Origin: Prauserella flavalba
Lineage (GTDB): Bacteria; Actinomycetota; Actinomycetes; Mycobacteriales; Pseudonocardiaceae
Assembly: GCF_003202235.1 (NCBI RefSeq)
Contig: NZ_MASU01000007.1
Span: 124,001 to 188,000, forward strand
Reading direction: 5' to 3'
Length of the DNA: 64,000 nt
Shown piece by piece: positions 1 to 64,000 of this stretch. Within the stretch, counting starts at the first letter, position 1. Each line of letters starts with the position of its first letter. A program made the translations under genes and the position numbers. A model generated the notes under the pieces. It had not been told where the DNA came from, did no database searches, and worked only from the letters and a program-made list of their open reading frames with translations.

Positions 1-1
1 C

Positions 2-304
<303 letters not shown>

Positions 305-307
305 GGG

Positions 308-604
308 CTACAGCTTCTCGTCCCTGACGACGTCGAGGTTGTGGAAGACGGGCGGGCCGTCGCACAGGGCCGTCATCCGCTCCGCGAACCTGCTCGTCTC
401 GGGCAGGTCGGAGTTCTTCATGGCTTCCTCGTAGGACGGGAACTCCACCAGCTCGACATAGGTGCCCGGGTGGTCGCGGTCGCTGCCCATCACCGCGTGG
501 GTGGCGGTCCGCTTGCCCTCCGTCTCCCGCATCCAGCTCTCCATGAGCTCGTTCATCTCGTCGTACCGCGACGTGCTGAACTCGATGAGTTGCATGAAAG
601 TCAT
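308..604 (-). CDS. Conserved small protein, probable dimeric alpha/beta-barrel fold
   Basis: A 98-residue protein with no signal peptide or membrane segment. Alternating beta and alpha segments (MQLIEFST near the N-terminus, YVELVEFPSYEEAM in the middle) resemble small ferredoxin-like alpha/beta-barrel proteins of actinobacteria, but no catalytic residues can be named. The start at 604 is supported by GGAGG seven nucleotides upstream; an internal ATG (M4) is less likely. It converges on the thiolase with a 3-nt gap and has its own promoter region, so it is probably monocistronic. The function is unknown. Confidence 0.75.
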   Translation of the reverse strand: MTFMQLIEFSTSRYDEMNELMESWMRETEGKRTATHAVMGSDRDHPGTYVELVEFPSYEEAMKNSDLPETSRFAERMTALCDGPPVFHNLDVVRDEKL

Positions 605-695
605 GGCAGTGCCTCCAGTGCCGGCCCCCTGCGCACCGGATCATGCGCCCGGCCGGAGGAGGCCGTCAACGCAAGATTTTTCAGACCGGTGGCGC

Positions 696-1118
696 TCAGT
701 CCTCCCGCGGTGGCGGGTACTGGGGCGCGTGGGGCGGAACGTCGCCCGGCGCGGCGGGCGGCCTGTGCCCGTTCACGCTGACCGGCGCCGTCTCCGCCGA
801 GGAGAAGGACGGGCCGCCCTCGGCACGGTGGCGCGCCGCGGGCCCGTGCGGCGCCGGCTGCCGGCGAGCGGCGGGGTAGGCGGCCAGCGGGTCACCTCGG
901 GTGGGCTTGGGCCTGCGCCGCACCAGCCCCGCGAGTCCCAGCAGGCCGGTCAGGCCGAGCAGGCCCCACAGGCCGGGGTTGCCGTCGCCGTCGCCGGAGT
1001 CGGCCGCGGGCTGCTGCTGGGCGGCCTGCGCGGGCACCTGCGGGGGCGCGGCCGCCCCCGTCAGGATCGGCAGGACGAGCGCCGCACCCAGCGCGGCCAG
1101 CCATCGCCGTGTCGTCAC
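696..1118 (-). CDS. Secreted/anchored small protein with WGxxGLxGLxGL-RRR tail
   Basis: A 140-residue protein read from a GTG start at 1118, preceded by a GGGGGTGA stretch. Residues 1-25 form a signal peptide (TTRRW then a hydrophobic run ending near AQA). A short Gln/Ala/Asp-rich linker follows, then the motif NPGLWGLLGLTGLLGLAGLV followed by three arginines. This is the WGxxGxxG layout of bacterial envelope-sorting tails. Unusually, about 70 further residues, rich in Pro and Arg, follow the Arg stop-transfer cluster and would be cytoplasmic. The likely topology is one cleaved or uncleaved N-terminal helix plus one C-terminal membrane helix. The function is unknown. Confidence 0.6.
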   Translation of the reverse strand: MTTRRWLAALGAALVLPILTGAAAPPQVPAQAAQQQPAADSGDGDGNPGLWGLLGLTGLLGLAGLVRRRPKPTRGDPLAAYPAARRQPAPHGPAARHRAEGGPSFSSAETAPVSVNGHRPPAAPGDVPPHAPQYPPPRED

Positions 1119-1243
1119 CGGACCATCACCCCCAGGGAGCCGTCGTTTCCGCACGAGACGGGGCTTCCCCCGCTGCCCGCGCCCGATCGCGACGTGACCC
1201 GGTCGGATGACCGAGACAACCCATTGGGGTTTGCCCGGCCGGA

Positions 1244-2005
1244 TCAGCCCCTGCCGAGGAACGGCATCGCCGTGGCGGTGAGCGTGAGGAACTGCACGTT
1301 CGCCGACAGCGGCAGTGCCGCCATACCCAGCACGGCCTCCGCCACGTGCTCGACGTCGAACGTCGGCTCCGGCCGCACACTGCCGTCGGCCTGCCTGGCG
1401 CCGGTCGCGATGCCCGCGGTCAGCTCCGTCGCGGCGTTGCCGATGTCGATCTGTCCACACGCGACGTCGAATGCCCTGCCGTCCAGTGAGATCGACTTCG
1501 TCAGCCCGGTGATCGCGTGCTTGGTGGCGGTGTAGGCCACGGTCTCGGGCCGTGGCGAGTGCGCGGAGATCGAGCCGTTGTTGATGATCCGCCCGCCCCT
1601 CGGGTCCTGTTCCTTCATCAGCCGCACCGCGTGGTGCGCGCACAGGAACATGCCCGTGAGGTTCACGTCCACGGTCCGCCGCCACTCCTCCACCGCGAGT
1701 GTGTCGACCGAGCCCGGTGCGCCGAACGTGCCCGCGTTGTTGAACAGCACGTCCACCCGGCCCCAGTTGCGGCGTACCTCGCCGAACAACGCGGCGACCT
1801 GCGCGTCGTCGGTGACGTCCGTGGGCACGACGAGCGCCCGCTCCGAGCCGCCGGCGGTCTCGGTGAGCGGGTCCACCCGCCTGCCCGCGAGCGCGACCCG
1901 GTAACCGTCCGCGAGCATCGCCCTCGCCACGCTCCTGCCGATCCCGGAACCGGCACCCGTCACCACCGCCACGCGTTCGTGAGTCATGGGCCGTTGATAC
2001 CTCAT
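1244..2005 (-). CDS. Short-chain dehydrogenase/reductase (SDR)
   Basis: A 253-residue classical SDR and NAD(P)-dependent oxidoreductase. It shows the Rossmann glycine motif TGAGSGIG near residue 16, the NNAG motif, a Ser in the substrate loop and the catalytic YTATK (YxxxK). The C-terminus is the usual substrate-specific region. The start at 2005 has GTGAGG five nucleotides upstream; an internal ATG at 1987 would give a more typical SDR N-terminus and remains possible. It is divergent from vapBC with about 60 nt between them. The substrate is not predictable; proximity to sterol genes suggests but does not show a hydroxysteroid substrate. Confidence 0.85.
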
Positions 2006-2034
2006 GCGGGCCTCACGGCCACCAGAGACATCGA

Positions 2035-2063
2035 TGCATCACCATGTTTGATGCTATGATGCA
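2035..2063 (+). promoter_or_regulatory. vapBC operator/promoter with leaderless start
   Basis: The inverted pair TGCATCA (2035-2041) and TGATGCA (2057-2063), with a further TGATGC copy at 2049, lies directly before the antitoxin. A TATGAT hexamer (2055-2060) ends 6 nt before the GTG at 2067, so a transcript starting at the usual distance from a -10 box would begin at or very near the start codon, i.e. leaderless. Overlap of the repeats with the -10 box fits autorepression by the antitoxin or toxin-antitoxin complex (inferred). Confidence 0.5.
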
Positions 2064-2066
2064 CCG

Positions 2067-2318
2067 GTGAGGACGACGATCACGCTGGACCCGGACGTCG
2101 AGGCGCTCGTGCGCAAGCTGATGGCCGAGCGCGGACTGTCGTTCAAGGAAGCCGTCAACAGCGCGTTGCGCTCCGCGCTGGGCACCCCCGCCCGCGAGCG
2201 GTTCCACACCCCCACGTTCGCGATGGGCGGCCCCACCGTGCCGCTCGACCACGCGCTGCGCGTGGCCGCCGACCTCGAGGACGCCGAACTGCAGCGCAAG
2301 CTCGCCACCGGCCGATGA
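2067..2318 (+). CDS. vapB: Antitoxin of a VapBC-type module
   Basis: An 83-residue protein beginning RTTITLDPDVEALVRKLMAE, a ribbon-helix-helix type DNA-binding N-terminus (beta strand TTITLD, then helices). The C-terminal half (around TFAMGG and beyond) would be the toxin-binding tail. It starts with GTG at 2067 with no Shine-Dalgarno visible. The stop codon overlaps the toxin start (ATGA at 2315), the usual translational coupling of such pairs. Its role is to neutralise the PIN toxin and, with it, bind the palindromic operator upstream. Confidence 0.85.
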   Translation: MRTTITLDPDVEALVRKLMAERGLSFKEAVNSALRSALGTPARERFHTPTFAMGGPTVPLDHALRVAADLEDAELQRKLATGR

Positions 2319-2740
2319 AGATCGTCGACGCCAACGTCCTGCTCTACGCCGTCAACAGCGACGTGCCTCAGCACCGCGCCGCCCGCGAGTGGCTGGACGA
2401 GGCGCTCTCCGGCGAGGAGACCGTGGGCTTCTCGTGGATCGTGCTGCTGGCGTTCCTCCGCATCAGCACGCACCCGGGGATCTTCCCTCGCCCGCTGTCG
2501 CAGGAGACCGCGTTCGACACGGTCGAGGCGTGGCTGGGTCAGCCCGGAGCGGTGCTCGTTGAGCCGACGAGCCGGCATGCCGGAATGCTGCGCGGGCTGC
2601 TGGGCAAGGCCGGTACGGCGGGCAACCTCGTCAACGACGCCCATCTGGCGGCGATCGCGGCCCAGCACGGTGCCGAGGTGGTGTCCTTCGACGCGGACTT
2701 CACCCGCTTCGAGGGCGTGCGCGTGCACAAGCTCAGCTGA
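2315..2740 (+). CDS. vapC: PIN-domain ribonuclease toxin (VapC family)
   Basis: A 141-residue PIN-domain protein. The N-terminal VDANVLLYAVN gives the first acidic residue, a conserved E lies in the mid region, NDAHLAA gives the third acidic residue, and SFDADFTRF is the typical C-terminal motif. VapC toxins are Mg-dependent RNases that cut tRNA or rRNA when freed from antitoxin. It overlaps vapB by 4 nt. The gene converges on hsaB with only 40 nt between the stops, and that gap is filled by a hairpin repeat. The quartet of acidic residues looks intact, so the toxin is probably functional. Confidence 0.88.
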   Translation: MKIVDANVLLYAVNSDVPQHRAAREWLDEALSGEETVGFSWIVLLAFLRISTHPGIFPRPLSQETAFDTVEAWLGQPGAVLVEPTSRHAGMLRGLLGKAGTAGNLVNDAHLAAIAAQHGAEVVSFDADFTRFEGVRVHKLS

Positions 2741-2747
2741 ACAGCCC

Positions 2748-2774
2748 CCGCAGTGATGGCCGCCTTCACTGCGG
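2748..2774. repeat. Palindromic repeat, single-unit copy (E5), bidirectional terminator candidate
   Basis: The arms CCGCAGTGA (2748-2756) and TCACTGCGG (2766-2774) are perfect complements. Inside them GGC and GCC pair around one base after a single T/T mismatch. It fills the gap between the converging vapC and hsaB stops, so its transcript from either side forms a hairpin just after the stop codon. The 23-nt unit at 2750-2772 differs at only two positions from each half of the larger palindrome at 48543-48597. No U-tract follows. Confidence 0.7.
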
Positions 2775-2780
2775 CCGGGT

Positions 2781-6241
<3,461 letters not shown>

Positions 6242-6301
6242 ACCTGCCTCGTTCCTGGTCACGAAACCATGCGGGTCTACCTGGCCTGACATCGCCAAGA
6301 C

Positions 6302-6315
6302 TAGAACACGTTCTC
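6302..6315. promoter_or_regulatory. KstR box upstream of hsaA
   Basis: TAGAACACGTTCTC fits TnnAACnnGTTnnA at every fixed position but the last. It lies between the stop of the upstream flavoprotein gene (6323) and the hsaA start. KstR binds this palindrome and is released by steroid CoA thioesters, so hsaADCB should be derepressed on sterols. Confidence 0.85.
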
Positions 6316-6322
6316 GTTTTTG

Positions 6323-7891
6323 TCACCCCGACGCGGCCAGCCCGGCCCTTCTTCCCGAGAACACACAGTCCGCGAGCGAGAGCCCGCTCACATACGAACT
6401 GGAACAGATTCCCACCGCGGTACGTCCCGCGGCGTAGAGCCCGGGGATCGGCACGCCCCCGGTGTCGCGCACCTGACCCGTGTCCTCGTCCACCACGAGG
6501 CCGCCGAGGGTCAGCATCGGGCACGGGTACCCGATGTTCGGCTTGATCGTGAGGTCCACCAGCGAGTACGGCGGCGTCGCGAGCGGCCGCACGAACGCCG
6601 CGGGTTTGCCGAGCGGATCGGGGTTCCCGGCCCGGTAGGCGCGCACGGTCTCGGCAAGCGCTCCGGCGTCCACACCCGCCTTGCGGGCGACCGCCTCGAC
6701 CGAGTCCGCGCTCACGCGCCCCCGGCGCAGCAGGTATACCGCCTGGAGCCACTGGAACCACTGACTCTCCCGGCGCGCCCGCGCCAGGGCCTCGCGCACG
6801 ATCTCGTCGTCCACGAGCAGCCAGCCCTTGCCGCCGTGCTCGCGGATCATCGCCTCGCCGATCGCGGCGCCGTACCGGGACTCGTCGATGAACCGCCGCC
6901 CGTCGGGGCCGACGAGCACGCCGCCAAGGAACGCGCTGGGCGGCGTGAGGAAGCGCCACGCGGACACCTTGTCGAGCGCGGCGGTGGCGGCGCCCGCCTC
7001 GATGCCCATGCGCAGGCCCGACCCGTCGTCGCCTACCGTGCCGAGCGGGAGCCCGCCACGGTAGGCGGGTGCGTGCTCGCGCACCATCGCCCGGTTGGCG
7101 ATGAAGCCGCCCGCGGTGAGCACCACCGCGCGGCGCGCGGTCAGCGCCGCCTCGCGGGCGTAACGCCGTTCGAGCCGCTCCACCCCGCGGTGCAGCACCT
7201 TGCGCAGCGCGGGCACGTAGATCCCCGGTTTGGCCGAGTACCGGCCGAGCAGCCGGTGTGCCCACCGGACCCAGCGCGGCGCGTCCCGCAGCGTCCGCAC
7301 CCGCACGCCGGTGACCGCGCCGTCCTCGGTGATCAGCTCGTACGCCGTGGTCTGCGGCCGCACGCGCACACCCCGCGCGCCGGCGGACTTGGCGAGGCCG
7401 GCGAAGAGCACCTTGCCGGACGTGCCCCTGCCCTTGGCGCGGTGCCCGCGCGCCGCCGGTTTCGCGGCGTCGCAGAACCCGCCCGCGGCCTCGCTGCCGG
7501 AGTAGTACAGGTAGTAGTCGTTGTTGGGGTAGGACGTCTTGACCGGGCAGAGGCTGCCCTCGAAGGGCACGCCGTGCTCCTCCAGCCAGGTGATCATGGC
7601 CGGGCTGCCGTCGCAGAACCGGCGCAGGGTCTCGGCCGAGACCACGTCGCCGACCTCGAGCCGGAGGTAGTCGAACATCGCGTCCGCCGAGTCGTCCACG
7701 CCCGCGTCGAGCTGCTGGGCGGTTCCCCCGCCCGCGTAGACGATCCCGCCGCTCAGCGCGCTCGCCCCGCCCCCGCCGAACCGGTCGATCACCAGCACGT
7801 CGGCGCCCGCCTCGGCGGCCTCGATGGCCGCGCACGCGCCGGCCGCGCCGAAACCGATGACAATCACATCCGCATGACCGCTCACGTCCAC
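6323..7891 (-). CDS. KstD-like FAD-dependent dehydrogenase
   Basis: A 522-residue flavoprotein of the fumarate reductase/3-ketosteroid dehydrogenase superfamily. The N-terminal VIVIGFGAAGACAAIEAAEAG is the dinucleotide-binding fold, followed by GGGGASALSGG. A second FAD contact near the C-terminus reads GLYAAGRTAVG, then SYVSGLSLADC. It lacks the YAGPG segment of true KstD, so delta-1 dehydrogenase activity is not assured; it resembles mycobacterial FAD-binding dehydrogenases of unknown substrate. The GTG start at 7891 is divergent from kstD, sharing a 91-nt region with two KstR boxes, which argues for a steroid substrate (inferred). Confidence 0.85.
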   Translation of the reverse strand: MDVSGHADVIVIGFGAAGACAAIEAAEAGADVLVIDRFGGGGASALSGGIVYAGGGTAQQLDAGVDDSADAMFDYLRLEVGDVVSAETLRRFCDGSPAMITWLEEHGVPFEGSLCPVKTSYPNNDYYLYYSGSEAAGGFCDAAKPAARGHRAKGRGTSGKVLFAGLAKSAGARGVRVRPQTTAYELITEDGAVTGVRVRTLRDAPRWVRWAHRLLGRYSAKPGIYVPALRKVLHRGVERLERRYAREAALTARRAVVLTAGGFIANRAMVREHAPAYRGGLPLGTVGDDGSGLRMGIEAGAATAALDKVSAWRFLTPPSAFLGGVLVGPDGRRFIDESRYGAAIGEAMIREHGGKGWLLVDDEIVREALARARRESQWFQWLQAVYLLRRGRVSADSVEAVARKAGVDAGALAETVRAYRAGNPDPLGKPAAFVRPLATPPYSLVDLTIKPNIGYPCPMLTLGGLVVDEDTGQVRDTGGVPIPGLYAAGRTAVGICSSSYVSGLSLADCVFSGRRAGLAASG

Positions 7892-7902
7892 TACCCTAGA
7901 AC

Positions 7903-7916
7903 TGAAACACGTTCTC
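7903..7916. promoter_or_regulatory. KstR box 1 in the kstD divergent promoter
   Basis: TGAAACACGTTCTC matches TnnAACnnGTTnnA except at the last base. It is 12 nt from the start of the minus-strand flavoprotein gene and 67 nt from kstD, so it probably covers the minus-strand promoter. Confidence 0.82.
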
Positions 7917-7959
7917 GTCTATCGTGACGGAAGCGCCGTCAAGCAGCGACGAAGCCGTC

Positions 7960-7973
7960 TATAACGTGTTACA
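7960..7973. promoter_or_regulatory. KstR box 2, abutting the kstD ribosome-binding site
   Basis: TATAACGTGTTACA matches TnnAACnnGTTnnA exactly. It directly abuts the AGGAGG of kstD (7974-7979), so it lies in the transcribed 5' region or just at the transcription start. Two boxes in one divergent region let the two promoters be tuned separately. Confidence 0.85.
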
Positions 7974-7982
7974 GGAGGTGGC

Positions 7983-9692
7983 ATGGCTGGGGACGCCGAT
8001 CACTCCGCGGAGTTCGACGTCGTGGTCGTGGGCAGTGGGGCCGCGGGCATGACCGCCGCACTGGCCGCCGCCGATGCGGGCCTCGACGTCGTGGTGATCG
8101 AGAAGGCCGCCCGCTTCGGCGGCTCCACGGCCCGCTCCGGCGGCGGCGTCTGGATCCCCGGCAACGAGGCACTGCGCGCCGCGGGGGTCACCGACACGCC
8201 CGAGGACGCCCGTCGCTACCTCGAGGCGATCGTCGGCGACGTCGTCCCCGCCGAGCGGCGTCAGGCCTACCTCGACCACGGCGCCGAGGTGGTCGCGTTC
8301 GTCCACAAACACACTCCCCTGCGGCTGACGTGGGTCCGGGACTACTCGGACTACCACCCCGAAGCTCCCGGCGGGCGGCCCGGCGGGCGCTCCGTCGAAC
8401 CGCTGCCGCTCGACGGCAAGGTGCTCGGCGACGAGCTCGCCAACCTCGAACCGCCCTACAGCGCGCCTCCCCTTGGCGTGCCGATCACGCAGGCCGACTA
8501 CCGCTGGCTGAGCCTGCTCGCCCGGCACCCGCGCGGCATCGCCCGGCTGCTGCGGCTCGGGCTGCGCGGGCTCGCGGGACGGCTCACCGGCAAGCGGTTG
8601 CTCTCCATGGGCCAGGCGCTCGCGGCGGGACTGCGCGCCGGGCTGCTGCGCGCGGACGTGCCCGTGTGGCTGTCGACACCCATGACGGACCTGCAGAGCG
8701 AGCACGGTGTCGTCACCGGGGTGCTCGCCCGGCGCGACGGACGCGAGGTGCTGCTGCGTGCCCGGCGCGGCGTGGTGCTCGCCTCGGGCGGCTTCGAGCA
8801 CAACGACCAGCTGCGGCAGAAGTACCAGCGGCAACCGATCGGTACGAAGTGGACGGTCGGCGCCGTGGGCAACACCGGCGACGGCATCACCGCGGGGCTG
8901 CAGCTGGGCGCGACCGTGGACCTGATGGACGACGCGTGGTGGGGACCGTCGATGCCGCTGACCGGTGGCCCGTGGTTCGCGCTCGCCGAGCGCTCCCGCC
9001 CCGGCTGCATCCTCGTCAACACGCGCGGCGAGCGGTTCGTCAACGAGTCGGCGCCCTACGTCGAGGCCGTACACGCGATGTACGGCCCCGGCGAGGGCCC
9101 CGCGCACAACATCCCGACGTGGCTGGTGTTCGACCAGCGCTACCGCAACCGCTACATGTTCACCGGGCTCGGCCCCCGGCAACCCCTGCCCGGCCGCTGG
9201 TTCAAGGCCGGGATCGCCGCGAAGGCCGCGACGCTGGAGGCACTGGCGGAACGCATCGAGGTGCCCGCGGGCGCGCTGACGGCGACCGTCGAACGGTTCA
9301 ACGCCTTCGCCAGGCGCGGCGTCGACGAGGACTTCGGCCGCGGCGCGAGCGCCTACGACCACTACTACGGCGACCCGCGCAACAAACCCAATCCCAGCCT
9401 CGGCCCGCTGGCGCGGGCGCCGTTCTACGCGGTGAAGATCGTGCCGGGTGACCTCGGCACCAAGGGCGGGCTCGTCACCGACGTGCACGCCCGCGTGCTG
9501 CGCGAGGACGGCACCGCGATCGAGGGCCTGTACGCGGCGGGCAACACGAGCTCCGCCGTGATGGGCCGGACCTATGCCGGCCCCGGCGCGACGATCGGGC
9601 CCGCGATGGTCTTCGGCTACCTTGCGGCGCGCCACCTCGCCGCACAGAATCGAGCACAGCCCACGGCACGACACGCTGGAGGTCCGCGATGA
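7983..9692 (+). CDS. kstD: 3-ketosteroid delta-1-dehydrogenase
   Basis: A 569-residue FAD enzyme that introduces the C1-C2 double bond into 3-oxo-4-ene steroids (AD to ADD), a step preceding ring B opening. The N-terminal VVVVGSGAAGMTAALAAADAG is the FAD-binding motif, followed by GGSTARSGGG. The C-terminal MGRTYAGPGATIGPAMVFG carries the Tyr and Gly of the active site known from KstD1. The aromatic DYSDYHPEAPGG stretch near residue 120 fits the substrate pocket. The ribosome-binding site AGGAGGTG lies just before ATG 7983. It is the first gene of kstD-kshA-x-kshB-hsd4B, overlapping kshA by 4 nt (ATGA). Confidence 0.95.
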   Translation: MAGDADHSAEFDVVVVGSGAAGMTAALAAADAGLDVVVIEKAARFGGSTARSGGGVWIPGNEALRAAGVTDTPEDARRYLEAIVGDVVPAERRQAYLDHGAEVVAFVHKHTPLRLTWVRDYSDYHPEAPGGRPGGRSVEPLPLDGKVLGDELANLEPPYSAPPLGVPITQADYRWLSLLARHPRGIARLLRLGLRGLAGRLTGKRLLSMGQALAAGLRAGLLRADVPVWLSTPMTDLQSEHGVVTGVLARRDGREVLLRARRGVVLASGGFEHNDQLRQKYQRQPIGTKWTVGAVGNTGDGITAGLQLGATVDLMDDAWWGPSMPLTGGPWFALAERSRPGCILVNTRGERFVNESAPYVEAVHAMYGPGEGPAHNIPTWLVFDQRYRNRYMFTGLGPRQPLPGRWFKAGIAAKAATLEALAERIEVPAGALTATVERFNAFARRGVDEDFGRGASAYDHYYGDPRNKPNPSLGPLARAPFYAVKIVPGDLGTKGGLVTDVHARVLREDGTAIEGLYAAGNTSSAVMGRTYAGPGATIGPAMVFGYLAARHLAAQNRAQPTARHAGGPR

Positions 9693-10828
9693 CGCAGTCA
9701 GCCGTTCGCACGATCGACGCGGGCGCACCGCCCACCCGATTCGCCCGCGGCTGGCACTGTCTCGGGCTCGCGGATTCCTTCAAGGACGGGAAACCGCACG
9801 CCGTCAACGCTTTCGGCACCAAGCTCGTGGTGTTCCAGGGCGAGGACGGCACGCTCAACGTGCTGGACGGGTACTGCAGGCACATGGGCGGCGACCTGAC
9901 ACAGGGAACCGTGAAGGGCAACGAGATCGCGTGCCCGTTCCACGACTGGCGCTGGGGCGGCAACGGCAAGTGCGTCTCGATCCCCTACGCCAAGCGGGTT
10001 CCGCTGCGGGCCCGGACCCGCTCGTGGCTCACACTGGAGGAGAACAAGCAGCTGTTCGTGTGGCACGACCCGGAGGGCAACCCGCCGCCCGGCGACGTCG
10101 TGATCCCCCGCATCGAGGGCGTGTTCGACGGCGAGTGGAGCAACTGGACGTGGGACTCGGTGCTCATCGAGGGCGCCAACTGCCGCGAGATCGTGGACAA
10201 CGTCGTGGACATGGCCCATTTCTTCTACATCCACTTCGCGTTCCCCACCTACTTCAAGAACGTCTTCGAGGGCCACATCGCGACGCAGTACCTCAACACC
10301 AAGGGCCGTCCCGACGCCGGCATGGCGTCCAACTACGGCGGCGAGGAGAACCTGCTGCGCTCGGAGGCGTCGTACTACGGACCCTCGTACATGATCAACA
10401 CCCTGCTCAACACGTACAAGGGCCTCGAGATCGAGAACGTGCTGATCAACTGCCACTACCCCGTCACGCCGGACTCGTTCGTGCTGCAGTGGGGCGTGAT
10501 CGTGAAGAAGCTGCCCGGCGTCTCCGACGAGCAGGCCGACAAGATCGCGGGCAAGTTCGCCAAGAGCATCGGCGTCGGATTCCTGCAGGACGTGGAGATC
10601 TGGAAGAACAAGACGCGCATCGACAACCCGCTGCTGTGCGAGGAGGACGGCCCGGTGTACCAGCTACGCCGCTGGTACGACCAGTTCTACGTCGACGCCG
10701 CCGACGTCACCGACGACATGACGCGGCGCTTCGAGTTCGAGGTGGACACCACGCGCGCCAACGAGGTGTGGGAGCAGGAGGTCGCCGCGAACCTGGCCCG
10801 GCAGCAGCAGGAAGCCGGTGTGTCGTAG
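9689..10828 (+). CDS. kshA: 3-ketosteroid 9-alpha-hydroxylase, Rieske oxygenase KshA
   Basis: A 379-residue Rieske non-heme iron oxygenase that hydroxylates C9 of AD/ADD, triggering ring B opening. The Rieske cluster ligands are in CRHMGGDLTQGTVKGNEIAC followed by PFHDW (C-x-H and C-x2-H, about residues 67-90). The mononuclear Fe site lies in NVVDMAHFFYIHF (Asp, His, His). The length equals known KshA proteins. ATG overlaps the kstD stop, and its TAG stop overlaps the next gene's GTG. Electrons come from KshB, encoded one gene downstream. Confidence 0.95.
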   Translation: MTQSAVRTIDAGAPPTRFARGWHCLGLADSFKDGKPHAVNAFGTKLVVFQGEDGTLNVLDGYCRHMGGDLTQGTVKGNEIACPFHDWRWGGNGKCVSIPYAKRVPLRARTRSWLTLEENKQLFVWHDPEGNPPPGDVVIPRIEGVFDGEWSNWTWDSVLIEGANCREIVDNVVDMAHFFYIHFAFPTYFKNVFEGHIATQYLNTKGRPDAGMASNYGGEENLLRSEASYYGPSYMINTLLNTYKGLEIENVLINCHYPVTPDSFVLQWGVIVKKLPGVSDEQADKIAGKFAKSIGVGFLQDVEIWKNKTRIDNPLLCEEDGPVYQLRRWYDQFYVDAADVTDDMTRRFEFEVDTTRANEVWEQEVAANLARQQQEAGVS

Positions 10829-11100
10829 TGGGGCGGGCCGAGACCCTCGCCGACCGGCGGGAGTTCCTCACCGGCGGACTCGTCCCCGTGGCCTGCCGCT
10901 CGTGCGCCACGACGGTGCTGGCGAAGAAGAACAGCCCGCAGCACACGAGCATCCAGTGGACCACCGACGCGGCGACCAGCTGCCCCGTGTTCGCCGAGAA
11001 GGTCGCCGAGGGCGTGCATCCCGCGCTGCTCGACACGTGCGAGAAGCTGCGCGAGAGCATCGCCGAGGCCGCGAGGGAAGGCACGTTCGCCCATGACTGA
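10828..11100 (+). CDS. Small cysteine-containing protein between kshA and kshB
   Basis: A 90-residue protein with GTG start sharing a base with the kshA TAG stop and ending 8 nt inside kshB. It is therefore tightly built into the operon. It has a CRSC (CxxC) pair near residue 24 and a further Cys in SCPVFAEKV about 28 residues on. A short helical C-terminus follows (ALLDTCEKLRESIAEAAREG). There is no signal peptide or membrane helix. The Cys layout allows a metal or Fe-S site, and a ferredoxin-like or assembly role for the KshAB pair is inference only; I do not recognise the family. Confidence 0.75.
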   Translation: MGRAETLADRREFLTGGLVPVACRSCATTVLAKKNSPQHTSIQWTTDAATSCPVFAEKVAEGVHPALLDTCEKLRESIAEAAREGTFAHD

Positions 11101-12109
11101 GGTGTCCCCGCGGCGGCTGCGGGTGGCCGGCGTGGTCGCCGAGACCGAGCAGGCGTGCTCGGTGGTGTTCGACGCCGACCTCTCCTACCGGCCCGGCCAG
11201 TTCCTCACCGTGCGGGTGCCGAGCGAACGATGCGGCTCCGTGGCGCGCTGCTACTCGCTGTCGAGCTCCCCCGACACCGGTGAGGCGCCGCAGGTCACCG
11301 TCAAGCGGGACGGCTACGCGTCGAACTGGATCTGCGACAACGTCGCGGCGGGCACCGAGCTGGAGGTCCTGCCGCCGAGCGGGCTGTTCACCCCGGCCTC
11401 GCTCGACGGCGACCTCGCCCTGTTCGCCGCGGGCAGCGGCATCACGCCGGTGCTGTCGATCCTGAAGTCGGTGCTGGCGAAGGGAAGCGGTTCGGTCACG
11501 CTCGTCTACGCCAACCGCGACGAGCGCTCGGTGATCTTCGCGGACACGCTGCGTGAGCTCGCCGAGGCCCATCCCGGCAGGCTCACGCTCGTGCACTGGC
11601 TGGAGACGTTGCAGGGGCTGCCGAGCGCCCCCCGCGTGCGGTCGCTCGCGGAGCCCCTCGCCGGGCGCGAGGCGTTCGTGTGCGGGCCCCGGCCGTTCAT
11701 GGCCGAGGTCACCGCCGCGCTCGCGGACGTCGGCGTGCCGAGGTCACGCGTGCACGTGGAGAAGTTCGTCTCGCTGGAGGGCAACCCCTTCGAGGCCTTG
11801 GCGAGCGCCGGGGCCGCGGAGCCGTCCGGGGAGGAGCCGACCGCGCTGTCGGTGTCGCTCGACGGGCAGGAGCACGCGTTCCCGTGGCCCCGGCACCGCA
11901 AGCTGCTGGACCTGCTGCTGGAGGCGGGGCTCGACGCGCCGTACTCGTGCCGCGAGGGTCAGTGCAGCGCGTGTGCTTGCCGGATCGTCTCCGGTGAGGT
12001 GAAGATGCTGAACAACGACGTGCTCGACTCGGAGGACATCGCCGAGGGCATCGTGCTGGCCTGCCAGTCGCTGCCGCTCACCGACGAGATCACGATCAGC
12101 TACGAGTAG
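11093..12109 (+). CDS. kshB: 3-ketosteroid 9-alpha-hydroxylase, reductase KshB
   Basis: A 338-residue FAD/NADH reductase with a C-terminal plant-type ferredoxin domain that feeds electrons to KshA. The RCYSLSSSP motif binds FAD (about residue 50). GSGITPVLSIL and FVCGPRPFM form the NAD domain. CREGQCSACACRIVSG plus a later Cys (VLACQS) bind the 2Fe-2S cluster. This FNR-then-ferredoxin order matches KshB. ATG 11093 lies inside the preceding small gene, giving an 8-nt overlap. Unlike mycobacteria, where kshA and kshB are apart, the two components are nearly adjacent here. Confidence 0.94.
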   Translation: MTEVSPRRLRVAGVVAETEQACSVVFDADLSYRPGQFLTVRVPSERCGSVARCYSLSSSPDTGEAPQVTVKRDGYASNWICDNVAAGTELEVLPPSGLFTPASLDGDLALFAAGSGITPVLSILKSVLAKGSGSVTLVYANRDERSVIFADTLRELAEAHPGRLTLVHWLETLQGLPSAPRVRSLAEPLAGREAFVCGPRPFMAEVTAALADVGVPRSRVHVEKFVSLEGNPFEALASAGAAEPSGEEPTALSVSLDGQEHAFPWPRHRKLLDLLLEAGLDAPYSCREGQCSACACRIVSGEVKMLNNDVLDSEDIAEGIVLACQSLPLTDEITISYE

Positions 12110-12122
12110 GGAGCCTTTTCGC

Positions 12123-12983
12123 GTGCCCATCGACGCCGACACCGCCATCGGAGCCGACCTCGGCGAGACCACGTTCTCCTGGACGTCGTCCGACGTGCTG
12201 CTCTACCACCTCGCGCTGGGCGCGGGCGCCGACCCCACCGACGAGCGTGAGCTGCGCTACGCCTACGAGCGCGACCTGCGGGTGCTGCCGAGCTTCGCCA
12301 CCGTGGCGCCGAACCTGCGGCTGTTCGAGCCGCCCGCCGTGACGTTCCCCGGTATCAGCATCGACCTCGCCAAGGTGGTGCACGGCACGCAGGAGGTGGT
12401 GCTGCACCGGCCGATTCCCGTGGAGGGCAAGGCCACCGGCCGCTCGCGGGTGGTGGACGTGCTCGACAAGGGCAAGGCCGCGGTGATCGTCTCGGAGATC
12501 GCCGTGACCTCCGACTCCGGCGATCCGCTGTGGACGGCGAGGTCGAGCATCTTCGCCCGCGGCGAGGGCGGCTTCGGCGGCAAGCGGGGCACGTCCGACC
12601 GCGTGGAGCCGCCCGCCCGCGAGCCCGACGTGGTGCTCGACACGCCGACCCTGCCCCAGCAGGCGCTGCTCTACCGGCTCTGCGGCGACCGCAACCCGCT
12701 GCACGCCGACCCCGATTTCGCGAGGAGTGCCGGGTTCGACACCCCGATCCTGCACGGGCTGTGCACGTACGGTGTGGTGCTCAAGGCCGTGACCGACGCG
12801 CTGCTGGACGCCGACGTGCGGCCGATCCGGTCGTGGTCGGCGAAGTTCGCCGGCATCGTGCTGCCCGGCGAGCGGCTGCGCACGCGGGTGTGGCGCGAGG
12901 AAGGGCGGCTGCTGGTCACCACGACGGCACCGGACCGCGACGAGGCGCCCGTGCTCTCCGACGCCGTGCTCACGGAGGCGTGA
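12123..12983 (+). CDS. hsd4B: MaoC-like 2-enoyl-CoA hydratase (Hsd4B type)
   Basis: A 286-residue double hot-dog enoyl-CoA hydratase 2. The hydratase motif is in GDRNPLHADPDFARSAGFD followed by ILHGLCTYG (about residues 187-215), with the catalytic Asp and His. The N-terminal hot-dog half is degenerate, as in this family. The length equals the mycobacterial homologue encoded next to kstD (Rv3538). It would hydrate steroid side-chain 24-enoyl-CoA intermediates. GTG 12123 lies 13 nt after kshB, so it ends the kstD operon. It converges with the next gene, stops 1 nt apart. Confidence 0.82.
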   Translation: MPIDADTAIGADLGETTFSWTSSDVLLYHLALGAGADPTDERELRYAYERDLRVLPSFATVAPNLRLFEPPAVTFPGISIDLAKVVHGTQEVVLHRPIPVEGKATGRSRVVDVLDKGKAAVIVSEIAVTSDSGDPLWTARSSIFARGEGGFGGKRGTSDRVEPPAREPDVVLDTPTLPQQALLYRLCGDRNPLHADPDFARSAGFDTPILHGLCTYGVVLKAVTDALLDADVRPIRSWSAKFAGIVLPGERLRTRVWREEGRLLVTTTAPDRDEAPVLSDAVLTEA

Positions 12984-12984
12984 C

Positions 12985-13563
12985 TCAGAGGGCGGCGACG
13001 AACATGTAGCCCATGCCGAGGCCCATGACCGCGCGGCACAACGTCCGCGAGCCGAACCCCTCGGGGAGCGTGCCCCTGCCCCGCGCTCGCAGGCCCCGGA
13101 CACCGGCCTGGATCCCGTCGAAGGAGAAGTACGCCGCCGCCAGCCCGGCCACCACCGGCCACGCCAGGCCGCCCACGTCGCCCGTGACCATCGTCGGCCA
13201 CGTGCCGTGCCCGCCGTGCGGCATCGCGGTGAGCATGTACAGCATCGCCACCGCCGCGAGGGCATGGTGCAGGTCGCAGCGGCGGCACACGCCGTCGGCC
13301 GTGCGGCCGCGCACCGCGCCCGCGAGGAACCAGCCCGCGGTAAGCAGGAACAACGCCTGCCACCCCGGCACCGGGACGGGCGCGCCGACCGGTGACACCA
13401 TGGCCACCATCGCGAGGGTCATGAGCAGGCCGGCGAGGTCGATGTGCCGTACCCCGTTTCCGAGCCGGACGTAGTCGAGCCGCACCAGCCGGAGCACGCA
13501 GGGCAGGGTGAGCAGCAGGAAGGCCGCCGTCAGCACCCACGCCACCATCCCCGGGATCTGCAT
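12985..13563 (-). CDS. Membrane protein, DUF5134-like
   Basis: A 192-residue polytopic membrane protein with about five or six helices. It starts at ATG 13563 with GAGG five nucleotides upstream; longer starts lack one. A His/Met-rich helix reads LHHALAAVAMLYMLTAM followed by PHGGHG, and a CRRC pair lies just before it. This is typical of the DUF5134 family of actinobacteria. The His/Met/Cys cluster could bind a metal such as copper, but that is inference. It is monocistronic, converging on the kstD operon end. Confidence 0.78.
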   Translation of the reverse strand: MQIPGMVAWVLTAAFLLLTLPCVLRLVRLDYVRLGNGVRHIDLAGLLMTLAMVAMVSPVGAPVPVPGWQALFLLTAGWFLAGAVRGRTADGVCRRCDLHHALAAVAMLYMLTAMPHGGHGTWPTMVTGDVGGLAWPVVAGLAAAYFSFDGIQAGVRGLRARGRGTLPEGFGSRTLCRAVMGLGMGYMFVAAL

Positions 13564-13665
13564 CGTCACCTCACTCGCGCACCGTGGCACAACCGTCGCA
13601 TGGAGCGGCACGCAAGCCAAGGGTCAAGCAGGTGATGCCCGGAACACGGCTCGCACGGACGCCGC

Positions 13666-14430
13666 TCAGCGCCCGTGCGGGTCGGCCGCGTTGAGCGCGG
13701 CCACCACCTGCTCGTAGTCGCCGCGGGCCTCGCCGTAGCGGAGGAACTTGACGCGCTCGACCTGGACCTCCTTCGCGTCCGGCCGGTTCTCCAGGATGGT
13801 CATGACCTCGGCGACGAACTCGTCGAGCGGCATGGCGTCGTCGTTGCCGGCCTGGCCGGGCAGCAGGTCCGTCCGCACGGACGGAGGCTCGAGCTCGAGC
13901 ACCTTCACCGAGGTGCCGGCCAGCTGCAGCCGCAGCGACTCGCTGAGCATGTGGATGGCCGCCTTGGACGCGTTGTAGCTCGGGGTGGCCTTGAGCGGGG
14001 TGAAGGCCAGCCCCGACGACACGGTCACGATCGTGGCGTCGGGGCGGGCCCGCAGGTGCTCGATGAACGCGGCGATCAGCCGGATCGGCCCGAGCACGTT
14101 GGTCGTCACCACGCTCTCGGCCGAGGCAAGGAACGACTCGGGCCGGTGCCAGTCCTCGACGCGCATGATCCCGGCCATGGGTACGAGCACGTTGAGCTCG
14201 GGGTGGCGGGCGAGCACCTCCTTGGCCGCGGCCGCGATGCTCGCCGGGTCGGTGGTGTCGATCCGCACGGTGTCCACGCCGGGGTGTTCGATGGCGATCT
14301 TCTCCAGCAGTTCGGCGCGCCGCCCGCCGACGATCACGGTGTTGCCCCGCTGCCGGAGTGCGAGCGCGAGGGCCAGGCCGATGCCGCTGGTGGCGCCGGG
14401 GATGAAGACGGTGTTTCCGGTGATGTTCAT
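13666..14430 (-). CDS. SDR oxidoreductase, DltE-like
   Basis: A 254-residue short-chain dehydrogenase with the GATSGIGLALALAL Rossmann motif, the PMAG equivalent of NNAG, VSSGLAF (Ser) and SYNASKAAIHM (YxxxK). The start ATG 14430 has GAGGG seven nucleotides upstream. It is divergent from a MmyB-like regulator gene 99 nt away. An SDR flanked by a divergent XRE/MmyB regulator is a common actinobacterial pair, so the regulator probably controls it. The substrate is unknown. Confidence 0.85.
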   Translation of the reverse strand: MNITGNTVFIPGATSGIGLALALALRQRGNTVIVGGRRAELLEKIAIEHPGVDTVRIDTTDPASIAAAAKEVLARHPELNVLVPMAGIMRVEDWHRPESFLASAESVVTTNVLGPIRLIAAFIEHLRARPDATIVTVSSGLAFTPLKATPSYNASKAAIHMLSESLRLQLAGTSVKVLELEPPSVRTDLLPGQAGNDDAMPLDEFVAEVMTILENRPDAKEVQVERVKFLRYGEARGDYEQVVAALNAADPHGR

Positions 14431-14529
14431 GCCTCGACCCTCGGCCACTCCGTCCGGGCGCGGCAGAGATCGCTCATCGGGGGATCCGCGGTCCCTGGTT
14501 CACGGCGGCCCTGGCCGGATACTGGGGGT

Positions 14530-15375
14530 ATGGATCGTGGGGAGCTGGCGGCGTTCCTGCGCCGCCGCAGGGAGCTGCTGCGGCCGGAGGACGTCGGGCT
14601 GCCGCCGGGTGTGCGCAGGCGAGCCCCCGGGCTGCGGCGGGAGGAGGTCGCGTCGCTGGCCGCGATGTCGACGGACTACTACACGCGGCTGGAGCAGCAG
14701 CGGGGTCCGCAGCCGAGTGAGCAGCTGCTGGCCGCGCTCGCCCGGGCGCTGCGCCTGAGCGACGACGAGCGCGACTACCTCTTCGTGGTGGCCGGCCGGA
14801 ACACGCCGTCCCCGACGGTGGCCGCCACGCACGTCTCCCCCGCCCTGCTGAGGGTGCTCGACCGGCTGTCGGACACCCCCGCGCTCATCCTGTCCAGCCT
14901 CGGCGAGGTGCTCGTGCAGAACCGCTTCGCGGAGGCGTTGTACGGCGACGCCTCCCGGCACACCGGCCACGCCCGGAGCGAGGTCTACCGCTGGTTCACC
15001 GACCCCCGCGAGCGCCTGATCTACCCTGAGCACGACCGCGACCGGCAGAGCCGCGCACTGGTGGCGAGTCTGCGAGCCGCACACGGTTCGATGGGCCCTC
15101 GGTCCCGGGCGGGAGAGCTGGTGCGGGCGCTGAACCGCGAGAGCGCGGAGTTCGCACGGCTGTGGGAGCGGCACGAGGTCGCGAAGCGCTTCGTGGACCA
15201 CAAGGTGCTGGTGCACCCGCGGCTCGGGGAGATCGAGGTGGACTGCCAGGCCCTGTTCACCGAGGACCAGTCGCAGACCCTGCTGGTGCTCACCGCGCCG
15301 CCGCGCACGGAGTCGTTCGAGAAGCTGCGGTTGCTGGGCGTGCTGGGCGCGCAGCAGTTCGAGGACCTGCGCTAG
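14530..15375 (+). CDS. XRE-family regulator with MmyB-like ligand-binding domain
   Basis: A 281-residue transcription factor. The N-terminal helix-turn-helix (about residues 5-75) contains LRREEVASLAAMSTDYYTRL. The C-terminal two thirds is the MmyB-like PAS-type domain (ILSSLGEVLVQNRFAEALYG, then VYRWFTDPRER) that binds a small hydrophobic ligand in relatives. ATG 14530 is preceded by GGGGGT. It is divergent from the SDR gene and likely regulates it and itself. The gene converges on ltp2 with a 16-nt gap. Confidence 0.88.
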   Translation: MDRGELAAFLRRRRELLRPEDVGLPPGVRRRAPGLRREEVASLAAMSTDYYTRLEQQRGPQPSEQLLAALARALRLSDDERDYLFVVAGRNTPSPTVAATHVSPALLRVLDRLSDTPALILSSLGEVLVQNRFAEALYGDASRHTGHARSEVYRWFTDPRERLIYPEHDRDRQSRALVASLRAAHGSMGPRSRAGELVRALNRESAEFARLWERHEVAKRFVDHKVLVHPRLGEIEVDCQALFTEDQSQTLLVLTAPPRTESFEKLRLLGVLGAQQFEDLR

Positions 15376-15391
15376 ACCGTGTCCGACCCGG

Positions 15392-16561
15392 CTAGCTCGC
15401 GGCGAGCACCAGGCCGCTCGTGGGCACCCCGGTGCCCGCCGTGACGAGCACGTGGCGGGCACCGGCCACCTGGTTCACGGCGGTGCCCCTCACCTGCCGC
15501 ACGCCCTCCGCGATGCCGTTCATGCCGTGGATGTAGGCCTCGCCGAGCTGGCCGCCATGCGGGTTGAGCGGCAGCGACCCGTCCAGTTCCAGCGCCCCGC
15601 TCGCGACGAGGTCCTTGGCCTCGCCCCGGCCACAGAAGCCGAGCTCCTCCAGCTGCATCAGCACGTACGGCGTGAAGTGGTCGTACAGCACTGCGACGTC
15701 CACATCGGACCGATCGAGCCCGGACTGCCGCCACAGCTGCCTTGCCACGACGCCCATCTCCGGAAGCGCGGCGAGGTCGTCGCGGTAATAGCTGGTCATG
15801 ATGTACTGGTCGGGCCCGCTGCCCTGCGCGGCGGCCGCGATGACGACGGGTGGCTGCGCGAGGTCGCGGGCCCGCTCGGCGCTGGTGATCACGAGCGCGA
15901 CGCCGCCGTCGCTCTCCTGGCAGCAGTCGAGCAGGTGGAGCGGTTCGGCGACCCAGCGCGAGGCCTGGTGCTGTTCCAGCGTGATCGGCTTGCCGTGGAA
16001 CCACGCGCGCGGGTTGGTCGCCGCGTGCTTGCGGTCGAGCACGGCGACCCGGCCGAAGTCCTCGCTCGTCGCGCCGTAGGTGTGCAGGTACCGCTGCGCC
16101 ACCATCGCCACGGTCGCGGCGGGCGTGGCCAGACCCATCGGGTAGTGGAAGCCGTTGTCCACACCGGACGTGTTCACCTGCTGCGCGGCGGCGGAGGACA
16201 CCTGCCCGAAGCGGTGCCCCGAACGCTCGTTGAACGCCCGGTAGGCCACCACCACCTCGGCGACCCCGGTCGCCACCGCCATCGCCGCCTGCTGCACGGT
16301 CGCCGCGGCCGCGCCTCCGCCGTAATGCACGCGGCTGAAGAACGTCAGCTCGGGAATGCCCAGTTCGCGGGCGACGGCGATCTCCGCGTTGCCGTCCATC
16401 GTGAACGTCACCAGTCCATCCACATCGGACGGCGTGAGCCCGGCGTCGCCGAGTGCCGCACTCACCGCCTCGGCGGCCAGCCGCAGTTCGCTGCGCCCGG
16501 AGTCCTTGGAAAACTCGGTGGCGCCGATGCCCGCGATGGCCGCCCTGCCCGCGAGGGTCAT
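15392..16561 (-). CDS. ltp2: Steroid side-chain aldolase Ltp2
   Basis: A 389-residue thiolase-fold protein of the lipid-transfer/SCP-x thiolase group. In sterol degraders Ltp2 is not a thiolase but a retro-aldolase. It splits 17-hydroxy-3-oxo-4-pregnene-20-carboxyl-CoA into androstenedione and propionyl-CoA, docking on the DUF35 domain of ChsH2. Seen: AIAGIGATEFSKDSGRSE at the N-terminus, a degenerate thiolase core (HYGGGAAAATVQQAAMAV), and NPHGGQLGEAYIHGMNG near the C-terminus. Its ATG overlaps the chsH1 stop by 4 nt. It is last in the chsE1-chsE2-chsH2-chsH1-ltp2 operon. Confidence 0.92.
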   Translation of the reverse strand: MTLAGRAAIAGIGATEFSKDSGRSELRLAAEAVSAALGDAGLTPSDVDGLVTFTMDGNAEIAVARELGIPELTFFSRVHYGGGAAAATVQQAAMAVATGVAEVVVAYRAFNERSGHRFGQVSSAAAQQVNTSGVDNGFHYPMGLATPAATVAMVAQRYLHTYGATSEDFGRVAVLDRKHAATNPRAWFHGKPITLEQHQASRWVAEPLHLLDCCQESDGGVALVITSAERARDLAQPPVVIAAAAQGSGPDQYIMTSYYRDDLAALPEMGVVARQLWRQSGLDRSDVDVAVLYDHFTPYVLMQLEELGFCGRGEAKDLVASGALELDGSLPLNPHGGQLGEAYIHGMNGIAEGVRQVRGTAVNQVAGARHVLVTAGTGVPTSGLVLAAS

Positions 16562-16956
16562 GAGCCCGCCCCCGGCAGCGTGACGCGCACCGTGCCCGTG
16601 ACGTGGTCGCCGAGGCTGCCCTTCGCGGTGACGGCGATCTCCGCGTCGTCGCCGTCGATCTCGGTGACGTGCCCGGTGAACGTGAGGACGTCGTAGGCGT
16701 AACACGGCACGCCGAGCCGGATCCTGATCGAGCGCACGAGCGCCTCCGGGCCCGCCCAGTCGGTGACGAACCGCTGCACCAGGCCGGTGTCGGTGAGGAT
16801 GTTGACGAAGATGTCCTTCGAGCCGCGGGAGATCGCGGCGTCGCGGTCGTGGTGCACGTCCTGGAAGTCGCGGGTGGCCAGTGCCGTGCTGATCACGAAC
16901 GTCGGCGTGGCCTCGATGGTCAGTTCCGGCAGCTCGGTGCCGATGGCGATGGTCAT
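16558..16956 (-). CDS. chsH1: Steroid enoyl-CoA hydratase subunit ChsH1
   Basis: A 132-residue MaoC-like hot-dog protein, the small hydratase subunit that with ChsH2 hydrates 3-oxo-4,17-pregnadiene-20-carboxyl-CoA. It retains a hydratase-2-like catalytic segment, DFQDVHHDRDAAISRGSKDI (Asp and His). This fits ChsH1 as the catalytic partner while the MaoC domain of ChsH2 is degenerate. The ATG at 16956 overlaps the chsH2 stop and its own stop overlaps the ltp2 start, both as ATGA. The length is typical. Confidence 0.9.
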   Translation of the reverse strand: MTIAIGTELPELTIEATPTFVISTALATRDFQDVHHDRDAAISRGSKDIFVNILTDTGLVQRFVTDWAGPEALVRSIRIRLGVPCYAYDVLTFTGHVTEIDGDDAEIAVTAKGSLGDHVTGTVRVTLPGAGS

Positions 16957-17873
16957 GCGCGCACCTTCCACGCTGGCAGGGTCAGCTCGTCGTCGACGCG
17001 CAGGAACGTCACCTCGACGGGGAGTCCGATGTAGACCGATTCCGGGTCGGCGTCGACCAGCTCGCCGAGCACGCGCACCCCCTCGGCCAGCTCCACGAGC
17101 GCGACCACGAACGGCGTCTTCTTGCCGGGTACCTGGGGGTGGTGGTGCACGAGGTAGCTGTAGACGGTGCCGGTGCCCTCGGCCACGACGTAGTCCGCTT
17201 CGGCCGTGAGGTCACCGTCGGGTGGCATGGGCCCCGGTGGATGGCGCAGCACGCCGCCCCAGCGCTGGATCCGCAGCTCGCCCTTGCGGGTGCCCTCCCA
17301 GAAGAACTCGGTGTCGCGGCTGACCACCGGCCGCAGCACGGCACCCGTGTCGGGCACGGTCTCGCGCCGCGCCGAGGGGCTGAATTTGAGCACGCGGAAC
17401 ACCATCTCCGCCACGGCCTCCTCGCCGACGCGCCAGATGGTCCTGGTGGTGACGAACCAGCCCTCGCCGAGCGCGGTGCGCTTGGGTCCGGTGACGTCCT
17501 CGAGCCGGATCGACGAGGACACGTGCTCGCCCGGCCGCAGGTAGCGGTGGTAGGTCTGCTCGGAGTTGGTCGCCACCACCGACGTGTAGCCCGCCTCGTC
17601 CAGAATGGACATCATCGCACCGAGCGGGTCGTCGGCGGCGCGGGCGCCGTGCAGTCCAGCCATCGACCACACCTGCGCCATCGCGGGCGGCGCGACGAGT
17701 CCGCCGTGGACGGAGTTCTTCGCGAACTCGGGGTCGGTGTAGACCGGGTTGGCGTCGCCGAGCGCCTCGACCCAGTTGTTGACCATCGCCTGGTTCACGG
17801 GGTCGCGCGCGAGCCTCGGCTTCGACTCCCCCTTCGCCGCGATCCGCCGCGCGGCCTCCTCGACGTCGATCAT
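16953..17873 (-). CDS. chsH2: ChsH2, MaoC-like plus DUF35 fusion
   Basis: A 306-residue two-domain protein. Residues 1-170 form a MaoC-like hot-dog domain that pairs with ChsH1. Residues about 180-306 form the DUF35/OB-fold domain (EFFWEGTRKGELRIQRW, then PHVQ-type loop HHPQVPGKKTPFVVALVEL) that recruits the aldolase Ltp2. The DUF35 part lacks an obvious Zn-ribbon CxxC, as in ChsH2 proteins. Start and stop overlap the neighbours as ATGA. Together with ChsE1/E2 and Ltp2 it removes the last propionyl unit of the sterol side chain. Confidence 0.92.
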   Translation of the reverse strand: MIDVEEAARRIAAKGESKPRLARDPVNQAMVNNWVEALGDANPVYTDPEFAKNSVHGGLVAPPAMAQVWSMAGLHGARAADDPLGAMMSILDEAGYTSVVATNSEQTYHRYLRPGEHVSSSIRLEDVTGPKRTALGEGWFVTTRTIWRVGEEAVAEMVFRVLKFSPSARRETVPDTGAVLRPVVSRDTEFFWEGTRKGELRIQRWGGVLRHPPGPMPPDGDLTAEADYVVAEGTGTVYSYLVHHHPQVPGKKTPFVVALVELAEGVRVLGELVDADPESVYIGLPVEVTFLRVDDELTLPAWKVRA

Positions 17874-19033
17874 CGCGGCACCCTCGGCAGGCCCAGCCCG
17901 AACATCGCGATCAGCTCCCGTTGGATCTCGTTGACACCGCCGCCGAAGGTCAGCACGAGGTTGCGTTTGGCCAGCACGTCCAGCCACGCGGCCAGCTCGG
18001 CGGTCTCGGGGTCGGCCAGGTCGCCGTGCCTGCCGACGATCTCCTCCAGCGCCCGGCTCGCCCGCTGCTGCCGGTCGGAGGAGAACACCTTGGTGGCCGA
18101 CGCGTCGGCCACGGAACCCGGCTCCGACACGGCGACCTGCCAGTTGAGCAGCTCGTTCACGCGCACCACGGCGAGCGTCTCGGCGAGTGCCCTGCGCACG
18201 TCGGGCAGGTCCAGCAGCGGCGTGCCGCCGGGTGTCTTGCGGGTGGCAGCCCAGTCGCGCACGCGGTCGTAGAGGCCGCCGATGCGCCCCGCCGGACCGA
18301 GCATCACGCGCTCGTGGTTGAGCTGCGTGGTGATGAGGCTCCAGCCGCGGTTCTCCTTGCCCACCAGCATGTTCGCGGGTACGCGGACGTCGGAGTAGTA
18401 CGTGGCGTTGACGTGGTGCGCGCCGTCGCATGTGATGATCGGCGTCCACGAGTAGCCGGGGTCGCGCGTGTCGACGATGAGGATCGAGATGCCCTTGTGC
18501 CTGGGGGCGTCCGGATCGGTGCGCACGGCGAGCCAGATGTAGTCGGCGTCGTGCCCGCCGGTGGTGAAGATCTTCTGCCCGTTGACGACGTAGTGGTCGC
18601 CGTCCCGCACCGCCGAGGTGCGCAGCGAGGCGAGGTCGGTGCCCGCGTCCGGCTCGCTGTAGCCGATCGCGAAGTGCACCTCCCCGGCGAGGATCTTCGG
18701 CAGGAACAGCTTCTTCTGCTCCTCGGTGCCGAACTGCTGCAGCGTCGGGCCGACGGTCTGCAGCGTCACCGACGGCAGCTGCACGTCCGCCCGCGCGGCC
18801 TCGTCGACGAAGAGGTGCTGCTCGACGGGACCGAAGCCGCGACCGCCGTACTCGACGGGCCAGCCGACACCGAGCCGGCCGTCGCGGCCCATGCGGCGTA
18901 CGATCGCGCGGTAGGTCTCGCCGTGCCGCTCACGCAGCATCGTCCTGCGCTCCTGCGGCGTCACCAGGTTCGCGAAGTAGCGGCGCAGCTCGGCACGCAG
19001 CTCCCGCTGGGCCGAGGTGAGCTCGATGTCCAT
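17870..19033 (-). CDS. chsE2: Steroid acyl-CoA dehydrogenase subunit ChsE2 (FadE29)
   Basis: A 387-residue acyl-CoA dehydrogenase, one half of the alpha2beta2 ChsE1-ChsE2 enzyme that dehydrogenates 3-oxo-4-pregnene-20-carboxyl-CoA. FAD-binding motifs are seen: IGYSEPDAGTDLASLRT and NGQKIFTTGGHDADYIWLAV. The N-terminal helical domain contains GWPVEYGGRGFGPVEQHLF. The start ATG at 19033 shares a base with the chsE1 stop (TGATG), so translation is coupled and subunit ratio would be 1:1. The C-terminal segment FGGGVNEIQRELIAMFGLGL is the usual ACAD end. Confidence 0.92.
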   Translation of the reverse strand: MDIELTSAQRELRAELRRYFANLVTPQERRTMLRERHGETYRAIVRRMGRDGRLGVGWPVEYGGRGFGPVEQHLFVDEAARADVQLPSVTLQTVGPTLQQFGTEEQKKLFLPKILAGEVHFAIGYSEPDAGTDLASLRTSAVRDGDHYVVNGQKIFTTGGHDADYIWLAVRTDPDAPRHKGISILIVDTRDPGYSWTPIITCDGAHHVNATYYSDVRVPANMLVGKENRGWSLITTQLNHERVMLGPAGRIGGLYDRVRDWAATRKTPGGTPLLDLPDVRRALAETLAVVRVNELLNWQVAVSEPGSVADASATKVFSSDRQQRASRALEEIVGRHGDLADPETAELAAWLDVLAKRNLVLTFGGGVNEIQRELIAMFGLGLPRVPR

Positions 19034-20106
19034 CACACACTCCCCACGAGCGCGCCGACTCCGTCCACACGCGACTCCACGCCGCCGATGCCGCGCACGA
19101 GATCCTTGACGAGCGACGAGTAGCGGTGCAGCGGATAGGTGATGTCGAGGCCGATTCCGCCGTGCAGGTGATGGCACGCGGCGAGCGCGGCGGGAGCCTC
19201 CTGCGCGAGCCAGTAGGTGGCGATGCCGAGTTCCGCGTCCGGGTCGAGGCCCGTGGCGAGCCGCCACAGGGCCGACGTCGCCGCGAGGTGCACGGTGCGC
19301 GAGGCGATGTAGACGTCGGCGATCTGCTGGGCGACGGCCTGGAACGTGGCGAGCGGCCTGCCGAACTGCTCGCGCGTGCCGAGGTGGGTGGTGGTGAGCG
19401 CGAGCGCCCCCGCGAGTGCTCCGTCGCCGACCGCGGCGGCCCCGGCGAGCGCGTACCGGTGCAGCACGCGCAGACCCTCACCGGCGGCGGGGCCGTCGAG
19501 CATGTCCTCGTCGGCGACCACCGCGTCGTCGAGGCGGAGTGTGTGCTCGGGGCCGCCCGCCGACGTCGGCGTCGCGGTCAGCGTGACGCCCTCGCCGTCC
19601 GGATCCACCAGAAAGATCCCGGTGCCGCCGGGCACCGACGCGGGGACGAGCACGCGGCGCGCCGTGGCGGCGTACGGCACGGCGGTCTTGACGCCGGTGA
19701 GCCGCCACGCGCCACCGGCCGGGACGGCGGTGGTGGCAGGCCGGGCGATGAGCGGGGCGGACGGTTCGTGCAGCGCGGCGGTGAGCACGGCCTGGCCCTC
19801 GGCGACGTCGGGCAGCAGGGTCGCGCGTTGCGCGGGCGTGCCGAGGCGGCCCAGCGGCAGCACGCCGAGCGCGAGGGTCGCGAGCGCGGGCACGGACGCG
19901 GCGGCCCGGCCCGTCTCGGTGAGCACGGCGGCGACCTCGGCGACCCCGAGACCGTCGCCGCCGAGGTCGGCGGGCAGCGACAGCGCCAGCAGACCCGACC
20001 CGGCGAGCCCCCGCCAGGCGGCCTCGCCGTCGTCGCCCGCCCTGCGCAGGACTCCTGCGGCAAGCTCGGCGATCTCGCGCTGGGTCTCGTCGGGGGTGAA
20101 GTCCAC
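19033..20106 (-). CDS. chsE1: Steroid acyl-CoA dehydrogenase subunit ChsE1 (FadE28)
   Basis: A 357-residue, shortened acyl-CoA dehydrogenase-like subunit that pairs with ChsE2. The C-terminal four-helix region is clear (REQFGRPLATFQAVAQQIAD, then HHLHGGIGLDITYPLHRY), while the N-terminal FAD motifs are weak, as in FadE28 proteins. GTG 20106 is chosen because GAGGAG lies four nucleotides upstream and the protein then begins MDFTPDETQ, like mycobacterial FadE28; GTG 20118 is the alternative. It is the first gene of the igr-like operon. cyp125, usually next to it, is missing. Confidence 0.9.
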   Translation of the reverse strand: MDFTPDETQREIAELAAGVLRRAGDDGEAAWRGLAGSGLLALSLPADLGGDGLGVAEVAAVLTETGRAAASVPALATLALGVLPLGRLGTPAQRATLLPDVAEGQAVLTAALHEPSAPLIARPATTAVPAGGAWRLTGVKTAVPYAATARRVLVPASVPGGTGIFLVDPDGEGVTLTATPTSAGGPEHTLRLDDAVVADEDMLDGPAAGEGLRVLHRYALAGAAAVGDGALAGALALTTTHLGTREQFGRPLATFQAVAQQIADVYIASRTVHLAATSALWRLATGLDPDAELGIATYWLAQEAPAALAACHHLHGGIGLDITYPLHRYSSLVKDLVRGIGGVESRVDGVGALVGSV

Positions 20107-20139
20107 GCTGCTCCTCACTAGGCCAAGACTACCCAGTAC

Positions 20140-20153
20140 TGAAACACGTTCTA
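20140..20153. promoter_or_regulatory. KstR box of the chsE1 operon
   Basis: TGAAACACGTTCTA matches TnnAACnnGTTnnA exactly and stands 33 nt before the chsE1 start codon. It should place the whole chsE1-ltp2 operon under KstR. Confidence 0.87.
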
Positions 20154-20199
20154 GTCTTAACCACGGGAGCCGACCACGGCAACCCCCTCGCTCCCCGGT

Positions 20200-20256
20200 T
20201 GTCCCCCAAGGCCACCTTTGTTGCGCTCAGCGCAACAAAGGTGGCCTTGGGGGACA
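20200..20256. repeat. Long palindromic repeat E1 (28-bp perfect stem)
   Basis: The 57-nt palindrome pairs base for base from 20200/20256 in to 20227/20229 around a single central base. The arm reads CCCCCAAGGCCACCTTTG then TTGCGCT. It begins 6 nt beyond the stop of the WS/DGAT remnant and separates it from the chsE1 promoter. Its outer 21 bases (from the five C's on) recur exactly in copy E4 at 59892-59944. No T-run follows on either strand. Terminator or insulator function is inferred. Confidence 0.85.
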
Positions 20257-20262
20257 GTCAGA

Positions 20263-20535
20263 TCAGGGCCTGGCGGCGAGAAGTTCCTGCAGTGCTTCCG
20301 GCATCGCGTCGGCGAGGTGCCAGAGATCTGGAACGAGTTCTCGTGCGGCGAGCAGGCCGATGTCGACCTTGCCGGCCTCCGAGAGGACGGTGATGTTCAG
20401 TCCGGCGCCGTGGACGACCGGGCCCAGCGGGTACAGGCCGGTGACGTGCGCGCCGAGCAGATAGATCGGCATGGGCGGGCCCGGCACGTTCGAGATCACC
20501 AGGTTGTGCACCACCGGATGCTTCTCGGCCAGCCG
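20263..20535 (-). pseudogene. WS/DGAT acyltransferase, C-terminal remnant
   Basis: The last 90 or so codons of a wax ester synthase/diacylglycerol acyltransferase (DUF1298 part) are recognisable: HNLVISNVPGPPMPIYLLGA, then GLYPLGPVVHGAGLNITVLS, then the usual C-terminal helix. About 80% of the gene, including the HHxxxDG active site, is missing. The 5' side runs straight into a truncated ISL3 transposase reading in another frame, so this is a deletion junction left by an insertion element. The gene would have made triacylglycerol or wax esters. Confidence 0.8.
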
Positions 20536-21014
20536 CCGTCGAAGCGGTGCTCGTCGTCGATCAGGACGCGCTTGCCTTCGGCCAGGACGGCGTCGTTGGC
20601 GGTGTTCCACGCGACGCCGAGTCCCTCGGCGACCCTGGCGACGGTCAGGTGCTGGACGACGATGCCTTCCAACGCCCAGCGCAGCCCGCGGCGCGACAGC
20701 TTGGCCCGCGGTTCGGCCGCCAAGGCCGTGTCCTGCCGCCACACATGCCCACAGCCGGTGCACCGGTAGCGGCGCACGAGCACCTCCAACATCGTCGGAC
20801 GCCAGCCCAGCGGCTCGTGTGCCAACTGGCGGGTCACGGTGTCGCGTGGGCTTCCCTCGCAGCCGCAGCGTCGGCACCACTGATCGGGCTCGACGACCCT
20901 GCGCGTGAGGACGGCTCGGTCGGGTTCGAGGCGCTGGCCCGTGACGACGAGGCCGAGCTCGTCCAGTCGGCAGAACTTGGTCAGGTCAGGGCGTGCAAAA
21001 GTAGCGTCAGGCAA
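20536..21014 (-). mobile_element. ISL3-family transposase, truncated
   Basis: About 160 residues of the N-terminal part of an ISL3 transposase. The zinc-ribbon reads WCRRCGCEG and RYRCTGCGHVWRQD (CxxC pairs), followed by the helix-turn-helix region (GVAWNTANDAVLAEGKRVL). The reading is lost just after DEHRFDG, where the DDE catalytic domain should follow, and the sequence continues as the WS/DGAT remnant. The start is uncertain: an ATG at 21089 lies inside the neighbouring methyltransferase gene, and TTG 21014 fits the family N-terminus better. Terminal inverted repeats were not found. Confidence 0.8.
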
Positions 21015-21063
21015 GTCGAGGTCTTCTGGATGGGCAGTTCGAGATCCTCGGGAATCTGGGCTT

Positions 21064-21915
21064 CTACTCGGGACTGATGTGATCCCCACCGGCTGTGGCG
21101 ATCACGAGGTCTTCTCCTCCGACCGGGCTGAGGCCGTCGTGGCGGTGGGCGAAGTAGCGCTCGTGCAGCTCGGTCGAGGTCACGACTTCGACGTCGGCGA
21201 ACCCCGCCTGGCGGGCAAGACCGGCGGCCTGGTCAGGTGTCAACAGGCTCAGCCAGGGATGCCCGGATGCGGCGGCGCCCTTCGCGGCGCCTTCGAGGAT
21301 GGGGCGGACCTCGGGCGGTGCCATCTCGATCGGTCGTGAGTAGCTGAACACCATGATCGAACCCGCTGCCAGCGAAGCAGACTGGCGTAGCGTCGTCGAG
21401 ATCGCCTCCGGTGTGAGGTACATGGTCACACCGAGCATCGAGACAACCGTTGGCACTGCGGGATCCAGCCCGGCCTCGACCGCTTTGTCGAGCCACGATT
21501 CACCGGCTTCAAAATCGACAGGCACCAGGTGCAGCCGCGTCGAGTCGAGGAGCCCGAGCTGCACGAGCCGCGCCCTCTTCCATGCCTGGGTCGCGGACGC
21601 GTCGATCTCGAAGACACGCACAGGGCCCTTGTGTCGCTGAGCGAAAGTGTCGAGGCCGGCGCCAAGGATGACGTACTGGCCCGCACCAGAGGCGATCACG
21701 GTGTCCTCGACAGCCCTGGCCCGGGCGACGATCGAAGCGCGGTTGGCGCGCGTCCGTGCAGGGTCCATGTCAGGACGTGCCCGCCACGTTTCATCCACCC
21801 CGGCGATCTCGACCCCGATCGCGTCGTCGAGAACGTGCGGTGGATCGTCCACCAGCGTGTGCAGCCCTCGCCACAGCGCCGTACGTACTGCGGTGGAGTC
21901 GGGTTCCTCGGACAC
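21064..21915 (-). CDS. SAM-dependent methyltransferase, LCM/PPM1-like
   Basis: A 283-residue class I methyltransferase of the leucine carboxyl methyltransferase-like group. TAVRTALWRGLH at the N-terminus and the SAM site in QYVILGAGLDTFAQR, followed by FEIDAS (acidic residue binding SAM ribose), are typical. A second motif reads VSMLGVTMYL. The substrate is unknown; relatives methylate small carboxyl or hydroxyl groups. It is the third gene of an RHH-VOC-methyltransferase operon, starting 4 nt after the VOC stop. Its 3' end borders the broken ISL3 element, so the operon may have arrived with it. Confidence 0.85.
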   Translation of the reverse strand: MSEEPDSTAVRTALWRGLHTLVDDPPHVLDDAIGVEIAGVDETWRARPDMDPARTRANRASIVARARAVEDTVIASGAGQYVILGAGLDTFAQRHKGPVRVFEIDASATQAWKRARLVQLGLLDSTRLHLVPVDFEAGESWLDKAVEAGLDPAVPTVVSMLGVTMYLTPEAISTTLRQSASLAAGSIMVFSYSRPIEMAPPEVRPILEGAAKGAAASGHPWLSLLTPDQAAGLARQAGFADVEVVTSTELHERYFAHRHDGLSPVGGEDLVIATAGGDHISPE

Positions 21916-21919
21916 GCCC

Positions 21920-22285
21920 TCAGGCCTGTTCCGATGTGTGGCCGCTCAGCGGCGCCTGGAGGCCCCACACGCGCCCGTCGGGATCGCGCAGGGTGGTCAT
22001 CATGGTTCCGAAGTGCGTCGGCTCGAACGGGCCTTCGAGGCCAAGGTCCTTCAGTTGCTGCTCGGCTGCTTCGGCGTCGGCGATCCTCAGCACTAGTTGC
22101 ATGCCCGGAGTGCGGTCCTCGGGAATCTCGGCGATGAACACCGGCGGCCCGACCTTGCTGCGCAGTTGGCCGGACTGATGATCGGTCTCGAACTCGATCT
22201 CGTACCCCAATGCCTGGAAGAACCGGGCCGCCTTGCCCCAGTTGTGCGTCTCCAGGAACAGAGCCCCAATGCCCTCGCTCACCAT
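21920..22285 (-). CDS. VOC (glyoxalase/bleomycin-resistance fold) protein
   Basis: A 121-residue single-domain vicinal-oxygen-chelate protein: ALFLETHNWGKAARFFQALG at the N-terminus, and MTTLRDPDGRVWGLQAPL at the C-terminus with the typical DPDGR turn. The metal ligands are not all conserved (no clear N-terminal His), so it may be a binding or resistance protein rather than an enzyme. It begins 1 nt before the stop of the RHH gene and is followed 4 nt later by the methyltransferase. Function unknown. Confidence 0.82.
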   Translation of the reverse strand: MVSEGIGALFLETHNWGKAARFFQALGYEIEFETDHQSGQLRSKVGPPVFIAEIPEDRTPGMQLVLRIADAEAAEQQLKDLGLEGPFEPTHFGTMMTTLRDPDGRVWGLQAPLSGHTSEQA

Positions 22286-22286
22286 G

Positions 22287-22469
22287 TCAGTTCTTCTTCC
22301 TCTCGCTGGTTCCGGGTTGTGAGCCGTCTGCTTGGTCCAGATAGGTCGCCAATGCCTCAGTCACGATCGAGCTCAGCGATCGCTCCGATTCGACTGCGTG
22401 GTGCTTGACGCGCTTGATCAGCTCCACCGGCAGGTACACGTTGAACTGCTTGACCTCATCGGTGCTCAC
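22287..22469 (-). CDS. Ribbon-helix-helix DNA-binding protein
   Basis: A 60-residue Arc/CopG-like repressor. The beta strand KQFNVYLP is followed by helix A (VELIKRVKHHAVESE) and helix B (SLSSIVTEALATYLDQA), with a basic tail. The GTG start at 22469 has no Shine-Dalgarno but lies about 6 nt after a TAGCAT hexamer, consistent with a leaderless mRNA. The first-gene position and the repeated CTAG array just upstream suggest it represses its own operon (VOC and methyltransferase). No toxin partner is adjacent, so it is not obviously a toxin-antitoxin antitoxin. Confidence 0.8.
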   Translation of the reverse strand: MSTDEVKQFNVYLPVELIKRVKHHAVESERSLSSIVTEALATYLDQADGSQPGTSERKKN

Positions 22470-22478
22470 GTCGCGATG

Positions 22479-22498
22479 CTAGCATACTAGGAATCTAG
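22479..22498. promoter_or_regulatory. Triple CTAG operator candidate for the RHH gene
   Basis: CTAG occurs at 22479, 22487 and 22495, i.e. three copies at exact 8-bp spacing. CTAG is generally rare in high-GC actinobacterial DNA. RHH repressors such as MetJ bind tandem 8-bp boxes, and this array overlaps the probable -10 region of the RHH gene, so autorepression is the likely role (inferred). Confidence 0.55.
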
Positions 22499-22515
22499 GT
22501 CAGGAGAGACGGCCG

Positions 22516-22689
22516 GCGCCGATCCGCGAGCGCCGCGACCGGGAACTCCCGGCAGCCGAAGCTCTGCGTCACCTGATGCTGGCGTTGGCGGGCGGGCGTC
22601 GACAGGCGGCCACGCCGCTTCCAGAAGCACTGGCGATCCGGGCCGATTCATCCGAGTTGTTCAGCTGGAAGGGGTCGCCGCAGTTCTAA
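22516..22689 (+). pseudogene. Unassigned gene remnant
   Basis: An open frame of 57 sense codons ends at TAA 22687-22689 with coherent protein-like composition (REL-PAAEALRHLMLALAGG, then ADSSELFSWKGSPQF at the end). There is no start codon or ribosome-binding site at its left edge, and it lies in a 349-nt gap beside the mobile-element scar. I read it as the C-terminal leftover of a gene lost by deletion. No family was recognised, and it could also be chance coding-like sequence. The remainder of the gap (22690-22818) shows only the promoter region of the next gene. Confidence 0.35.
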
Positions 22690-22818
22690 GCAATCGAAAG
22701 CAGCCGGCGGACCAGCGCTACACCCTGAACTGTGATGAGCCGAGAAAGCTTGCGTCGAGCCCGCTCAATCGCTCCACTCGCCTAGCGTAAGCGAACGAGA
22801 TCGGTACGCTCGTGGATC

Positions 22819-24084
22819 ATGCACCCCTCGTTCCGGACCCGCCGGGCGGTGCAGCTCGGCTTCACGGCCAACGCCGTACGCCCCCTGCCCGGCAGCCGTG
22901 CCGCCGTCCCGGCCTTCTTCGCGGGCTGGCTCACCGCGGAGCTCGCACCGCACCTGCTCGCGCTCACCGCCGCGGACACCGCGGCCCACATCGCCAAGCG
23001 CGGGTTGCGCCGGGCCGACCGGCCCGGGCTCGCGATGGCCGGCCTGTCCGCCGCGGGCCTCACCTCGCTCATCGTGTCGGCGCAGCGCGCGAAGGGCGCG
23101 GTGGAGGACGCCCTCGTCGAGGCGCTCGGCCCCGCTTACCAGCAGGAGCTGGACAGGCCGCCGAGCGCGAAGGACCTCGCCACGCCGTGGGGCCAGCTCG
23201 TGCTGCCGTTCCGCATGCGCAACAAGGAGGTCCGGCGCGACCGCGACATCGCCTACGCGCCGGGCGGGCGGCGGTTCCTGCTCGACGTGTACCGCCCGCG
23301 CGAGCCCGTGGCGGGCAGGCCGGTGCTGCTGCAGGTGCACGGCGGGGCGTGGACGGTCGGCAACAAGGACAAGCAGGGCATCCCGCTCATGCTGCACATG
23401 GCCCAGCGCGGCTGGGTGTGCGTGGCGATCAACTACCCGCTCTCCCCCTCGGCGCACTGGCCCGACCACATCGTCGCCGCCAAGCGGGCACTGGCGTGGA
23501 TCCGGCAGCACATCACGGAGTACGGGGGCGACCCGGACTACGTGGTGACCACCGGAGGCTCGGCGGGCGGGCACCTCGCCGCACTGCTCGCGCTCACGCC
23601 CAACGACCCCCGCCTGCAGCCCGGCTTCACCGACATCGACACGAGCGTGCAGGCGTGCGTGCCCCACTACGGCGTCTACGACTTCGCCGCGACGAGCGGG
23701 TCACGGGCGAGCACCTCCCGGCGGTACCTGCTAGCGCGTTTCGTCGTCGGCAAGGACCCCGACGAGTTCCTCGACGAGTACGTGGCCGCCTCCCCGCTGG
23801 ACCGCATCACCGACAAGGCGCCGCCGTTCTTCGTCATCCACGGCGAGCACGACACGCTCGTGCCGGTGCGCGAGGCCCGCGAGTTCGTGCGCAGGCTGCG
23901 CGAGGTCTCCCCGAACACGGTGGCGTACGCGGAGATCCCCGGCGCGCAGCACGCGTTCGACCTGTTCCCGTCCATCCGCAGCGCCCACGTCGTCCGCGGC
24001 GTCGAACGCTTCCTGGAGTGGACCTACCTGCGTTACCTCGCTAACTCCGGGGCAGACCCAGCAGCCGCTCGGCCACCACGCTGA
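22819..24084 (+). CDS. HSL-type esterase/lipase (LipC-like)
   Basis: A 421-residue alpha/beta hydrolase. Residues 1-140 hold a hydrophobic N-terminal region with probable membrane-associated helices. The catalytic domain has the oxyanion motif LLQVHGGAW (about 165), the nucleophile GGSAGGHLAAL (about 255), an Asp in GEHDTLVP and a His in AQHAFD. This matches actinobacterial carboxylesterases/lipases such as mycobacterial LipC. Its 3' end overlaps the convergent fadE34 gene by 44 nt. Acting on acylglycerols or sterol esters is plausible but not shown. Confidence 0.88.
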   Translation: MHPSFRTRRAVQLGFTANAVRPLPGSRAAVPAFFAGWLTAELAPHLLALTAADTAAHIAKRGLRRADRPGLAMAGLSAAGLTSLIVSAQRAKGAVEDALVEALGPAYQQELDRPPSAKDLATPWGQLVLPFRMRNKEVRRDRDIAYAPGGRRFLLDVYRPREPVAGRPVLLQVHGGAWTVGNKDKQGIPLMLHMAQRGWVCVAINYPLSPSAHWPDHIVAAKRALAWIRQHITEYGGDPDYVVTTGGSAGGHLAALLALTPNDPRLQPGFTDIDTSVQACVPHYGVYDFAATSGSRASTSRRYLLARFVVGKDPDEFLDEYVAASPLDRITDKAPPFFVIHGEHDTLVPVREAREFVRRLREVSPNTVAYAEIPGAQHAFDLFPSIRSAHVVRGVERFLEWTYLRYLANSGADPAAARPPR

Positions 24085-26152
24085 GCAGTACCTGCGTGGT
24101 GCCGCCCGCGATGCTCAGGCACCGGGTGAGCAGGAACTCGTGCTGCGCGGCCGAGGTCGACTCGTCGACCACGGCGCCGTGCTCGCCCAGCGCGTCGAGC
24201 GCAGCCTCGGCGACCTCCTGCCGGTGCCGCGCGCCCAGCAGCTTGCTCACGCTCGACTCCGCGCCCGGTTCCCCGCCGTCGAGCCGCCGCAGCGTGTCGC
24301 GCAGCCCGAGCACCGACACCGCGCAGCCCCGCACCACGAGCGCACCGAGCCGCTCGGAGTCGAGGGCGGGGCGCGCGGCGAGCAGCTCCTCCACGGCCTC
24401 ACCGACCGAGGACCCGCCGCCGAGGGCCACCCGCTCGTTGGCGAGCGTGGTCCTCGCGAGCCGCCAGCCGTCGTTCACCTCGCCCACCACGTCGGCGTCG
24501 GGCACGAACACGTCGTCGAGGAACACCTCGTTGAACCGCGTCTCGCCGGTGATCTCGCGCAGCGGCCTGATCTCGATGCCCTCGGCCCGCATGTCCACGA
24601 GGAAGTACGTGATGCCGCGGTGCTTCGGCGCGTCCGGATCGGTGCGCGCGAGGCAGATCGCCCAGTCGGCCTCGTGCGCGAGCGACGTCCACACCTTCTG
24701 CCCGCTGAGCCGCCAGCCGCCCTCGGCGCGCACGGCCCTGGTGCGCAGCGACGCGAGGTCGGATCCGGCGCCGGGCTCGCTGAACAGCTGGCACCATGTG
24801 AGCTCGCCGCGCAGGGTCGGCCCGGCGAACCGCTCCCGCTGCTCGCCGGTGCCGTGCCGCAGGATCGTGGGGACGGCCCACGCGCCGATCACCAGGTCGG
24901 GCCTGCGCACGCCCGCGCGGCGCAGCTCGGCGTCGATGAGCAGTTGCTGCGCCGGGGTCGCGTCGAGCCCGTGCGGGCGGGGCCAGTGCGGCACGAGGTA
25001 CCCGGTCTCGGCAAGCCGCTCCCGTTGCCGGTGCGCGTCGAGCCCGGCCAGCTCGCCGGCGAGCCGCCGGGCCTCCACGGCGACGGGGTCGCCCTCGTGG
25101 CCTGCGAGGTCGACGTCCAGCGCCCGGCGGGTCCCGTGGAGGGCGAGCTCCGCGGCCCGGCGACGCCAGCGTGCCGTGCCGCCGAGCTGCTGACGCAGCG
25201 CGAGCGCGCGGCGCAGGTAGCGGTGCGCCTCGTGCTCCCACGTGAAGCCGATGCCGCCGAGCACCTGGATGCAGTCCTTCGCGTTGTCCACCGCGGCGTC
25301 GAGCGCGCCCGCCGCCGCGACGGTCGCGGCGAACGCGAGCTGAGCGGGGTCCGTGCTGTTCTCGTCCGCCGCCCTGGCGGCGTCCCACGCCAGCGCCGAG
25401 GCCAGTTCGGAGCGGCACAGCATCTCCGCGCACAGGTGCTTGACGGCCTGGAACGACCCGATCGGGCGACCGAACTGTTCGCGCACCCGCGCGTACTCGC
25501 CGGCCGTGCGCAGGCACCAGGCGGCGACGCCCGCGGCCTCGGCGGCGGCGAGCGTGGCGGCCAGCTCGGCCACCGGCGCGCCGGGCAGCACCGACTCCGG
25601 CGGCACCTCCACGGCGTCCAGGGCGGCGTACGCGAGGGGCCGCGACGCGTCGAACGCGGTCGCGGGCGTGACACTGACCCGGGCGGCGTCGACGGCGAAC
25701 CACACGGGCTCTCCGTCGACGCCCGCGGCCAGCAGCAGGTGCCCGGCGTCTCCGGCGTCAGGGATCGCCGGCGTACGGCCCGACACCACGAGCCCGCCGC
25801 CGGGCGCCCTGCGCCCGGACAGCTCGCCCGCTCCGAGGGCCACCGCGGCGCGTACGGTGCCCTCGGCCAGCGCGGGGACGAGCTCTTTCGCCACCGGCGA
25901 GTCCGGGAACCGGGCCAGCACGAGCCCCGCGAGGAGGCTGCCGAACAGCGGCCCCTCCGCGAGTGCGGCGGCGGCCTCCTCGACACCCGCCGCGAGGTCG
26001 GCCACGCCCGCTCCGGCACCCCTGAGCGCCTCCGGCACGGCGATCGCGGGCAGCCCGATCGCGGTGAGACCATCGGGGTCGCGCCCGCCTGCCGCCCAGG
26101 CGCGGATCGACGTGGCCAGTGCACGCTGCTCATCGGTGATCGCGATCGACAC
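24041..26152 (-). CDS. fadE34: Fused double acyl-CoA dehydrogenase FadE34 (ChsE3)
   Basis: A 703-residue protein with two acyl-CoA dehydrogenase units in tandem. The N-terminal half (about 1-340) ends with IQVLGGIGFTWEHEAHRYLR. The C-terminal half (about 380-703) has FSEPGAGSDLASLRTRAV and IAGGTTQVLLSVVAERLLGL. Such fusions mimic the ChsE1-ChsE2 heterodimer in one chain; FadE34 acts on 3-oxo-cholenoyl-type (C5 side chain) CoA esters. Length (711 in M. tuberculosis) and divergent placement from kstR are conserved. A GTG start at 26152 is used, with an exact KstR box 11 nt upstream. Confidence 0.93.
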   Translation of the reverse strand: MSIAITDEQRALATSIRAWAAGGRDPDGLTAIGLPAIAVPEALRGAGAGVADLAAGVEEAAAALAEGPLFGSLLAGLVLARFPDSPVAKELVPALAEGTVRAAVALGAGELSGRRAPGGGLVVSGRTPAIPDAGDAGHLLLAAGVDGEPVWFAVDAARVSVTPATAFDASRPLAYAALDAVEVPPESVLPGAPVAELAATLAAAEAAGVAAWCLRTAGEYARVREQFGRPIGSFQAVKHLCAEMLCRSELASALAWDAARAADENSTDPAQLAFAATVAAAGALDAAVDNAKDCIQVLGGIGFTWEHEAHRYLRRALALRQQLGGTARWRRRAAELALHGTRRALDVDLAGHEGDPVAVEARRLAGELAGLDAHRQRERLAETGYLVPHWPRPHGLDATPAQQLLIDAELRRAGVRRPDLVIGAWAVPTILRHGTGEQRERFAGPTLRGELTWCQLFSEPGAGSDLASLRTRAVRAEGGWRLSGQKVWTSLAHEADWAICLARTDPDAPKHRGITYFLVDMRAEGIEIRPLREITGETRFNEVFLDDVFVPDADVVGEVNDGWRLARTTLANERVALGGGSSVGEAVEELLAARPALDSERLGALVVRGCAVSVLGLRDTLRRLDGGEPGAESSVSKLLGARHRQEVAEAALDALGEHGAVVDESTSAAQHEFLLTRCLSIAGGTTQVLLSVVAERLLGLPRS

Positions 26153-26163
26153 GCGGGCAATTA

Positions 26164-26177
26164 TAGAACGTGTTTCA
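26164..26177. promoter_or_regulatory. KstR box of fadE34
   Basis: TAGAACGTGTTTCA matches TnnAACnnGTTnnA exactly and lies 11 nt before the fadE34 start, in the fadE34/kstR divergent region. Confidence 0.87.
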
Positions 26178-26241
26178 GTTTTTGGGCGATCGACCTCATA
26201 CCCGATCCGCGCCCGGCATTAGGTAGGCTGAGCACGCAAAG

Positions 26242-26255
26242 TGGAACAAGTTCTG
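26242..26255. promoter_or_regulatory. KstR box of kstR (autoregulation)
   Basis: TGGAACAAGTTCTG fits TnnAACnnGTTnnA except the final base. It lies 18 nt before the kstR ATG, indicating negative autoregulation, as known for KstR. Confidence 0.8.
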
Positions 26256-26273
26256 CACACGGGGAGAATGCGG

Positions 26274-26906
26274 ATGGCAAGCAAGCCCAAGGCACCGGCC
26301 CAGCCGAAGGGCCGGAGCGCACTCAGCCCGATCGGCGGCGAGGAGCTGGGCTCGGCCGCGCAGCGCGACCGCCGCAAGCGCATTCTCGACGCGACGCTCG
26401 CGCTGGCCGCCAAAGGCGGGTACGACGCCGTTCAGATGCGGACGGTCGCCGAACGCGCCGATGTCGCACTCGGCACCCTGTACCGCTACTTCCCGTCCAA
26501 GATCCACCTGCTCGTGTCGGGGTTGGCGCGAGAGTTCGAGCGCGCGCAGGACAAGCTCGACCGCGGTTCCATTCCCGGCGACACGCCCACCGAGCGGCTG
26601 CTGTTCGTGCTCGGCCGCAACACGCGGATGATGCAGCGCGACCCGCACCTCACCGAGGCGATGGTCCGTGCGTTCATGTTCGCCGACACCACCGCGGCCG
26701 CCGAGGTCGAGCTGGTCGGCAGGCACATGGAGAACATGTTCGCCAAGGCGATGGGCATCGAGGACCCCACCGACCGCGACCGGGACGTCTTCCACGTCAT
26801 CGCCGACGTCTGGATGGCGAATCTGGTGGCGTGGGTGACGCGCAGGGCCTCCGCCGCCGACGTCGCCAACCGGCTGGAGCTCTCGGTTCACCTGCTCCTG
26901 GACTGA
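26274..26906 (+). CDS. kstR: TetR-family sterol catabolism repressor KstR
   Basis: A 210-residue TetR regulator. The DNA-binding domain (about residues 25-75) contains AQRDRRKRILDATLALAAKG and VALGTLYRYFPSKIHLL. The C-terminal region (MQRDPHLTEAMVRAFMFAD, DVWMANLVAWVTRRAS) is closely like mycobacterial KstR, whose ligands are 3-oxo steroid CoA thioesters. ATG 26274 is chosen because GGGGAG lies 7 nt before it; ATG 26268 is too close, and GTG 26241 would put the operator inside the gene. It is divergent from fadE34, as in mycobacteria, and six matching boxes occur in this window. Confidence 0.95.
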   Translation: MASKPKAPAQPKGRSALSPIGGEELGSAAQRDRRKRILDATLALAAKGGYDAVQMRTVAERADVALGTLYRYFPSKIHLLVSGLAREFERAQDKLDRGSIPGDTPTERLLFVLGRNTRMMQRDPHLTEAMVRAFMFADTTAAAEVELVGRHMENMFAKAMGIEDPTDRDRDVFHVIADVWMANLVAWVTRRASAADVANRLELSVHLLLD

Positions 26907-26913
26907 CCCGCCA

Positions 26914-26970
26914 CTGCAGTGAAGGCCACCTTGCCTGCGTTGAACGCAGGCAAGGTGGCCTTCACTGCAG
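26914..26970. repeat. Long palindromic repeat E2 (28-bp perfect stem)
   Basis: A 57-nt perfect palindrome with one central base: CTGCAGTGAAGGCCACCTT then GCCTGCGTT, mirrored. It lies between the converging stops of kstR (8 nt away) and the F420 oxidoreductase gene (12 nt away), so it serves as hairpin for both transcripts. The inner part of the arm differs from E3, E1 and E4, yet the pairing is complete. Confidence 0.85.
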
Positions 26971-26982
26971 CTGGGCCGAGGG

Positions 26983-27972
26983 TTACGCGGTGAGCTTCGG
27001 CAGCACCTCGCGGCCGAAGGTCTCGATCCACTCCTCCTGGTTGCGGCCCACGTTGTGGATGTAGATCCGGTTGAACCCGGCGTCGATGAACTTCTGCAGC
27101 GACGCACGGTGCACGTCGGGGTCCGAGGACACCACCATGCGGCCCTCGAAGTCCTCCGGGCGCACGAGCTTGGCCATCTGCTCGAAGTCGAACGGCGAGC
27201 GGATGTCGGCCTTCGGGAACTTCATGCCGCCGTTGGGCCACTGCTCCATCGCGTTCTTCCACGCCTCGTCGTCGGTCGCCGCCCACGACAGGTGCACCTG
27301 GAGCAGTTTCGGCATGCTGTCCGGGTCCTTGCCCGCCTTCTTGGCGCCCTTGCCGAAGTTGTCGAGGATGCCCGCGAGCTTCTCCAGCGACGCCCCCGGC
27401 GTGATCAGCCCGTCGGCGAGCTCGCCGGTCTTGCGCGAGGTGTACGGGCCCGCCGAGGCGATGTAGATCGGCGGCGGGGCCTCCGGCAGCGTCCACAGCC
27501 GCGTGGTGTGCAGCTTGAAGAACTCGCCGCTGTGCTTGACGTCCTTGCCGGTGAACAGCTTGCGGATGATCTCCAGCGCCTCGAACATCCGGCGCACCCG
27601 CTCCGGAGCCTCCGGCCAGTAGCCACCGATGACGTGCTCGTTGAGCGCCTCACCGGAGCCGATGCCGAGCCACGTGCGGCCCGGGTACGTCGCCTCCAGC
27701 GTCGCGGCCGCCTGCGCCACCATCGACGGGTGCAGCCGGAACGACGGGCAGGTCACCCCCGGCCCGAGGTCTCCCGTGGTGTTCTCGGCGAGGGAGGCCA
27801 GCACGCTCCACACGAACGAGGCCTCTCCCTGCGCCGGCACCCACGGCTGGAAGTGGTCGGCCGCCATCTGCCCGGAGAACCCGTGCTGCTCGGCCAATGC
27901 CGCCAGCTTGATGGACTCCCTCGGCGAGAACTGCTCCAGCGCCGCCGCGATGCCGATCTGAACGTCACTCAC
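26983..27972 (-). CDS. F420-dependent LLM-class oxidoreductase (FGD-like)
   Basis: A 329-residue luciferase-like TIM-barrel protein of the F420-dependent glucose-6-phosphate dehydrogenase-like family. Seen: SGQMAADHFQPWVPAQGEA near residue 33 (the His/Trp region at the F420 face), TWLGIGSGEALNEHVIGG (about 110) and PIYIASAGPYTSRKTGELAD. F420 hydride transfer is expected; the true substrate is unknown and it need not be G6P. GTG start at 27972. It converges on kstR across palindrome E2. A second LLM gene lies 45 nt upstream on the same strand, so the two may be one operon. Confidence 0.86.
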   Translation of the reverse strand: MSDVQIGIAAALEQFSPRESIKLAALAEQHGFSGQMAADHFQPWVPAQGEASFVWSVLASLAENTTGDLGPGVTCPSFRLHPSMVAQAAATLEATYPGRTWLGIGSGEALNEHVIGGYWPEAPERVRRMFEALEIIRKLFTGKDVKHSGEFFKLHTTRLWTLPEAPPPIYIASAGPYTSRKTGELADGLITPGASLEKLAGILDNFGKGAKKAGKDPDSMPKLLQVHLSWAATDDEAWKNAMEQWPNGGMKFPKADIRSPFDFEQMAKLVRPEDFEGRMVVSSDPDVHRASLQKFIDAGFNRIYIHNVGRNQEEWIETFGREVLPKLTA

Positions 27973-28017
27973 GCCTGATCCAACCCTTCTGCGTGCCCCT
28001 GTGCCTCTCCGGTCAAC

Positions 28018-28854
28018 CTACCGCCCGTGACGCTCGGTGAGCGCGGCGAACTCGTCGAGCCTGCGCAGCGTCTCGTCCTCCGGCTTGGTGGGCAGATAGA
28101 AGGTCACCCGGTCGACCCCGGCGTCGGCCCACTCGGCGAGGTCCGCCGACGCCCTGCGCCCGATCGCGAACATCGTCACCGGCACGTCCTGGCGGCCCTG
28201 CTCGGCGAGCCACTTGCGGACCCGGCGGATCTCCTCGGGCGTGGTCTCGGCGCGCGGCAGCCAGCCGTCACCGTACGCGACGAGCCGGGCCAGCGCGGCC
28301 GGGCTCTCCCCGCCGATGTAGATCGGCGGGTGCGGCCGCTGCACGGGCTTGGGCCACGCGTAGACCGGGTCGAAGTCCACGAACTCGCCGTGGAACTCGG
28401 CCCGCTCCCGCGTCCAGAGGGCCTTGAGCGCCTGGAGCTGCTCGTCCATCAGCCTGCCCCGCGTGCGCGGGTCGGTGCCGTGGTTGCGCATCTCCTCGCG
28501 GTTCCAGCCCACCCCGACGCCGAACACGAAGCGCCCGCCGGACAGCAGGTCGAGACTCGCCACCTCGTTCGCCGTGTGCAGCACGTCGCGCTGCGGCAGC
28601 AGGGCCACGCCGGTACCGAGCAGGAGGTTCGTCGTCACGGTCGCCGCGCCCGCGAGCGCGACGAACGGGTCGAGGGTCCGGTAGTAGATCCTCGGCAGTT
28701 CCCCGCCGCCCGGATAGGGCGACTCCCTGCTCGCGGGGATGTGCGAGTGCTCGGTCACGAACAGCGAGTCGAACCCGCGGTCCTCCAGCGCCCTGCCCAG
28801 CACGTCCGGCCGGATGCCCTCGTCGGTCAGAAAGGTCGAGACACCGAACTTCAT
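28018..28854 (-). CDS. F420-dependent LLM-class oxidoreductase (Rv2161c-like)
   Basis: A 278-residue luciferase-like monooxygenase-fold protein. The N-terminus KFGVSTFLTDEGI, FDSLFVTEHSHIP (about 33-46), the RFVFGVGVGWNREEM segment and RPHPPIYIGG are typical of the actinobacterial F420-dependent group. ATG 28854 is chosen; an upstream TTG at 28866 would add four residues, and neither has a strong ribosome-binding site. It is likely co-transcribed with the downstream FGD-like gene. The substrate is unknown. Confidence 0.84.
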   Translation of the reverse strand: MKFGVSTFLTDEGIRPDVLGRALEDRGFDSLFVTEHSHIPASRESPYPGGGELPRIYYRTLDPFVALAGAATVTTNLLLGTGVALLPQRDVLHTANEVASLDLLSGGRFVFGVGVGWNREEMRNHGTDPRTRGRLMDEQLQALKALWTRERAEFHGEFVDFDPVYAWPKPVQRPHPPIYIGGESPAALARLVAYGDGWLPRAETTPEEIRRVRKWLAEQGRQDVPVTMFAIGRRASADLAEWADAGVDRVTFYLPTKPEDETLRRLDEFAALTERHGR

Positions 28855-28897
28855 ATGACCAGGCAACCCGGCCGGCCCGCCGATTGTTCCGCCCGGT

Positions 28898-31800
28898 TCA
28901 GACGTTGCGCCGGTACTGGCCCCCGACCTCGAAGAACGCCTCCGTGATCTGGCCGAGCGAGCACACCCGCGCGGCGTCCATCAGCACCGCGAACACGTTG
29001 TCGCCGCGCGTGGCCGCGTCCCGCAGCTCCTTGAGCGCCTGCTGCGCCTCGTCGTGGTGGCGCCGCTGGAAGTCGGCGAGCCGGTCGAGCTGCGACTGCT
29101 TCTGCTCCTCGGTGGCGCGGGCCAGCTCGACCTCCACCTCCTCCTCGTCGGCGTGGGGGTTGCGGAACGTGTTCACCCCGACGATCGGCAGCGAGCCGTC
29201 GTGCTTGAGCCGCTCGTAAAGGATCGACTCGTCCTGGATCTTGCCGCGCTGGTAGCCGGTCTCCATCGCGCCGAGCACGCCGCCGCGCTCGGAGATGCGG
29301 TCGAACTCGGTGAGCACGGCCTCCTCCACGAGGTCGGTCAGCTCGTCGATGACGAACGAGCCCTGCAGCGGGTTCTCGTTCTTCGACAGGCCCCACTCCT
29401 TGTTGATGATCATCTGGATCGCCATCGCGCGGCGCACCGAGCTCTCGCTCGGCGTGGTGATCGCCTCGTCGTAGGCGTTGGTGTGCAAGGAGTTCGCGTT
29501 GTCGTAGAGGGCGCACAGGGCCTGCAGCGTGGTGCGGATGTCGTTGAAGCTCATCTCCTGTGCGTGCAGCGAGCGGCCCGACGTCTGCACGTGGTACTTG
29601 AGCTTCTGCGACCGGTCGTTCGCGCCGTAGCGCTCCCGCATCGCGACCGCCCAGATCCGCCGGGCGACCCGGCCGAGCACCGAGTACTCCGCGTCCATGC
29701 CGTTGGAGAAGAAGAACGACAGGTTCGGCGCGAAGTCGTCGATGTCCATGCCGCGCGCGAGGTAGGACTCGACGTAGGTGAACCCGTTGGCGAGCGTGAA
29801 GGCCAGCTGCGAGATCGGGTTGGCCCCGGCCTCGGCGATGTGGTAGCCGGAGATCGACACCGAGTAGAAGTTGCGGACGCCCTTCTCGATGAACCACTCC
29901 TGGATGTCGGCCATCATCCGCAGGCTGAACTCGGTGGAGAAGATGCAGGTGTTCTGGCCCTGGTCCTCCTTGAGGATGTCGGCCTGCACGGTGCCGCGCA
30001 CCTGGTGCAGCGTCCAGTCGCGGATCTGCTCGGCCTCCTCCGCCGAAGGCTCGCGCCCGTGCTCCTCCCGGAACGCGTCGAGCTTCTGGTCGACCGCCGT
30101 GTTGAGGAAGAACGCGAGGATCGTCGGGGCGGGGCCGTTGATCGTCATCGAAACCGACGTGCTCGGCGCCGTGAGGTCGAAACCGTCGTAGAGCACCTTC
30201 ATGTCGTCGAGCGTCGCGATGGAGACGCCGGAGGTGCCGACCTTGCCGTAGATGTCAGGCCGGGTCGCCGGGTCGAAGCCGTAGAGCGTCACCGAGTCGA
30301 ACGCCGTCGACAGCCGCTTGGCCTCGGAGTCGGCGGAAAGGTACTTGAACCGCCGGTTGGTGCGGAACGCGTCACCCTCGCCCGCGAACATGCGCGCCGG
30401 GTCCTCGCCCTCGCGCTTGAACGGGAAAACGCCTGCCGTGTAGGGAAAGTAGCCAGGCAGGTTCTCGCGGCGCAGGAACGACACCAGCTCACCGGAGTCG
30501 CTGTAGCGTGGCAGCGCGACCCTCGGCACGCGGTTGCCGGACAGGGTCTCCCGCCAGAGCTGCGTGTGGATCTCCTTGTCGCGGACCTTGAAGACCAGCT
30601 CCTCGCCCCGGTACTCCTCGGCGAGGCGCTTCCACTCCTCCAGCAGCTTCACGGTCGAACCGTCCACACCGGACTCGGCGTCGGCGAGCAGCCGGTCGAG
30701 CGCCTCGGTGTCGGCGCCTGCCGCGGCCAGCTCGTCGCGCGCGGCGGCGAGGTGCTCGCGCCTGCGCACGGCCTCGACCTGGCTCGCGGTCCGGTCGTGG
30801 TAGCCGCGCACGGTGGCCGCGATGTCGGCGAGGTAGCGGGTGCGGTCGGTGGGGATGATCGTGCTGAGCTCGGTGGAGACCTTGCCCTCGGCCTTCGGCA
30901 GCACCCCGGCCGACACCGACAGCCCGCTGCCCGCGAGCAGGTCGCGCAGGTGCTGGTACAGCGCCGTGACACCGTCGTCGTTGAACTTCGCGGCGCTCGT
31001 GCCGAACACCGGCATGTCCTCGGGCGCGGCGTGGAACTCCTCGCGGTTGCGCACGAGCTGCCGGGCCACGTCGCGACGGGCGTCCTCCGCGCCTCGCCGC
31101 TCGAACTTGTTGATGGCGACGGCGTCGGCGAAATCGAGCATGTCGATCTTCTCGAGCTGCGAGGCCGCGCCGAACTCGGGCGTCATGACGTACAGCGCGT
31201 GGTCGACGTGGTCGACGATGCCCGCGTCGCCCTGGCCGATGCCGGGGGTCTCGACTATCACGAGGTCGTAGCCGGCGGCCTTGCACGCGAGGATGGCCTC
31301 GTCCAGGCCGGCGGGGATCTCGCCGCTGGTGGTGCGCGTGGCCAGCGAGCGGAAGAACACGCGGTCGCCGTCGAGGCAGTTCATGCGGATGCGGTCGCCG
31401 AGCAGCGCGCCACCGCCCTTGCGCCGCGTCGGGTCGATCGCGAGCACCGCGATGCGGAGCTTGTCCTCCTGGTCGAGCCGGAACCGGCGCACCAGCTCGT
31501 CGGTGAGCGACGACTTGCCGGAGCCGCCGGTGCCGGTGATGCCGAGCACCGGAACCGTGCGGGCCCGTGCCGCGTCGCGGATCGCGGTGACCCACTCCCC
31601 CGGCAGGACCTCCTGCTGCAGGCGCGTGATCGTCCGCGCGAGCGTGGGGACGTCACCGGAGAGCAGCTGGTCGACCGACCCGGTCTCCTGCGCCGCGAGG
31701 TCGACGTCGCACGCCGCGATCATCGAGTTGATCATGCCGGGCAGCCCCAGCTGGAGGCCGTCGTCCGGCGAGAAGATCCGCGCCACGCCGCGGGAGTGCA

Positions 31801-32134
31801 GCAGGTCGATCTCCTCGCGGACGATGACGCCGCCACCGCCGCCGAACACCTTGACGTGCCCGGCGCCGCGCTCCCGGAGCAGGTCGACGAGGTACGTGAA
31901 GTACTCGACGTGCCCGCCCTGGTACGCGCTGATGGCCACGCCCTGCACGTCCTCCGAGATCGCCGCCGTGACGACCTCGTCCACCGACCGGTTGTGACCG
32001 AGATGGACCACCTCGGCGCCCTGCGACTGCAGAATCCGCCGCATGATGTTGATGGACGCGTCGTGACCGTCGAAGAGGCTCGCCGCGGTCACGAACCGGA
32101 CGGGGTGCGCAGGCCGGTGCAGTTCGGAGGTCAT
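28898..32134 (-). CDS. icmF: Fused isobutyryl-CoA mutase IcmF
   Basis: A 1078-residue coenzyme-B12 mutase interconverting isobutyryl-CoA and n-butyryl-CoA. Domain order: B12-binding domain with DGHDASI (residues 22-28, the His ligand) and GGGGGVI; MeaI-like G-protein chaperone with the Walker A GTGGSGKSS (about 200); linker; then the TIM-barrel mutase domain (RRFKYLSADSEAKRLSTAFD, GTSGVSIATLDDMK, SISGYHIAEAGANP). This fusion of all parts is diagnostic of IcmF. GGAGG lies only 1 nt from ATG 32134, an unusually short spacing. Its role is in valine and branched or C4 acyl-CoA metabolism. Confidence 0.95.
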   Translation of the reverse strand: MTSELHRPAHPVRFVTAASLFDGHDASINIMRRILQSQGAEVVHLGHNRSVDEVVTAAISEDVQGVAISAYQGGHVEYFTYLVDLLRERGAGHVKVFGGGGGVIVREEIDLLHSRGVARIFSPDDGLQLGLPGMINSMIAACDVDLAAQETGSVDQLLSGDVPTLARTITRLQQEVLPGEWVTAIRDAARARTVPVLGITGTGGSGKSSLTDELVRRFRLDQEDKLRIAVLAIDPTRRKGGGALLGDRIRMNCLDGDRVFFRSLATRTTSGEIPAGLDEAILACKAAGYDLVIVETPGIGQGDAGIVDHVDHALYVMTPEFGAASQLEKIDMLDFADAVAINKFERRGAEDARRDVARQLVRNREEFHAAPEDMPVFGTSAAKFNDDGVTALYQHLRDLLAGSGLSVSAGVLPKAEGKVSTELSTIIPTDRTRYLADIAATVRGYHDRTASQVEAVRRREHLAAARDELAAAGADTEALDRLLADAESGVDGSTVKLLEEWKRLAEEYRGEELVFKVRDKEIHTQLWRETLSGNRVPRVALPRYSDSGELVSFLRRENLPGYFPYTAGVFPFKREGEDPARMFAGEGDAFRTNRRFKYLSADSEAKRLSTAFDSVTLYGFDPATRPDIYGKVGTSGVSIATLDDMKVLYDGFDLTAPSTSVSMTINGPAPTILAFFLNTAVDQKLDAFREEHGREPSAEEAEQIRDWTLHQVRGTVQADILKEDQGQNTCIFSTEFSLRMMADIQEWFIEKGVRNFYSVSISGYHIAEAGANPISQLAFTLANGFTYVESYLARGMDIDDFAPNLSFFFSNGMDAEYSVLGRVARRIWAVAMRERYGANDRSQKLKYHVQTSGRSLHAQEMSFNDIRTTLQALCALYDNANSLHTNAYDEAITTPSESSVRRAMAIQMIINKEWGLSKNENPLQGSFVIDELTDLVEEAVLTEFDRISERGGVLGAMETGYQRGKIQDESILYERLKHDGSLPIVGVNTFRNPHADEEEVEVELARATEEQKQSQLDRLADFQRRHHDEAQQALKELRDAATRGDNVFAVLMDAARVCSLGQITEAFFEVGGQYRRNV

Positions 32135-32213
32135 GCCTCCAAAATACTTGGACTTCCTACTGTTTTGAACCCAAGCTTCACCGTGATGGCGGTCTCAGCC
32201 GCCCGTAATCGAT

Positions 32214-32828
32214 TCAGCCGGCAGCGGTCGGCGAACGGAGCGCGATCCACTGGCGCATCGCGTACTCGACCAGCGTGATCAGCGTTTGCTTGGTGGACTC
32301 CCGGTCACGGGCGTCGCAGCGCACGATCGGGATGGCCTGGTCGATCGACAACGCCTCTCGAACATCGTTCAGGTCGTGGTGTAACACGCCGTCGAACGTG
32401 TTCACCCCCACGATGTAGGGCAGGCCCCTGTCCTCGAAGAAGTCGACCGGGGCGAACGAGTCCGCGAGCCGCCTGGTGTCGGCGAGCACCACGGCGCCGA
32501 TCGCGCCGCGCACCAGGTCGTCCCACATGAACCAGAAGCGCTGCTGGCCGGGAGTCCCGAAGAGGTACAGGATCAGATCCTCGTCGAGAGATACCCGGCC
32601 GAAGTCCATGGCCACGGTCGTCGTGGCCTTGTTGGGCGTCGCCTCGAGATCGTCGATGCCGGTACTGGCGTCCGTCATCATCGCCTCGGTCGTCAGCGGC
32701 ACGATCTCCGACACCGAACCGACGAAGGTCGTCTTGCCCGCCCCGAACCCGCCGGCCACGACGATCTTGGCCGACGTCATCGTCTTCGGCGCGGCTTCGC
32801 GCGGTGCCTTAAAGCCGACGGAGTCCAC
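32214..32828 (-). CDS. cvnD: Conservon GTPase CvnD
   Basis: A 204-residue small GTP-binding protein of the MglA/Arf-like conservon group. The P-loop is VVAGGFGAGKTTFVG (about residue 23), switch II reads YLFGTPGQQRFWFMW, and the specificity motif is GVNTFDG (the usual NKxD is altered). It acts with the sensor-like kinase CvnA, roadblock protein CvnB and DUF742 protein CvnC as a membrane-associated complex. GTG 32828 starts inside cvnC (20-nt overlap), so expression is coupled. It is the last gene of cvnA-B-C-D. Confidence 0.93.
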   Translation of the reverse strand: MDSVGFKAPREAAPKTMTSAKIVVAGGFGAGKTTFVGSVSEIVPLTTEAMMTDASTGIDDLEATPNKATTTVAMDFGRVSLDEDLILYLFGTPGQQRFWFMWDDLVRGAIGAVVLADTRRLADSFAPVDFFEDRGLPYIVGVNTFDGVLHHDLNDVREALSIDQAIPIVRCDARDRESTKQTLITLVEYAMRQWIALRSPTAAG

Positions 32829-33420
32829 TCAAAACCCTTTCCATCAACATCAGATGCGCTTCGGCGCCCTCGTCACCGGAGATGGTCTTGTGCACGGTGA
32901 CCAGCCCCGTGTCCGCCGCGTCACTGATCAACACCCGCGCCACGCCGAGCGGGACACGGAGAGCCGCAGCGATCTCGGCGACCGAACGTGGGGTTCGACA
33001 TTCTTCCATGATCAGCTGGTGCTCGATCTGGTCGGGCACCGCCATCACAGCGGCCTCGCGAGTGGAGACCAAGGTCTCGAGCTCCAGCGGGTAGTTCGCC
33101 TTCGTCCGGCCGCCGGTGATGGCGTACGGACGGACGAAACCGGTCTCCTCCGCTGGATTAGGCGCTGTGGCCGGTATGAACGGGATGGCTTCGGCCGACA
33201 CGAACTGCTCCTCTCCGGTCCCTGACCGGGTCTCACCGCGCTCCTCCGCCTCGGACGGCGGGAGCGCCGGTGGTGCTTCCCGGCCGTTGACGTCACCGGG
33301 GTCGTCCCTGCGTTTGACCTTCTTGCGACGGCCACGACCGGAACCCAGCCCGAAACCATTGAGCACGTCGGCGAACGTGCCCGGATCGTCCTCGGCCGAG
33401 GATCCAGCCCCCGTGCTCAT
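32809..33420 (-). CDS. cvnC: Conservon DUF742 protein CvnC
   Basis: A 203-residue protein. The first 110 residues are low-complexity and charged (basic patch GRGRRKKVKRRDD, then Glu-rich). The C-terminal part is the DUF742 winged-helix-like domain beginning VRPYAITGGRTKANYPLELE, with VAEIAAALRVPLGVARVLIS as the helix-turn-helix-like segment. In conservons it bridges the roadblock protein and the GTPase; direct DNA binding is not established. The N-terminal extension is longer than in many homologues. It overlaps cvnD by 20 nt and starts 7 nt after cvnB. Confidence 0.92.
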   Translation of the reverse strand: MSTGAGSSAEDDPGTFADVLNGFGLGSGRGRRKKVKRRDDPGDVNGREAPPALPPSEAEERGETRSGTGEEQFVSAEAIPFIPATAPNPAEETGFVRPYAITGGRTKANYPLELETLVSTREAAVMAVPDQIEHQLIMEECRTPRSVAEIAAALRVPLGVARVLISDAADTGLVTVHKTISGDEGAEAHLMLMERVLSGLRRL

Positions 33421-33427
33421 CGCGCGG

Positions 33428-33880
33428 TCATCCCACCGGTTCGCCGACCAGCGGGCCGCCCGCGCCCTGCAGCTGAGCCCGCAGCTCCGGCGTGAGGATC
33501 TGCCCGACGCGGTCGACGAGCAGCGTCATCTCGTACGCCACCTGACCGATGTCGCAGTTGGGCGCGGCCAGCACCGCGAGGCACGAGCCGTCGCTGATGG
33601 ACATCAGCACCATGATGCCGAGCTCCATCTCCACGACGGTCTCGTTGACCGCACCCGCCTCGAAGCAGCGCGCCGCACCCTGGGTGAGGCTGACGAGCCC
33701 GGAGGCGACCGCGGCGAGCTGGTCGGCCCGGTCGAGGGGCAGCCGGTTGGAGGCGGTGAGCAGAAGCCCGTCCGCCGACACCACCACGGCGTGGGCGACG
33801 CCGGGCACCCGCTCGGCGAAGTCGTTCACCAGCCACCCGAACTGATTCTGCTGGGGCTGAGCCCGTTCCGGCGCGGTCAT
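33428..33880 (-). CDS. cvnB: Conservon roadblock/LC7 protein CvnB
   Basis: A 150-residue roadblock/LC7 domain protein, likely GTPase-activating or scaffold partner of CvnD. Typical elements: FGWLVNDFAERVPGVAHAVV, VSADGLLLTAS, and LAAVASGLVSLTQGAARCFE. The ATG overlaps the cvnA stop by 4 nt (ATGA), so it is translated from the same message. No signal or membrane segments; it would sit at the membrane through CvnA. Confidence 0.93.
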   Translation of the reverse strand: MTAPERAQPQQNQFGWLVNDFAERVPGVAHAVVVSADGLLLTASNRLPLDRADQLAAVASGLVSLTQGAARCFEAGAVNETVVEMELGIMVLMSISDGSCLAVLAAPNCDIGQVAYEMTLLVDRVGQILTPELRAQLQGAGGPLVGEPVG

Positions 33881-36800
33881 TCACCCTCCACTTTCTCTTG
33901 AGTGCTCTCGGTCGCCTGAGCGGTCCGATGCCTGCCTCGGCGAATACCCTGCTGGAAGCTGCTGAGCCTGCCCCTGACGTCCGCGGGGTCGCGTTCGGTT
34001 CGTGGCCGGCTCTCGGTCGTGCTCGCTGCGGACACGCTGCCGGGGAGCAGCTGTTCGCCCCTGCGGCGCCTCGGCAGGCCCGCCGCCGTGTAGCTCGACG
34101 GCGAGGACTCGGCCACCGCCTGCACCGTCCGCCACCGGTCGTCGGAGGCGAACGCCCACTCCGAGGCGGGAGCCGCGCCCTGCGGCGCGGGGTCCGGGGC
34201 GGACCGCGCCGCCGCGGTGTCCGCCGCCTGCCTCGGTTCCGGCGTCTGTGCCGACTTCTTCCTCGGCTGCCGCTGCGGCAGCCCCGAGGCGGTGGTCTTC
34301 GGCTGCTCCGCCTGCGGCTGGTCCGGGGTCGCCGGCTCGGCGGCGCCGCTCTGCCTGCGGCCGCGGCTCACGCCCTGCTGGAAGCTGCTGAGCCTGCTGC
34401 GCACGTCGACCGGGTCCCTGGCGGGCAGTTCCGGCTTGCCGTCCTTCTCCTTCGCCCCGGCGCCGGTGGCCGGTGCGGGCGGGACCGCGCTGCCAGGCAG
34501 GAGCTGTTCCCCCTTGCGGCGCCGGGGCAGTCCCGCCTCGGTGTAGTCCGAAGGCGACACCTCCGACACGGCCTGCACGGTGCGCCACCGCTCGTCCGCG
34601 GCGAAGTCCCAGCCGCTGCGGCCGCCCTGCGACGCCGCCGCGTCGGCGTCGCTGCGGAACCACACCGACAGCATCTCGTCGAAGATCGGCGTCGTCTCCG
34701 ACGGGTCCATGCTCTGCCGGGCGCGGCGCTCGGCGTCGCTCTGCGTGGTCGCCGCGCTCCACCAGTCGCTCACCACGGTGCTGTTGGCGGCGAACAGTTC
34801 CTTGCCGCTCAACGCCTCGTCGGACTGTTCCTGCTCCGGGGACGCCTCGGACTTCTCCTCCGGCTCCGGCTGCTGCCCGGTCTCCTCTGCAGGCTTCTCG
34901 GGGGACGGCGTGCGCTCGGTGGCCTCCGTGTCCTCGGGGACCGGGCCGTCGGTGACAGCCGGGTTGGCCGCGGTGGTCTCCGCCGCCGTCTGCGGGGGCA
35001 CGACGCCGTTGCGGGACGGCTCCTCGGCCGCCCGCTGGTCCTGCTGCGGCCAGCGGGGCGGTGCCTGCGGCGTGCGGGCCTGGTCCTGCGGCTCGTCGCG
35101 CCCGATCGGCGTGAACAACGCGGTGCCGGACACCTCGTTGGCCGAGGGCGGAGGCGTGCCCTGCGAGAACGCGGGCACCGCACCCGGCCTGCTCGCGCCG
35201 TTGACCTTCCGGCGCGGCAGCCCGCCGGGGCCCTGGCCGGCCGGGGCCGAGGGCTGCGGCGCCTGCGGCAGCTGCTGGGTGGTCTCGCCCTGCGTGGGCA
35301 TGGAGTGCGGCGCGCCCTGGCCGTCCATCACGAGCTCGGCGGGCACCGTCACGGTGGCACGCACCCCGACGATGTCCTTGCCACCGTGCAGGGCGACGCC
35401 GAAGCCGTGCCTGCCCGCGAGGCGGCCGACCACGAACAGGCCCATGCGGCGCGACGTGGCGAGGTCCACGGAGCCCGCCTCGGTCAGGCGCGCGTTGGCC
35501 TCCATCACCTCGGCCTCGTTCATGCCGATGCCGCGGTCCATGATGTCGATCGACAGCGAGCCGTCCTCCTGCCGCCGCGTCGCCACGGTCACCTGCGTCT
35601 CCGGCGCGGAGAACGCGGTGGCGTTGTCGAGCAGCTCGGCGACGAGGCGAACCAGGTCACCCGCCGCGTAGCCGACGACCCGCACCTGCGGCGGAGGCTG
35701 CACCACGACCCGCTGGTACTGCTCGATCTCCGAGACCGCGGCCCGCAGGACGTCGGTGGTGCTGACGGGCTGACCGGACCTGCGGCCCGGTTCCGCGCCG
35801 GAGAGGACCATGAGGTTCTCGTTGTTGCGCCGCATGCGCGTGGCGAGGTGGTCGAGCTGGAACAGCGTCGCAAGCTGGTCGGCGTCCTCCTCGTCGCGTT
35901 CGAGCCGTTCGATCAGCTGCAGCTGCCGCTGCACGAGGCTCTGGCTGCGCCGCGACAGGTTGACGAACACGCTCGCGTAGCCGGTCCGCATGCCCGCCTG
36001 CTCGACGGCGAGCCGCAGCGCCTGGCTGTGCACGGCGTCGAACGCCTTGGCGACCTGGCCGATCTCGTCGTCGGTCCGCACGGGAACTGGAGTGACGTCG
36101 GTGCTCTGCGACCGGCCCTCCTGGATGTTGCGCACGGCGGCGGGCAGGTCGTGCTCGGCGACCTCCAGTGCCCTGGTGCGCAGGAGCTTCAGCGAGCGCA
36201 GCAGCTGCCGCGTGATGAGGAAGACCACGGCGGCGGCCAGCAGCAGCGCGATGACGAGGACCACGGCGAGCACGACCACGCCCGTGCTCGCGCCGTCGGC
36301 CAGCTCTCCCGCCGTGCTGGTGAGCTCGCCACCGAGCCGGTCACCGACCTCGCCGAGGCTCGTGAACACGGCGCCGGAGGCGTCGGCCCACTGCTGTTCC
36401 GAGGTCGAGCCGAAGCTCGCGGAGCCACCCGAGTCCTGCTCGGCGAGCACCGTCTTGACCACGCGGTCACGGTTGTCGAAGGCGTCGCCGCGCACCGTGG
36501 TGTCGAAGTCCTGGCGCTGCGCGCCGGTGGCGGCGATGCGGAACTCCGCGATGCGGTCGGTCAGCCGCACGTCCGAAGTGCGGACCTGGTTGAACTCGCT
36601 CGGCGCGAGCCCGCCGCGGCCGATGCCGTAGCCGATCAGCGCCTGCTGGACGGACACCTCCTCCCGCGCGACGAGCAGGTCGTGCGCCGCGCTCGGCGTA
36701 CCGCCGAGACCGTCGTCGCCCATGCCAGCCACCACGGCGACGTCGAGGTTGAGCAGGGCCGAGGTGATGCTCGAGTACTCGGTGACGGCCTGCACGGCGC

Positions 36801-37290
36801 CGACCTGCCCTGCGGCGACCTGCTCGCGCAGGCTGGCGAGCCTGCCCAGCTGGTCGCGGACCTCCTGCCGGGGGCCTGCGATGCCGTCCAACTCGGCGGC
36901 GCCCGCCGCCGAGCTGAGCGGGCCGACGGCACGGTCGACGTCGGCTCGCGCGTCACGAAGCTCCGGTGAGTTCAGTCCGGAGCCGTCGGTGAGCAGCCGC
37001 GCGGTCTGCGTGCGCTCGCGCTGCAGGCCGTCGAGCGCGGTGCGTGTGGCGGCGCCGAGGTCGGCGAGCTGCGCCACGCGGTCGTAGCGGTCGGAGCGCT
37101 CGATCTGGTTGCCGAGCGTGATGCCGCCCAGCACGAGCGCGATGACGATGGGGACCAGCGTGACGGCGCCCAGCTTGACGGGCAGGCTCCAGTCGCGCCA
37201 TCGCACGAGGGCACGCCATCTGGGCGGAGTGGGGGCCGGCTGGCCGAGAAGCGTCCCCACGGGCACTTGACCTTCTCCAGCAACGGTCAC
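33877..37290 (-). CDS. cvnA: Conservon sensor histidine-kinase-like protein CvnA (NIT domain)
   Basis: An 1137-residue membrane sensor. There are two transmembrane helices (about 36-60 and 337-360) flanking an extracytoplasmic helical NIT (nitrate/nitrite-sensing-type) domain. A HAMP region (about 360-430), a helical segment with LDHLATRMRRN (H-box-like) and an HATPase domain (N-box LLDNATAFSAP, about 553; G1 DRGIGM, about 586) follow. The C-terminal 420 residues are Pro/Glu/Gln-rich and end in two copies of a module (WRTVQAV, GLPRRR, GEQLLPGS, LSSFQQG). GTG 37290 is chosen for GGAGGA nine nucleotides upstream. First gene of cvnABCD. Confidence 0.9.
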   Translation of the reverse strand: MTVAGEGQVPVGTLLGQPAPTPPRWRALVRWRDWSLPVKLGAVTLVPIVIALVLGGITLGNQIERSDRYDRVAQLADLGAATRTALDGLQRERTQTARLLTDGSGLNSPELRDARADVDRAVGPLSSAAGAAELDGIAGPRQEVRDQLGRLASLREQVAAGQVGAVQAVTEYSSITSALLNLDVAVVAGMGDDGLGGTPSAAHDLLVAREEVSVQQALIGYGIGRGGLAPSEFNQVRTSDVRLTDRIAEFRIAATGAQRQDFDTTVRGDAFDNRDRVVKTVLAEQDSGGSASFGSTSEQQWADASGAVFTSLGEVGDRLGGELTSTAGELADGASTGVVVLAVVLVIALLLAAAVVFLITRQLLRSLKLLRTRALEVAEHDLPAAVRNIQEGRSQSTDVTPVPVRTDDEIGQVAKAFDAVHSQALRLAVEQAGMRTGYASVFVNLSRRSQSLVQRQLQLIERLERDEEDADQLATLFQLDHLATRMRRNNENLMVLSGAEPGRRSGQPVSTTDVLRAAVSEIEQYQRVVVQPPPQVRVVGYAAGDLVRLVAELLDNATAFSAPETQVTVATRRQEDGSLSIDIMDRGIGMNEAEVMEANARLTEAGSVDLATSRRMGLFVVGRLAGRHGFGVALHGGKDIVGVRATVTVPAELVMDGQGAPHSMPTQGETTQQLPQAPQPSAPAGQGPGGLPRRKVNGASRPGAVPAFSQGTPPPSANEVSGTALFTPIGRDEPQDQARTPQAPPRWPQQDQRAAEEPSRNGVVPPQTAAETTAANPAVTDGPVPEDTEATERTPSPEKPAEETGQQPEPEEKSEASPEQEQSDEALSGKELFAANSTVVSDWWSAATTQSDAERRARQSMDPSETTPIFDEMLSVWFRSDADAAASQGGRSGWDFAADERWRTVQAVSEVSPSDYTEAGLPRRRKGEQLLPGSAVPPAPATGAGAKEKDGKPELPARDPVDVRSRLSSFQQGVSRGRRQSGAAEPATPDQPQAEQPKTTASGLPQRQPRKKSAQTPEPRQAADTAAARSAPDPAPQGAAPASEWAFASDDRWRTVQAVAESSPSSYTAAGLPRRRRGEQLLPGSVSAASTTESRPRTERDPADVRGRLSSFQQGIRRGRHRTAQATESTQEKVEGE

Positions 37291-38480
37291 GAAGGTGACT
37301 CCTCCTCCGGCTTGCTCGCTGACTGCCGACGGCTCATGGCTGCCCCGCCTACCAGGTCCCGCGAGGCGAGGCCAAGTGTCGTACGCGACCAGTCGTGTAC
37401 CGCATGTGAGCCCATCCTTCGCCGCTGGTCCTCGCCAGCATTCAGCCGTTGTCGTACGTCTACCGGCACGACGTCCGTCAACCCCCTGAGGGCACCGCAC
37501 ATCGCATCATGCGAACTGCACAGCGTCCAGGCGCGTATCAGTGCCCAATTGACTTCGGTCGAGGTGCCAGAAAGCGTACACCAATCGGGTGCTCGGCAAA
37601 TGCTCTCGATCCGCGGCCCGTGACCAGCGGAAATACCGATTTTCACTCTTCGGTGGCCTACCGAATCACCCGACGGCGATCTGATACCCCGCAATTCGGT
37701 TACCGTATTCATCGCAGACAAGGCATCAAGCGTCACCCACATAGCCCAATGGGCGGCATTCACGCCACTCGAACGGCCTAGCCGACACGCCGTCACGGTG
37801 GAGTGAACACGCCAAAGAGTCCCCGATGTTGTGGCTTCGGCGAACGGGATGTATCCGGTGCTTCTTAACGAGTTCAGTGGCCCGGCCAGGGGATCTTCAC
37901 CAAAGCGTGACATGTCGGACACCACGGGGCGGGCCACGTTCTCCCATCGTGGCCTGCTACCCAGGGTAAATCGCATCGGTGTCGGGTTCGGGAATCATTC
38001 ACCCTTTGGTTCAGGAATCCCCGCCGACGATGACCGAGTGCGACATCGGGGCCGGTCCAGCCGGTGAACCTGCGATTTAGCCTGGACTTACCCGCGATCA
38101 GGTCGCGGAAGGGCGTCCCGCGACACCACGAGGGCCACCGGACGGGCCGCCGGCGGCGCTCGGACGGCCGAGCCGCCGCCCGGCTCCCCGGAAGCCCGCC
38201 CTGACGCATTCCGCGGCCTTCCGGAATTGCCGGCACAGCCCATGCGGAGATCGGATTCGTATCGCGGCCAATTCGCACCGAACTGTTTGCACAATGGTCG
38301 CAGCCCCACATTTCCGGCACCGGATCGCCAGGTGAATAGGCAGCTCCTCGCCGTCGCGTGAGGAGCTGACGCCGAGGTCAGGACTGCAACTTCGCCCCCT
38401 CTGCTCCTCGCGGTGCAGCCCCACTGCGCGGAATGGAGCCGCGTTCCCGCGACGTGCCGGGAGCTGAGACCCTGGGCAGA
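37291..38480. other. Gene-poor 1.2-kb stretch
   Basis: No convincing gene is seen here. Open frames on both strands lack ribosome-binding sites and protein-like composition, and base composition is more AT-rich than in flanking genes between about 37,500 and 38,000. It must hold the promoter of cvnABCD at its left end and that of the polyamine operon at its right end. No tRNA-like or long hairpin structure was noticed. A long 5' leader or a small RNA cannot be excluded. Confidence 0.5.
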
Positions 38481-39659
38481 GTGAGTACCACGCTCGATCG
38501 AATTCGCGGCTTCCTCGCCGAACACGACCCACCCACTCCCTGTCTCGTGATCGACGTCGACACCGTGCTGGAGCGCTACCACGCGCTGGCGGCGACGTTC
38601 GACGGCTGCCGGATCCAGTACGCCGTCAAGGCCAACCCCGAACCCGCCGTCCTGCGCGCGCTCGTGGCGGCCGGCGCCTCCTTCGACGTTGCGAGCCCGG
38701 CGGAGATCGAGCTCTGCCTCGCCGCGGGGGCCGCCCCGGAGACGCTGTCGTACGGCAACACCGTCAAGAAACGGGCCGACATCGCGTTCGCCCACCGCGC
38801 GGGCGTGCGCGAGTACGTGATCGAAGCCGAGAGCGACCTGGTCAACGTCGCGGAGGAGGCGCAGGGCGCGCAGGTGTCGGTGCGCCTGCTCGTCGAGGCA
38901 CCCGCCTCGGTGACACCGTTCGGCCGCAAGTTCGGCTGTGCCGCCGACCAGGCCGTCCCGCTCCTGCTGCGGGCCGCCGAACTCGGCCTCGATCCCGCGG
39001 GCGTCAGCTTCCACGTCGGCTCGCAGCAGCTCGACACCGGTGCCTGGGACCTCGCGATCGCGTCGGCCGCCAAGGTGTTCACGGCGACGGCGGAACACGG
39101 CGTGCCGCTGCGCAGGCTCAACGTCGGAGGCGGGATCGGTGTCGGCTACACCGGCCCGGTGCCCGCCCCCGCCGACTACGCCGCCGCGATCGGAGCCGCC
39201 CTGCGCGAGCATCTTCCCGGGCAGGCACCCGAGGTGGTGCTCGAACCGGGCAGGGCGATCGTCGCCGAGGCGGGGCTCGTCCGCTGCGAGGTCGTGCTCG
39301 TGTCCCGCAAGTCCGCCGACGACGCGGAACGCTGGGTGTACCTCGACATCGGCCGCTACAACGGGCTGGCCGAGACGGAGAACGAGGCGATCGCCTACCG
39401 GCTCGAGGTTGTCACAGATCACTCCGCGGCGGACGGGCCGGTGATCATCGCAGGTCCGACGTGCGATGGTGACGACGTGCTGTACCAGCGGACGCCCTAC
39501 CGGCTGCCCCTGTCCTTGCGGCCGGGCGACCGGATCGACATCCTCTCCGCCGGTGCCTACACGGCGAGCTACTCGTCGGTGGCGTTCAACGGTATCCCGC
39601 CCCTGCGCACCTACTGCATCCACAGCATCCATGAAGGGAGGCCCCGCAGTGCCGAGTGA
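38481..39659 (+). CDS. Type III PLP-dependent ornithine/lysine decarboxylase
   Basis: A 392-residue fold-type III decarboxylase (alanine-racemase-like barrel plus beta domain). The PLP lysine lies in IQYAVKANPEP (about residue 46), the phosphate-binding glycine loop is NVGGGIGVGY, the EPGRAIVAEAG motif binds PLP, and the active-site Cys-Asp is in GPTCDGDDVLY. The end SAGAYTASYSSVAFNG is typical. It would produce putrescine or cadaverine. GTG 38481 is the chosen start, since upstream residues to 38433 look non-conserved. First gene of a decarboxylase-speD-speE operon; the stop overlaps speD by 11 nt. Confidence 0.9.
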   Translation: MSTTLDRIRGFLAEHDPPTPCLVIDVDTVLERYHALAATFDGCRIQYAVKANPEPAVLRALVAAGASFDVASPAEIELCLAAGAAPETLSYGNTVKKRADIAFAHRAGVREYVIEAESDLVNVAEEAQGAQVSVRLLVEAPASVTPFGRKFGCAADQAVPLLLRAAELGLDPAGVSFHVGSQQLDTGAWDLAIASAAKVFTATAEHGVPLRRLNVGGGIGVGYTGPVPAPADYAAAIGAALREHLPGQAPEVVLEPGRAIVAEAGLVRCEVVLVSRKSADDAERWVYLDIGRYNGLAETENEAIAYRLEVVTDHSAADGPVIIAGPTCDGDDVLYQRTPYRLPLSLRPGDRIDILSAGAYTASYSSVAFNGIPPLRTYCIHSIHEGRPRSAE

Positions 39660-40038
39660 GTTCGCCGAGGTCGGCGTTTTCTCCGGCAGGCACGTCCTGG
39701 CCGAGCTGGACGGCATCGAGCCGGGACTGCTCGACGACGAGTCGTTCCTGCGCACCACGCTCGCGGACACGCTGACCACCGCCGGGGCGACCGTGCGCGA
39801 GGTGATCGCGCACCGCTTCGAGCCACAGGGCGTCACCGTGCTCGCCATGCTGGCCGAGTCGCACGCCTCGGTGCACACCTATCCGGAGATCGGCGCGGTG
39901 TTCGTCGACGTGTTCACCTGCGGCGACCGGGCCGATCCCGAGGAGGCCGTGCGGCTGCTCGCCGCCGCGCTCGGCACCGGCTCGCTGACCATGAGGACCG
40001 TCCAGCGCGGACGGCAGGCCGCCACCGCGGGGACGTGA
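39649..40038 (+). CDS. speD: S-adenosylmethionine decarboxylase proenzyme
   Basis: A 129-residue class 1 (bacterial/archaeal type) AdoMet decarboxylase. The self-cleavage site is the Glu-Ser in AESHASVHTYPE (about residue 66), which creates the pyruvoyl group; FVDVFTCGDRADPEEAV with its Cys follows, as expected. GTG 39649 is preceded by AAGGGAGG at seven nucleotides. It provides decarboxylated AdoMet, the aminopropyl donor for the SpeE protein encoded 1 nt downstream. Confidence 0.93.
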   Translation: MPSEFAEVGVFSGRHVLAELDGIEPGLLDDESFLRTTLADTLTTAGATVREVIAHRFEPQGVTVLAMLAESHASVHTYPEIGAVFVDVFTCGDRADPEEAVRLLAAALGTGSLTMRTVQRGRQAATAGT

Positions 40039-40039
40039 G

Positions 40040-40900
40040 ATGAGCAGGCAGATCGTCGAACCGCTCGGGCCGGGGCTCACCAGGGTCTGGGAGGTGTCCG
40101 AGACCATCCTCGACACCCACACCGACTTCCAGCACGTCGTGATCGGGCGGACCGCCCAGGGTGTCACGCTGTTCTGCGACGACGAGCGGCAGAGCACGGA
40201 GCAGAGCCAGCTCGTCTACCACGAGGCGCTGATGGTGCCGCCGCTGCTGCTGGCCGAGCAGGTGCGCAACGTGCTGATCATCGGCTCCAGCGAGGGTGTC
40301 GTGAGCCGGCTCGCCGTCGCGCACGGCGCCGAGCTGGTCGACCACGTCGACATCGACCACGTCACCGTGCGCGCGTGCGCCGAGCACCTGCCCTACGGCT
40401 ACTCCCCCGCCGAGCTGGCCGCGGCCGAGCGCGGCGAGGGCCGGGTGCGGGTGCACTACCGCGACGGCTTCGAGTTCCTCGCGGGCACGACGAACCGCTA
40501 CGACGTCGTGGTGATCGACCTGCCCGACGAGAACACCGACGAGCAGGCGCAGCACAACCGGCTCTACGAGGCGGACTTCCTGCGCCGCTGCGCGGGCGTG
40601 CTGGCCCCGGGCGGCGTGGTGACCTGCCAGGCGGGCTGCCCCACGCTGTGGCGCAACGAGACGCTGCTCGCGGCGTGGCGCCGGTTCACCGAGGTGTTCG
40701 GCACGGTCGTGTACTTCGGCTCCGACGAGCACGAGTGGGCGTTCCTGTCCGGCCGGCCCGACACCGTGGCCGATCCGGTGGGCGCCATGACCGCGCGGCT
40801 CGCGGCCGGAGCGGGCTACCGCCCGGCATCGATCGACGCCGAGGCGCTGCGCGGCTGCACCGTGCCGCCGTATTCGGTCAGAGCTTGCGGCCCTCGGTGA
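40040..40900 (+). CDS. speE: Polyamine aminopropyltransferase (spermidine synthase-like)
   Basis: A 286-residue spermidine-synthase-fold protein. It has QSTEQSQLVYHEALMVPPLL, VDHVDIDHVTVRACAEHLPY, then VHYRDGFEFLAG and DVVVIDLPDENTD (the catalytic Asp loop). The usual glycine motif GGGDG is changed to GSSEGV, and the D-x-D-P-x-G loop is altered, so donor or acceptor specificity may differ from classical SpeE. It follows speD by 1 nt. Its 3' end overlaps the convergent DUF3817 gene by 23 nt. Confidence 0.85.
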   Translation: MSRQIVEPLGPGLTRVWEVSETILDTHTDFQHVVIGRTAQGVTLFCDDERQSTEQSQLVYHEALMVPPLLLAEQVRNVLIIGSSEGVVSRLAVAHGAELVDHVDIDHVTVRACAEHLPYGYSPAELAAAERGEGRVRVHYRDGFEFLAGTTNRYDVVVIDLPDENTDEQAQHNRLYEADFLRRCAGVLAPGGVVTCQAGCPTLWRNETLLAAWRRFTEVFGTVVYFGSDEHEWAFLSGRPDTVADPVGAMTARLAAGAGYRPASIDAEALRGCTVPPYSVRACGPR

Positions 40901-41231
40901 CGCGCTGGGTCACCTTGCGCTCGACGTAGAAGGAGAGGAGGGGGACGCAGCCGGCGAGCAGGACGCCGACGGTCCCCTTCACCGACCAGCGCGCCTTGAG
41001 CGCGAGGTCGACCGCCACGACCAGGTAGATCATGTAGATCACGCCGTGGATGGGCGAGTAGATCGCGGACGGTTCCGGGTTGTCGAAGCCGTAGCGCACG
41101 ATCATCACCGCGCACAGCCCGAGCAGCCCGATGCCGGTGGCGAAGGCCGCGATGCGGAACCGCTGGAGTGGTCCACGCAAGGACGTCGCGGCCGGAGCCG
41201 CCTGCGTCTCGTCGCGGTCGGTCGTCACCAT
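40878..41231 (-). CDS. DUF3817 membrane protein
   Basis: A 117-residue protein with three hydrophobic helices. After about 25 polar residues come FRIAAFATGIGLLGLCAVMI, the PIHGVIYMIYLVVAVDLALK segment with the family's HG motif, and a third helix VGVLLAGCVPLLSFYVERKV. This is the DUF3817 family, common in actinobacteria and of unknown function. It starts 1 nt after the end of the upstream membrane gene, so they are co-transcribed; the 3' end overlaps speE. Confidence 0.88.
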   Translation of the reverse strand: MVTTDRDETQAAPAATSLRGPLQRFRIAAFATGIGLLGLCAVMIVRYGFDNPEPSAIYSPIHGVIYMIYLVVAVDLALKARWSVKGTVGVLLAGCVPLLSFYVERKVTQRVTEGRKL

Positions 41232-41232
41232 G

Positions 41233-41649
41233 TCATGTCACCTCTTGGTCGCGGGCGTTCAACTCGGCCAGGTACCTGTTGTAGGCGGCCAGTTCCTCGT
41301 CCTCGTCGTCGGCAGGCGGAGCCTGACGCGCGGCAGGACGGGGTGCCGGGACGTCGGCGGGCCTGCGGCCCCACTCGACCCGGCCACTGCTCGGCGTGTG
41401 CCCTTCGCTCGCGCCGTGCTGCTCGGCTTCCCTCGCCTGCCGGTTCAGCCTGCGGATGCGCCAGAACATGAAGGCGGGGAAGAGCCCGAACAGCGGCCAC
41501 TGCAGGACGTAACCCAGGTTCTGGAACGTGCCTCCGGCCGAGGAGTAGCGCTCCCACTGCCACCAGGCGAGCCCGCAGCAGATGATCAAGCTCAGCACGG
41601 AGACGCCGACGATAGCGAGCCGGCGTGCCGTCGTGGAGCTCAGGGACAC
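41233..41649 (-). CDS. Two-helix membrane protein, unknown
   Basis: A 138-residue protein. Helix 1 (LAIVGVSVLSLIICCGLAWW) and helix 2 (LGYVLQWPLFGLFPAFMFW) are followed by a cytoplasmic, charged and Pro/Ala-rich tail ending LAAYNRYLAELNARDQEVT. Such proteins are conserved in actinobacteria next to DUF3817 genes, but no function is known. GTG 41649 is chosen as the start, with residues further upstream lacking protein character. The spacing to DUF3817 is 1 nt. Confidence 0.75.
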   Translation of the reverse strand: MSLSSTTARRLAIVGVSVLSLIICCGLAWWQWERYSSAGGTFQNLGYVLQWPLFGLFPAFMFWRIRRLNRQAREAEQHGASEGHTPSSGRVEWGRRPADVPAPRPAARQAPPADDEDEELAAYNRYLAELNARDQEVT

Positions 41650-41693
41650 GCCAACGAAACTAGCACTAACCCCGACGTGAGGGCCGCCACAGG

Positions 41694-42584
41694 TCAGCCC
41701 TGCGCGGTCTGCGCCTGCCTCGCGTAGGTGTCGGCGAGGCCGAAGACCTTCTGCGCGTACTCGACGGAGTTGTTGTACGACATGATCCCGGCCCACCAGC
41801 CCTCGGCACTGGCCATGTCGCGCCCGCCCGCGCACAGGTACCGGGCCGCGGTCAGCGCCGCGTCGTCGATCTGCTGCGGGTCGGCGAGCCCGTCGCCGTC
41901 GCCGTCGCTGGCCCAGCGCTCCCAGGTGGACGGGATGAACTGCATCGGGCCGACGGCCCGGTCGTGCACCGGGTCGCCGTCGAGCGCGCCGCCGTCGGTG
42001 TCGGGGATGGCCCGCACCCCGGGGGAACCGTTGAGGGGGACGCCGATGATCGGGGTGGACGGCCTGCCGTCGTCGCCGAGCACGGCGTCGCGGTACTGGC
42101 CGTGATCGGACTCGATGCGGCCGATCCCGGAGAGGGTGGCCCAGGAGATCCGGCAGTCCGGCTGGTGGGCCCGCATCGCGAGCTCGGCGTTGCCGTAGGC
42201 CCGCAGGGCCCTGGCCGGGACGCCGACCGCGGCCGACGTCCGTTCCGCCCACTCCCGGAGCGGGTCCGCACCGGCCTGTGGCCGGGGCCGGACCTGGCCG
42301 GCACCTGTCTCGGCGCCCGCGATCGTGTCGGCCGCCGGGATCACCGATCCCGGCTCGACGTCGGCGGGTTCCACCTGGAGGGCGGGGATGTCGGTGGTGG
42401 TCGGGCTCGCCTCCGGAGTGCCCGCGCGGGCGATGAGCCACGCTCCCGCGCCCGCCACGCCCAGTACGGCGACGACGATGACCAGTCGGACGAGGGCCGC
42501 CCGGCCCGGACGCGTCGTCTCGGGCGTCCCCGGATCCTGCACCGCTGGGCCCCCCACCTGGCCGACCTTGTGACCTTCTGACAA
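41694..42584 (-). CDS. Membrane-anchored lytic transglycosylase
   Basis: A 296-residue murein transglycosylase-like protein. An uncleaved N-terminal membrane anchor (LVRLVIVVAVLGVAGAGAWL, about 31-50) is followed by a Pro-rich linker. The SLT-type catalytic domain runs from about 115: SGIGRIESDHGQY with the catalytic Glu, then RAVGPMQFIPSTWERWASDG, ARYLCAGGRDM and GIMSYNNSVEYAQKV. It cleaves peptidoglycan glycan strands in the periplasm-like space. The start is TTG 42584 or GTG 42566, which does not affect domains. Confidence 0.9.
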   Translation of the reverse strand: MSEGHKVGQVGGPAVQDPGTPETTRPGRAALVRLVIVVAVLGVAGAGAWLIARAGTPEASPTTTDIPALQVEPADVEPGSVIPAADTIAGAETGAGQVRPRPQAGADPLREWAERTSAAVGVPARALRAYGNAELAMRAHQPDCRISWATLSGIGRIESDHGQYRDAVLGDDGRPSTPIIGVPLNGSPGVRAIPDTDGGALDGDPVHDRAVGPMQFIPSTWERWASDGDGDGLADPQQIDDAALTAARYLCAGGRDMASAEGWWAGIMSYNNSVEYAQKVFGLADTYARQAQTAQG

Positions 42585-42621
42585 CGAGCCGGTGCAGCCT
42601 AGCGTTACGGGCCTGGAGAGA

Positions 42622-43116
42622 TCAGCTGGCGGCGTCGCGGCGCTGCCGCGAGAGCCTGGCCACGCACCACGCCGGGGCGCTGCCGCGGCGCAGGTGCTCG
42701 AGCACGGTGAGCGGGCCGAGCCGCTTGCTCAGGTCGGCGGGCGTGAGGCCCGCGGCACGATAGTCGAGCGCACGCTGGTCGAGCGGGCTGATGCCGGCGT
42801 CCCACCACGCCTCGGCCTCGCTCACGTCGCCGATCATCTGCCACCAGCCGGCCGCGGCCGTCAGCAGCTCGTCGGGGACCTCGGGAAGACGCTCGCGCAT
42901 GGCGGCGAGGTAACCGGGGTCGGCGGCGTCGACCGGCGCCCAGCTGCCGGCACCGGTGTTCCTGCGCTGGCCCGGGATGCCCGGGGCCGGCTGGGAGGTC
43001 TGCGGGGCCTCCGCCAGCCACGCCGACGCGATCCTGGTGATCTCGCGGTCCTCGGCGCTCTGCTGGCGCTCGGACGTCCACTGCCGGATCACCGCGTCAA
43101 CTCCGGGATCTCGCAT
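42622..43116 (-). CDS. Hypothetical protein (164 aa), actinobacterial
   Basis: A soluble 164-residue protein with Trp-rich helices (AAGWWQMIGDVSEAEAWWDAG) and a C-terminal segment LDYRAAGLTPADLSKRLGPL followed by a basic end (ARLSRQRRDAAS). The start ATG 43116 has GAGGAGG at five nucleotides, a strong site. No enzyme motif is seen. The helical repeat-like middle part could mediate protein interaction. It is monocistronic with an 18-bp near-palindrome (43164-43181) in its upstream region. Confidence 0.7.
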   Translation of the reverse strand: MRDPGVDAVIRQWTSERQQSAEDREITRIASAWLAEAPQTSQPAPGIPGQRRNTGAGSWAPVDAADPGYLAAMRERLPEVPDELLTAAAGWWQMIGDVSEAEAWWDAGISPLDQRALDYRAAGLTPADLSKRLGPLTVLEHLRRGSAPAWCVARLSRQRRDAAS

Positions 43117-43431
43117 CCCTGCCTCCTCTGCAACGGCACTGCTGTCGTATCGCAAAAGACTGGTCGAGCAACGTTGTTCGAGATGTCGGCGTGAGGCCTG
43201 GGGAACCGGCCGATCACGCAATGTGAGCACCGTATGAGAGCGGGCCAGCCCTCCGCCAGACCTTCTCGGTGACCAATCCGTTGACCAGCGTCTTAACCCC
43301 GTGAATCCACCCGGATGGTGGAGCAACCATGTCGAAAATCGAGTTTCGCCACGGAGAGTGATCGCATTCGGCTCGCGCGCGCCAAACCGGCCGGCACCGG
43401 GTTCGCGGTGCCGGCCGGGCGCTGTTTCGGG
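43117..43431. other. Intergenic stretch, 315 nt
   Basis: It contains no gene that I can support. It holds the upstream region of the 42622-43116 gene, with the near-palindrome TCGAGCAAC/GTTGTTCGA at 43164-43181 (one mismatched pair), and at its right end a strong hairpin (43387-43418) that terminates the small membrane-protein gene. Confidence 0.6.
43387..43418 (-). terminator. Hairpin terminator after the 55-aa membrane protein
   Basis: The arms CCGGCCGGCACCG and CGGTGCCGGCCGG form a perfect 13-bp stem with a 6-nt loop, 14 nt past the stop of the minus-strand gene at 43432. On the minus strand it is followed by TTTGG, a weak U-run. Confidence 0.8.
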
Positions 43432-43599
43432 TCAGGAGAAGAGGCTCTGCACGAACGTGACGATGGCTTCGGCGCCGTCCCGCAGCCAGCCGAGGGCGGC
43501 CTGGACGGCGTCGGCCGACTCGGTCGGCCGGGTGATCAAGAAGAACAGGACGAGTGCGACGACGCCGAAGATGAGGATTTTCTTGAGACCCGGCGACAT
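43432..43599 (-). CDS. 55-residue single-pass membrane protein
   Basis: A very short protein with one helix (LKKILIFGVVALVLFFLITR, about residues 5-24) followed by a helical amphipathic tail (AVQAALGWLRDGAEAIVTFV). ATG 43599 is preceded by GGAG; longer readings to 43638 lack a site. Its own strong terminator supports it being a real gene. The function is unknown; small actinobacterial membrane proteins of this type are often stress-linked, but nothing here shows that. Confidence 0.65.
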   Translation of the reverse strand: MSPGLKKILIFGVVALVLFFLITRPTESADAVQAALGWLRDGAEAIVTFVQSLFS

Positions 43600-43820
43600 A
43601 GCTCCATCCGATTCATCTCGGCGGCACCGAACGTGCACGGTGACCGCGCTGCTCTCCCCGCGCAGTACACCGCCATGATGCCCTACCCCCGGGCATCCCG
43701 ACGGGTAATCACGCGAATGGGCGGCGGTAGTGACTGCCCGTAGGTCGTGAATTCCCTTCAGTCCGGCTGACAGGGGTCACCCTAGGCGTGCTCGGCCACC
43801 CACCGCGGGTACGACACGCC

Positions 43821-44963
43821 TCAGGCCGTCACGCCCCCGTCGCGCAGCCGCGCGATCTCGTCGTCGCCGAGGCCCAGCTCCCGCAGCACCTCGGCGGTGT
43901 CGGCGCCCTTCTCGTGCGGCGGCTCCGGGGTCGCGGGCGGGGTGCGGTCGAACTTGGGCCCCGGCGCGGGCTGCGTGACGCCGCCGACGTCGACGAACGT
44001 GCCCCGCGCCGCGTTGTGCGGGTGTTCCGCCGCCTCCCACGGCGAGAGCACCGGGGTGAGGCACGCGTCCGTGCCCTCCGCCCTGGCGACCAGCTCGTCG
44101 CGGGTGTGCTTGCCGATGGCCTCGGCGAGGATCTTGCGCAACCGCGGCCACTCGCGCTGGTCCAGGTGCACGGGCAGCTCGTCGGCGTCGAGGTCGAGCA
44201 CCTGCACGAGCGCGGCCCAGAACCGCATCTCCAGTGCGCCGACCGCGACGTACTTGCCGTCGGCGCACTCGTAGGTGTCGTAGAAGGGCGCGCCGCCGTC
44301 GAGCAGGTTCTCGCCGCGGCCGCCCTCCCACACGCCGCTGGCCTTGAGGCCGTAGAGCTGCGTGGTGAGCAGGGCCGCCCCGTCAACCATCGACGCGTCC
44401 ACCACCTGACCCTTGCCCGAGGAGGTCCGCTCGTACAGCGCCGCGAGGATCCCCATCGCGAGGAACAGCCCTCCGCCGCCGAAGTCGCCGAGAAAGTTCA
44501 CCGGCGGCACCGGGCGTTCCCCGGCCCTGCCGATGGGCTCGAGCGCCCCCGCCAAGCCGAGGTAGTTGATGTCGTGCCCGGCGGCCTGCGCGAGCGGCCC
44601 GTCCTGGCCCCAGCCGGTGACCCGGCCGTAGACGAGCCTCGGGTTGCGCGCGTGCAGGTCCGTGGGTCCGAGTCCCATGCGCTCGGCCACGCCGGGCCGG
44701 TAGCCCTCCACGAGCGCGTCGGCCCTCTCGGCCAGCTTGAGCACCAGCTCGACACCCTCCGGCGTCTTGGTGTTCACGCCGATCGTCCTGCGCCCGCGCA
44801 GAAGCGGATCGTAGGGCAGGCCGAGCACGTCCTCGCCCGGCACGACGCGGTCGACGCGGATCACGTCCGCGCCGAGGTCGGCGAGGATCGTGCAGGCGAA
44901 CGGCGCCGGGGCCAGCCCGGCGAGCTCGATCACCTTGAGGCCACTGAGCGGCCCAGCCTTCAT
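43821..44963 (-). CDS. mcr: Alpha-methylacyl-CoA racemase (CoA-transferase family III)
   Basis: A 380-residue family III CoA-transferase-fold protein. It has LKVIELAGLAPAPFACTILA, a general acid/base His in QAAGHDINYLGLAG (about residue 126), an Asp in NFLGDFGGGG (about 156) and an acidic residue in DTYECADGKYVAV (about 240), matching the His/Asp/Glu set of Mcr. It inverts 2-methyl branched acyl-CoA stereochemistry, needed so that (R)-methyl sterol side chains and pristanate enter beta-oxidation. It lies 12 nt after an acyl-CoA dehydrogenase gene, so the two form an operon fitting that role. Confidence 0.9.
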   Translation of the reverse strand: MKAGPLSGLKVIELAGLAPAPFACTILADLGADVIRVDRVVPGEDVLGLPYDPLLRGRRTIGVNTKTPEGVELVLKLAERADALVEGYRPGVAERMGLGPTDLHARNPRLVYGRVTGWGQDGPLAQAAGHDINYLGLAGALEPIGRAGERPVPPVNFLGDFGGGGLFLAMGILAALYERTSSGKGQVVDASMVDGAALLTTQLYGLKASGVWEGGRGENLLDGGAPFYDTYECADGKYVAVGALEMRFWAALVQVLDLDADELPVHLDQREWPRLRKILAEAIGKHTRDELVARAEGTDACLTPVLSPWEAAEHPHNAARGTFVDVGGVTQPAPGPKFDRTPPATPEPPHEKGADTAEVLRELGLGDDEIARLRDGGVTA

Positions 44964-44975
44964 CGGGACTCCCTT

Positions 44976-46127
44976 TCAGAGCGTGCGAGAGATGATGTCC
45001 TTCATGATCTCGCTGGTGCCGCCGAAGATCCGCGAGATGCGGACATCGGCCCAGGCCCGCGCGATCGGGTACTCCATCATGTAGCCGTAGCCGCCGAAGA
45101 GCTGCACGCAGTCGTCGACGACCTTGTTGACGCGCTCGGTGGTCCACAGCTTCGCCATCGCCGCGCCCTGCACGTCCAGCTCGCCCTTGAGGTGCCGCTC
45201 GATGCACTGGTCGAGGAACGCCCTGGCCACGGCGGCCTCGGTGGCCGCCTCGGCGAGCTTGAACTTCGTGTTCTGGAAGCCGAAGACGGGCCTGCCGAAC
45301 GCCGTGCGCTCCTTGGTGTAGGCCAGCGTCTGCTCCACGGCGGCCTCCATGCCTGCCACCGCGGTGACCGCGATGATCAGCCGCTCCTGGGGCAGCTGCT
45401 GCATGAGCTGGATGAAGCCCTGGCCCTCCTCGTCGCCGAGCAGGTTCGCGGCGGGCACGCGCACGTCGTCGAAGAACAGCTCGGCGGTGTCCTGCCCGCG
45501 CAGGCCCACCTTGTCGAGCACGCGGCCGCGGCGGAAGCCGGCGGTGTCGGTGGGCACGGCGATCAGGGAGACGCCCTTCGCACCCGCCTCGGGGTCGGTC
45601 TTCACGGCCAGCACCACGAGGTCGGCGTGTGCGCCGTTGGTGATGAACGTCTTGGCGCCGTTGATGACGTACTCGTCGCCCTGCCGCACGGCGCGGGTCT
45701 TGATGCCCTGCAGGTCCGATCCGGTGCCCGGCTCGGTCATGCCGACGGCGCCGACGTACTCGCCACTGGCGAACTTCGGCAGCCACTCCTTCTTCTTCTC
45801 CTCCGAGGCGTACGCGAGGAGATAGTGCGCGACGATTCCGTTGTGGACGGACACGCCCCAGCCGCCGTCGCCGCTGCGCGCCTGCTCCTCGTACAGCACG
45901 GCCTCGTGGGCGAACGTGCCGCCGCCACCGCCGTACTCCTCCGGAATGGACAGTGCGAGCAGGCCGACCTCACCGGCCTTGGTCCACAGTTCGCGGTCGA
46001 CCTGCTTCGCCGCGATCCAGCGCTCCTGGTTCGGCGTGAGCTCCTTCTGGCAGAAGGTCTTCGCGAGCTGCCGGAAATCGTCGAGATCCTCGGTCATCCA
46101 CGAGCTTCTCTGGATGTTCAGCGGCAC
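44976..46127 (-). CDS. Acyl-CoA dehydrogenase
   Basis: A 383-residue ACAD. It has GMTEPGTGSDLQGIKTRAV (FAD/substrate motif), INGAKTFITNGAHADLVVLA, an ERTAFGRPVFGFQNTKFKLA helix and FGGYGYMMEYPIARAWADVR with a likely catalytic Glu in IFGGTSEIMKDII. GTG 46127 is chosen because GGAGGG precedes it at about 7 nt and homologues start with LNIQRSSWMTEDLDD. It is upstream of mcr in one operon and divergent from a TetR regulator, so it probably oxidises branched or medium/long acyl-CoA under that regulator's control. Confidence 0.9.
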   Translation of the reverse strand: MPLNIQRSSWMTEDLDDFRQLAKTFCQKELTPNQERWIAAKQVDRELWTKAGEVGLLALSIPEEYGGGGGTFAHEAVLYEEQARSGDGGWGVSVHNGIVAHYLLAYASEEKKKEWLPKFASGEYVGAVGMTEPGTGSDLQGIKTRAVRQGDEYVINGAKTFITNGAHADLVVLAVKTDPEAGAKGVSLIAVPTDTAGFRRGRVLDKVGLRGQDTAELFFDDVRVPAANLLGDEEGQGFIQLMQQLPQERLIIAVTAVAGMEAAVEQTLAYTKERTAFGRPVFGFQNTKFKLAEAATEAAVARAFLDQCIERHLKGELDVQGAAMAKLWTTERVNKVVDDCVQLFGGYGYMMEYPIARAWADVRISRIFGGTSEIMKDIISRTL

Positions 46128-46152
46128 GGGCCTGCCCTCCTGATCCCCGGTG

Positions 46153-46197
46153 ACTGGAAAACAATCCAGTTGGAATGTAAGTTCTGACCGGAATGTA
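46153..46197. promoter_or_regulatory. Operator candidates between ACAD and TetR genes
   Basis: The inverted repeat ACTGGA/TCCAGT (46153-46158, 46165-46170; 6-nt spacer) is followed by the direct repeat GGAATGTA at 46172 and 46190. All lie in the 102-nt divergent region and are likely binding sites of the adjacent TetR protein. Confidence 0.45.
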
Positions 46198-46229
46198 CAT
46201 CCGCCCGGCGGACAGGTAAAGGGGGCGGC

Positions 46230-46832
46230 GTGACCACGGCACGGGGACACCGCACGCAGGCCGAGCGGCGCGAGCAGACGAGGACGGCCCTGCTCGACGC
46301 CACGATCGACTGCCTCGTCGAACTGGGCTACCCGCGCACATCCATGCAGGAGATCTGCGCGCGGGCCGGCGTGTCGAAGGGCGCCTTCCAGCACCACTTC
46401 GCCGCGAAGACCGAGCTGATGGCCGCCGCGGTGGAGCACCTCACCAATCGGCTCAAGGAGCAGCGCGAGCCCGAGATCGGCAGGCTGCCGGAGGGGCCGG
46501 AGCGGATCGCCGCCGCGGTGGACCTGCTGTGGGACTCCTACTCCGGCACGCTCGCCACGGCCGCGATGGAGCTGTGGATCGCGGCACGCACCGACCCCGA
46601 GCTGCGCGCGGCCATGCGCCCGGTCGACCGCGCACTCGGCCGCTCGACGCTGGAGCAGATCGCGACGCTGTCCGGCAACCTGCCGAGGGAGAAGGTCGAG
46701 ACGCTCTACTGGCTGACCGTGAACCTCACGCGCGGACTCGCCCTGGACGCCGAGCTCGGCGGCGACCCGCACCGGCGCAAGCAGCTGCTCGACGAGTGGA
46801 AGCGCATCGCCGTGGCCCACTTCGCGAGCTGA
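46230..46832 (+). CDS. TetR-family regulator
   Basis: A 200-residue TetR regulator. The helix-turn-helix (about 12-58) includes RTALLDATIDCLVELGYPRT and VSKGAFQHHFAAKTELM. The C-terminal ligand domain is helical, with AMELWIAARTDPELRAAM typical of fatty-acid/acyl-CoA responsive members. GTG 46230 has GGGGG just upstream. Divergent placement next to the ACAD-mcr operon indicates that it represses this operon, probably responding to an acyl-CoA (inference). Confidence 0.88.
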   Translation: MTTARGHRTQAERREQTRTALLDATIDCLVELGYPRTSMQEICARAGVSKGAFQHHFAAKTELMAAAVEHLTNRLKEQREPEIGRLPEGPERIAAAVDLLWDSYSGTLATAAMELWIAARTDPELRAAMRPVDRALGRSTLEQIATLSGNLPREKVETLYWLTVNLTRGLALDAELGGDPHRRKQLLDEWKRIAVAHFAS

Positions 46833-46860
46833 GGGTTCCCAGCACGGGCACTGGCGGCCA

Positions 46861-46888
46861 TACTCGCGGTATGTTCTACTCGTCGGTA
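46861..46888. promoter_or_regulatory. Paired TACTCG-CGGTA sites before the aldehyde dehydrogenase
   Basis: TACTCGCGGTA (46861-46871) and TACTCGTCGGTA (46877-46888) are two copies of a similar motif 16 nt apart, ending 23 nt before the dehydrogenase ATG. They look like a regulator site or a duplicated promoter element; the partner is unknown. Confidence 0.4.
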
Positions 46889-46911
46889 ACAACGTCGCTC
46901 ACGGAGGCGCC

Positions 46912-48513
46912 ATGACGAGCACCGTTCCCGCACGCGCACAGCTGCCGGGCACGATCGGCGGGGTGACGGGCGCCCCGCCCGCGGGCAGGGCCACCGCGCT
47001 GGTCGACCGCGTCGCCGGTGGTGCGGACTCGCCGCCCGTGGAGATGCAGGCCCCGTTCACCGGGTGGACCACGGCCGTGCTGCCCCAGGCCACCGACGCC
47101 GACACCCGTGCCGTGTTCGCCCAGGCGCGGCGCGCCCAGCGCGCGTGGGCCGCCCGGCCCGTCGCCGAGCGCGCCCGCGTGCTGCACCGCCTGCACGAGC
47201 TCGTGCTCCGGCACCAGGACGAGGCGCTGGACCTGGTGCAGATCGAGGCGGGCAAGGCCCGGCTCGACGCCTTCGACGAGGTGAGCGCCACCGCGCTCGT
47301 CGCCGACCACTACGGCAGGCACGCGCCGCGCCTGCTCGCCCCGAGGCGCGCGCCGGGCGCGCTGCCGGTGCTGACCAAGGCCGGAGAGGTCCGTCACCCC
47401 AAGGGCGTGGTCGGCATCATCTCGCCGTGGAACTACCCGCTCGCCCTCACCGCGATGGACGTGCTGCCCGCGCTCGTCGCGGGCAACGCCGTGGTGCAGA
47501 AGCCGGACAACCAGACGGCACTGTCCGCGCTGTGGCTGCACGAGCTCGCCGAGCGGGCCGGGCTGCCCGTGGACGCCTGGCAGATCGTGCTCGGCCGGGG
47601 TTCGCGGATCGGCGACGCGATCGTCGAGGAGTCCGACTACGTCTGCTTCACCGGCTCCACCCCCACCGGCAAGGACCTCGCGGGCCGCATCGCCACGCGG
47701 CTCACGAGCTACTCACTCGAGCTGGGCGGCAAGAACCCGATGATCGTGCTGCCCGACGCCGACGTCCGCAAGGCCGCGGCCGGAGCGGTCACCGCGTGCT
47801 TCGCCTCGGCCGGCCAGCTGTGCGTCTCGGTGGAGCGGATCTACGTCCACGACAGCATTCGCGAGGAGTTCGTCAGGGAGTTCGCGGCGCGCACCGAGGC
47901 GCTGCGGCTCGGCGCGGCCCTGGACTACAGCGCGGGCATGGGTTCCCTGACGTCGCGGGAGCAGCTGGCCGCCGTGTCGTCGCATGTGGACGACGCGAGG
48001 GCCACGGGGGCCACCGTGGTCACCGGTGGGCGGGCCCGGCCGGACCTCGGGCCGCTGTTCTACGAGCCCACGATCCTCACCGGCGTCACCGAACGCGCGA
48101 GGCTGTTCGCCGAGGAGACGTTCGGCCCGGTCGTGTCGGTCTACGGTTACTCCGAAGTGGACGACGCGGTGGAACGCGCCAACGACACGCCGTTCGGGCT
48201 CAACGCGAGCGTGTGGACGCGAGACGCGCGCCGAGGCTGGGACGTCGCCGCCCGGCTCAAGGCGGGCACGGTCAACGTCAACGAGGGCTACGCGGCCACG
48301 TTCGGAACGGTCGGCGTGCCGATGGGCGGCATGAAGGACTCCGGCGTCGGCAGGCGCAACGGCGCGGAGGGACTGCTCAAGTACACGGAGGCACAGGCGA
48401 TCGCCGTGCAGCGGGGCCTGCGGCTGCGCCCGCCGCGCGGCCTGCCGCCGGCGCTGTGGACGAAGGCGATGACGGCGGGCATGAAGGCGCTGCGGCACCT
48501 GCCCGGCCGCTGA
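46912..48513 (+). CDS. gabD2: Aldehyde/succinate-semialdehyde dehydrogenase (GabD2-like)
   Basis: A 533-residue NAD(P)-dependent aldehyde dehydrogenase. It has VVGIISPWNYPLALTAMDVL (coenzyme fold), FTGSTPTGKDLAG, the catalytic Glu in SLELGGKNPMIVL (about 267), the catalytic Cys in SAGQLCVSVERIYV, and the EETFGPVVSVYGY motif. About 45 N-terminal residues precede the usual start of the fold, and the C-terminal extension is similar to mycobacterial GabD2. ATG 46912 has GGAGG upstream. Substrate assignment to succinate semialdehyde is family-based; other medium aldehydes are possible. Confidence 0.85.
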   Translation: MTSTVPARAQLPGTIGGVTGAPPAGRATALVDRVAGGADSPPVEMQAPFTGWTTAVLPQATDADTRAVFAQARRAQRAWAARPVAERARVLHRLHELVLRHQDEALDLVQIEAGKARLDAFDEVSATALVADHYGRHAPRLLAPRRAPGALPVLTKAGEVRHPKGVVGIISPWNYPLALTAMDVLPALVAGNAVVQKPDNQTALSALWLHELAERAGLPVDAWQIVLGRGSRIGDAIVEESDYVCFTGSTPTGKDLAGRIATRLTSYSLELGGKNPMIVLPDADVRKAAAGAVTACFASAGQLCVSVERIYVHDSIREEFVREFAARTEALRLGAALDYSAGMGSLTSREQLAAVSSHVDDARATGATVVTGGRARPDLGPLFYEPTILTGVTERARLFAEETFGPVVSVYGYSEVDDAVERANDTPFGLNASVWTRDARRGWDVAARLKAGTVNVNEGYAATFGTVGVPMGGMKDSGVGRRNGAEGLLKYTEAQAIAVQRGLRLRPPRGLPPALWTKAMTAGMKALRHLPGR

Positions 48514-48542
48514 GCCGGGCGTGACGGGAGCACCGCTACGTT

Positions 48543-48597
48543 CGCAGTGAAGGCCACCTTCACTGCGTTCGACGCAGTGAAGGTGGCCTTCACTGCG
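48543..48597. repeat. Long palindromic repeat E3, a palindrome built of two palindromic units
   Basis: A 26-bp stem closes on a 3-nt loop (TCG). Each half (48544-48566 and 48574-48596) is itself a hairpin with arms GCAGTGAAGG and CCTTCACTGC, so the element can fold as one long hairpin or two short ones. It lies between the converging aldehyde dehydrogenase and LuxR-type genes. Each unit is nearly the same as the single copy at 2750-2772. Confidence 0.85.
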
Positions 48598-48635
48598 GCA
48601 GGCGGGGTGGACTCCCTGCGGAAGGTTACCTGCGG

Positions 48636-51600
48636 CTACGGCGCGGCCTTGGTGAGCAGGCCCTTGTCGTAGGCGATGGCGACGGCTTCGGCTCGCCTGC
48701 TCGCCCCGAGCTTCGCCATCGCCCGCGACAGGTGCACGCTCACGGTCTTCTCGCTGATGAACAGCTCCTCGCCGACCTGGCGGTTGGTGCGGCCGAGCGC
48801 GACCCGTTCGAGCACCGAGCGTTCCCGTTCGGTGAGCAGGTCGACGGTCTCCCTCGGCGGAGCCAGGCCGGGCAGCGCGATCCGCCCTCGCTTCGCGAGC
48901 GCCCGCACGGCTGCGCCCAAGGGCACGGCGCTGAGCCGCTCGGCGAGCGCATGCGCCTCGCCCAGCTCGTGCGTGGGCCGCCCGGTGTCCCCGGCGGCCA
49001 GCAGGGCGTCGGCGTGGTGCAGCCGGCAGATCGCCTGCTCGTACACGGCGCCGTAGCCGAACGCCTCGGCCGCCTTGGCCCACAGCGCCGGGTCGGCGGG
49101 CCCGGTCAGACCACTGGCCGCGGCCTCGGCCCTCGCGAGCCACGCCTGCCCCTCCGGGCCGAGCGTGCCCGTACGCGGGCGGCCGTGTTCGGCGCAGTCG
49201 CGGACGTGGGCCAGCAGTTCCTCCCCCGCCGACACGGCGGCGCCCGCCGCGGCGACGTCGGCCCGCAGCCGGGCCGCGGCCGCCCACGCGGCGGCGGCCT
49301 CGATGCCGAGCGCGCCGACGCGGATGCCGCCGATCGCCTTCGGCGCCAGCTCCTCCAGCCAGCCGATGCCTTCGCGGCAGCGGCGCACGGCCTCCTCGTG
49401 GTCGCCCTGCCAGTACGCCAGCTCGATCCCGCCCGAGCTGGCGGCCAGCGCGATCCAGAGGTCCGAGCGGCGCTGGCTCCGCAGCTCGGGCACGAGCCGC
49501 TCGGCCTCGGCGAAGCGGCCCCTCGCCACCAGCAGGTGGACCCACGCCGTGTTCATGATCATGGTGACGGTGTTCGACACCGAGGAGTTGGGCCGCTCGC
49601 CGCTGTCCTCGGGCCAGTCGCCGCTGGTGTAGCGCAGGGCGACAGAGCGAAGCCGCGAGCCGATCCCGAACGAGCTCCACGTCAGCCCCGTCTCCTCGGC
49701 CCGCTCGACCGCCTGCCGGTACAGGCCGAGCGCGGCCGGGATCTCGCCTTGGTCGTCGTGGCTGAGGGCGTGGTAGTACAGCGCCCGCAGTTCGACGTGC
49801 AGCGCCCCCGCCGCACGGGCCTTGCGCACGGCCTCCACGAGCCGCTGCCGGGCCTCCTCCACCCGCGTCGCCGAGTCGGCCAGCGCGCCGAGCGTCACGA
49901 GCGCCGACGCCTCCGCGCCGCCGACCCCTGCCGCACGGGCGTCGGACACGGCGGTCTCGGCGCTCCACCACGCCTCGTCGAGCCGCTGCTGGCCACGCAG
50001 GATCTGCGCGCGCGTGGCGAGCACCCACGCCCTCGCGCGGCTCGGCTCGCCGTCGGCGACCAGCTCCCACGCCCGCTCGATCGCCCCCGGCGCCTCGTCG
50101 AACGTGCTGTCCAGGCTCAGCAGCGACTCCGCGAGCCTGCGCCACACCATCGCCGCACGAGCCCCGTCGAGATCGGGCGGCAGCGCCTGCACGGCCGAGC
50201 GCGCGAACGCGATCGCGCGCTCCGGATCGCCGGACACGCCCGCGTAGTGTGCGGCCTCCTGCAACAGCCGCAGCTCGTCGTAGCCTTCCGGCCTGCCGTC
50301 CTCCGGCACGGCGTCCCAGATGTCCAGCGCCTGCTCGATGTGCCGCAACGCCGTGCCGGGCGCGCCGAGCCGCTCCGCCTCGTCGGCGGCCTGCACCAGC
50401 GCGGTCAGCGCGGTGCGGAAGTCCTTGCTGCGCATGCTGTGGTAGGCGAGCTTGGCCTCGTGCCCCCTGCCCTGCGGGGTCGCGCGGATCCTGGCCGCGT
50501 ACGCGGCGTGCATGCGGGTCCGCTCGCCGGGCAGCAGGTCACCGTAGACGGCTTCCTGCAGCAGCGCGTGCCGGAACTGGTAGAAGCCGCGCTCGATCAC
50601 CAGCACGTGGTGTTGCACCGCCTCGCGCAGCGACTCGTCCAGTTCCAGCTCCCCGAGGCCGGACACCTCGGCCAGCGCGGCATGGGACACCGCGTCGCCG
50701 GCGACGGCGATCGCGCGCAGCACGCGGCGCGTGTCCGGGGCGAGCCGCTCCAGCCGCGCGAGCAGCAGCTCGGCGAGCCCCGCGGGCACGTCGTCCCCAC
50801 TGGCGCAGGAGGCGAGCAGTTCCTCGGCGAAGAACGGGTTGCCCTCCGAGCGGGCGACCAGGTCGGCCACCTGCTCCGCCGTGAGCGGCTCCTCGGCCAG
50901 CGCCTCGACGAACGCCCTCGCCTCGGCTTCGGCGAAGGGGTGCAGCTCCACGCGTTCGACGGCCGGCAGACGCACGAGCTCCACGAGCAGCGCGCGCAGC
51001 GGGTGCGTGCGGTAGACGTCCTCCTCGCGGTAGCTGCCGATCACGAGCAGGCGCTGCGACCGCAGCCGTGACGCCAGGAAGGACAGCAGGTTGCGCGTGG
51101 CGCCGTCCGCCCAGTGCAGATCCTCCAGCACTAGCACCACGGTGCGGTGCCCGGCGATCTCGGTGAGCACGCCGAGCACGGCGTCGAAGAGCTGCAGCTG
51201 TCCGAGGTCGAGGTCGGCAGGCAGCCGGGGCCGCACGTGGACGTCGGGCGCGGACAGCTGCGCGAGGTCGGGATCGGCCGCGGGCTCCTCCGCCACGAGC
51301 GGCAGCAGGCGGGCGAGCGCGGGCCGCGCGCGCACGGCGGCGGCGATCACGTCGTCGCCGGTGGTCGCGAGCGGAGCCAGCGCCTCGGCGAACGGGAGGT
51401 AGGGCAAACCGCCCTCCCTGACGTCGAGGCACCGGCCGGTCAGCACCAGCGCACCCTGCGCCCGCGCGTCGGCGGAGAGCTCGGTGAGCAGCCGGGTCTT
51501 GCCGACCCCCGCGTCACCGGCGAGCAGCACCGTCGAGGCCTCCGACCGCCCGGCACGCGCGACCGCCGCGCGCAGGCGCGCCAGCTCGTCGGCACGGCCG

Positions 51601-51641
51601 ACGAGCGGAATTCCGGAACCAAGGCGGGGCACGAGAAGCAT
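48636..51641 (-). CDS. LuxR-type large ATP-binding regulator (AAA + TPR-like + HTH)
   Basis: A 1001-residue regulator of the MalT/LAL type. An N-terminal AAA/STAND ATPase carries VGRADELARLRAAV, Walker A LLAGDAGVGKTRLL (about 36-50), and Walker B VVLVLEDLHWADG. A long helical TPR-like middle follows, and the last 65 residues are a LuxR helix-turn-helix (LLTERERSVLERVALGRTNR, then SEKTVSVHLSRAMAKLG). The ATG at 51641 puts the ATPase at the N-terminus; ATGs at 51662 and 51671 are alternatives. Regulatory target and ligand are unknown. Confidence 0.88.
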   Translation of the reverse strand: MLLVPRLGSGIPLVGRADELARLRAAVARAGRSEASTVLLAGDAGVGKTRLLTELSADARAQGALVLTGRCLDVREGGLPYLPFAEALAPLATTGDDVIAAAVRARPALARLLPLVAEEPAADPDLAQLSAPDVHVRPRLPADLDLGQLQLFDAVLGVLTEIAGHRTVVLVLEDLHWADGATRNLLSFLASRLRSQRLLVIGSYREEDVYRTHPLRALLVELVRLPAVERVELHPFAEAEARAFVEALAEEPLTAEQVADLVARSEGNPFFAEELLASCASGDDVPAGLAELLLARLERLAPDTRRVLRAIAVAGDAVSHAALAEVSGLGELELDESLREAVQHHVLVIERGFYQFRHALLQEAVYGDLLPGERTRMHAAYAARIRATPQGRGHEAKLAYHSMRSKDFRTALTALVQAADEAERLGAPGTALRHIEQALDIWDAVPEDGRPEGYDELRLLQEAAHYAGVSGDPERAIAFARSAVQALPPDLDGARAAMVWRRLAESLLSLDSTFDEAPGAIERAWELVADGEPSRARAWVLATRAQILRGQQRLDEAWWSAETAVSDARAAGVGGAEASALVTLGALADSATRVEEARQRLVEAVRKARAAGALHVELRALYYHALSHDDQGEIPAALGLYRQAVERAEETGLTWSSFGIGSRLRSVALRYTSGDWPEDSGERPNSSVSNTVTMIMNTAWVHLLVARGRFAEAERLVPELRSQRRSDLWIALAASSGGIELAYWQGDHEEAVRRCREGIGWLEELAPKAIGGIRVGALGIEAAAAWAAAARLRADVAAAGAAVSAGEELLAHVRDCAEHGRPRTGTLGPEGQAWLARAEAAASGLTGPADPALWAKAAEAFGYGAVYEQAICRLHHADALLAAGDTGRPTHELGEAHALAERLSAVPLGAAVRALAKRGRIALPGLAPPRETVDLLTERERSVLERVALGRTNRQVGEELFISEKTVSVHLSRAMAKLGASRRAEAVAIAYDKGLLTKAAP

Positions 51642-51702
51642 TGTCCCGTACCCCACCGACATTCCAGTCATGGTTTTCGCGCAGAGCATGACGCGCCCCG
51701 GC

Positions 51703-51909
51703 TCAGCTCGCGCGCCGCAGCACCCTAGGACTGTCCGCGTCGTACTCGCCGGCGCGCTGTTCGGGAACCCGGACCTCCGGTACCGCCCTGCTCCACCGGC
51801 GCCTGCGGGCCGCGGCCGCACCGCGGCCCGCCTTGCGCAGCTCCTCCTGGCGGTAGGCGACCTCGGCCCTGACGGCGTCCCACGCCCACTCCCCCGGCAT
51901 CCTCGTCAT
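51703..51909 (-). CDS. Small basic hypothetical protein (68 aa)
   Basis: A short protein starting MTRMPGEWAWDAVRAEVAYR, with a basic Arg/Ala-rich middle and an acidic/Arg end. AGGAG precedes ATG 51909 at 9 nt. It has no membrane segment. A single compact gene between the LuxR-type regulator and the DUF397 terminator; it may be the first gene before the regulator, but 61 nt separate them. The function is unknown. Confidence 0.5.
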   Translation of the reverse strand: MTRMPGEWAWDAVRAEVAYRQEELRKAGRGAAAARRRRWSRAVPEVRVPEQRAGEYDADSPRVLRRAS

Positions 51910-52013
51910 CCCTCTCAACTCCTCGTTCCTCTGTGGTGAGGACGAGAGTCGTACTGAGGCGCGGGCACCGGCATCGGGCGTTCACGTCGAGTGGGGAGCC
52001 CCGGTGACTCGGC

Positions 52014-52058
52014 GGCCCCTTACCCGCCCGCGAGACGCGGGTGCCGGGGTAAGGGGCC
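52014..52058 (-). terminator. Nested hairpin terminator after the DUF397 gene
   Basis: The arms GGCCCCTTACCC (52014-52025) and GGGTAAGGGGCC (52047-52058) pair over 12 bp, and the interior folds again as CCCGCG/CGCGGG with an AGA loop. It begins 23 nt after the DUF397 stop. No U-run follows. Confidence 0.75.
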
Positions 52059-52081
52059 GGAGGACGGCGGAAGACTGTGGG

Positions 52082-52291
52082 TCAGCGCAGGTTCAGCTCG
52101 CCGGAGCGCGCAGCGCTGAGCAGGGCGTCCCAGCCTGCGGAGTGCAGCGTCAGCAGCCCCGCGGCGGGGTTCTTCGAGTCGCGCAGTGCCGTGCCGTCGG
52201 GTGTGAAGGCGACCTCGACGCAGTCGTTGCCGCCACCGCTGTGCGTGCTCTTCCGCCATTCCAGGCCGGGAATGTCGACCTTGGTCCCCAT
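52082..52291 (-). CDS. DUF397 protein
   Basis: A 69-residue DUF397 domain protein with the family's WRKSTHSGGGNDCVEVAF and ALRDSKNPAAGLL segments. DUF397 genes sit beside XRE/DUF5753 regulators in very many actinobacteria, and the pairs are thought to act like antitoxin/regulator partners in development and antibiotic control (e.g. the WhiJ system). It starts 31 nt after the XRE gene stop, same strand, and is followed by a strong hairpin. Confidence 0.92.
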   Translation of the reverse strand: MGTKVDIPGLEWRKSTHSGGGNDCVEVAFTPDGTALRDSKNPAAGLLTLHSAGWDALLSAARSGELNLR

Positions 52292-52322
52292 TTCCCCACT
52301 CCTTAGCTCGTGAAGGTCTCTC

Positions 52323-53174
52323 TCAGGTTTCGTACCGCCGTCCGGCTTCCGCGATCACCTGGATCGAGTCGTCCGGTTTGAGGGCGGCGGCTCGCAAATG
52401 ATCGAACATGAGGGCATAACGGCGCACGTCGGCCTCGAGCTCGAGATAGAGCCCCGTGCTCGTGCTGTCGACGTACACGACATCGTGATCGGCCTGCTCA
52501 GGAAAGCCGAGAATGAGAAAGGGACCCTCCATTCCGGGGTGGGCACCGGCGTTGAAAGGAACCACCTGAATGGTGACGTGCGGCAGCTGCGCGACCTCCA
52601 GGAGCCGGGCCAGTTGCTCCGCCATCACCTCGGTGCCGCCGACCTCGCGGTGCAGCACCGCCTCGTCGATCACGGCCCAGTACTCGGGCGGGTGCGGGTC
52701 CCGCAGCAGCTGCTGCCGTTCCATCCTCGCGGCGACCCTGCGGTCGATCTCGGTCTCCTCGGCGTCCGGGCGCATGGCCCTGATCACCGCGTGCGCGTAA
52801 CGCCTGGTCTGCAGCAGGCCGGGAACGAGCAGCGCCTGGAAGGCGCGCAGCGAGCTGGCGTCGGCCTCGAGCCCGACGAAGGTACCCGTGAACACCTCGT
52901 TGTAGGCGTGCCACCAGCCGCGCTTGCGGGCTTCCCTCGCGAGCTGGACCAGCGCCTCCTGCTCGTCGCCGCGCACCCCGTACAGCTCGAGCATGTCGCG
53001 CGCGTCGCGCGGCGTGACGCCGACGTGCCCGGTCTCGATCCGGCTCACCTTCGAGGCCGAGCACTCGAGCTTCTCGCCCACCTCGTCGATCGTCAGGTCG
53101 GCCGCCTCCCGGAGCCGCCGTAGCTCGCTCGCCAGCCTGCGTCTGCGAACGGTCGGGCCCTGCCCTCGGGTCAT
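52323..53174 (-). CDS. XRE helix-turn-helix regulator with DUF5753 domain
   Basis: A 283-residue regulator. The N-terminal helix-turn-helix (about 15-70) has LRRLREAADLTIDEVGEKLE and SASKVSRIETG. The C-terminal DUF5753 domain includes LVPGLLQTRRYAHAVIRAM, VIDEAVLHREVGG and VVPFNAGAHPGMEGPFLIL. GGAGGTGA sits four nucleotides before ATG 53174. It partners the downstream DUF397 protein. Its divergent upstream region holds two palindromes that could be its operator. Confidence 0.93.
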   Translation of the reverse strand: MTRGQGPTVRRRRLASELRRLREAADLTIDEVGEKLECSASKVSRIETGHVGVTPRDARDMLELYGVRGDEQEALVQLAREARKRGWWHAYNEVFTGTFVGLEADASSLRAFQALLVPGLLQTRRYAHAVIRAMRPDAEETEIDRRVAARMERQQLLRDPHPPEYWAVIDEAVLHREVGGTEVMAEQLARLLEVAQLPHVTIQVVPFNAGAHPGMEGPFLILGFPEQADHDVVYVDSTSTGLYLELEADVRRYALMFDHLRAAALKPDDSIQVIAEAGRRYET

Positions 53175-53283
53175 GGCTTCACCTCCGGTCCACTCGGTCC
53201 CCGATCGACATCTAACCAGCCGCTTCCACGCCCGGTGACGCATTGACTCCGGCGCGGGCGGGCAACACTGCCCGATCGATGGA

Positions 53284-53316
53284 CTGCAAATTGCAGGATC
53301 GCACGGTATGCTACCG
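53284..53316. promoter_or_regulatory. Two palindromes between the XRE gene and the 118-aa gene
   Basis: CTGCAA/TTGCAG (53284-53296, one central base) and CGGTA/TACCG (53304-53316, 3-nt centre) are both perfect. The second contains TATGCT (53307-53312), a possible -10 box for the plus-strand gene at 53364. They are candidate sites for the divergent XRE regulator. Confidence 0.45.
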
Positions 53317-53363
53317 CCATTGATGGTCAGAGTGTTCCATGCAATGAAACGCAGGAGACCCAC

Positions 53364-53720
53364 GTGCCCGGGCGCGACCCCATCGTCAACCCGCTACAGG
53401 CGAGCGTGCACCGCAAGCTCGACGACATCACCCGCTCCGTGAGCGCGGGCACCGGATCGTCCCGGCAGCAGAACGCGCTGCTCGTCGCGGCGCTGCGGTC
53501 CGTACTCTCCGAGCACCGCCCCGACGCCACCGGGCACTGCACGGTCTGCCACGGCAGGCGGTCCCGGTTCCTCGCGCGCCGCCGCGGCACCCTGCCGTGC
53601 CGCGCCTACCTCGCCGCCCACCTCGCGCTCGGCCCCGACATCGAGGAGGCGACGAGCAAGGCGCCGGACCCCGCCCGCCACCACCGGCGAGGGCGCCCGC
53701 CGCTGCACGTCGCGAGCTGA
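53364..53720 (+). CDS. Small CxxC protein, unknown
   Basis: A 118-residue protein from GTG 53364 with AGGAGA six nucleotides upstream. The middle has GHCTVCHGRRSR (CxxC-H) and a further LPCRAYLAAHLA, giving Cys/His residues that could bind zinc. The C-terminus is basic and low complexity (PARHHRRGRPPLHVAS). Divergent from the XRE/DUF397 pair. The layout suggests a zinc-binding nucleic-acid-associated protein, but no family was recognised. Confidence 0.6.
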   Translation: MPGRDPIVNPLQASVHRKLDDITRSVSAGTGSSRQQNALLVAALRSVLSEHRPDATGHCTVCHGRRSRFLARRRGTLPCRAYLAAHLALGPDIEEATSKAPDPARHHRRGRPPLHVAS

Positions 53721-53726
53721 CCGCGC

Positions 53727-54632
53727 TCACACGATCCGGATGAGTCCTTCTTGGACGACGGTGGCGAGGTGCTTGCCGTCGCGGGAGAAGAACCGGCCCG
53801 TGGCGAGGCCCCGCGCACCGGAGGCCGTCGGCGAGGCACTGTCGTAGAGGAACCACTCGTCGGCCCGGAACGGCCGGTGGAACCACAGCGCGTGGTCGAG
53901 GCTCGCGCCGAGCACCCGGTCCAGGTCCCAGTACACGCCGTGGCTGGCGAGCACCGAGTCCAACAGCGTCATGTCGGAGGCGTAGGTCAGCACGCACACG
54001 TGCAGCAGCTGGTTGTCGGGCAGCGTGCCGTCGGCGCGCATCCACACCTGGTTGCGGGCCGGCCGCTCACCGCTCTCCCTGGTGACCCACGGCGGGTCGT
54101 TGACGTAGCGGAGGTCGATCGGCCTCGGCTGCGCTCGCAGGCCGAGCCTGCCCGCGTAGTCCCGGGTCCGTTCCACCAGCGTCGGCAGCGACTCGGGATC
54201 CGGAACGTCGGGCATCTCCTCCCCGTGCTCGACGCCCTCCTCCTCGAGCTGGAACGACGCCGACAGCGCGAAGATCGCCTTGCCGTGCTGCACCGCCACC
54301 ACGCGGCGCGTCGTGAACGACCGGCCGTCGCGGATACGGTCGACCTCGTAGACGATCGGCACCTTCGGATCGCCGGGCCGGATGAAGTACGCGTGCAGCG
54401 AGTGCACCTTGCGCTCCTCCGGCACCGTGCGCCCCGCGGCGACCAGCGCCTGGCCCGCGACCTGCCCGCCGAACACGCGTGTGGGCGAGTGCGGCGGGCT
54501 CACGCCGCGGAAGATGTTCTCCTCGATCTTCTCCAGGTCCAGCAGGCCCACCAGCCGGTCGAGCACCAGCTGCCCGCCATGCCCCGCGTCTCCGTCCAGT
54601 CCCGACGCGGCCGCCCTCGCCAGCTCAGTCAT
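53727..54632 (-). CDS. tesB: Acyl-CoA thioesterase II
   Basis: A 301-residue double hot-dog thioesterase. FGGQVAGQALVAAGRTVPEE and LHAYFIRPGDPKVPIVYEVD in the first half, and an ASLDHALWFHRPFRADEW segment with the catalytic Asp region in the second, are typical of TesB. It hydrolyses medium and long acyl-CoA. ATG 54632; the N-terminal 20 residues are a Gly-rich extension. Its stop converges with the 118-aa gene (6 nt), and pyruvate kinase lies upstream on the same strand, 37 nt away. Confidence 0.93.
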   Translation of the reverse strand: MTELARAAASGLDGDAGHGGQLVLDRLVGLLDLEKIEENIFRGVSPPHSPTRVFGGQVAGQALVAAGRTVPEERKVHSLHAYFIRPGDPKVPIVYEVDRIRDGRSFTTRRVVAVQHGKAIFALSASFQLEEEGVEHGEEMPDVPDPESLPTLVERTRDYAGRLGLRAQPRPIDLRYVNDPPWVTRESGERPARNQVWMRADGTLPDNQLLHVCVLTYASDMTLLDSVLASHGVYWDLDRVLGASLDHALWFHRPFRADEWFLYDSASPTASGARGLATGRFFSRDGKHLATVVQEGLIRIV

Positions 54633-54669
54633 GCCCGGAATTCAACACGCTCCGCGACGACCTCGCCCC

Positions 54670-56094
54670 TCAGGCGTGGTCGTCCTCACCGAGACGGTGC
54701 ACACGGATCAGGTTGGTCGAACCGACGGTCCCCGGCGGCGAGCCCGCGACGATCACCACGAGGTCGCCCGCCTGGTACCTGCCCGTCTCCAGCATCGCGT
54801 GGTCGACCTGCTGGATCATCCGGTCCGTCGAGTCGGCGTGCGGCACGATCCGCGCCGTGGTGCCCCACGTCATCGCCAGCTGGCTGCGCACGCTCTCCAG
54901 CGGGGTGAACGCCAGCAGGGGCAGCCGCGTGTGCAGCCGCGCGAGCCTGCGCACGGTGTCGCCGGACTGCGTGAACGCCACCAGAGCCTTGGCGTTGAGC
55001 CGCTCGCCGATGTCGCGGGCGGCGTAGGAGATCACGCCGCGCTTGGTGCGGGGCACGTGGCTCAGCGGCGGCACGGACGGCAGGTCCGCCTCCACGGCCT
55101 CGACGATGCGGCTCATCGTCTCGACCGTCTCGATCGGATAGCGCCCCACGCTGGTCTCACCGGAGAGCATCACCGCGTCGGCGCCGTCGAGCACCGCGTT
55201 GGCGACGTCCGACGCCTCGGCACGGGTCGGCCGCGAGTTGTTGATCATCGAGTCGAGCATCTGCGTCGCGACGATCACCGGCTTGGCGTTCTCCCGCGCG
55301 ATCTGGATGGCGCGCTTCTGCACCAGCGGCACCTGCTCGAGCGGCAGCTCGACGCCGAGGTCGCCGCGCGCGACCATCAGCCCGTCGAACGCCAGCACGA
55401 TCGCCTCGAGGTTGTAGACGGCCTCGGGCTTCTCCAGCTTGGCGATCACCGGGACCCGGCCCTTGCCGACGCGGTCCATCACCTGGTGCACGAGGTCGAT
55501 GTCGGCGGGCGAGCGCACGAACGACAGCGCGACGAAGTCGACGCCGAGCTGGAGCGCGAACTCGAGGTCCTCGATGTCCTTGTCGGACAGCGCGGGCACC
55601 GACACGTCCATGCCGGGCAGGGACACGCCCTTGTTGTTGCTGACCTGGCCGCCCTCGGTGACCTCGCAGATCACGTCCGGGCCCTCGACGGAGTCCACGA
55701 CCAGCCCGACCTTGCCGTCGTCGACCAGCAGCCGGTCACCCGGCCTGGCGTCCCTGGCGAGGCCCTTGTAAGTCGTCGACACGCGGTCGTGGGTCCCGGC
55801 CACGTCCTCGACGGTGATGCGGACCTTGTCGCCGGTCCGCCACTCGACCGGACCGCCCGCGAAGGTACCGAGCCGGATCTTGGGGCCCTGCAGGTCGGCG
55901 AGGATGCCCACCGCACGGCCGGTCTCCGCCGCCGCGGCACGGATGAGGTCGTAGACCTCCTTGTGGTCGCCATGGCTGCCATGGCTGAAGTTCATGCGTG
56001 CGACATCCATGCCCGCCTCGACGAGCGCACGGACCTTCTCCGCCGTCGCCGTCGCCGGGCCGAGGGTACATACGATCTTCGCTCGTCGGCTCAC
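54670..56094 (-). CDS. pyk: Pyruvate kinase
   Basis: A 474-residue pyruvate kinase making pyruvate and ATP from phosphoenolpyruvate. RRAKIVCTLGPATATAEKV and ARMNFSHGSHGDH form the start of the barrel. The catalytic Lys is in PVIAKLEKPEAV, the metal site is MVARGDLGVELPLE, and VIVATQMLDSMI and the C-terminal domain are complete. GTG start at 56094 without a strong Shine-Dalgarno. The effector-binding C-terminal domain is present, so allosteric control is likely. The DUF2461 gene lies 66 nt upstream. Confidence 0.96.
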   Translation of the reverse strand: MSRRAKIVCTLGPATATAEKVRALVEAGMDVARMNFSHGSHGDHKEVYDLIRAAAAETGRAVGILADLQGPKIRLGTFAGGPVEWRTGDKVRITVEDVAGTHDRVSTTYKGLARDARPGDRLLVDDGKVGLVVDSVEGPDVICEVTEGGQVSNNKGVSLPGMDVSVPALSDKDIEDLEFALQLGVDFVALSFVRSPADIDLVHQVMDRVGKGRVPVIAKLEKPEAVYNLEAIVLAFDGLMVARGDLGVELPLEQVPLVQKRAIQIARENAKPVIVATQMLDSMINNSRPTRAEASDVANAVLDGADAVMLSGETSVGRYPIETVETMSRIVEAVEADLPSVPPLSHVPRTKRGVISYAARDIGERLNAKALVAFTQSGDTVRRLARLHTRLPLLAFTPLESVRSQLAMTWGTTARIVPHADSTDRMIQQVDHAMLETGRYQAGDLVVIVAGSPPGTVGSTNLIRVHRLGEDDHA

Positions 56095-56160
56095 ACCCGG
56101 GAAGCCTAGTCCCTCACCGCTCGTACGTCTTTACCGATCCCGAGATCGTTAAGGAACGGT

Positions 56161-56826
56161 TCACCGGCGGGGCAGCTCGCTGGCCCCCACCCTGTCCCTC
56201 GCCCACTCGTTGAACGCCCGCAGCTGCCGCCACGCCTTGCGCACCCGGTCGAGGCACGCGCGCTCGTGCAGCGTGTCGTCGGGCTCCCACACGCGCACGG
56301 CGTACAGCGAGCGGTGCCGCAGCAGGTCAAGGCGGGGATGACCGGCATCGAAGCCCCTCGGCTTGGTCTTCATGCGGTCGCCCGCGATCTCCCATCCCGC
56401 CCCGCGCAGCTTGGCGAGGATCCTGGCCAGTTCCTCGCCGTGGATCTCGGTGTCGACCGCCTGCCGGAACCGGGCGAGCTGGTCGGAGGCGAGGTGGAAA
56501 CAGCCGCCGCCCACCCGAAGGCCGTCGGGCCCCACCTCGACGTAGTAGGCCCCGCCGCCGCGGCCCTGCTCGATCACCGCGCCGCAGTGGGTCTTGTACG
56601 GGCTCTTGTCCCTGGCGAACCGGACGTCGCGGTAGGGCCGGAACACCTTGCCCTCGCCGAACCCGGCGCCGAACTCGGGCGCCAGCTCGGCGAGCAGCGC
56701 CTCCATCGGGGCGCGCACGTCGGACTTGTACGTCGCCAGATTCGCGTCCCAGTACGTCTTGGAGTTGTCGACCATCAGGCCGTCGTAGAAGTCGATGGCG
56801 TACTCGCCGAAACCCCCGAACCGCAT
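56161..56826 (-). CDS. DUF2461 family protein
   Basis: A 221-residue protein of the DUF2461/TIGR02453 family: FGEYAIDFYDGLMVDNSKTY, FRPYRDVRFARDKSPYKTH (the family's strongest motif), and GAYYVEVGPDGLRVGGGCFH. No catalytic role is known. ATG 56826 is the clear start; everything upstream in the same frame is shadow of the next gene. It follows the TetR gene by 17 nt and could be in its operon. Confidence 0.88.
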   Translation of the reverse strand: MRFGGFGEYAIDFYDGLMVDNSKTYWDANLATYKSDVRAPMEALLAELAPEFGAGFGEGKVFRPYRDVRFARDKSPYKTHCGAVIEQGRGGGAYYVEVGPDGLRVGGGCFHLASDQLARFRQAVDTEIHGEELARILAKLRGAGWEIAGDRMKTKPRGFDAGHPRLDLLRHRSLYAVRVWEPDDTLHERACLDRVRKAWRQLRAFNEWARDRVGASELPRR

Positions 56827-56843
56827 GGTGCCAACCCTAGAAC

Positions 56844-57407
56844 TCAGCCCGCGAGGTACCGGAAGAGGTCGTCGACGAGCTGCCCCGGCCCCGCGTTGCC
56901 CTTGCCGCCCTCGGCGATGTGCCCGGACAGCGCCAGATCCACCGCGCCGTGGGTGAGCGCGCGCACCAGCGAGCCCAGCCGCTCGGGCTCGCCCGGCGGC
57001 AGCGCGCCGGACTCCTGCGCCGCCGCGACGAGCGCCACGAGCCGAGCCTGGGCCGTCTCCGCCGCGGCACCCAGCTCCGGCAGGTCGTCGCCGGGCCAGC
57101 GGCCGAAGACGAGTTTGAACCGCTCCGGATGCGCCAGGGCCCAGCCGGCGTAGTGGTGCATCGCCGCGCGCAGGACCTCCCCCGCGTCGCCGCCGCGCCC
57201 GGGCTCGAAGGCCTCGGCCAGCCCGGTCAGCTCGCGGGCGGCGACGGCGCCCAGCAGCGCGCGCTTGTCGGCGAAGTGCTTGTACGGGGCGTTGTGGGAC
57301 ACCCCGGCCAGACGGCCGACCTCGCGGAGCGTCACGGCCTCGGGGCCGCCCTCGTCGAGCAGCCGGGCGGCGGCGTCGACGAGCGCCGCGCGGGTTCCGG
57401 GTGGCAT
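56844..57407 (-). CDS. TetR-family regulator
   Basis: A 187-residue TetR protein. The DNA-binding domain has RAALVDAAARLLDEGGPEAV and VSHNAPYKHFADKRALLGAV. The C-terminal TetR_C_33-like region includes HHYAGWALAHPERFKLVFGR. ATG 57407 is preferred; a TTG at 57467 would add a non-conserved segment. It lies upstream of DUF2461, likely co-transcribed, and may autoregulate. Ligand and targets are unknown. Confidence 0.85.
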   Translation of the reverse strand: MPPGTRAALVDAAARLLDEGGPEAVTLREVGRLAGVSHNAPYKHFADKRALLGAVAARELTGLAEAFEPGRGGDAGEVLRAAMHHYAGWALAHPERFKLVFGRWPGDDLPELGAAAETAQARLVALVAAAQESGALPPGEPERLGSLVRALTHGAVDLALSGHIAEGGKGNAGPGQLVDDLFRYLAG

Positions 57408-57470
57408 CCGCTGATCGTAGCCGGGCCACGCTGCCGCCACGGCAGGGCGGCCGTCCGATGTGGACAACGG

Positions 57471-57502
57471 GCCGCTGACGGGCGGGCGGCCCCGTCAGCG
57501 GC
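57471..57502 (-). terminator. Hairpin terminator after phosphofructokinase
   Basis: GCCGCTGACGGG (57471-57482) pairs over 12 bp with the complementary arm at 57491-57502, leaving an 8-nt loop. It lies 10 nt past the kinase stop at 57513. No U-run is present. Confidence 0.72.
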
Positions 57503-57512
57503 AGGCGTCCGC

Positions 57513-58538
57513 TCAGCCGAAGAAGACCTCGGCCTCGGCGTAGCGCTCCGGCGGCACCGTCTTGAGCTCGGCGGTGGCCTCGGCGAGCTTGACGCGCACG
57601 ATGTCGGTGCCGCGCAGGGCCACCATCACGCCGAAGTCGCCATCGGCGACCGCGTCCACCGCGTGCAGGCCGAAGCGCGTGGCGAGCACGCGGTCGTAGG
57701 CCGTCGGCGTCCCGCCGCGCTGGACGTGCCCGAGCACGACGGCACGCGACTCCTTGCCGGTGCGCTCGGCGATCTCCTCCGCGAGCCACGTGCCGACGCC
57801 GCCGAGCCGAACGTGCCCGAAGGCGTCCTTCTCACCGCTCTGCAGCACCTCGGCGCCACCCTCGGGCAGCGCGCCCTCGGCGACCACGATGATCGGCGCG
57901 TACTCGCGCTCGAACCGGCGCTCCACCCACTGCACGACCTGCTCGACTGAGAACGGCCGCTCCGGCACCAGGATCACGCTCGCGCCACCGGCGAGACCCG
58001 AGTGCAGCGCGATCCAGCCGGCGTGGCGGCCCATGACCTCCACGACGAGTGCGCGGTGGTGCGACTCGGCGGTGGTGTGCAGGCGGTCGATCGCCTCGGT
58101 GGCGATGTGCACGGCCGTGTCGAAGCCGAAGGTGTAGTCGGTGGCGCCGAGGTCGTTGTCGATCGTCTTGGGCACACCGACGACGTTCACGCCCTCGTCG
58201 GTGAGTCGCTTCGCGACGCCGAGCGTGTCCTCGCCGCCGATCGCGACGAGCGCGTCCACGCCCTGCTCGGCGAGCACCGCCTTGATGCGCTCGGTGCCGT
58301 TCTCCTCCTTGTACGGGTTGGTCCGCGAGGAGCCGAGGATCGTGCCGCCGCGGGTGAGGATGCCCTCGACGTCGTCGCGGCCCAGCGGCCTGCCCTCCCC
58401 GGTGAGCGGTCCGCGCCACCCGTTGCGGAAGCCGACGAACTCCCAGCCGTGCACGTCGATGCCCTTGAGCACGACCGCACGGATGACCGCGTTGAGCCCG
58501 GGGCAGTCCCCGCCGCCGGTCAGCACACCGACTCGCAT
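57513..58538 (-). CDS. pfp: 6-phosphofructokinase, probably PPi-dependent type
   Basis: A 341-residue PFK-A-family enzyme phosphorylating fructose 6-phosphate. It has GVLTGGGDCPGLNAVIRAVV (phosphoryl donor loop), PKTIDNDL with the catalytic Asp, VEVMGRHAGW and LGHVQRGGTPTAYD. The donor loop reads IGGEDTLGVA, with Asp where ATP-type E. coli PfkA has Gly104; Asp there favours PPi as donor, as in the A. methanolica enzyme that this protein closely resembles. Some actinobacterial relatives with similar loops are ATP enzymes, so donor choice needs assay. ATG 58538. Divergent from the aroG leader. Confidence 0.85.
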   Translation of the reverse strand: MRVGVLTGGGDCPGLNAVIRAVVLKGIDVHGWEFVGFRNGWRGPLTGEGRPLGRDDVEGILTRGGTILGSSRTNPYKEENGTERIKAVLAEQGVDALVAIGGEDTLGVAKRLTDEGVNVVGVPKTIDNDLGATDYTFGFDTAVHIATEAIDRLHTTAESHHRALVVEVMGRHAGWIALHSGLAGGASVILVPERPFSVEQVVQWVERRFEREYAPIIVVAEGALPEGGAEVLQSGEKDAFGHVRLGGVGTWLAEEIAERTGKESRAVVLGHVQRGGTPTAYDRVLATRFGLHAVDAVADGDFGVMVALRGTDIVRVKLAEATAELKTVPPERYAEAEVFFG

Positions 58539-58655
58539 CAGTTCAAACCTCCGCGTTTGTCCTGCGTTTGTTCTGCGTCACACTTGGCGCCGCCAGCCTA
58601 GCGGCACTCCTCTTGATCGGTGCAGGTGCGTCGGTCGTCTGTTACAGTCACGGCC

Positions 58656-58721
58656 GTGCAGCGTTATTTCTGGTTTAGCAGGCCGGCCCGCGGTGGGTCG
58701 GTCGGCGACGCCGTGCGCTGA
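58656..58721 (+). CDS. Aromatic-amino-acid leader peptide of aroG
   Basis: A 21-residue open frame from GTG 58656 reads MQRYFWFSRP at its start, so codons 4-7 are Tyr-Phe-Trp-Phe, the three end products of the pathway that DAHP synthase opens. It ends at TGA 58719-58721, 72 nt before aroG. TACAGT (58643-58648) ends 7 nt before the GTG, consistent with a leaderless start. It would sense charged tRNA(Tyr/Phe/Trp) by ribosome stalling. This frame is too short for ordinary gene finding. Confidence 0.8.
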   Translation: MQRYFWFSRPARGGSVGDAVR

Positions 58722-58734
58722 CCATCTACCACCT

Positions 58735-58775
58735 CGAGCCGGACGCCAAGCCGGCTCGGGACGCGGGACGGCTTG
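58735..58775 (+). promoter_or_regulatory. Attenuator with mutually exclusive hairpins before aroG
   Basis: Hairpin A pairs CGAGCCGG (58735-58742) with CCGGCTCG (58751-58758). Hairpin B pairs CAAGCCG (58747-58753) with CGGCTTG (58769-58775) and ends just before the aroG Shine-Dalgarno (GGAAAGGAAG, 58777-58786). A and B share bases and cannot coexist. Also CCGGCCCG (58683-58690), just after the Tyr-Phe-Trp-Phe codons, can pair with the left arm of A (7 of 8). This is the classical switch layout. Confidence 0.65.
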
Positions 58776-58793
58776 CGGAAAGGAAGCCTCCCG

Positions 58794-59885
58794 ATGTCAC
58801 TCACCGCAGCTCCCGCGGACACCACCGACCCGCTCCAGCAGCTGGACGCGCAGCGGACCACGCACGTCAGCCCGCTGCTGTCGCCCGCGCTGCTGCGCGA
58901 GGAGCACCCGATGGACGCGGCGGTCGCCAAGACCGTCGCGCAGGGCCGCGCCGACACCGTCGACATCCTCGACGGCCGTGACGACCGGCTGCTCGTCGTG
59001 GCGGGCCCGTGTTCCGTGCACGACCCCGAGGCCGCGCTCGACTACGCGCGCCGGCTCGCCGCGCACGCCGAGAAGGTCCGCGACCAGCTGCACATCGTGA
59101 TGCGGGTGTACTTCGAGAAGCCGAGGACCACGCTGGGCTGGAAGGGCCTCATCAACGATCCGGACCTCGACGGCAGCTTCGCGGTGAACAAGGGCCTGCG
59201 CCTGGCCCGGCAGCTGCTGCTCGACGTCTCCGCGCTCGGACTGCCGGTGGGCTGCGAGTTCCTCGACCCGATCACGCCGCAGTTCATCTCCGACACGGTG
59301 AGCTGGGGCTCGATCGGCGCGCGGACGGCGGCCAGCCAGGTGCACCGCCAGCTGTGCAGCGCGCTGTCGATGCCGGTGGGGATCAAGAACTCGACCGAGG
59401 GCGACGTGCAGGTCGCCGTCGACGCCACGCGCGCGGCCGCGGCGAGCCACGTGTTCCCCGGCATCAACTCCGACGGGCTGGCGGCGCTGTTCACCACGGC
59501 GGGCAACCCCGACTGTCACGTGATCCTGCGCGGCAGCAGCGCGGGCCCCAACCACGACGCCGAGACCGTCGCCGACACGCTCGCCCGCCTGCGCAAGGCC
59601 GGGCTGCCCGAGCGGGTGCTCGTCGACGCCAGCCACGGCAACAGCGGCAAGGACCACCACCGGCAGGCCGGCGTGGTGAGCGAGCTGGCCGCCCGCATCG
59701 GCGCCGGGGAACGCGGGATCACCGGGCTGATGCTGGAGAGCTTCCTCGAGGGCGGGCGCCAGGACCTCACCCTCGGCAGGGCCGGCGAGCTGGCCTACGG
59801 CCAGAGCATCACCGACGCCTGCGTGGACTGGGACACGACGGCCACCCTCCTCGACGACCTCGCCGCCGCCGTCCGAGCCCGCTGA
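58794..59885 (+). CDS. aroG: 3-deoxy-D-arabino-heptulosonate 7-phosphate synthase (type I)
   Basis: A 363-residue class I DAHP synthase (AroG/AroF type) condensing phosphoenolpyruvate and erythrose 4-phosphate, the first step of aromatic amino-acid synthesis. It has VVAGPCSVHDPEAALDYA, MRVYFEKPRTTLGWKGLIND, GIKNSTEGDVQVAVDA and LVDASHGNSGKDHHRQ. ATG 58794 has AGGAAG seven nucleotides upstream; a TTG at 58773 would precede the ribosome-binding site. Regulation is probably by the leader peptide and attenuator just upstream, in addition to feedback inhibition of the enzyme. It converges with RNase AS across palindrome E4. Confidence 0.95.
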   Translation: MSLTAAPADTTDPLQQLDAQRTTHVSPLLSPALLREEHPMDAAVAKTVAQGRADTVDILDGRDDRLLVVAGPCSVHDPEAALDYARRLAAHAEKVRDQLHIVMRVYFEKPRTTLGWKGLINDPDLDGSFAVNKGLRLARQLLLDVSALGLPVGCEFLDPITPQFISDTVSWGSIGARTAASQVHRQLCSALSMPVGIKNSTEGDVQVAVDATRAAAASHVFPGINSDGLAALFTTAGNPDCHVILRGSSAGPNHDAETVADTLARLRKAGLPERVLVDASHGNSGKDHHRQAGVVSELAARIGAGERGITGLMLESFLEGGRQDLTLGRAGELAYGQSITDACVDWDTTATLLDDLAAAVRAR

Positions 59886-59891
59886 CAAACG

Positions 59892-59944
59892 GCCCCCAAG
59901 GCCACCTTTGTTGCGTTGAACGCAACAAAGGTGGCCTTGGGGGC
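59892..59944. repeat. Long palindromic repeat E4 (26-bp perfect stem)
   Basis: A 53-nt palindrome with a single central base; the arm starts GCCCCCAAGGCCACCTTTG and continues TTGCGTT. It lies 6 nt after the aroG stop and 2 nt before the stop of the convergent RNase gene. It shares its outer arm with E1 while its centre (GCGTTGAACGC) is the same as in E2. Confidence 0.85.
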
Positions 59945-59946
59945 GG

Positions 59947-60450
59947 CTACGCGGCGGGGAAACCTTTGCGGCGGCGGACCTCCTCGATCACGCGCCAGCG
60001 TTCGAGGTTGTGCCGCGCGTCGGCGAGGGCGTCGTGCGCGTCGGCGGGCGGCGAGGGCAGCCGCGGCTTGCCGACGTCCTCCCAGCGCTGCCGCAGGTCG
60101 CGGGTGAACCGGGGCAGCTGCCGCGGCAGCGCGGGCATCGGCCCCCACAGCTGGGCGAGCGCGACGTGGTCGTACGCGGCGAACCATGCCCACAGCTCGA
60201 TGCCGCCGGGCGGGCTGCCGAGGAACTCCAGCAGGTCGGCCCGGATGCGTTCCCGGCTGCGCCACGCGGGATCCGCAGGCGAGGGCAGCTTGTCGAGCAC
60301 GTTCTCGCGCACCCACGGACCCGCCTTGGCGGGGTCGAACTCGGTGGACACGGCGTAGAACTCACGGCCGGAGGTGTCCACGACACCGATCGACACCAGG
60401 TCGATCGTCACGCCGTCCTCGATGAACTCGGTGTCGTAGAAGAATCGCAC
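59947..60450 (-). CDS. 3'-5' exoribonuclease, RNase AS type
   Basis: A 167-residue DEDD exonuclease. FFYDTEFIEDGVTIDLVSIG gives Asp and Glu of motif I, WAWFAAYDHVALAQLWG the motif II Asp, and DAHDALADARHN the motif III His and Asp (DEDDh). This matches the mycobacterial polyadenylate-specific RNase (Rv2179c), which degrades adenylated RNA. GTG start 60450. Upstream on the same strand lies plsC, 21 nt away, so the two are probably co-transcribed. Complete catalytic set, so activity is expected. Confidence 0.9.
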   Translation of the reverse strand: MRFFYDTEFIEDGVTIDLVSIGVVDTSGREFYAVSTEFDPAKAGPWVRENVLDKLPSPADPAWRSRERIRADLLEFLGSPPGGIELWAWFAAYDHVALAQLWGPMPALPRQLPRFTRDLRQRWEDVGKPRLPSPPADAHDALADARHNLERWRVIEEVRRRKGFPAA

Positions 60451-60471
60451 CGCAGCACGGTACTCGACCGC

Positions 60472-61233
60472 TCAGCCCGCCTTGCTCCGCGGGAGCCGGG
60501 CGGCGTCGCGGGCGTCGGGCTGCAGCGGGACCGCGGGCCGCACCCCGGCGGCCTCGGCGGCGAGCAGCTCCTTGGCCTTCGCGGCGTAGATGTCCACGTA
60601 CTCCTGGCCGGACAGCTCCATGAGCGCGTACATGATCTCGTCGGTGATCGAGCGCTCGATGAAGCGGTCGCCGGAAAGGCCCTCGTAGCGGGAGAAGTCC
60701 AGCGGCTTGCCGAACCGGATCTCCAGCCTGCGCGGCCGCCACATCTTGGAGCCGATGGGGTTCACGGACTCGGTGCCGACCATCGCGACCGGGATCACCG
60801 GCACCCGCGCCTCCAGCGCGATGCGCGCGACGCCCGTCTTGCCCTTGTAGAGCCTGGCGTCCGGGGACCGCGTGCCCTCAGGGTAGATGCCCAGCAGGCG
60901 GCCTTCCCGCAACAGCCGGATCGCCGTGTCGAGCGCGGCCTGCGCCGCCGAGCCGCCGGAGCGGTCGATCGGGAACTGGCCGACACCCGTGAAGAACCAC
61001 TTCTTGAGCCTGCCCTTGATCCCGGGCTCGGTGAAGTACTCCTGCTTGGCGGGGAACGTGACGCGGCGGGACACATAGAGCGGCATGAAGAAGGAGTCGG
61101 CGACCGCGAGGTGGTTGCTCGCCAGTATCGCGCCGCCGCTCTCCGGGATGTTCTCCAGGCCGGTGACCTTGGTCGGCCAGAAGAGCCGCAGCAGCGGCCC
61201 GAGCAGCACGTACTTCATGAGGCGATACAGCAC
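60472..61233 (-). CDS. plsC: 1-acyl-glycerol-3-phosphate acyltransferase
   Basis: A 253-residue PlsC-family acyltransferase placing the second acyl chain in phosphatidate synthesis. The catalytic motif is SNHLAVADSFFM (NHxxxxD form), with FPIDRSGGS (block II), YPEGTRSPDARL (block III) and VPVIPVAMVGTE (block IV). A hydrophobic N-terminus (YVLLGPLLRLFW) suggests membrane association. The GTG 61233 start is used; ATG 61218 is an alternative. It is followed 21 nt later by RNase AS. Confidence 0.9.
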   Translation of the reverse strand: MLYRLMKYVLLGPLLRLFWPTKVTGLENIPESGGAILASNHLAVADSFFMPLYVSRRVTFPAKQEYFTEPGIKGRLKKWFFTGVGQFPIDRSGGSAAQAALDTAIRLLREGRLLGIYPEGTRSPDARLYKGKTGVARIALEARVPVIPVAMVGTESVNPIGSKMWRPRRLEIRFGKPLDFSRYEGLSGDRFIERSITDEIMYALMELSGQEYVDIYAAKAKELLAAEAAGVRPAVPLQPDARDAARLPRSKAG

Positions 61234-61420
61234 CGCGTCAAGTCCTCCTCCACGAAACCCCGGCCGGTTTGCAGCCTACGAACCCGCGCTGGCGAGGCAC
61301 AACAGCGGACACCCGCTTGCTCGATCCCCGCGACCGATCTCACAGCGAGGCCAGTGCCCCACAGCGGCCGCCGCGCGTGCGAACATGGGACCACGAAGCT
61401 CGACGGGAGGGCGATCGGGC

Positions 61421-62182
61421 ATGCCTGTGCTCGCCGGCGCGGAGCCGTTCTCGCACACCGACTCGACCGAGGTCGGCGTGCTTCTGTGCCACGGTTTCAC
61501 CGGCTCCCCGGCGAGCCTGCGCCCCTGGGGCGAGTACCTCGCGCAGCAGGGCTTCACCGTCCGCTGCCCCCGTCTGCCCGGGCACGGGACCACGTGGCAG
61601 GAGTGCAACCGCACCCGCTGGCCAGACTGGTACGGCTGCGTCGACACCGAGCTCACCGAGCTGACGGCGATCTGCGAGTCGGTGTTCGTGTTCGGCCTGT
61701 CGATGGGCGGCACGCTCGCGCTGCGGCTGGCCCAGCAGCGCGGCGACGCGGTGGCCGGGCTCGTGCTCGTGAACCCCTCCGTGCTGACGTTGCGCACGGA
61801 CGCGAAGCTGCTGCCGTTGCTGGCGCGTGTGCTGCCGTCGGTGAAGGGCCTCGGCGGGGACATCGCCAAACCGGGCGTCACCGAGCTGGCGTACGCGCGC
61901 ACGCCGGTGAAGGCCACGGAGAGCCTGAGCCGGCTGTGGAAGATCGTGCGGCAGGATCTGCCCAGGGTGACCCAGCCGCTTCTCCTCCTGCACTCGGTCG
62001 TTGACCACATCGTGGAGCCGGTGAACTCGAAGGTCATCGCCGAGGGGGTGCGCAGCACCGAGTTCGAGGAGGTGCTGCTGCGCGACAGCTACCACGTGGC
62101 GACGCTCGACAACGACGCGCCGTTGATCTTCGAACGCAGCGCCGAGTTCGTACGGACGGTCAGGCAGGTGGGTGCCCGGTGA
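61421..62182 (+). CDS. Alpha/beta hydrolase, monoacylglycerol-lipase/carboxylesterase type
   Basis: A 253-residue serine hydrolase of the EstD/Est30-like group. Oxyanion loop VLLCHGFTGSPASLRPWGEY (about 20-39), nucleophile FGLSMGGTLALRL (about 96), Asp in HSVVDHIVEPVN, and His in SYHVATLDND. Catalytic triad complete. ATG 61421 with GGGAGG ten nucleotides upstream. It overlaps the next membrane protein gene by 4 nt (GTGA). Probably a short-chain acyl ester hydrolase, substrate unknown. Confidence 0.88.
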   Translation: MPVLAGAEPFSHTDSTEVGVLLCHGFTGSPASLRPWGEYLAQQGFTVRCPRLPGHGTTWQECNRTRWPDWYGCVDTELTELTAICESVFVFGLSMGGTLALRLAQQRGDAVAGLVLVNPSVLTLRTDAKLLPLLARVLPSVKGLGGDIAKPGVTELAYARTPVKATESLSRLWKIVRQDLPRVTQPLLLLHSVVDHIVEPVNSKVIAEGVRSTEFEEVLLRDSYHVATLDNDAPLIFERSAEFVRTVRQVGAR

Positions 62183-62706
62183 ACAGAGCTGGTGGCTCCG
62201 ATGGCCCGGAGGACGTGGACGCGACCTTCGAGGAGATCATCGCGGACCTGCGCGCCGAGGGCTTCGGCGCGGAGGCCGTGAGCGACCCCGAGCCCGAACG
62301 CAGGGACTCGCGGCAGGGGGCCGATCCCCCGGCGGAGCCGAAGCCGGAGCCCGAGCCACGCCGTCCCGCCACGGAGGATCCGGCGCCCGCGGGCACGGGC
62401 TGGCGTGACAGCGGCTCCGACTGGGACGAGACCATGCTGGGCCCTGACCCGGCCGGCGACGACGAGCACTACGTCCCGCCGGAGCCGCCGCCGCTGCCGA
62501 GGCCGCGCAAGGGCGCGTTCGTGGTGCTGCTGTTCTTCGTGGTGGGCCTGCTGCTGCTCATCGCTCCCCGGCTCATCGGGCTGACGAGCACGCTGGGCAC
62601 GCCGCTCGGCATGCTCGCACTGGCCACCGGCATCGCGTTGCTGCTGCTGCGCGTGAAGCAGGGCCCGCCCGACGGGGCCGACCCGTCCAACGGCGCACAG
62701 GTCTAG
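62179..62706 (+). CDS. Acidic-tail membrane protein, unknown
   Basis: A 175-residue protein. The first 110 residues are acidic and Pro/Glu-rich (EPERRDSRQGADPPAEPKPE and similar) and likely disordered. Two adjacent hydrophobic helices follow (GAFVVLLFFVVGLLLLIAPR and LGMLALATGIALLLLRV). GTG 62179 overlaps the hydrolase stop. Conserved actinobacterial topology, with an N-terminal cytoplasmic acidic tail. No function is recognised; it may help anchor or regulate the preceding hydrolase (inference). Confidence 0.75.
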   Translation: MNRAGGSDGPEDVDATFEEIIADLRAEGFGAEAVSDPEPERRDSRQGADPPAEPKPEPEPRRPATEDPAPAGTGWRDSGSDWDETMLGPDPAGDDEHYVPPEPPPLPRPRKGAFVVLLFFVVGLLLLIAPRLIGLTSTLGTPLGMLALATGIALLLLRVKQGPPDGADPSNGAQV

Positions 62707-62756
62707 CAGTCGCGAATCCACGACGCTCGACAGAGGGCGCAGGTCGCTCCGCAGCG

Positions 62757-63638
62757 CTACACCGCGCAGGTGTCGAGCAGAGCCCACAGCGCCGAGGGGC
62801 CGATCACCCCGGCACCCTCCGCGCGCACCCGGTCCCTCAGCAGCCGGTCGGCGGTCACCACCAGGACGTGGTCACGGGGCCGCTGCCGCATCAGCGCGGC
62901 CGTGGTCGCCACGATCGCGCTGTCGCCGTCGTGCTCGGCGGGCACGACCTCCACCGCGTCCACTGCGGCCGTTTCCCTCGCCTGGCCCTCCACGACCAGC
63001 ACGATCCTCGGCCACCAGACCCACAGGCCGTCGTGGTCCAGATCGAGATCGGTGGCCTCGACACCGGCGCTGCCCAGCAGCGCCAGCCGGTCGCGCAGCC
63101 GGCCCGCCGCGGCGGCCCGGTCACGCCACCAGCCGTCGGGGCGGGCGCCCACCACGTTGGCCGCGTCGACCACGAGCACCAGCTCGCGGTCCAGCTGGGC
63201 ACGCAGGCTCGGCCACGCGGCGGCGAAGTTGCGGTGCAGCGGATACTTCTCCACCTCGGCGGGATCGACCCAGTCCAGCGCGGTGCTCTCGGCGTTGGCG
63301 ACCCGGGGGCGGACCGAGCCGTCCGCCGTGGCGAGCACCGTCGTGTAGCGCCAGGTGCCGTGGTCCTCGGCCCGCGCGGACAGCACGCGCACCGAGCCCG
63401 CGGGCACGGCGGTCTCCTCCTCGGTCTCCCTGGTCGCCGCTTGCGCGGGCGTCTCGTCGGAACGGATAGCGCCTCCCGGCAGCGCCCAGGTCTCGCCGTG
63501 GTGGGTCCACCCGGCGCGGTGCTGGAGCAGCACACCACGCCGCGGGTCGGTCAGCAGCAGCCCGGCGGCACCGTGCAGCCCCCAGTGCCGCTCCCCGCAC
63601 ACGCAGCTGACGAACCCGTCGCCGTCACCGAGCAGCAT
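62757..63638 (-). CDS. Nudix hydrolase fused to a NYN/PIN-like domain
   Basis: A 293-residue two-domain protein. The N-terminal Nudix domain has the box GGAIRSDETPAQAATRETEE with its REUxEE core, preceded by a CVCGERHWG (CxC) that may bind zinc. From about 150 a NYN/PIN-like domain begins with LVLVVDAANVVGARPDGWW (acidic residue and Asn typical of NYN), then a mid-domain acidic HDGDSAIVATTAALM and the usual VVTADRLLRDRV. The fusion would join nucleotide-diphosphate cleavage with RNA cleavage or binding. ATG 63638. Confidence 0.82.
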   Translation of the reverse strand: MLLGDGDGFVSCVCGERHWGLHGAAGLLLTDPRRGVLLQHRAGWTHHGETWALPGGAIRSDETPAQAATRETEEETAVPAGSVRVLSARAEDHGTWRYTTVLATADGSVRPRVANAESTALDWVDPAEVEKYPLHRNFAAAWPSLRAQLDRELVLVVDAANVVGARPDGWWRDRAAAAGRLRDRLALLGSAGVEATDLDLDHDGLWVWWPRIVLVVEGQARETAAVDAVEVVPAEHDGDSAIVATTAALMRQRPRDHVLVVTADRLLRDRVRAEGAGVIGPSALWALLDTCAV

Positions 63639-63647
63639 CCCGCCAGC

Positions 63648-64000
63648 CTAGTCATACGAGCCGGCGCTTTCCTCCCTCGCGAGGGTCGCGGCCCCGACGA
63701 TCGCGGCCTCGTCGCCGAGCTGAGCGGTCCTGATCCGCGCGAGCGGGCGGTGGCCGGCGCCCGTCACGGCGTGCGCGTAGTGCTCCCGCGCCTCGTCGAG
63801 AAACAGCGGCGCCGACTCCGACACCCCGCCGCCGATCACGATCACCTCGGGGTCGTAGACGTCGGCGACCAGCGCCAGGCCCTCCCCCAGCCAGCGGGCG
63901 AGCTCGGCCATCGCGAGCTGCGCCACCGGATCGCCGTCGCGCGCGGCTCCGGCGACCCTCCGGCCCGTGACCGAACCGGGGTCGCCGGCGATCTCCCGCG
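63648..64000 (-). CDS. ROK-family sugar kinase, C-terminal part (cut by window edge)
   Basis: The last 117 or so residues of a ROK kinase such as glucokinase. The start lies beyond 64000. AELARWLGEGLALVADVYDP and VIVIGGGVSESAPLFLDEAR are the characteristic C-terminal ROK segments, with the nucleotide-binding GGGV. The zinc-binding Cys motif and catalytic Asp must lie outside the window. It ends 9 nt before the Nudix-NYN gene start on the same strand, so the two may be one operon. Confidence 0.85.
   Translation of the reverse strand, partial: REIAGDPGSVTGRRVAGAARDGDPVAQLAMAELARWLGEGLALVADVYDPEVIVIGGGVSESAPLFLDEAREHYAHAVTGAGHRPLARIRTAQLGDEAAIVGAATLAREESAGSYD

Follow-up and report, generated by a model that had tools for sequence, protein, structure and literature searches.

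Several described systems come close to the palindromes analysed here. REP, REPIN and BIME elements, tagged with GTAG or CGTC, are short extragenic palindromes present in hundreds of copies, singly or as inverted pairs, in species-specific versions, and are found mainly downstream of genes, between convergent or unidirectional ORFs (PMC3733652, PMC2817692, PMC3116915). In actinobacteria, 'I-shaped' and bidirectional intrinsic terminators consist of a strong GC-rich hairpin no more than tens of nucleotides from stop codons, the bidirectional ones being usable from both strands between convergent genes; I-shaped terminators lacking a U-tract were described in mycobacteria, where U-tract-free termination is disputed (PMC12288462). 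RNA-seq work assigned termination sites to hairpins within 80 nt of stop codons and found that poly-U was not required (PMC8355165). The DNA-uptake-sequence terminators, as far as they are mentioned in PMC2267715, are built from a short repeated motif whose close inverted pairs give hairpins behind genes.

The palindrome E3, located at positions 48543-48597 of the window (the whole 64,000-nt stretch of Prauserella flavalba DNA analysed here), belongs to a family that shares these traits with the three systems. Unlike REP, REPIN and BIME elements, the family comes without a RAYT and without a consistent tag, has a longer, near-perfect two-unit palindrome as its constrained unit and occurs in Pseudonocardiaceae. 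What sets it apart from the I-shaped and bidirectional terminators is that hundreds of putative terminator-like hairpins have one sequence in common and take one another's place at orthologous sites. The motif differs from that of the DNA-uptake-sequence terminators mentioned in the above source, and no uptake function is known for the elements. E3 is a dispersed REP-like palindrome that probably serves as a bidirectional transcript 3' end behind stop codons.

E3 and the palindrome family

In the initial annotation E3 was described as a palindrome made of two smaller palindromes, and analysis of its arms and loops confirmed this. E3 (CGCAGTGAAGGCCACCTTCACTGCGTTCGACGCAGTGAAGGTGGCCTTCACTGCG), a type A inverted dimer and, like all the palindromes below, listed without a strand, forms a 26-bp palindrome whose 26-nt arms are 100% complementary and separated by a 3-nt spacer. 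Each half has 10-nt arms GCAGTGAAGG/CCTTCACTGC and a 3-nt loop, CCA in the left half (48544-48566) and TGG in the right half (48574-48596). The centre at 48567-48573 reads GTTCGAC, versus GTTGAAC or GTTCAAC in the family, and it is at this same place that a core of about 60 nt is inserted in the sister species. E3 is flanked by an aldehyde dehydrogenase gene (PF00171; 46912-48513, plus strand) on the left and a convergent gene for a large LuxR-type regulator (AAA_16 and GerE domains; 48636-51689, minus strand) on the right, about 30 and 39 nt from their respective stop codons.

The single half-palindrome at 2750-2772 (GCAGTGATGGCCGCCTTCACTGC) is, as annotated, one E3-type unit with two substitutions, one in the arm and one in the loop relative to the left half of E3. 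It lies 9 and 8 nt from the stop codons of the convergent genes for a PIN-domain (VapC-like) protein (2315-2740, plus strand) and an HsaB-like flavin reductase (2781-3314, minus strand). At up to three mismatches the window contained five monomer matches, versus none in 100 shuffles: the two halves of E3, the 2750 copy and the two halves of E2 (26914-26970), a type A dimer between convergent genes that was absent from the initial annotation. E2 is a perfect 28-bp long palindrome with imperfect halves and the inner arm GCCTGC. Two further dimers are of type B, namely E1 (20200-20256; GTCCCCCAAGG...), a perfect 28-bp palindrome lying 6 nt past the stop codon of a minus-strand gene, and E4 (59892-59944), which occupies most of a 61-nt convergent gap. 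E1 and E4 have the core AAGGCCACCTT and the centre in common with E3 and E2, with different arms.

The host genome (G000) contained 498 monomer sites at up to three mismatches and the reversed-pattern control none, so the caveat that the similarity might be a coincidence in a genome lacking further monomers clearly falls away. E3 is one of approximately 250 host copies of a near-perfect palindrome of 53-57 nt, laid out as a core AAGGnnnCCTT, a centre GCGTTnAACGC and a mirror core. Inverted pairs spaced by 30 nt dominate (51 of 77 chains), and the flanks of type A have the consensus CCRRCY, those of type B an A-rich stretch followed by CG. With a general pattern, 246 dimers were found in the host and 231, 90 and 0 in its congeners G002, G001 and G003, whose proteins are about 95, 88 and 81% identical to those of the host. 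A family-wide search, in which AAGG/CCTT and the centre were fixed (up to one mismatch) and seven pairs were left free, detected the dimer architecture in 31 of 297 Pseudonocardiaceae genomes.

No curated Rfam model matched in the window or in two further regions (L052 and L166), and no element matches were found in a plasmid and a phage collection. A single match in a viral contig was rejected, having a different loop (ATA) and no dimer partner and looking like a chance match in coding-type DNA. Literature searches, with subscription papers mostly outside their reach, returned no description of these repeats. A third palindrome family, GGGAGCAAGGGAGCTTTACTCCCG...CGGGAGTAAAGCTCCCTTGCTCCC, was seen behind host genes at C7:235557 (L027), C2:129779 (L042) and C2:662053 (L069).

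The long stem as the constrained unit

Among 39 distinct copies aligned across genera, 110 double-change cells were counted versus 38.7±6.1 after shuffling (0 of 500 shuffles as high), and the long-stem covariation score was 0.328 versus at most 0.07 for slid pairings; because the aligned rows share ancestry, the shuffle counts should not be read as probabilities. The within-half pairs are invariant in this alignment because the search pattern fixes them. Within the genus 166 double-change cells were obtained against a shuffled maximum of 85, and with the arms left free 88.5% of the free pairs in the long stem retained Watson-Crick pairing, versus 66% of those in the half-hairpins (48% in type B). 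The double palindrome is accordingly mainly a property of type A and the long stem a feature of the family. The covariation links one half with the other, not the arms inside each half. Since the arms are lineage-specific yet compensated across the 31 genomes, the long hairpin is the constrained unit, its pairing being kept while the letters change from lineage to lineage.

Folding energies bear on two further claims of the initial annotation. For E3 a switch between one long and two short hairpins could occur, but at equilibrium it is unlikely, as the long hairpin is predicted at -53.3 kcal/mol versus about -35.7 kcal/mol for both halves, and it is not common to the family. Type B dimers (GCCCCCAAGG...) and E2 are perfect long palindromes with poorly folding halves (half energies of -1.8 and -9.9 kcal/mol). 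The growth of inverted dimers from monomers is at most partly supported. Both forms exist, but the direction of the covariation and the poor half folds of type B and E2 speak against it, and several single halves are truncated or interrupted dimers. In the sister species G002 the 2750 copy sits within a longer hairpin that spans from stop codon to stop codon, so the monomers need not be ancestral.

Position, turnover and enlarged forms

The position of the elements was surveyed in 1.18 Mb of the host, with genes called by a simple hexamer model and gene borders therefore approximate. The elements cluster in the first 35 nt or so behind stop codons. Of 77 elements, 50 were in convergent gaps, 23 in tandem gaps and 1 in a divergent gap, the other 3 lying within called genes; random intergenic placement would give about 9 convergent, 44 tandem and 21 divergent. 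Convergent gaps make up just 11.5% of the intergenic bases, and the excess of elements there was highly significant (p=1e-29), as was the avoidance of divergent gaps (1 observed, 21.5 expected, p=3e-10). Within tandem gaps, 21 of the 23 elements lay 2-35 nt past the upstream stop codon. The sister genome G002 gave a similar distribution (27 convergent, 7 tandem, 0 divergent), and in the sampled part of the host a family-like core was present in 49 of the 94 convergent gaps of at least 40 nt.

Comparison of orthologous gaps in the host, G002, G001 and G003 demonstrated a considerable turnover. The E3 site is occupied by the short dimer in the host and by an enlarged form of about 107 nt with recognisable flanks in G002; in G001 and G003 the gaps are just 7 and 15 nt, so no hairpin is needed there, which counts against a role as transcript end. 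The most parsimonious history places the filling of the site in the common ancestor of the host and G002, loss in G001 and G003 being the other possibility. Types A and B were swapped at five orthologous gaps (C7:54790, C7:115400, C2:141999, C2:351459 and C2:353645), the gap at C2:320619 holds an element in the host but none in G002, and at C2:57248 and C2:276971 the host seems to retain only an arm remnant. The gap at C2:372812 is occupied in three species, each with its own version. At a given gap, copies are thus gained or lost, grow longer or give way to another type more rapidly than the adjacent genes evolve.

The gene beside E3 has its nearest named relatives in Amycolatopsis, Prauserella and Saccharomonospora. 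Eighty loci around such relatives in named genomes contained no dimers of the exact E3 architecture, and several carried other long palindromes. At two Amycolatopsis loci unrelated hairpins of about 22-25 bp follow soon 3' of the same aldehyde dehydrogenase gene (L086 7631-7685 and L088 7625-7674), in the place that E3 takes in the host. Separately, the convergent gap at C7:64908-65013 of the host (L019) is filled with tandem repeats of a CGACTCGCGGTCC-like unit, which differ in number and letters among the host, G002 and G001.

The enlarged form carries a core of about 54-61 nt in the centre of the palindrome, in either orientation and in both element types. The core was matched 41 times in the host, 67 times in G002, not at all in G001 and G003, and a few times in other genera. 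Since short dimers are more widespread than the core, it is most simply read as an insertion into a pre-existing palindrome; at C2:12713 the short type B element of the host is matched in G002 by one that has its outer arms and flanks and, in addition, the core. The enlarged form of about 107 nt looks, as in bacterial MITEs, like terminal inverted repeats around a core. Unlike in MITEs, the core lands in the loop both ways, in both types and also within genes, and core and palindrome are thus separable. The MITE hallmark of target-site duplication was found at 0 of 41 and 0 of 32 sites at 3 nt or more, with 53-nt borders assumed and the true borders inexact.

Tandem arrays of the loop core were seen as well, with a half-site and an 84-nt period in G002 (C1:489208-489335; L212 9208-9335) and with a 53-nt period in a genome of another genus (G022 C4:323253-323446). 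Diverged copies are present in frame inside host genes at C2:71472 (L039), C2:293811 and C2:296766 (L050) and C2:394968 (L055); the genes encode an Fpg-type DNA glycosylase, an NRPS-like protein carrying the second and third copies in two of its regions, and a NuoM-like subunit. In three of the four copies the encoded peptide resembles xAARSASVxGGGGRRxGG. In the G002 orthologues the NRPS and NuoM-like copies are absent and the glycosylase copy is shared. These copies resemble the in-gene palindromic insertions of Rickettsia.

Mobilisation and the reading as transcript ends

Because copies turn over at the same gaps and each lineage homogenises its own arm sequence, the pattern points to copying between elements, by gene conversion or by some transposition system, with selection acting to keep the hairpin. 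Both the swapping and the lineage-specific homogeneity would follow from gene conversion between copies.

A location downstream of stop codons is a general feature of REPs (PMC3733652), and the position of the present elements may for that reason reflect tolerated selfish DNA, not function. Purely selfish miniature elements, moved by some DDE or other transposase, tolerated only behind genes and without a role in expression, would account for the rapid turnover and swapping at orthologous gaps and for the enlarged forms with their mobile core. This explanation is nevertheless unlikely: none of 73 cases showed a target-site duplication of at least 3 nt at the palindrome borders, inexact as these are, no autonomous partner was seen, and the compensation in the long stem is stronger than tolerance predicts, though a transposase could also select the stem.

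The likeness to REP/BIME-type elements proposed in the initial annotation holds as far as abundance and form are concerned. The family is large, has monomer and inverted-dimer forms, and its 498 half-sites and 246 dimers far exceed 100 extragenic palindromic copies per genome, with the inverted pairs regularly spaced at 30 nt in 51 of 77 chains. The copies also sit behind genes in species-specific versions. IS elements are known to target REPs (PMC1525189), and here too one dimer is split by an IS whose protein has an rve integrase domain. This IS of about 1.37 kb sits in a type A dimer near its centre (G000 C7:27062-28475; L017 7062-8475), and about 17 nt of the dimer centre (CTGCGTTGAACGCAGTG) are found on both of its sides, consistent with a target duplication. 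The likeness does not extend to the tag and the transposase. GTAG or CGTC was not consistently present at the palindrome base, occurring within 6 nt in 5 of 82 and 9 of 64 flanks. The RAYT-like transposase that had been suggested did not materialise: none of the four genomes of the genus has PF01797, and of the 31 element-bearing genomes just 2 do, versus 61 of the 297 family genomes overall. That the elements are REP/BIMEs in the strict sense, that is non-autonomous DNA moved by a RAYT with dimers grown from monomers, is improbable given the missing PF01797 and tag and a covariation that runs between halves, not within them. The family is real, abundant and REP-like, yet it is not REP by the tag and the transposase.

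That the palindromes act as DNA by binding proteins (at nucleoid or topology sites, in the way that gyrase, IHF and Pol I are bound by REPs of E. coli) would fit their two-fold symmetry, the conserved AAGGnnnCCTT core (in part a consequence of the search pattern) and the proneness of convergent gaps to supercoiling (PMC1525189), but is very improbable, as arm and core-spacer letters vary freely between lineages with pairing kept, which a sequence-reading protein would not readily allow, and tandem copies follow the upstream stop codon like RNA 3'-end elements.

Under the reading as bidirectional transcript ends, the most likely role, an element transcribed from either side would fold into one hairpin of 23-28 bp, which would form the transcript 3' end for both neighbouring genes. 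Termination, which we infer, would consist in the hairpin terminating or stalling RNA polymerase without a U-tract; the hairpin may also protect the 3' end and limit converging read-through. As in Rho-independent terminators, a stable hairpin follows soon after the stop codon at E3. A U-tract after the stem was not seen, with no T-run at E3 and GC-rich element flanks, and a canonical terminator scan was negative.

It is possible, though for now a tentative picture, that an actinobacterial lineage uses self-homogenising palindromes spread by non-RAYT means as general bidirectional transcript ends, with the loop as a landing site for a mobile unit of about 54-60 nt that also inserts in frame into genes. 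If the elements are terminators, interchangeable copies of one sequence, mobile or converted, would close approximately half of the larger convergent gaps in the stretch of the genome that was sampled, and transcript ends would thus evolve by replacement, not by point mutation. Sister species, with their short, long, swapped and empty sites, would then provide a natural series for the disputed U-tract-free termination by actinobacterial RNA polymerase, and the same series bears on what moves palindromes without a RAYT.
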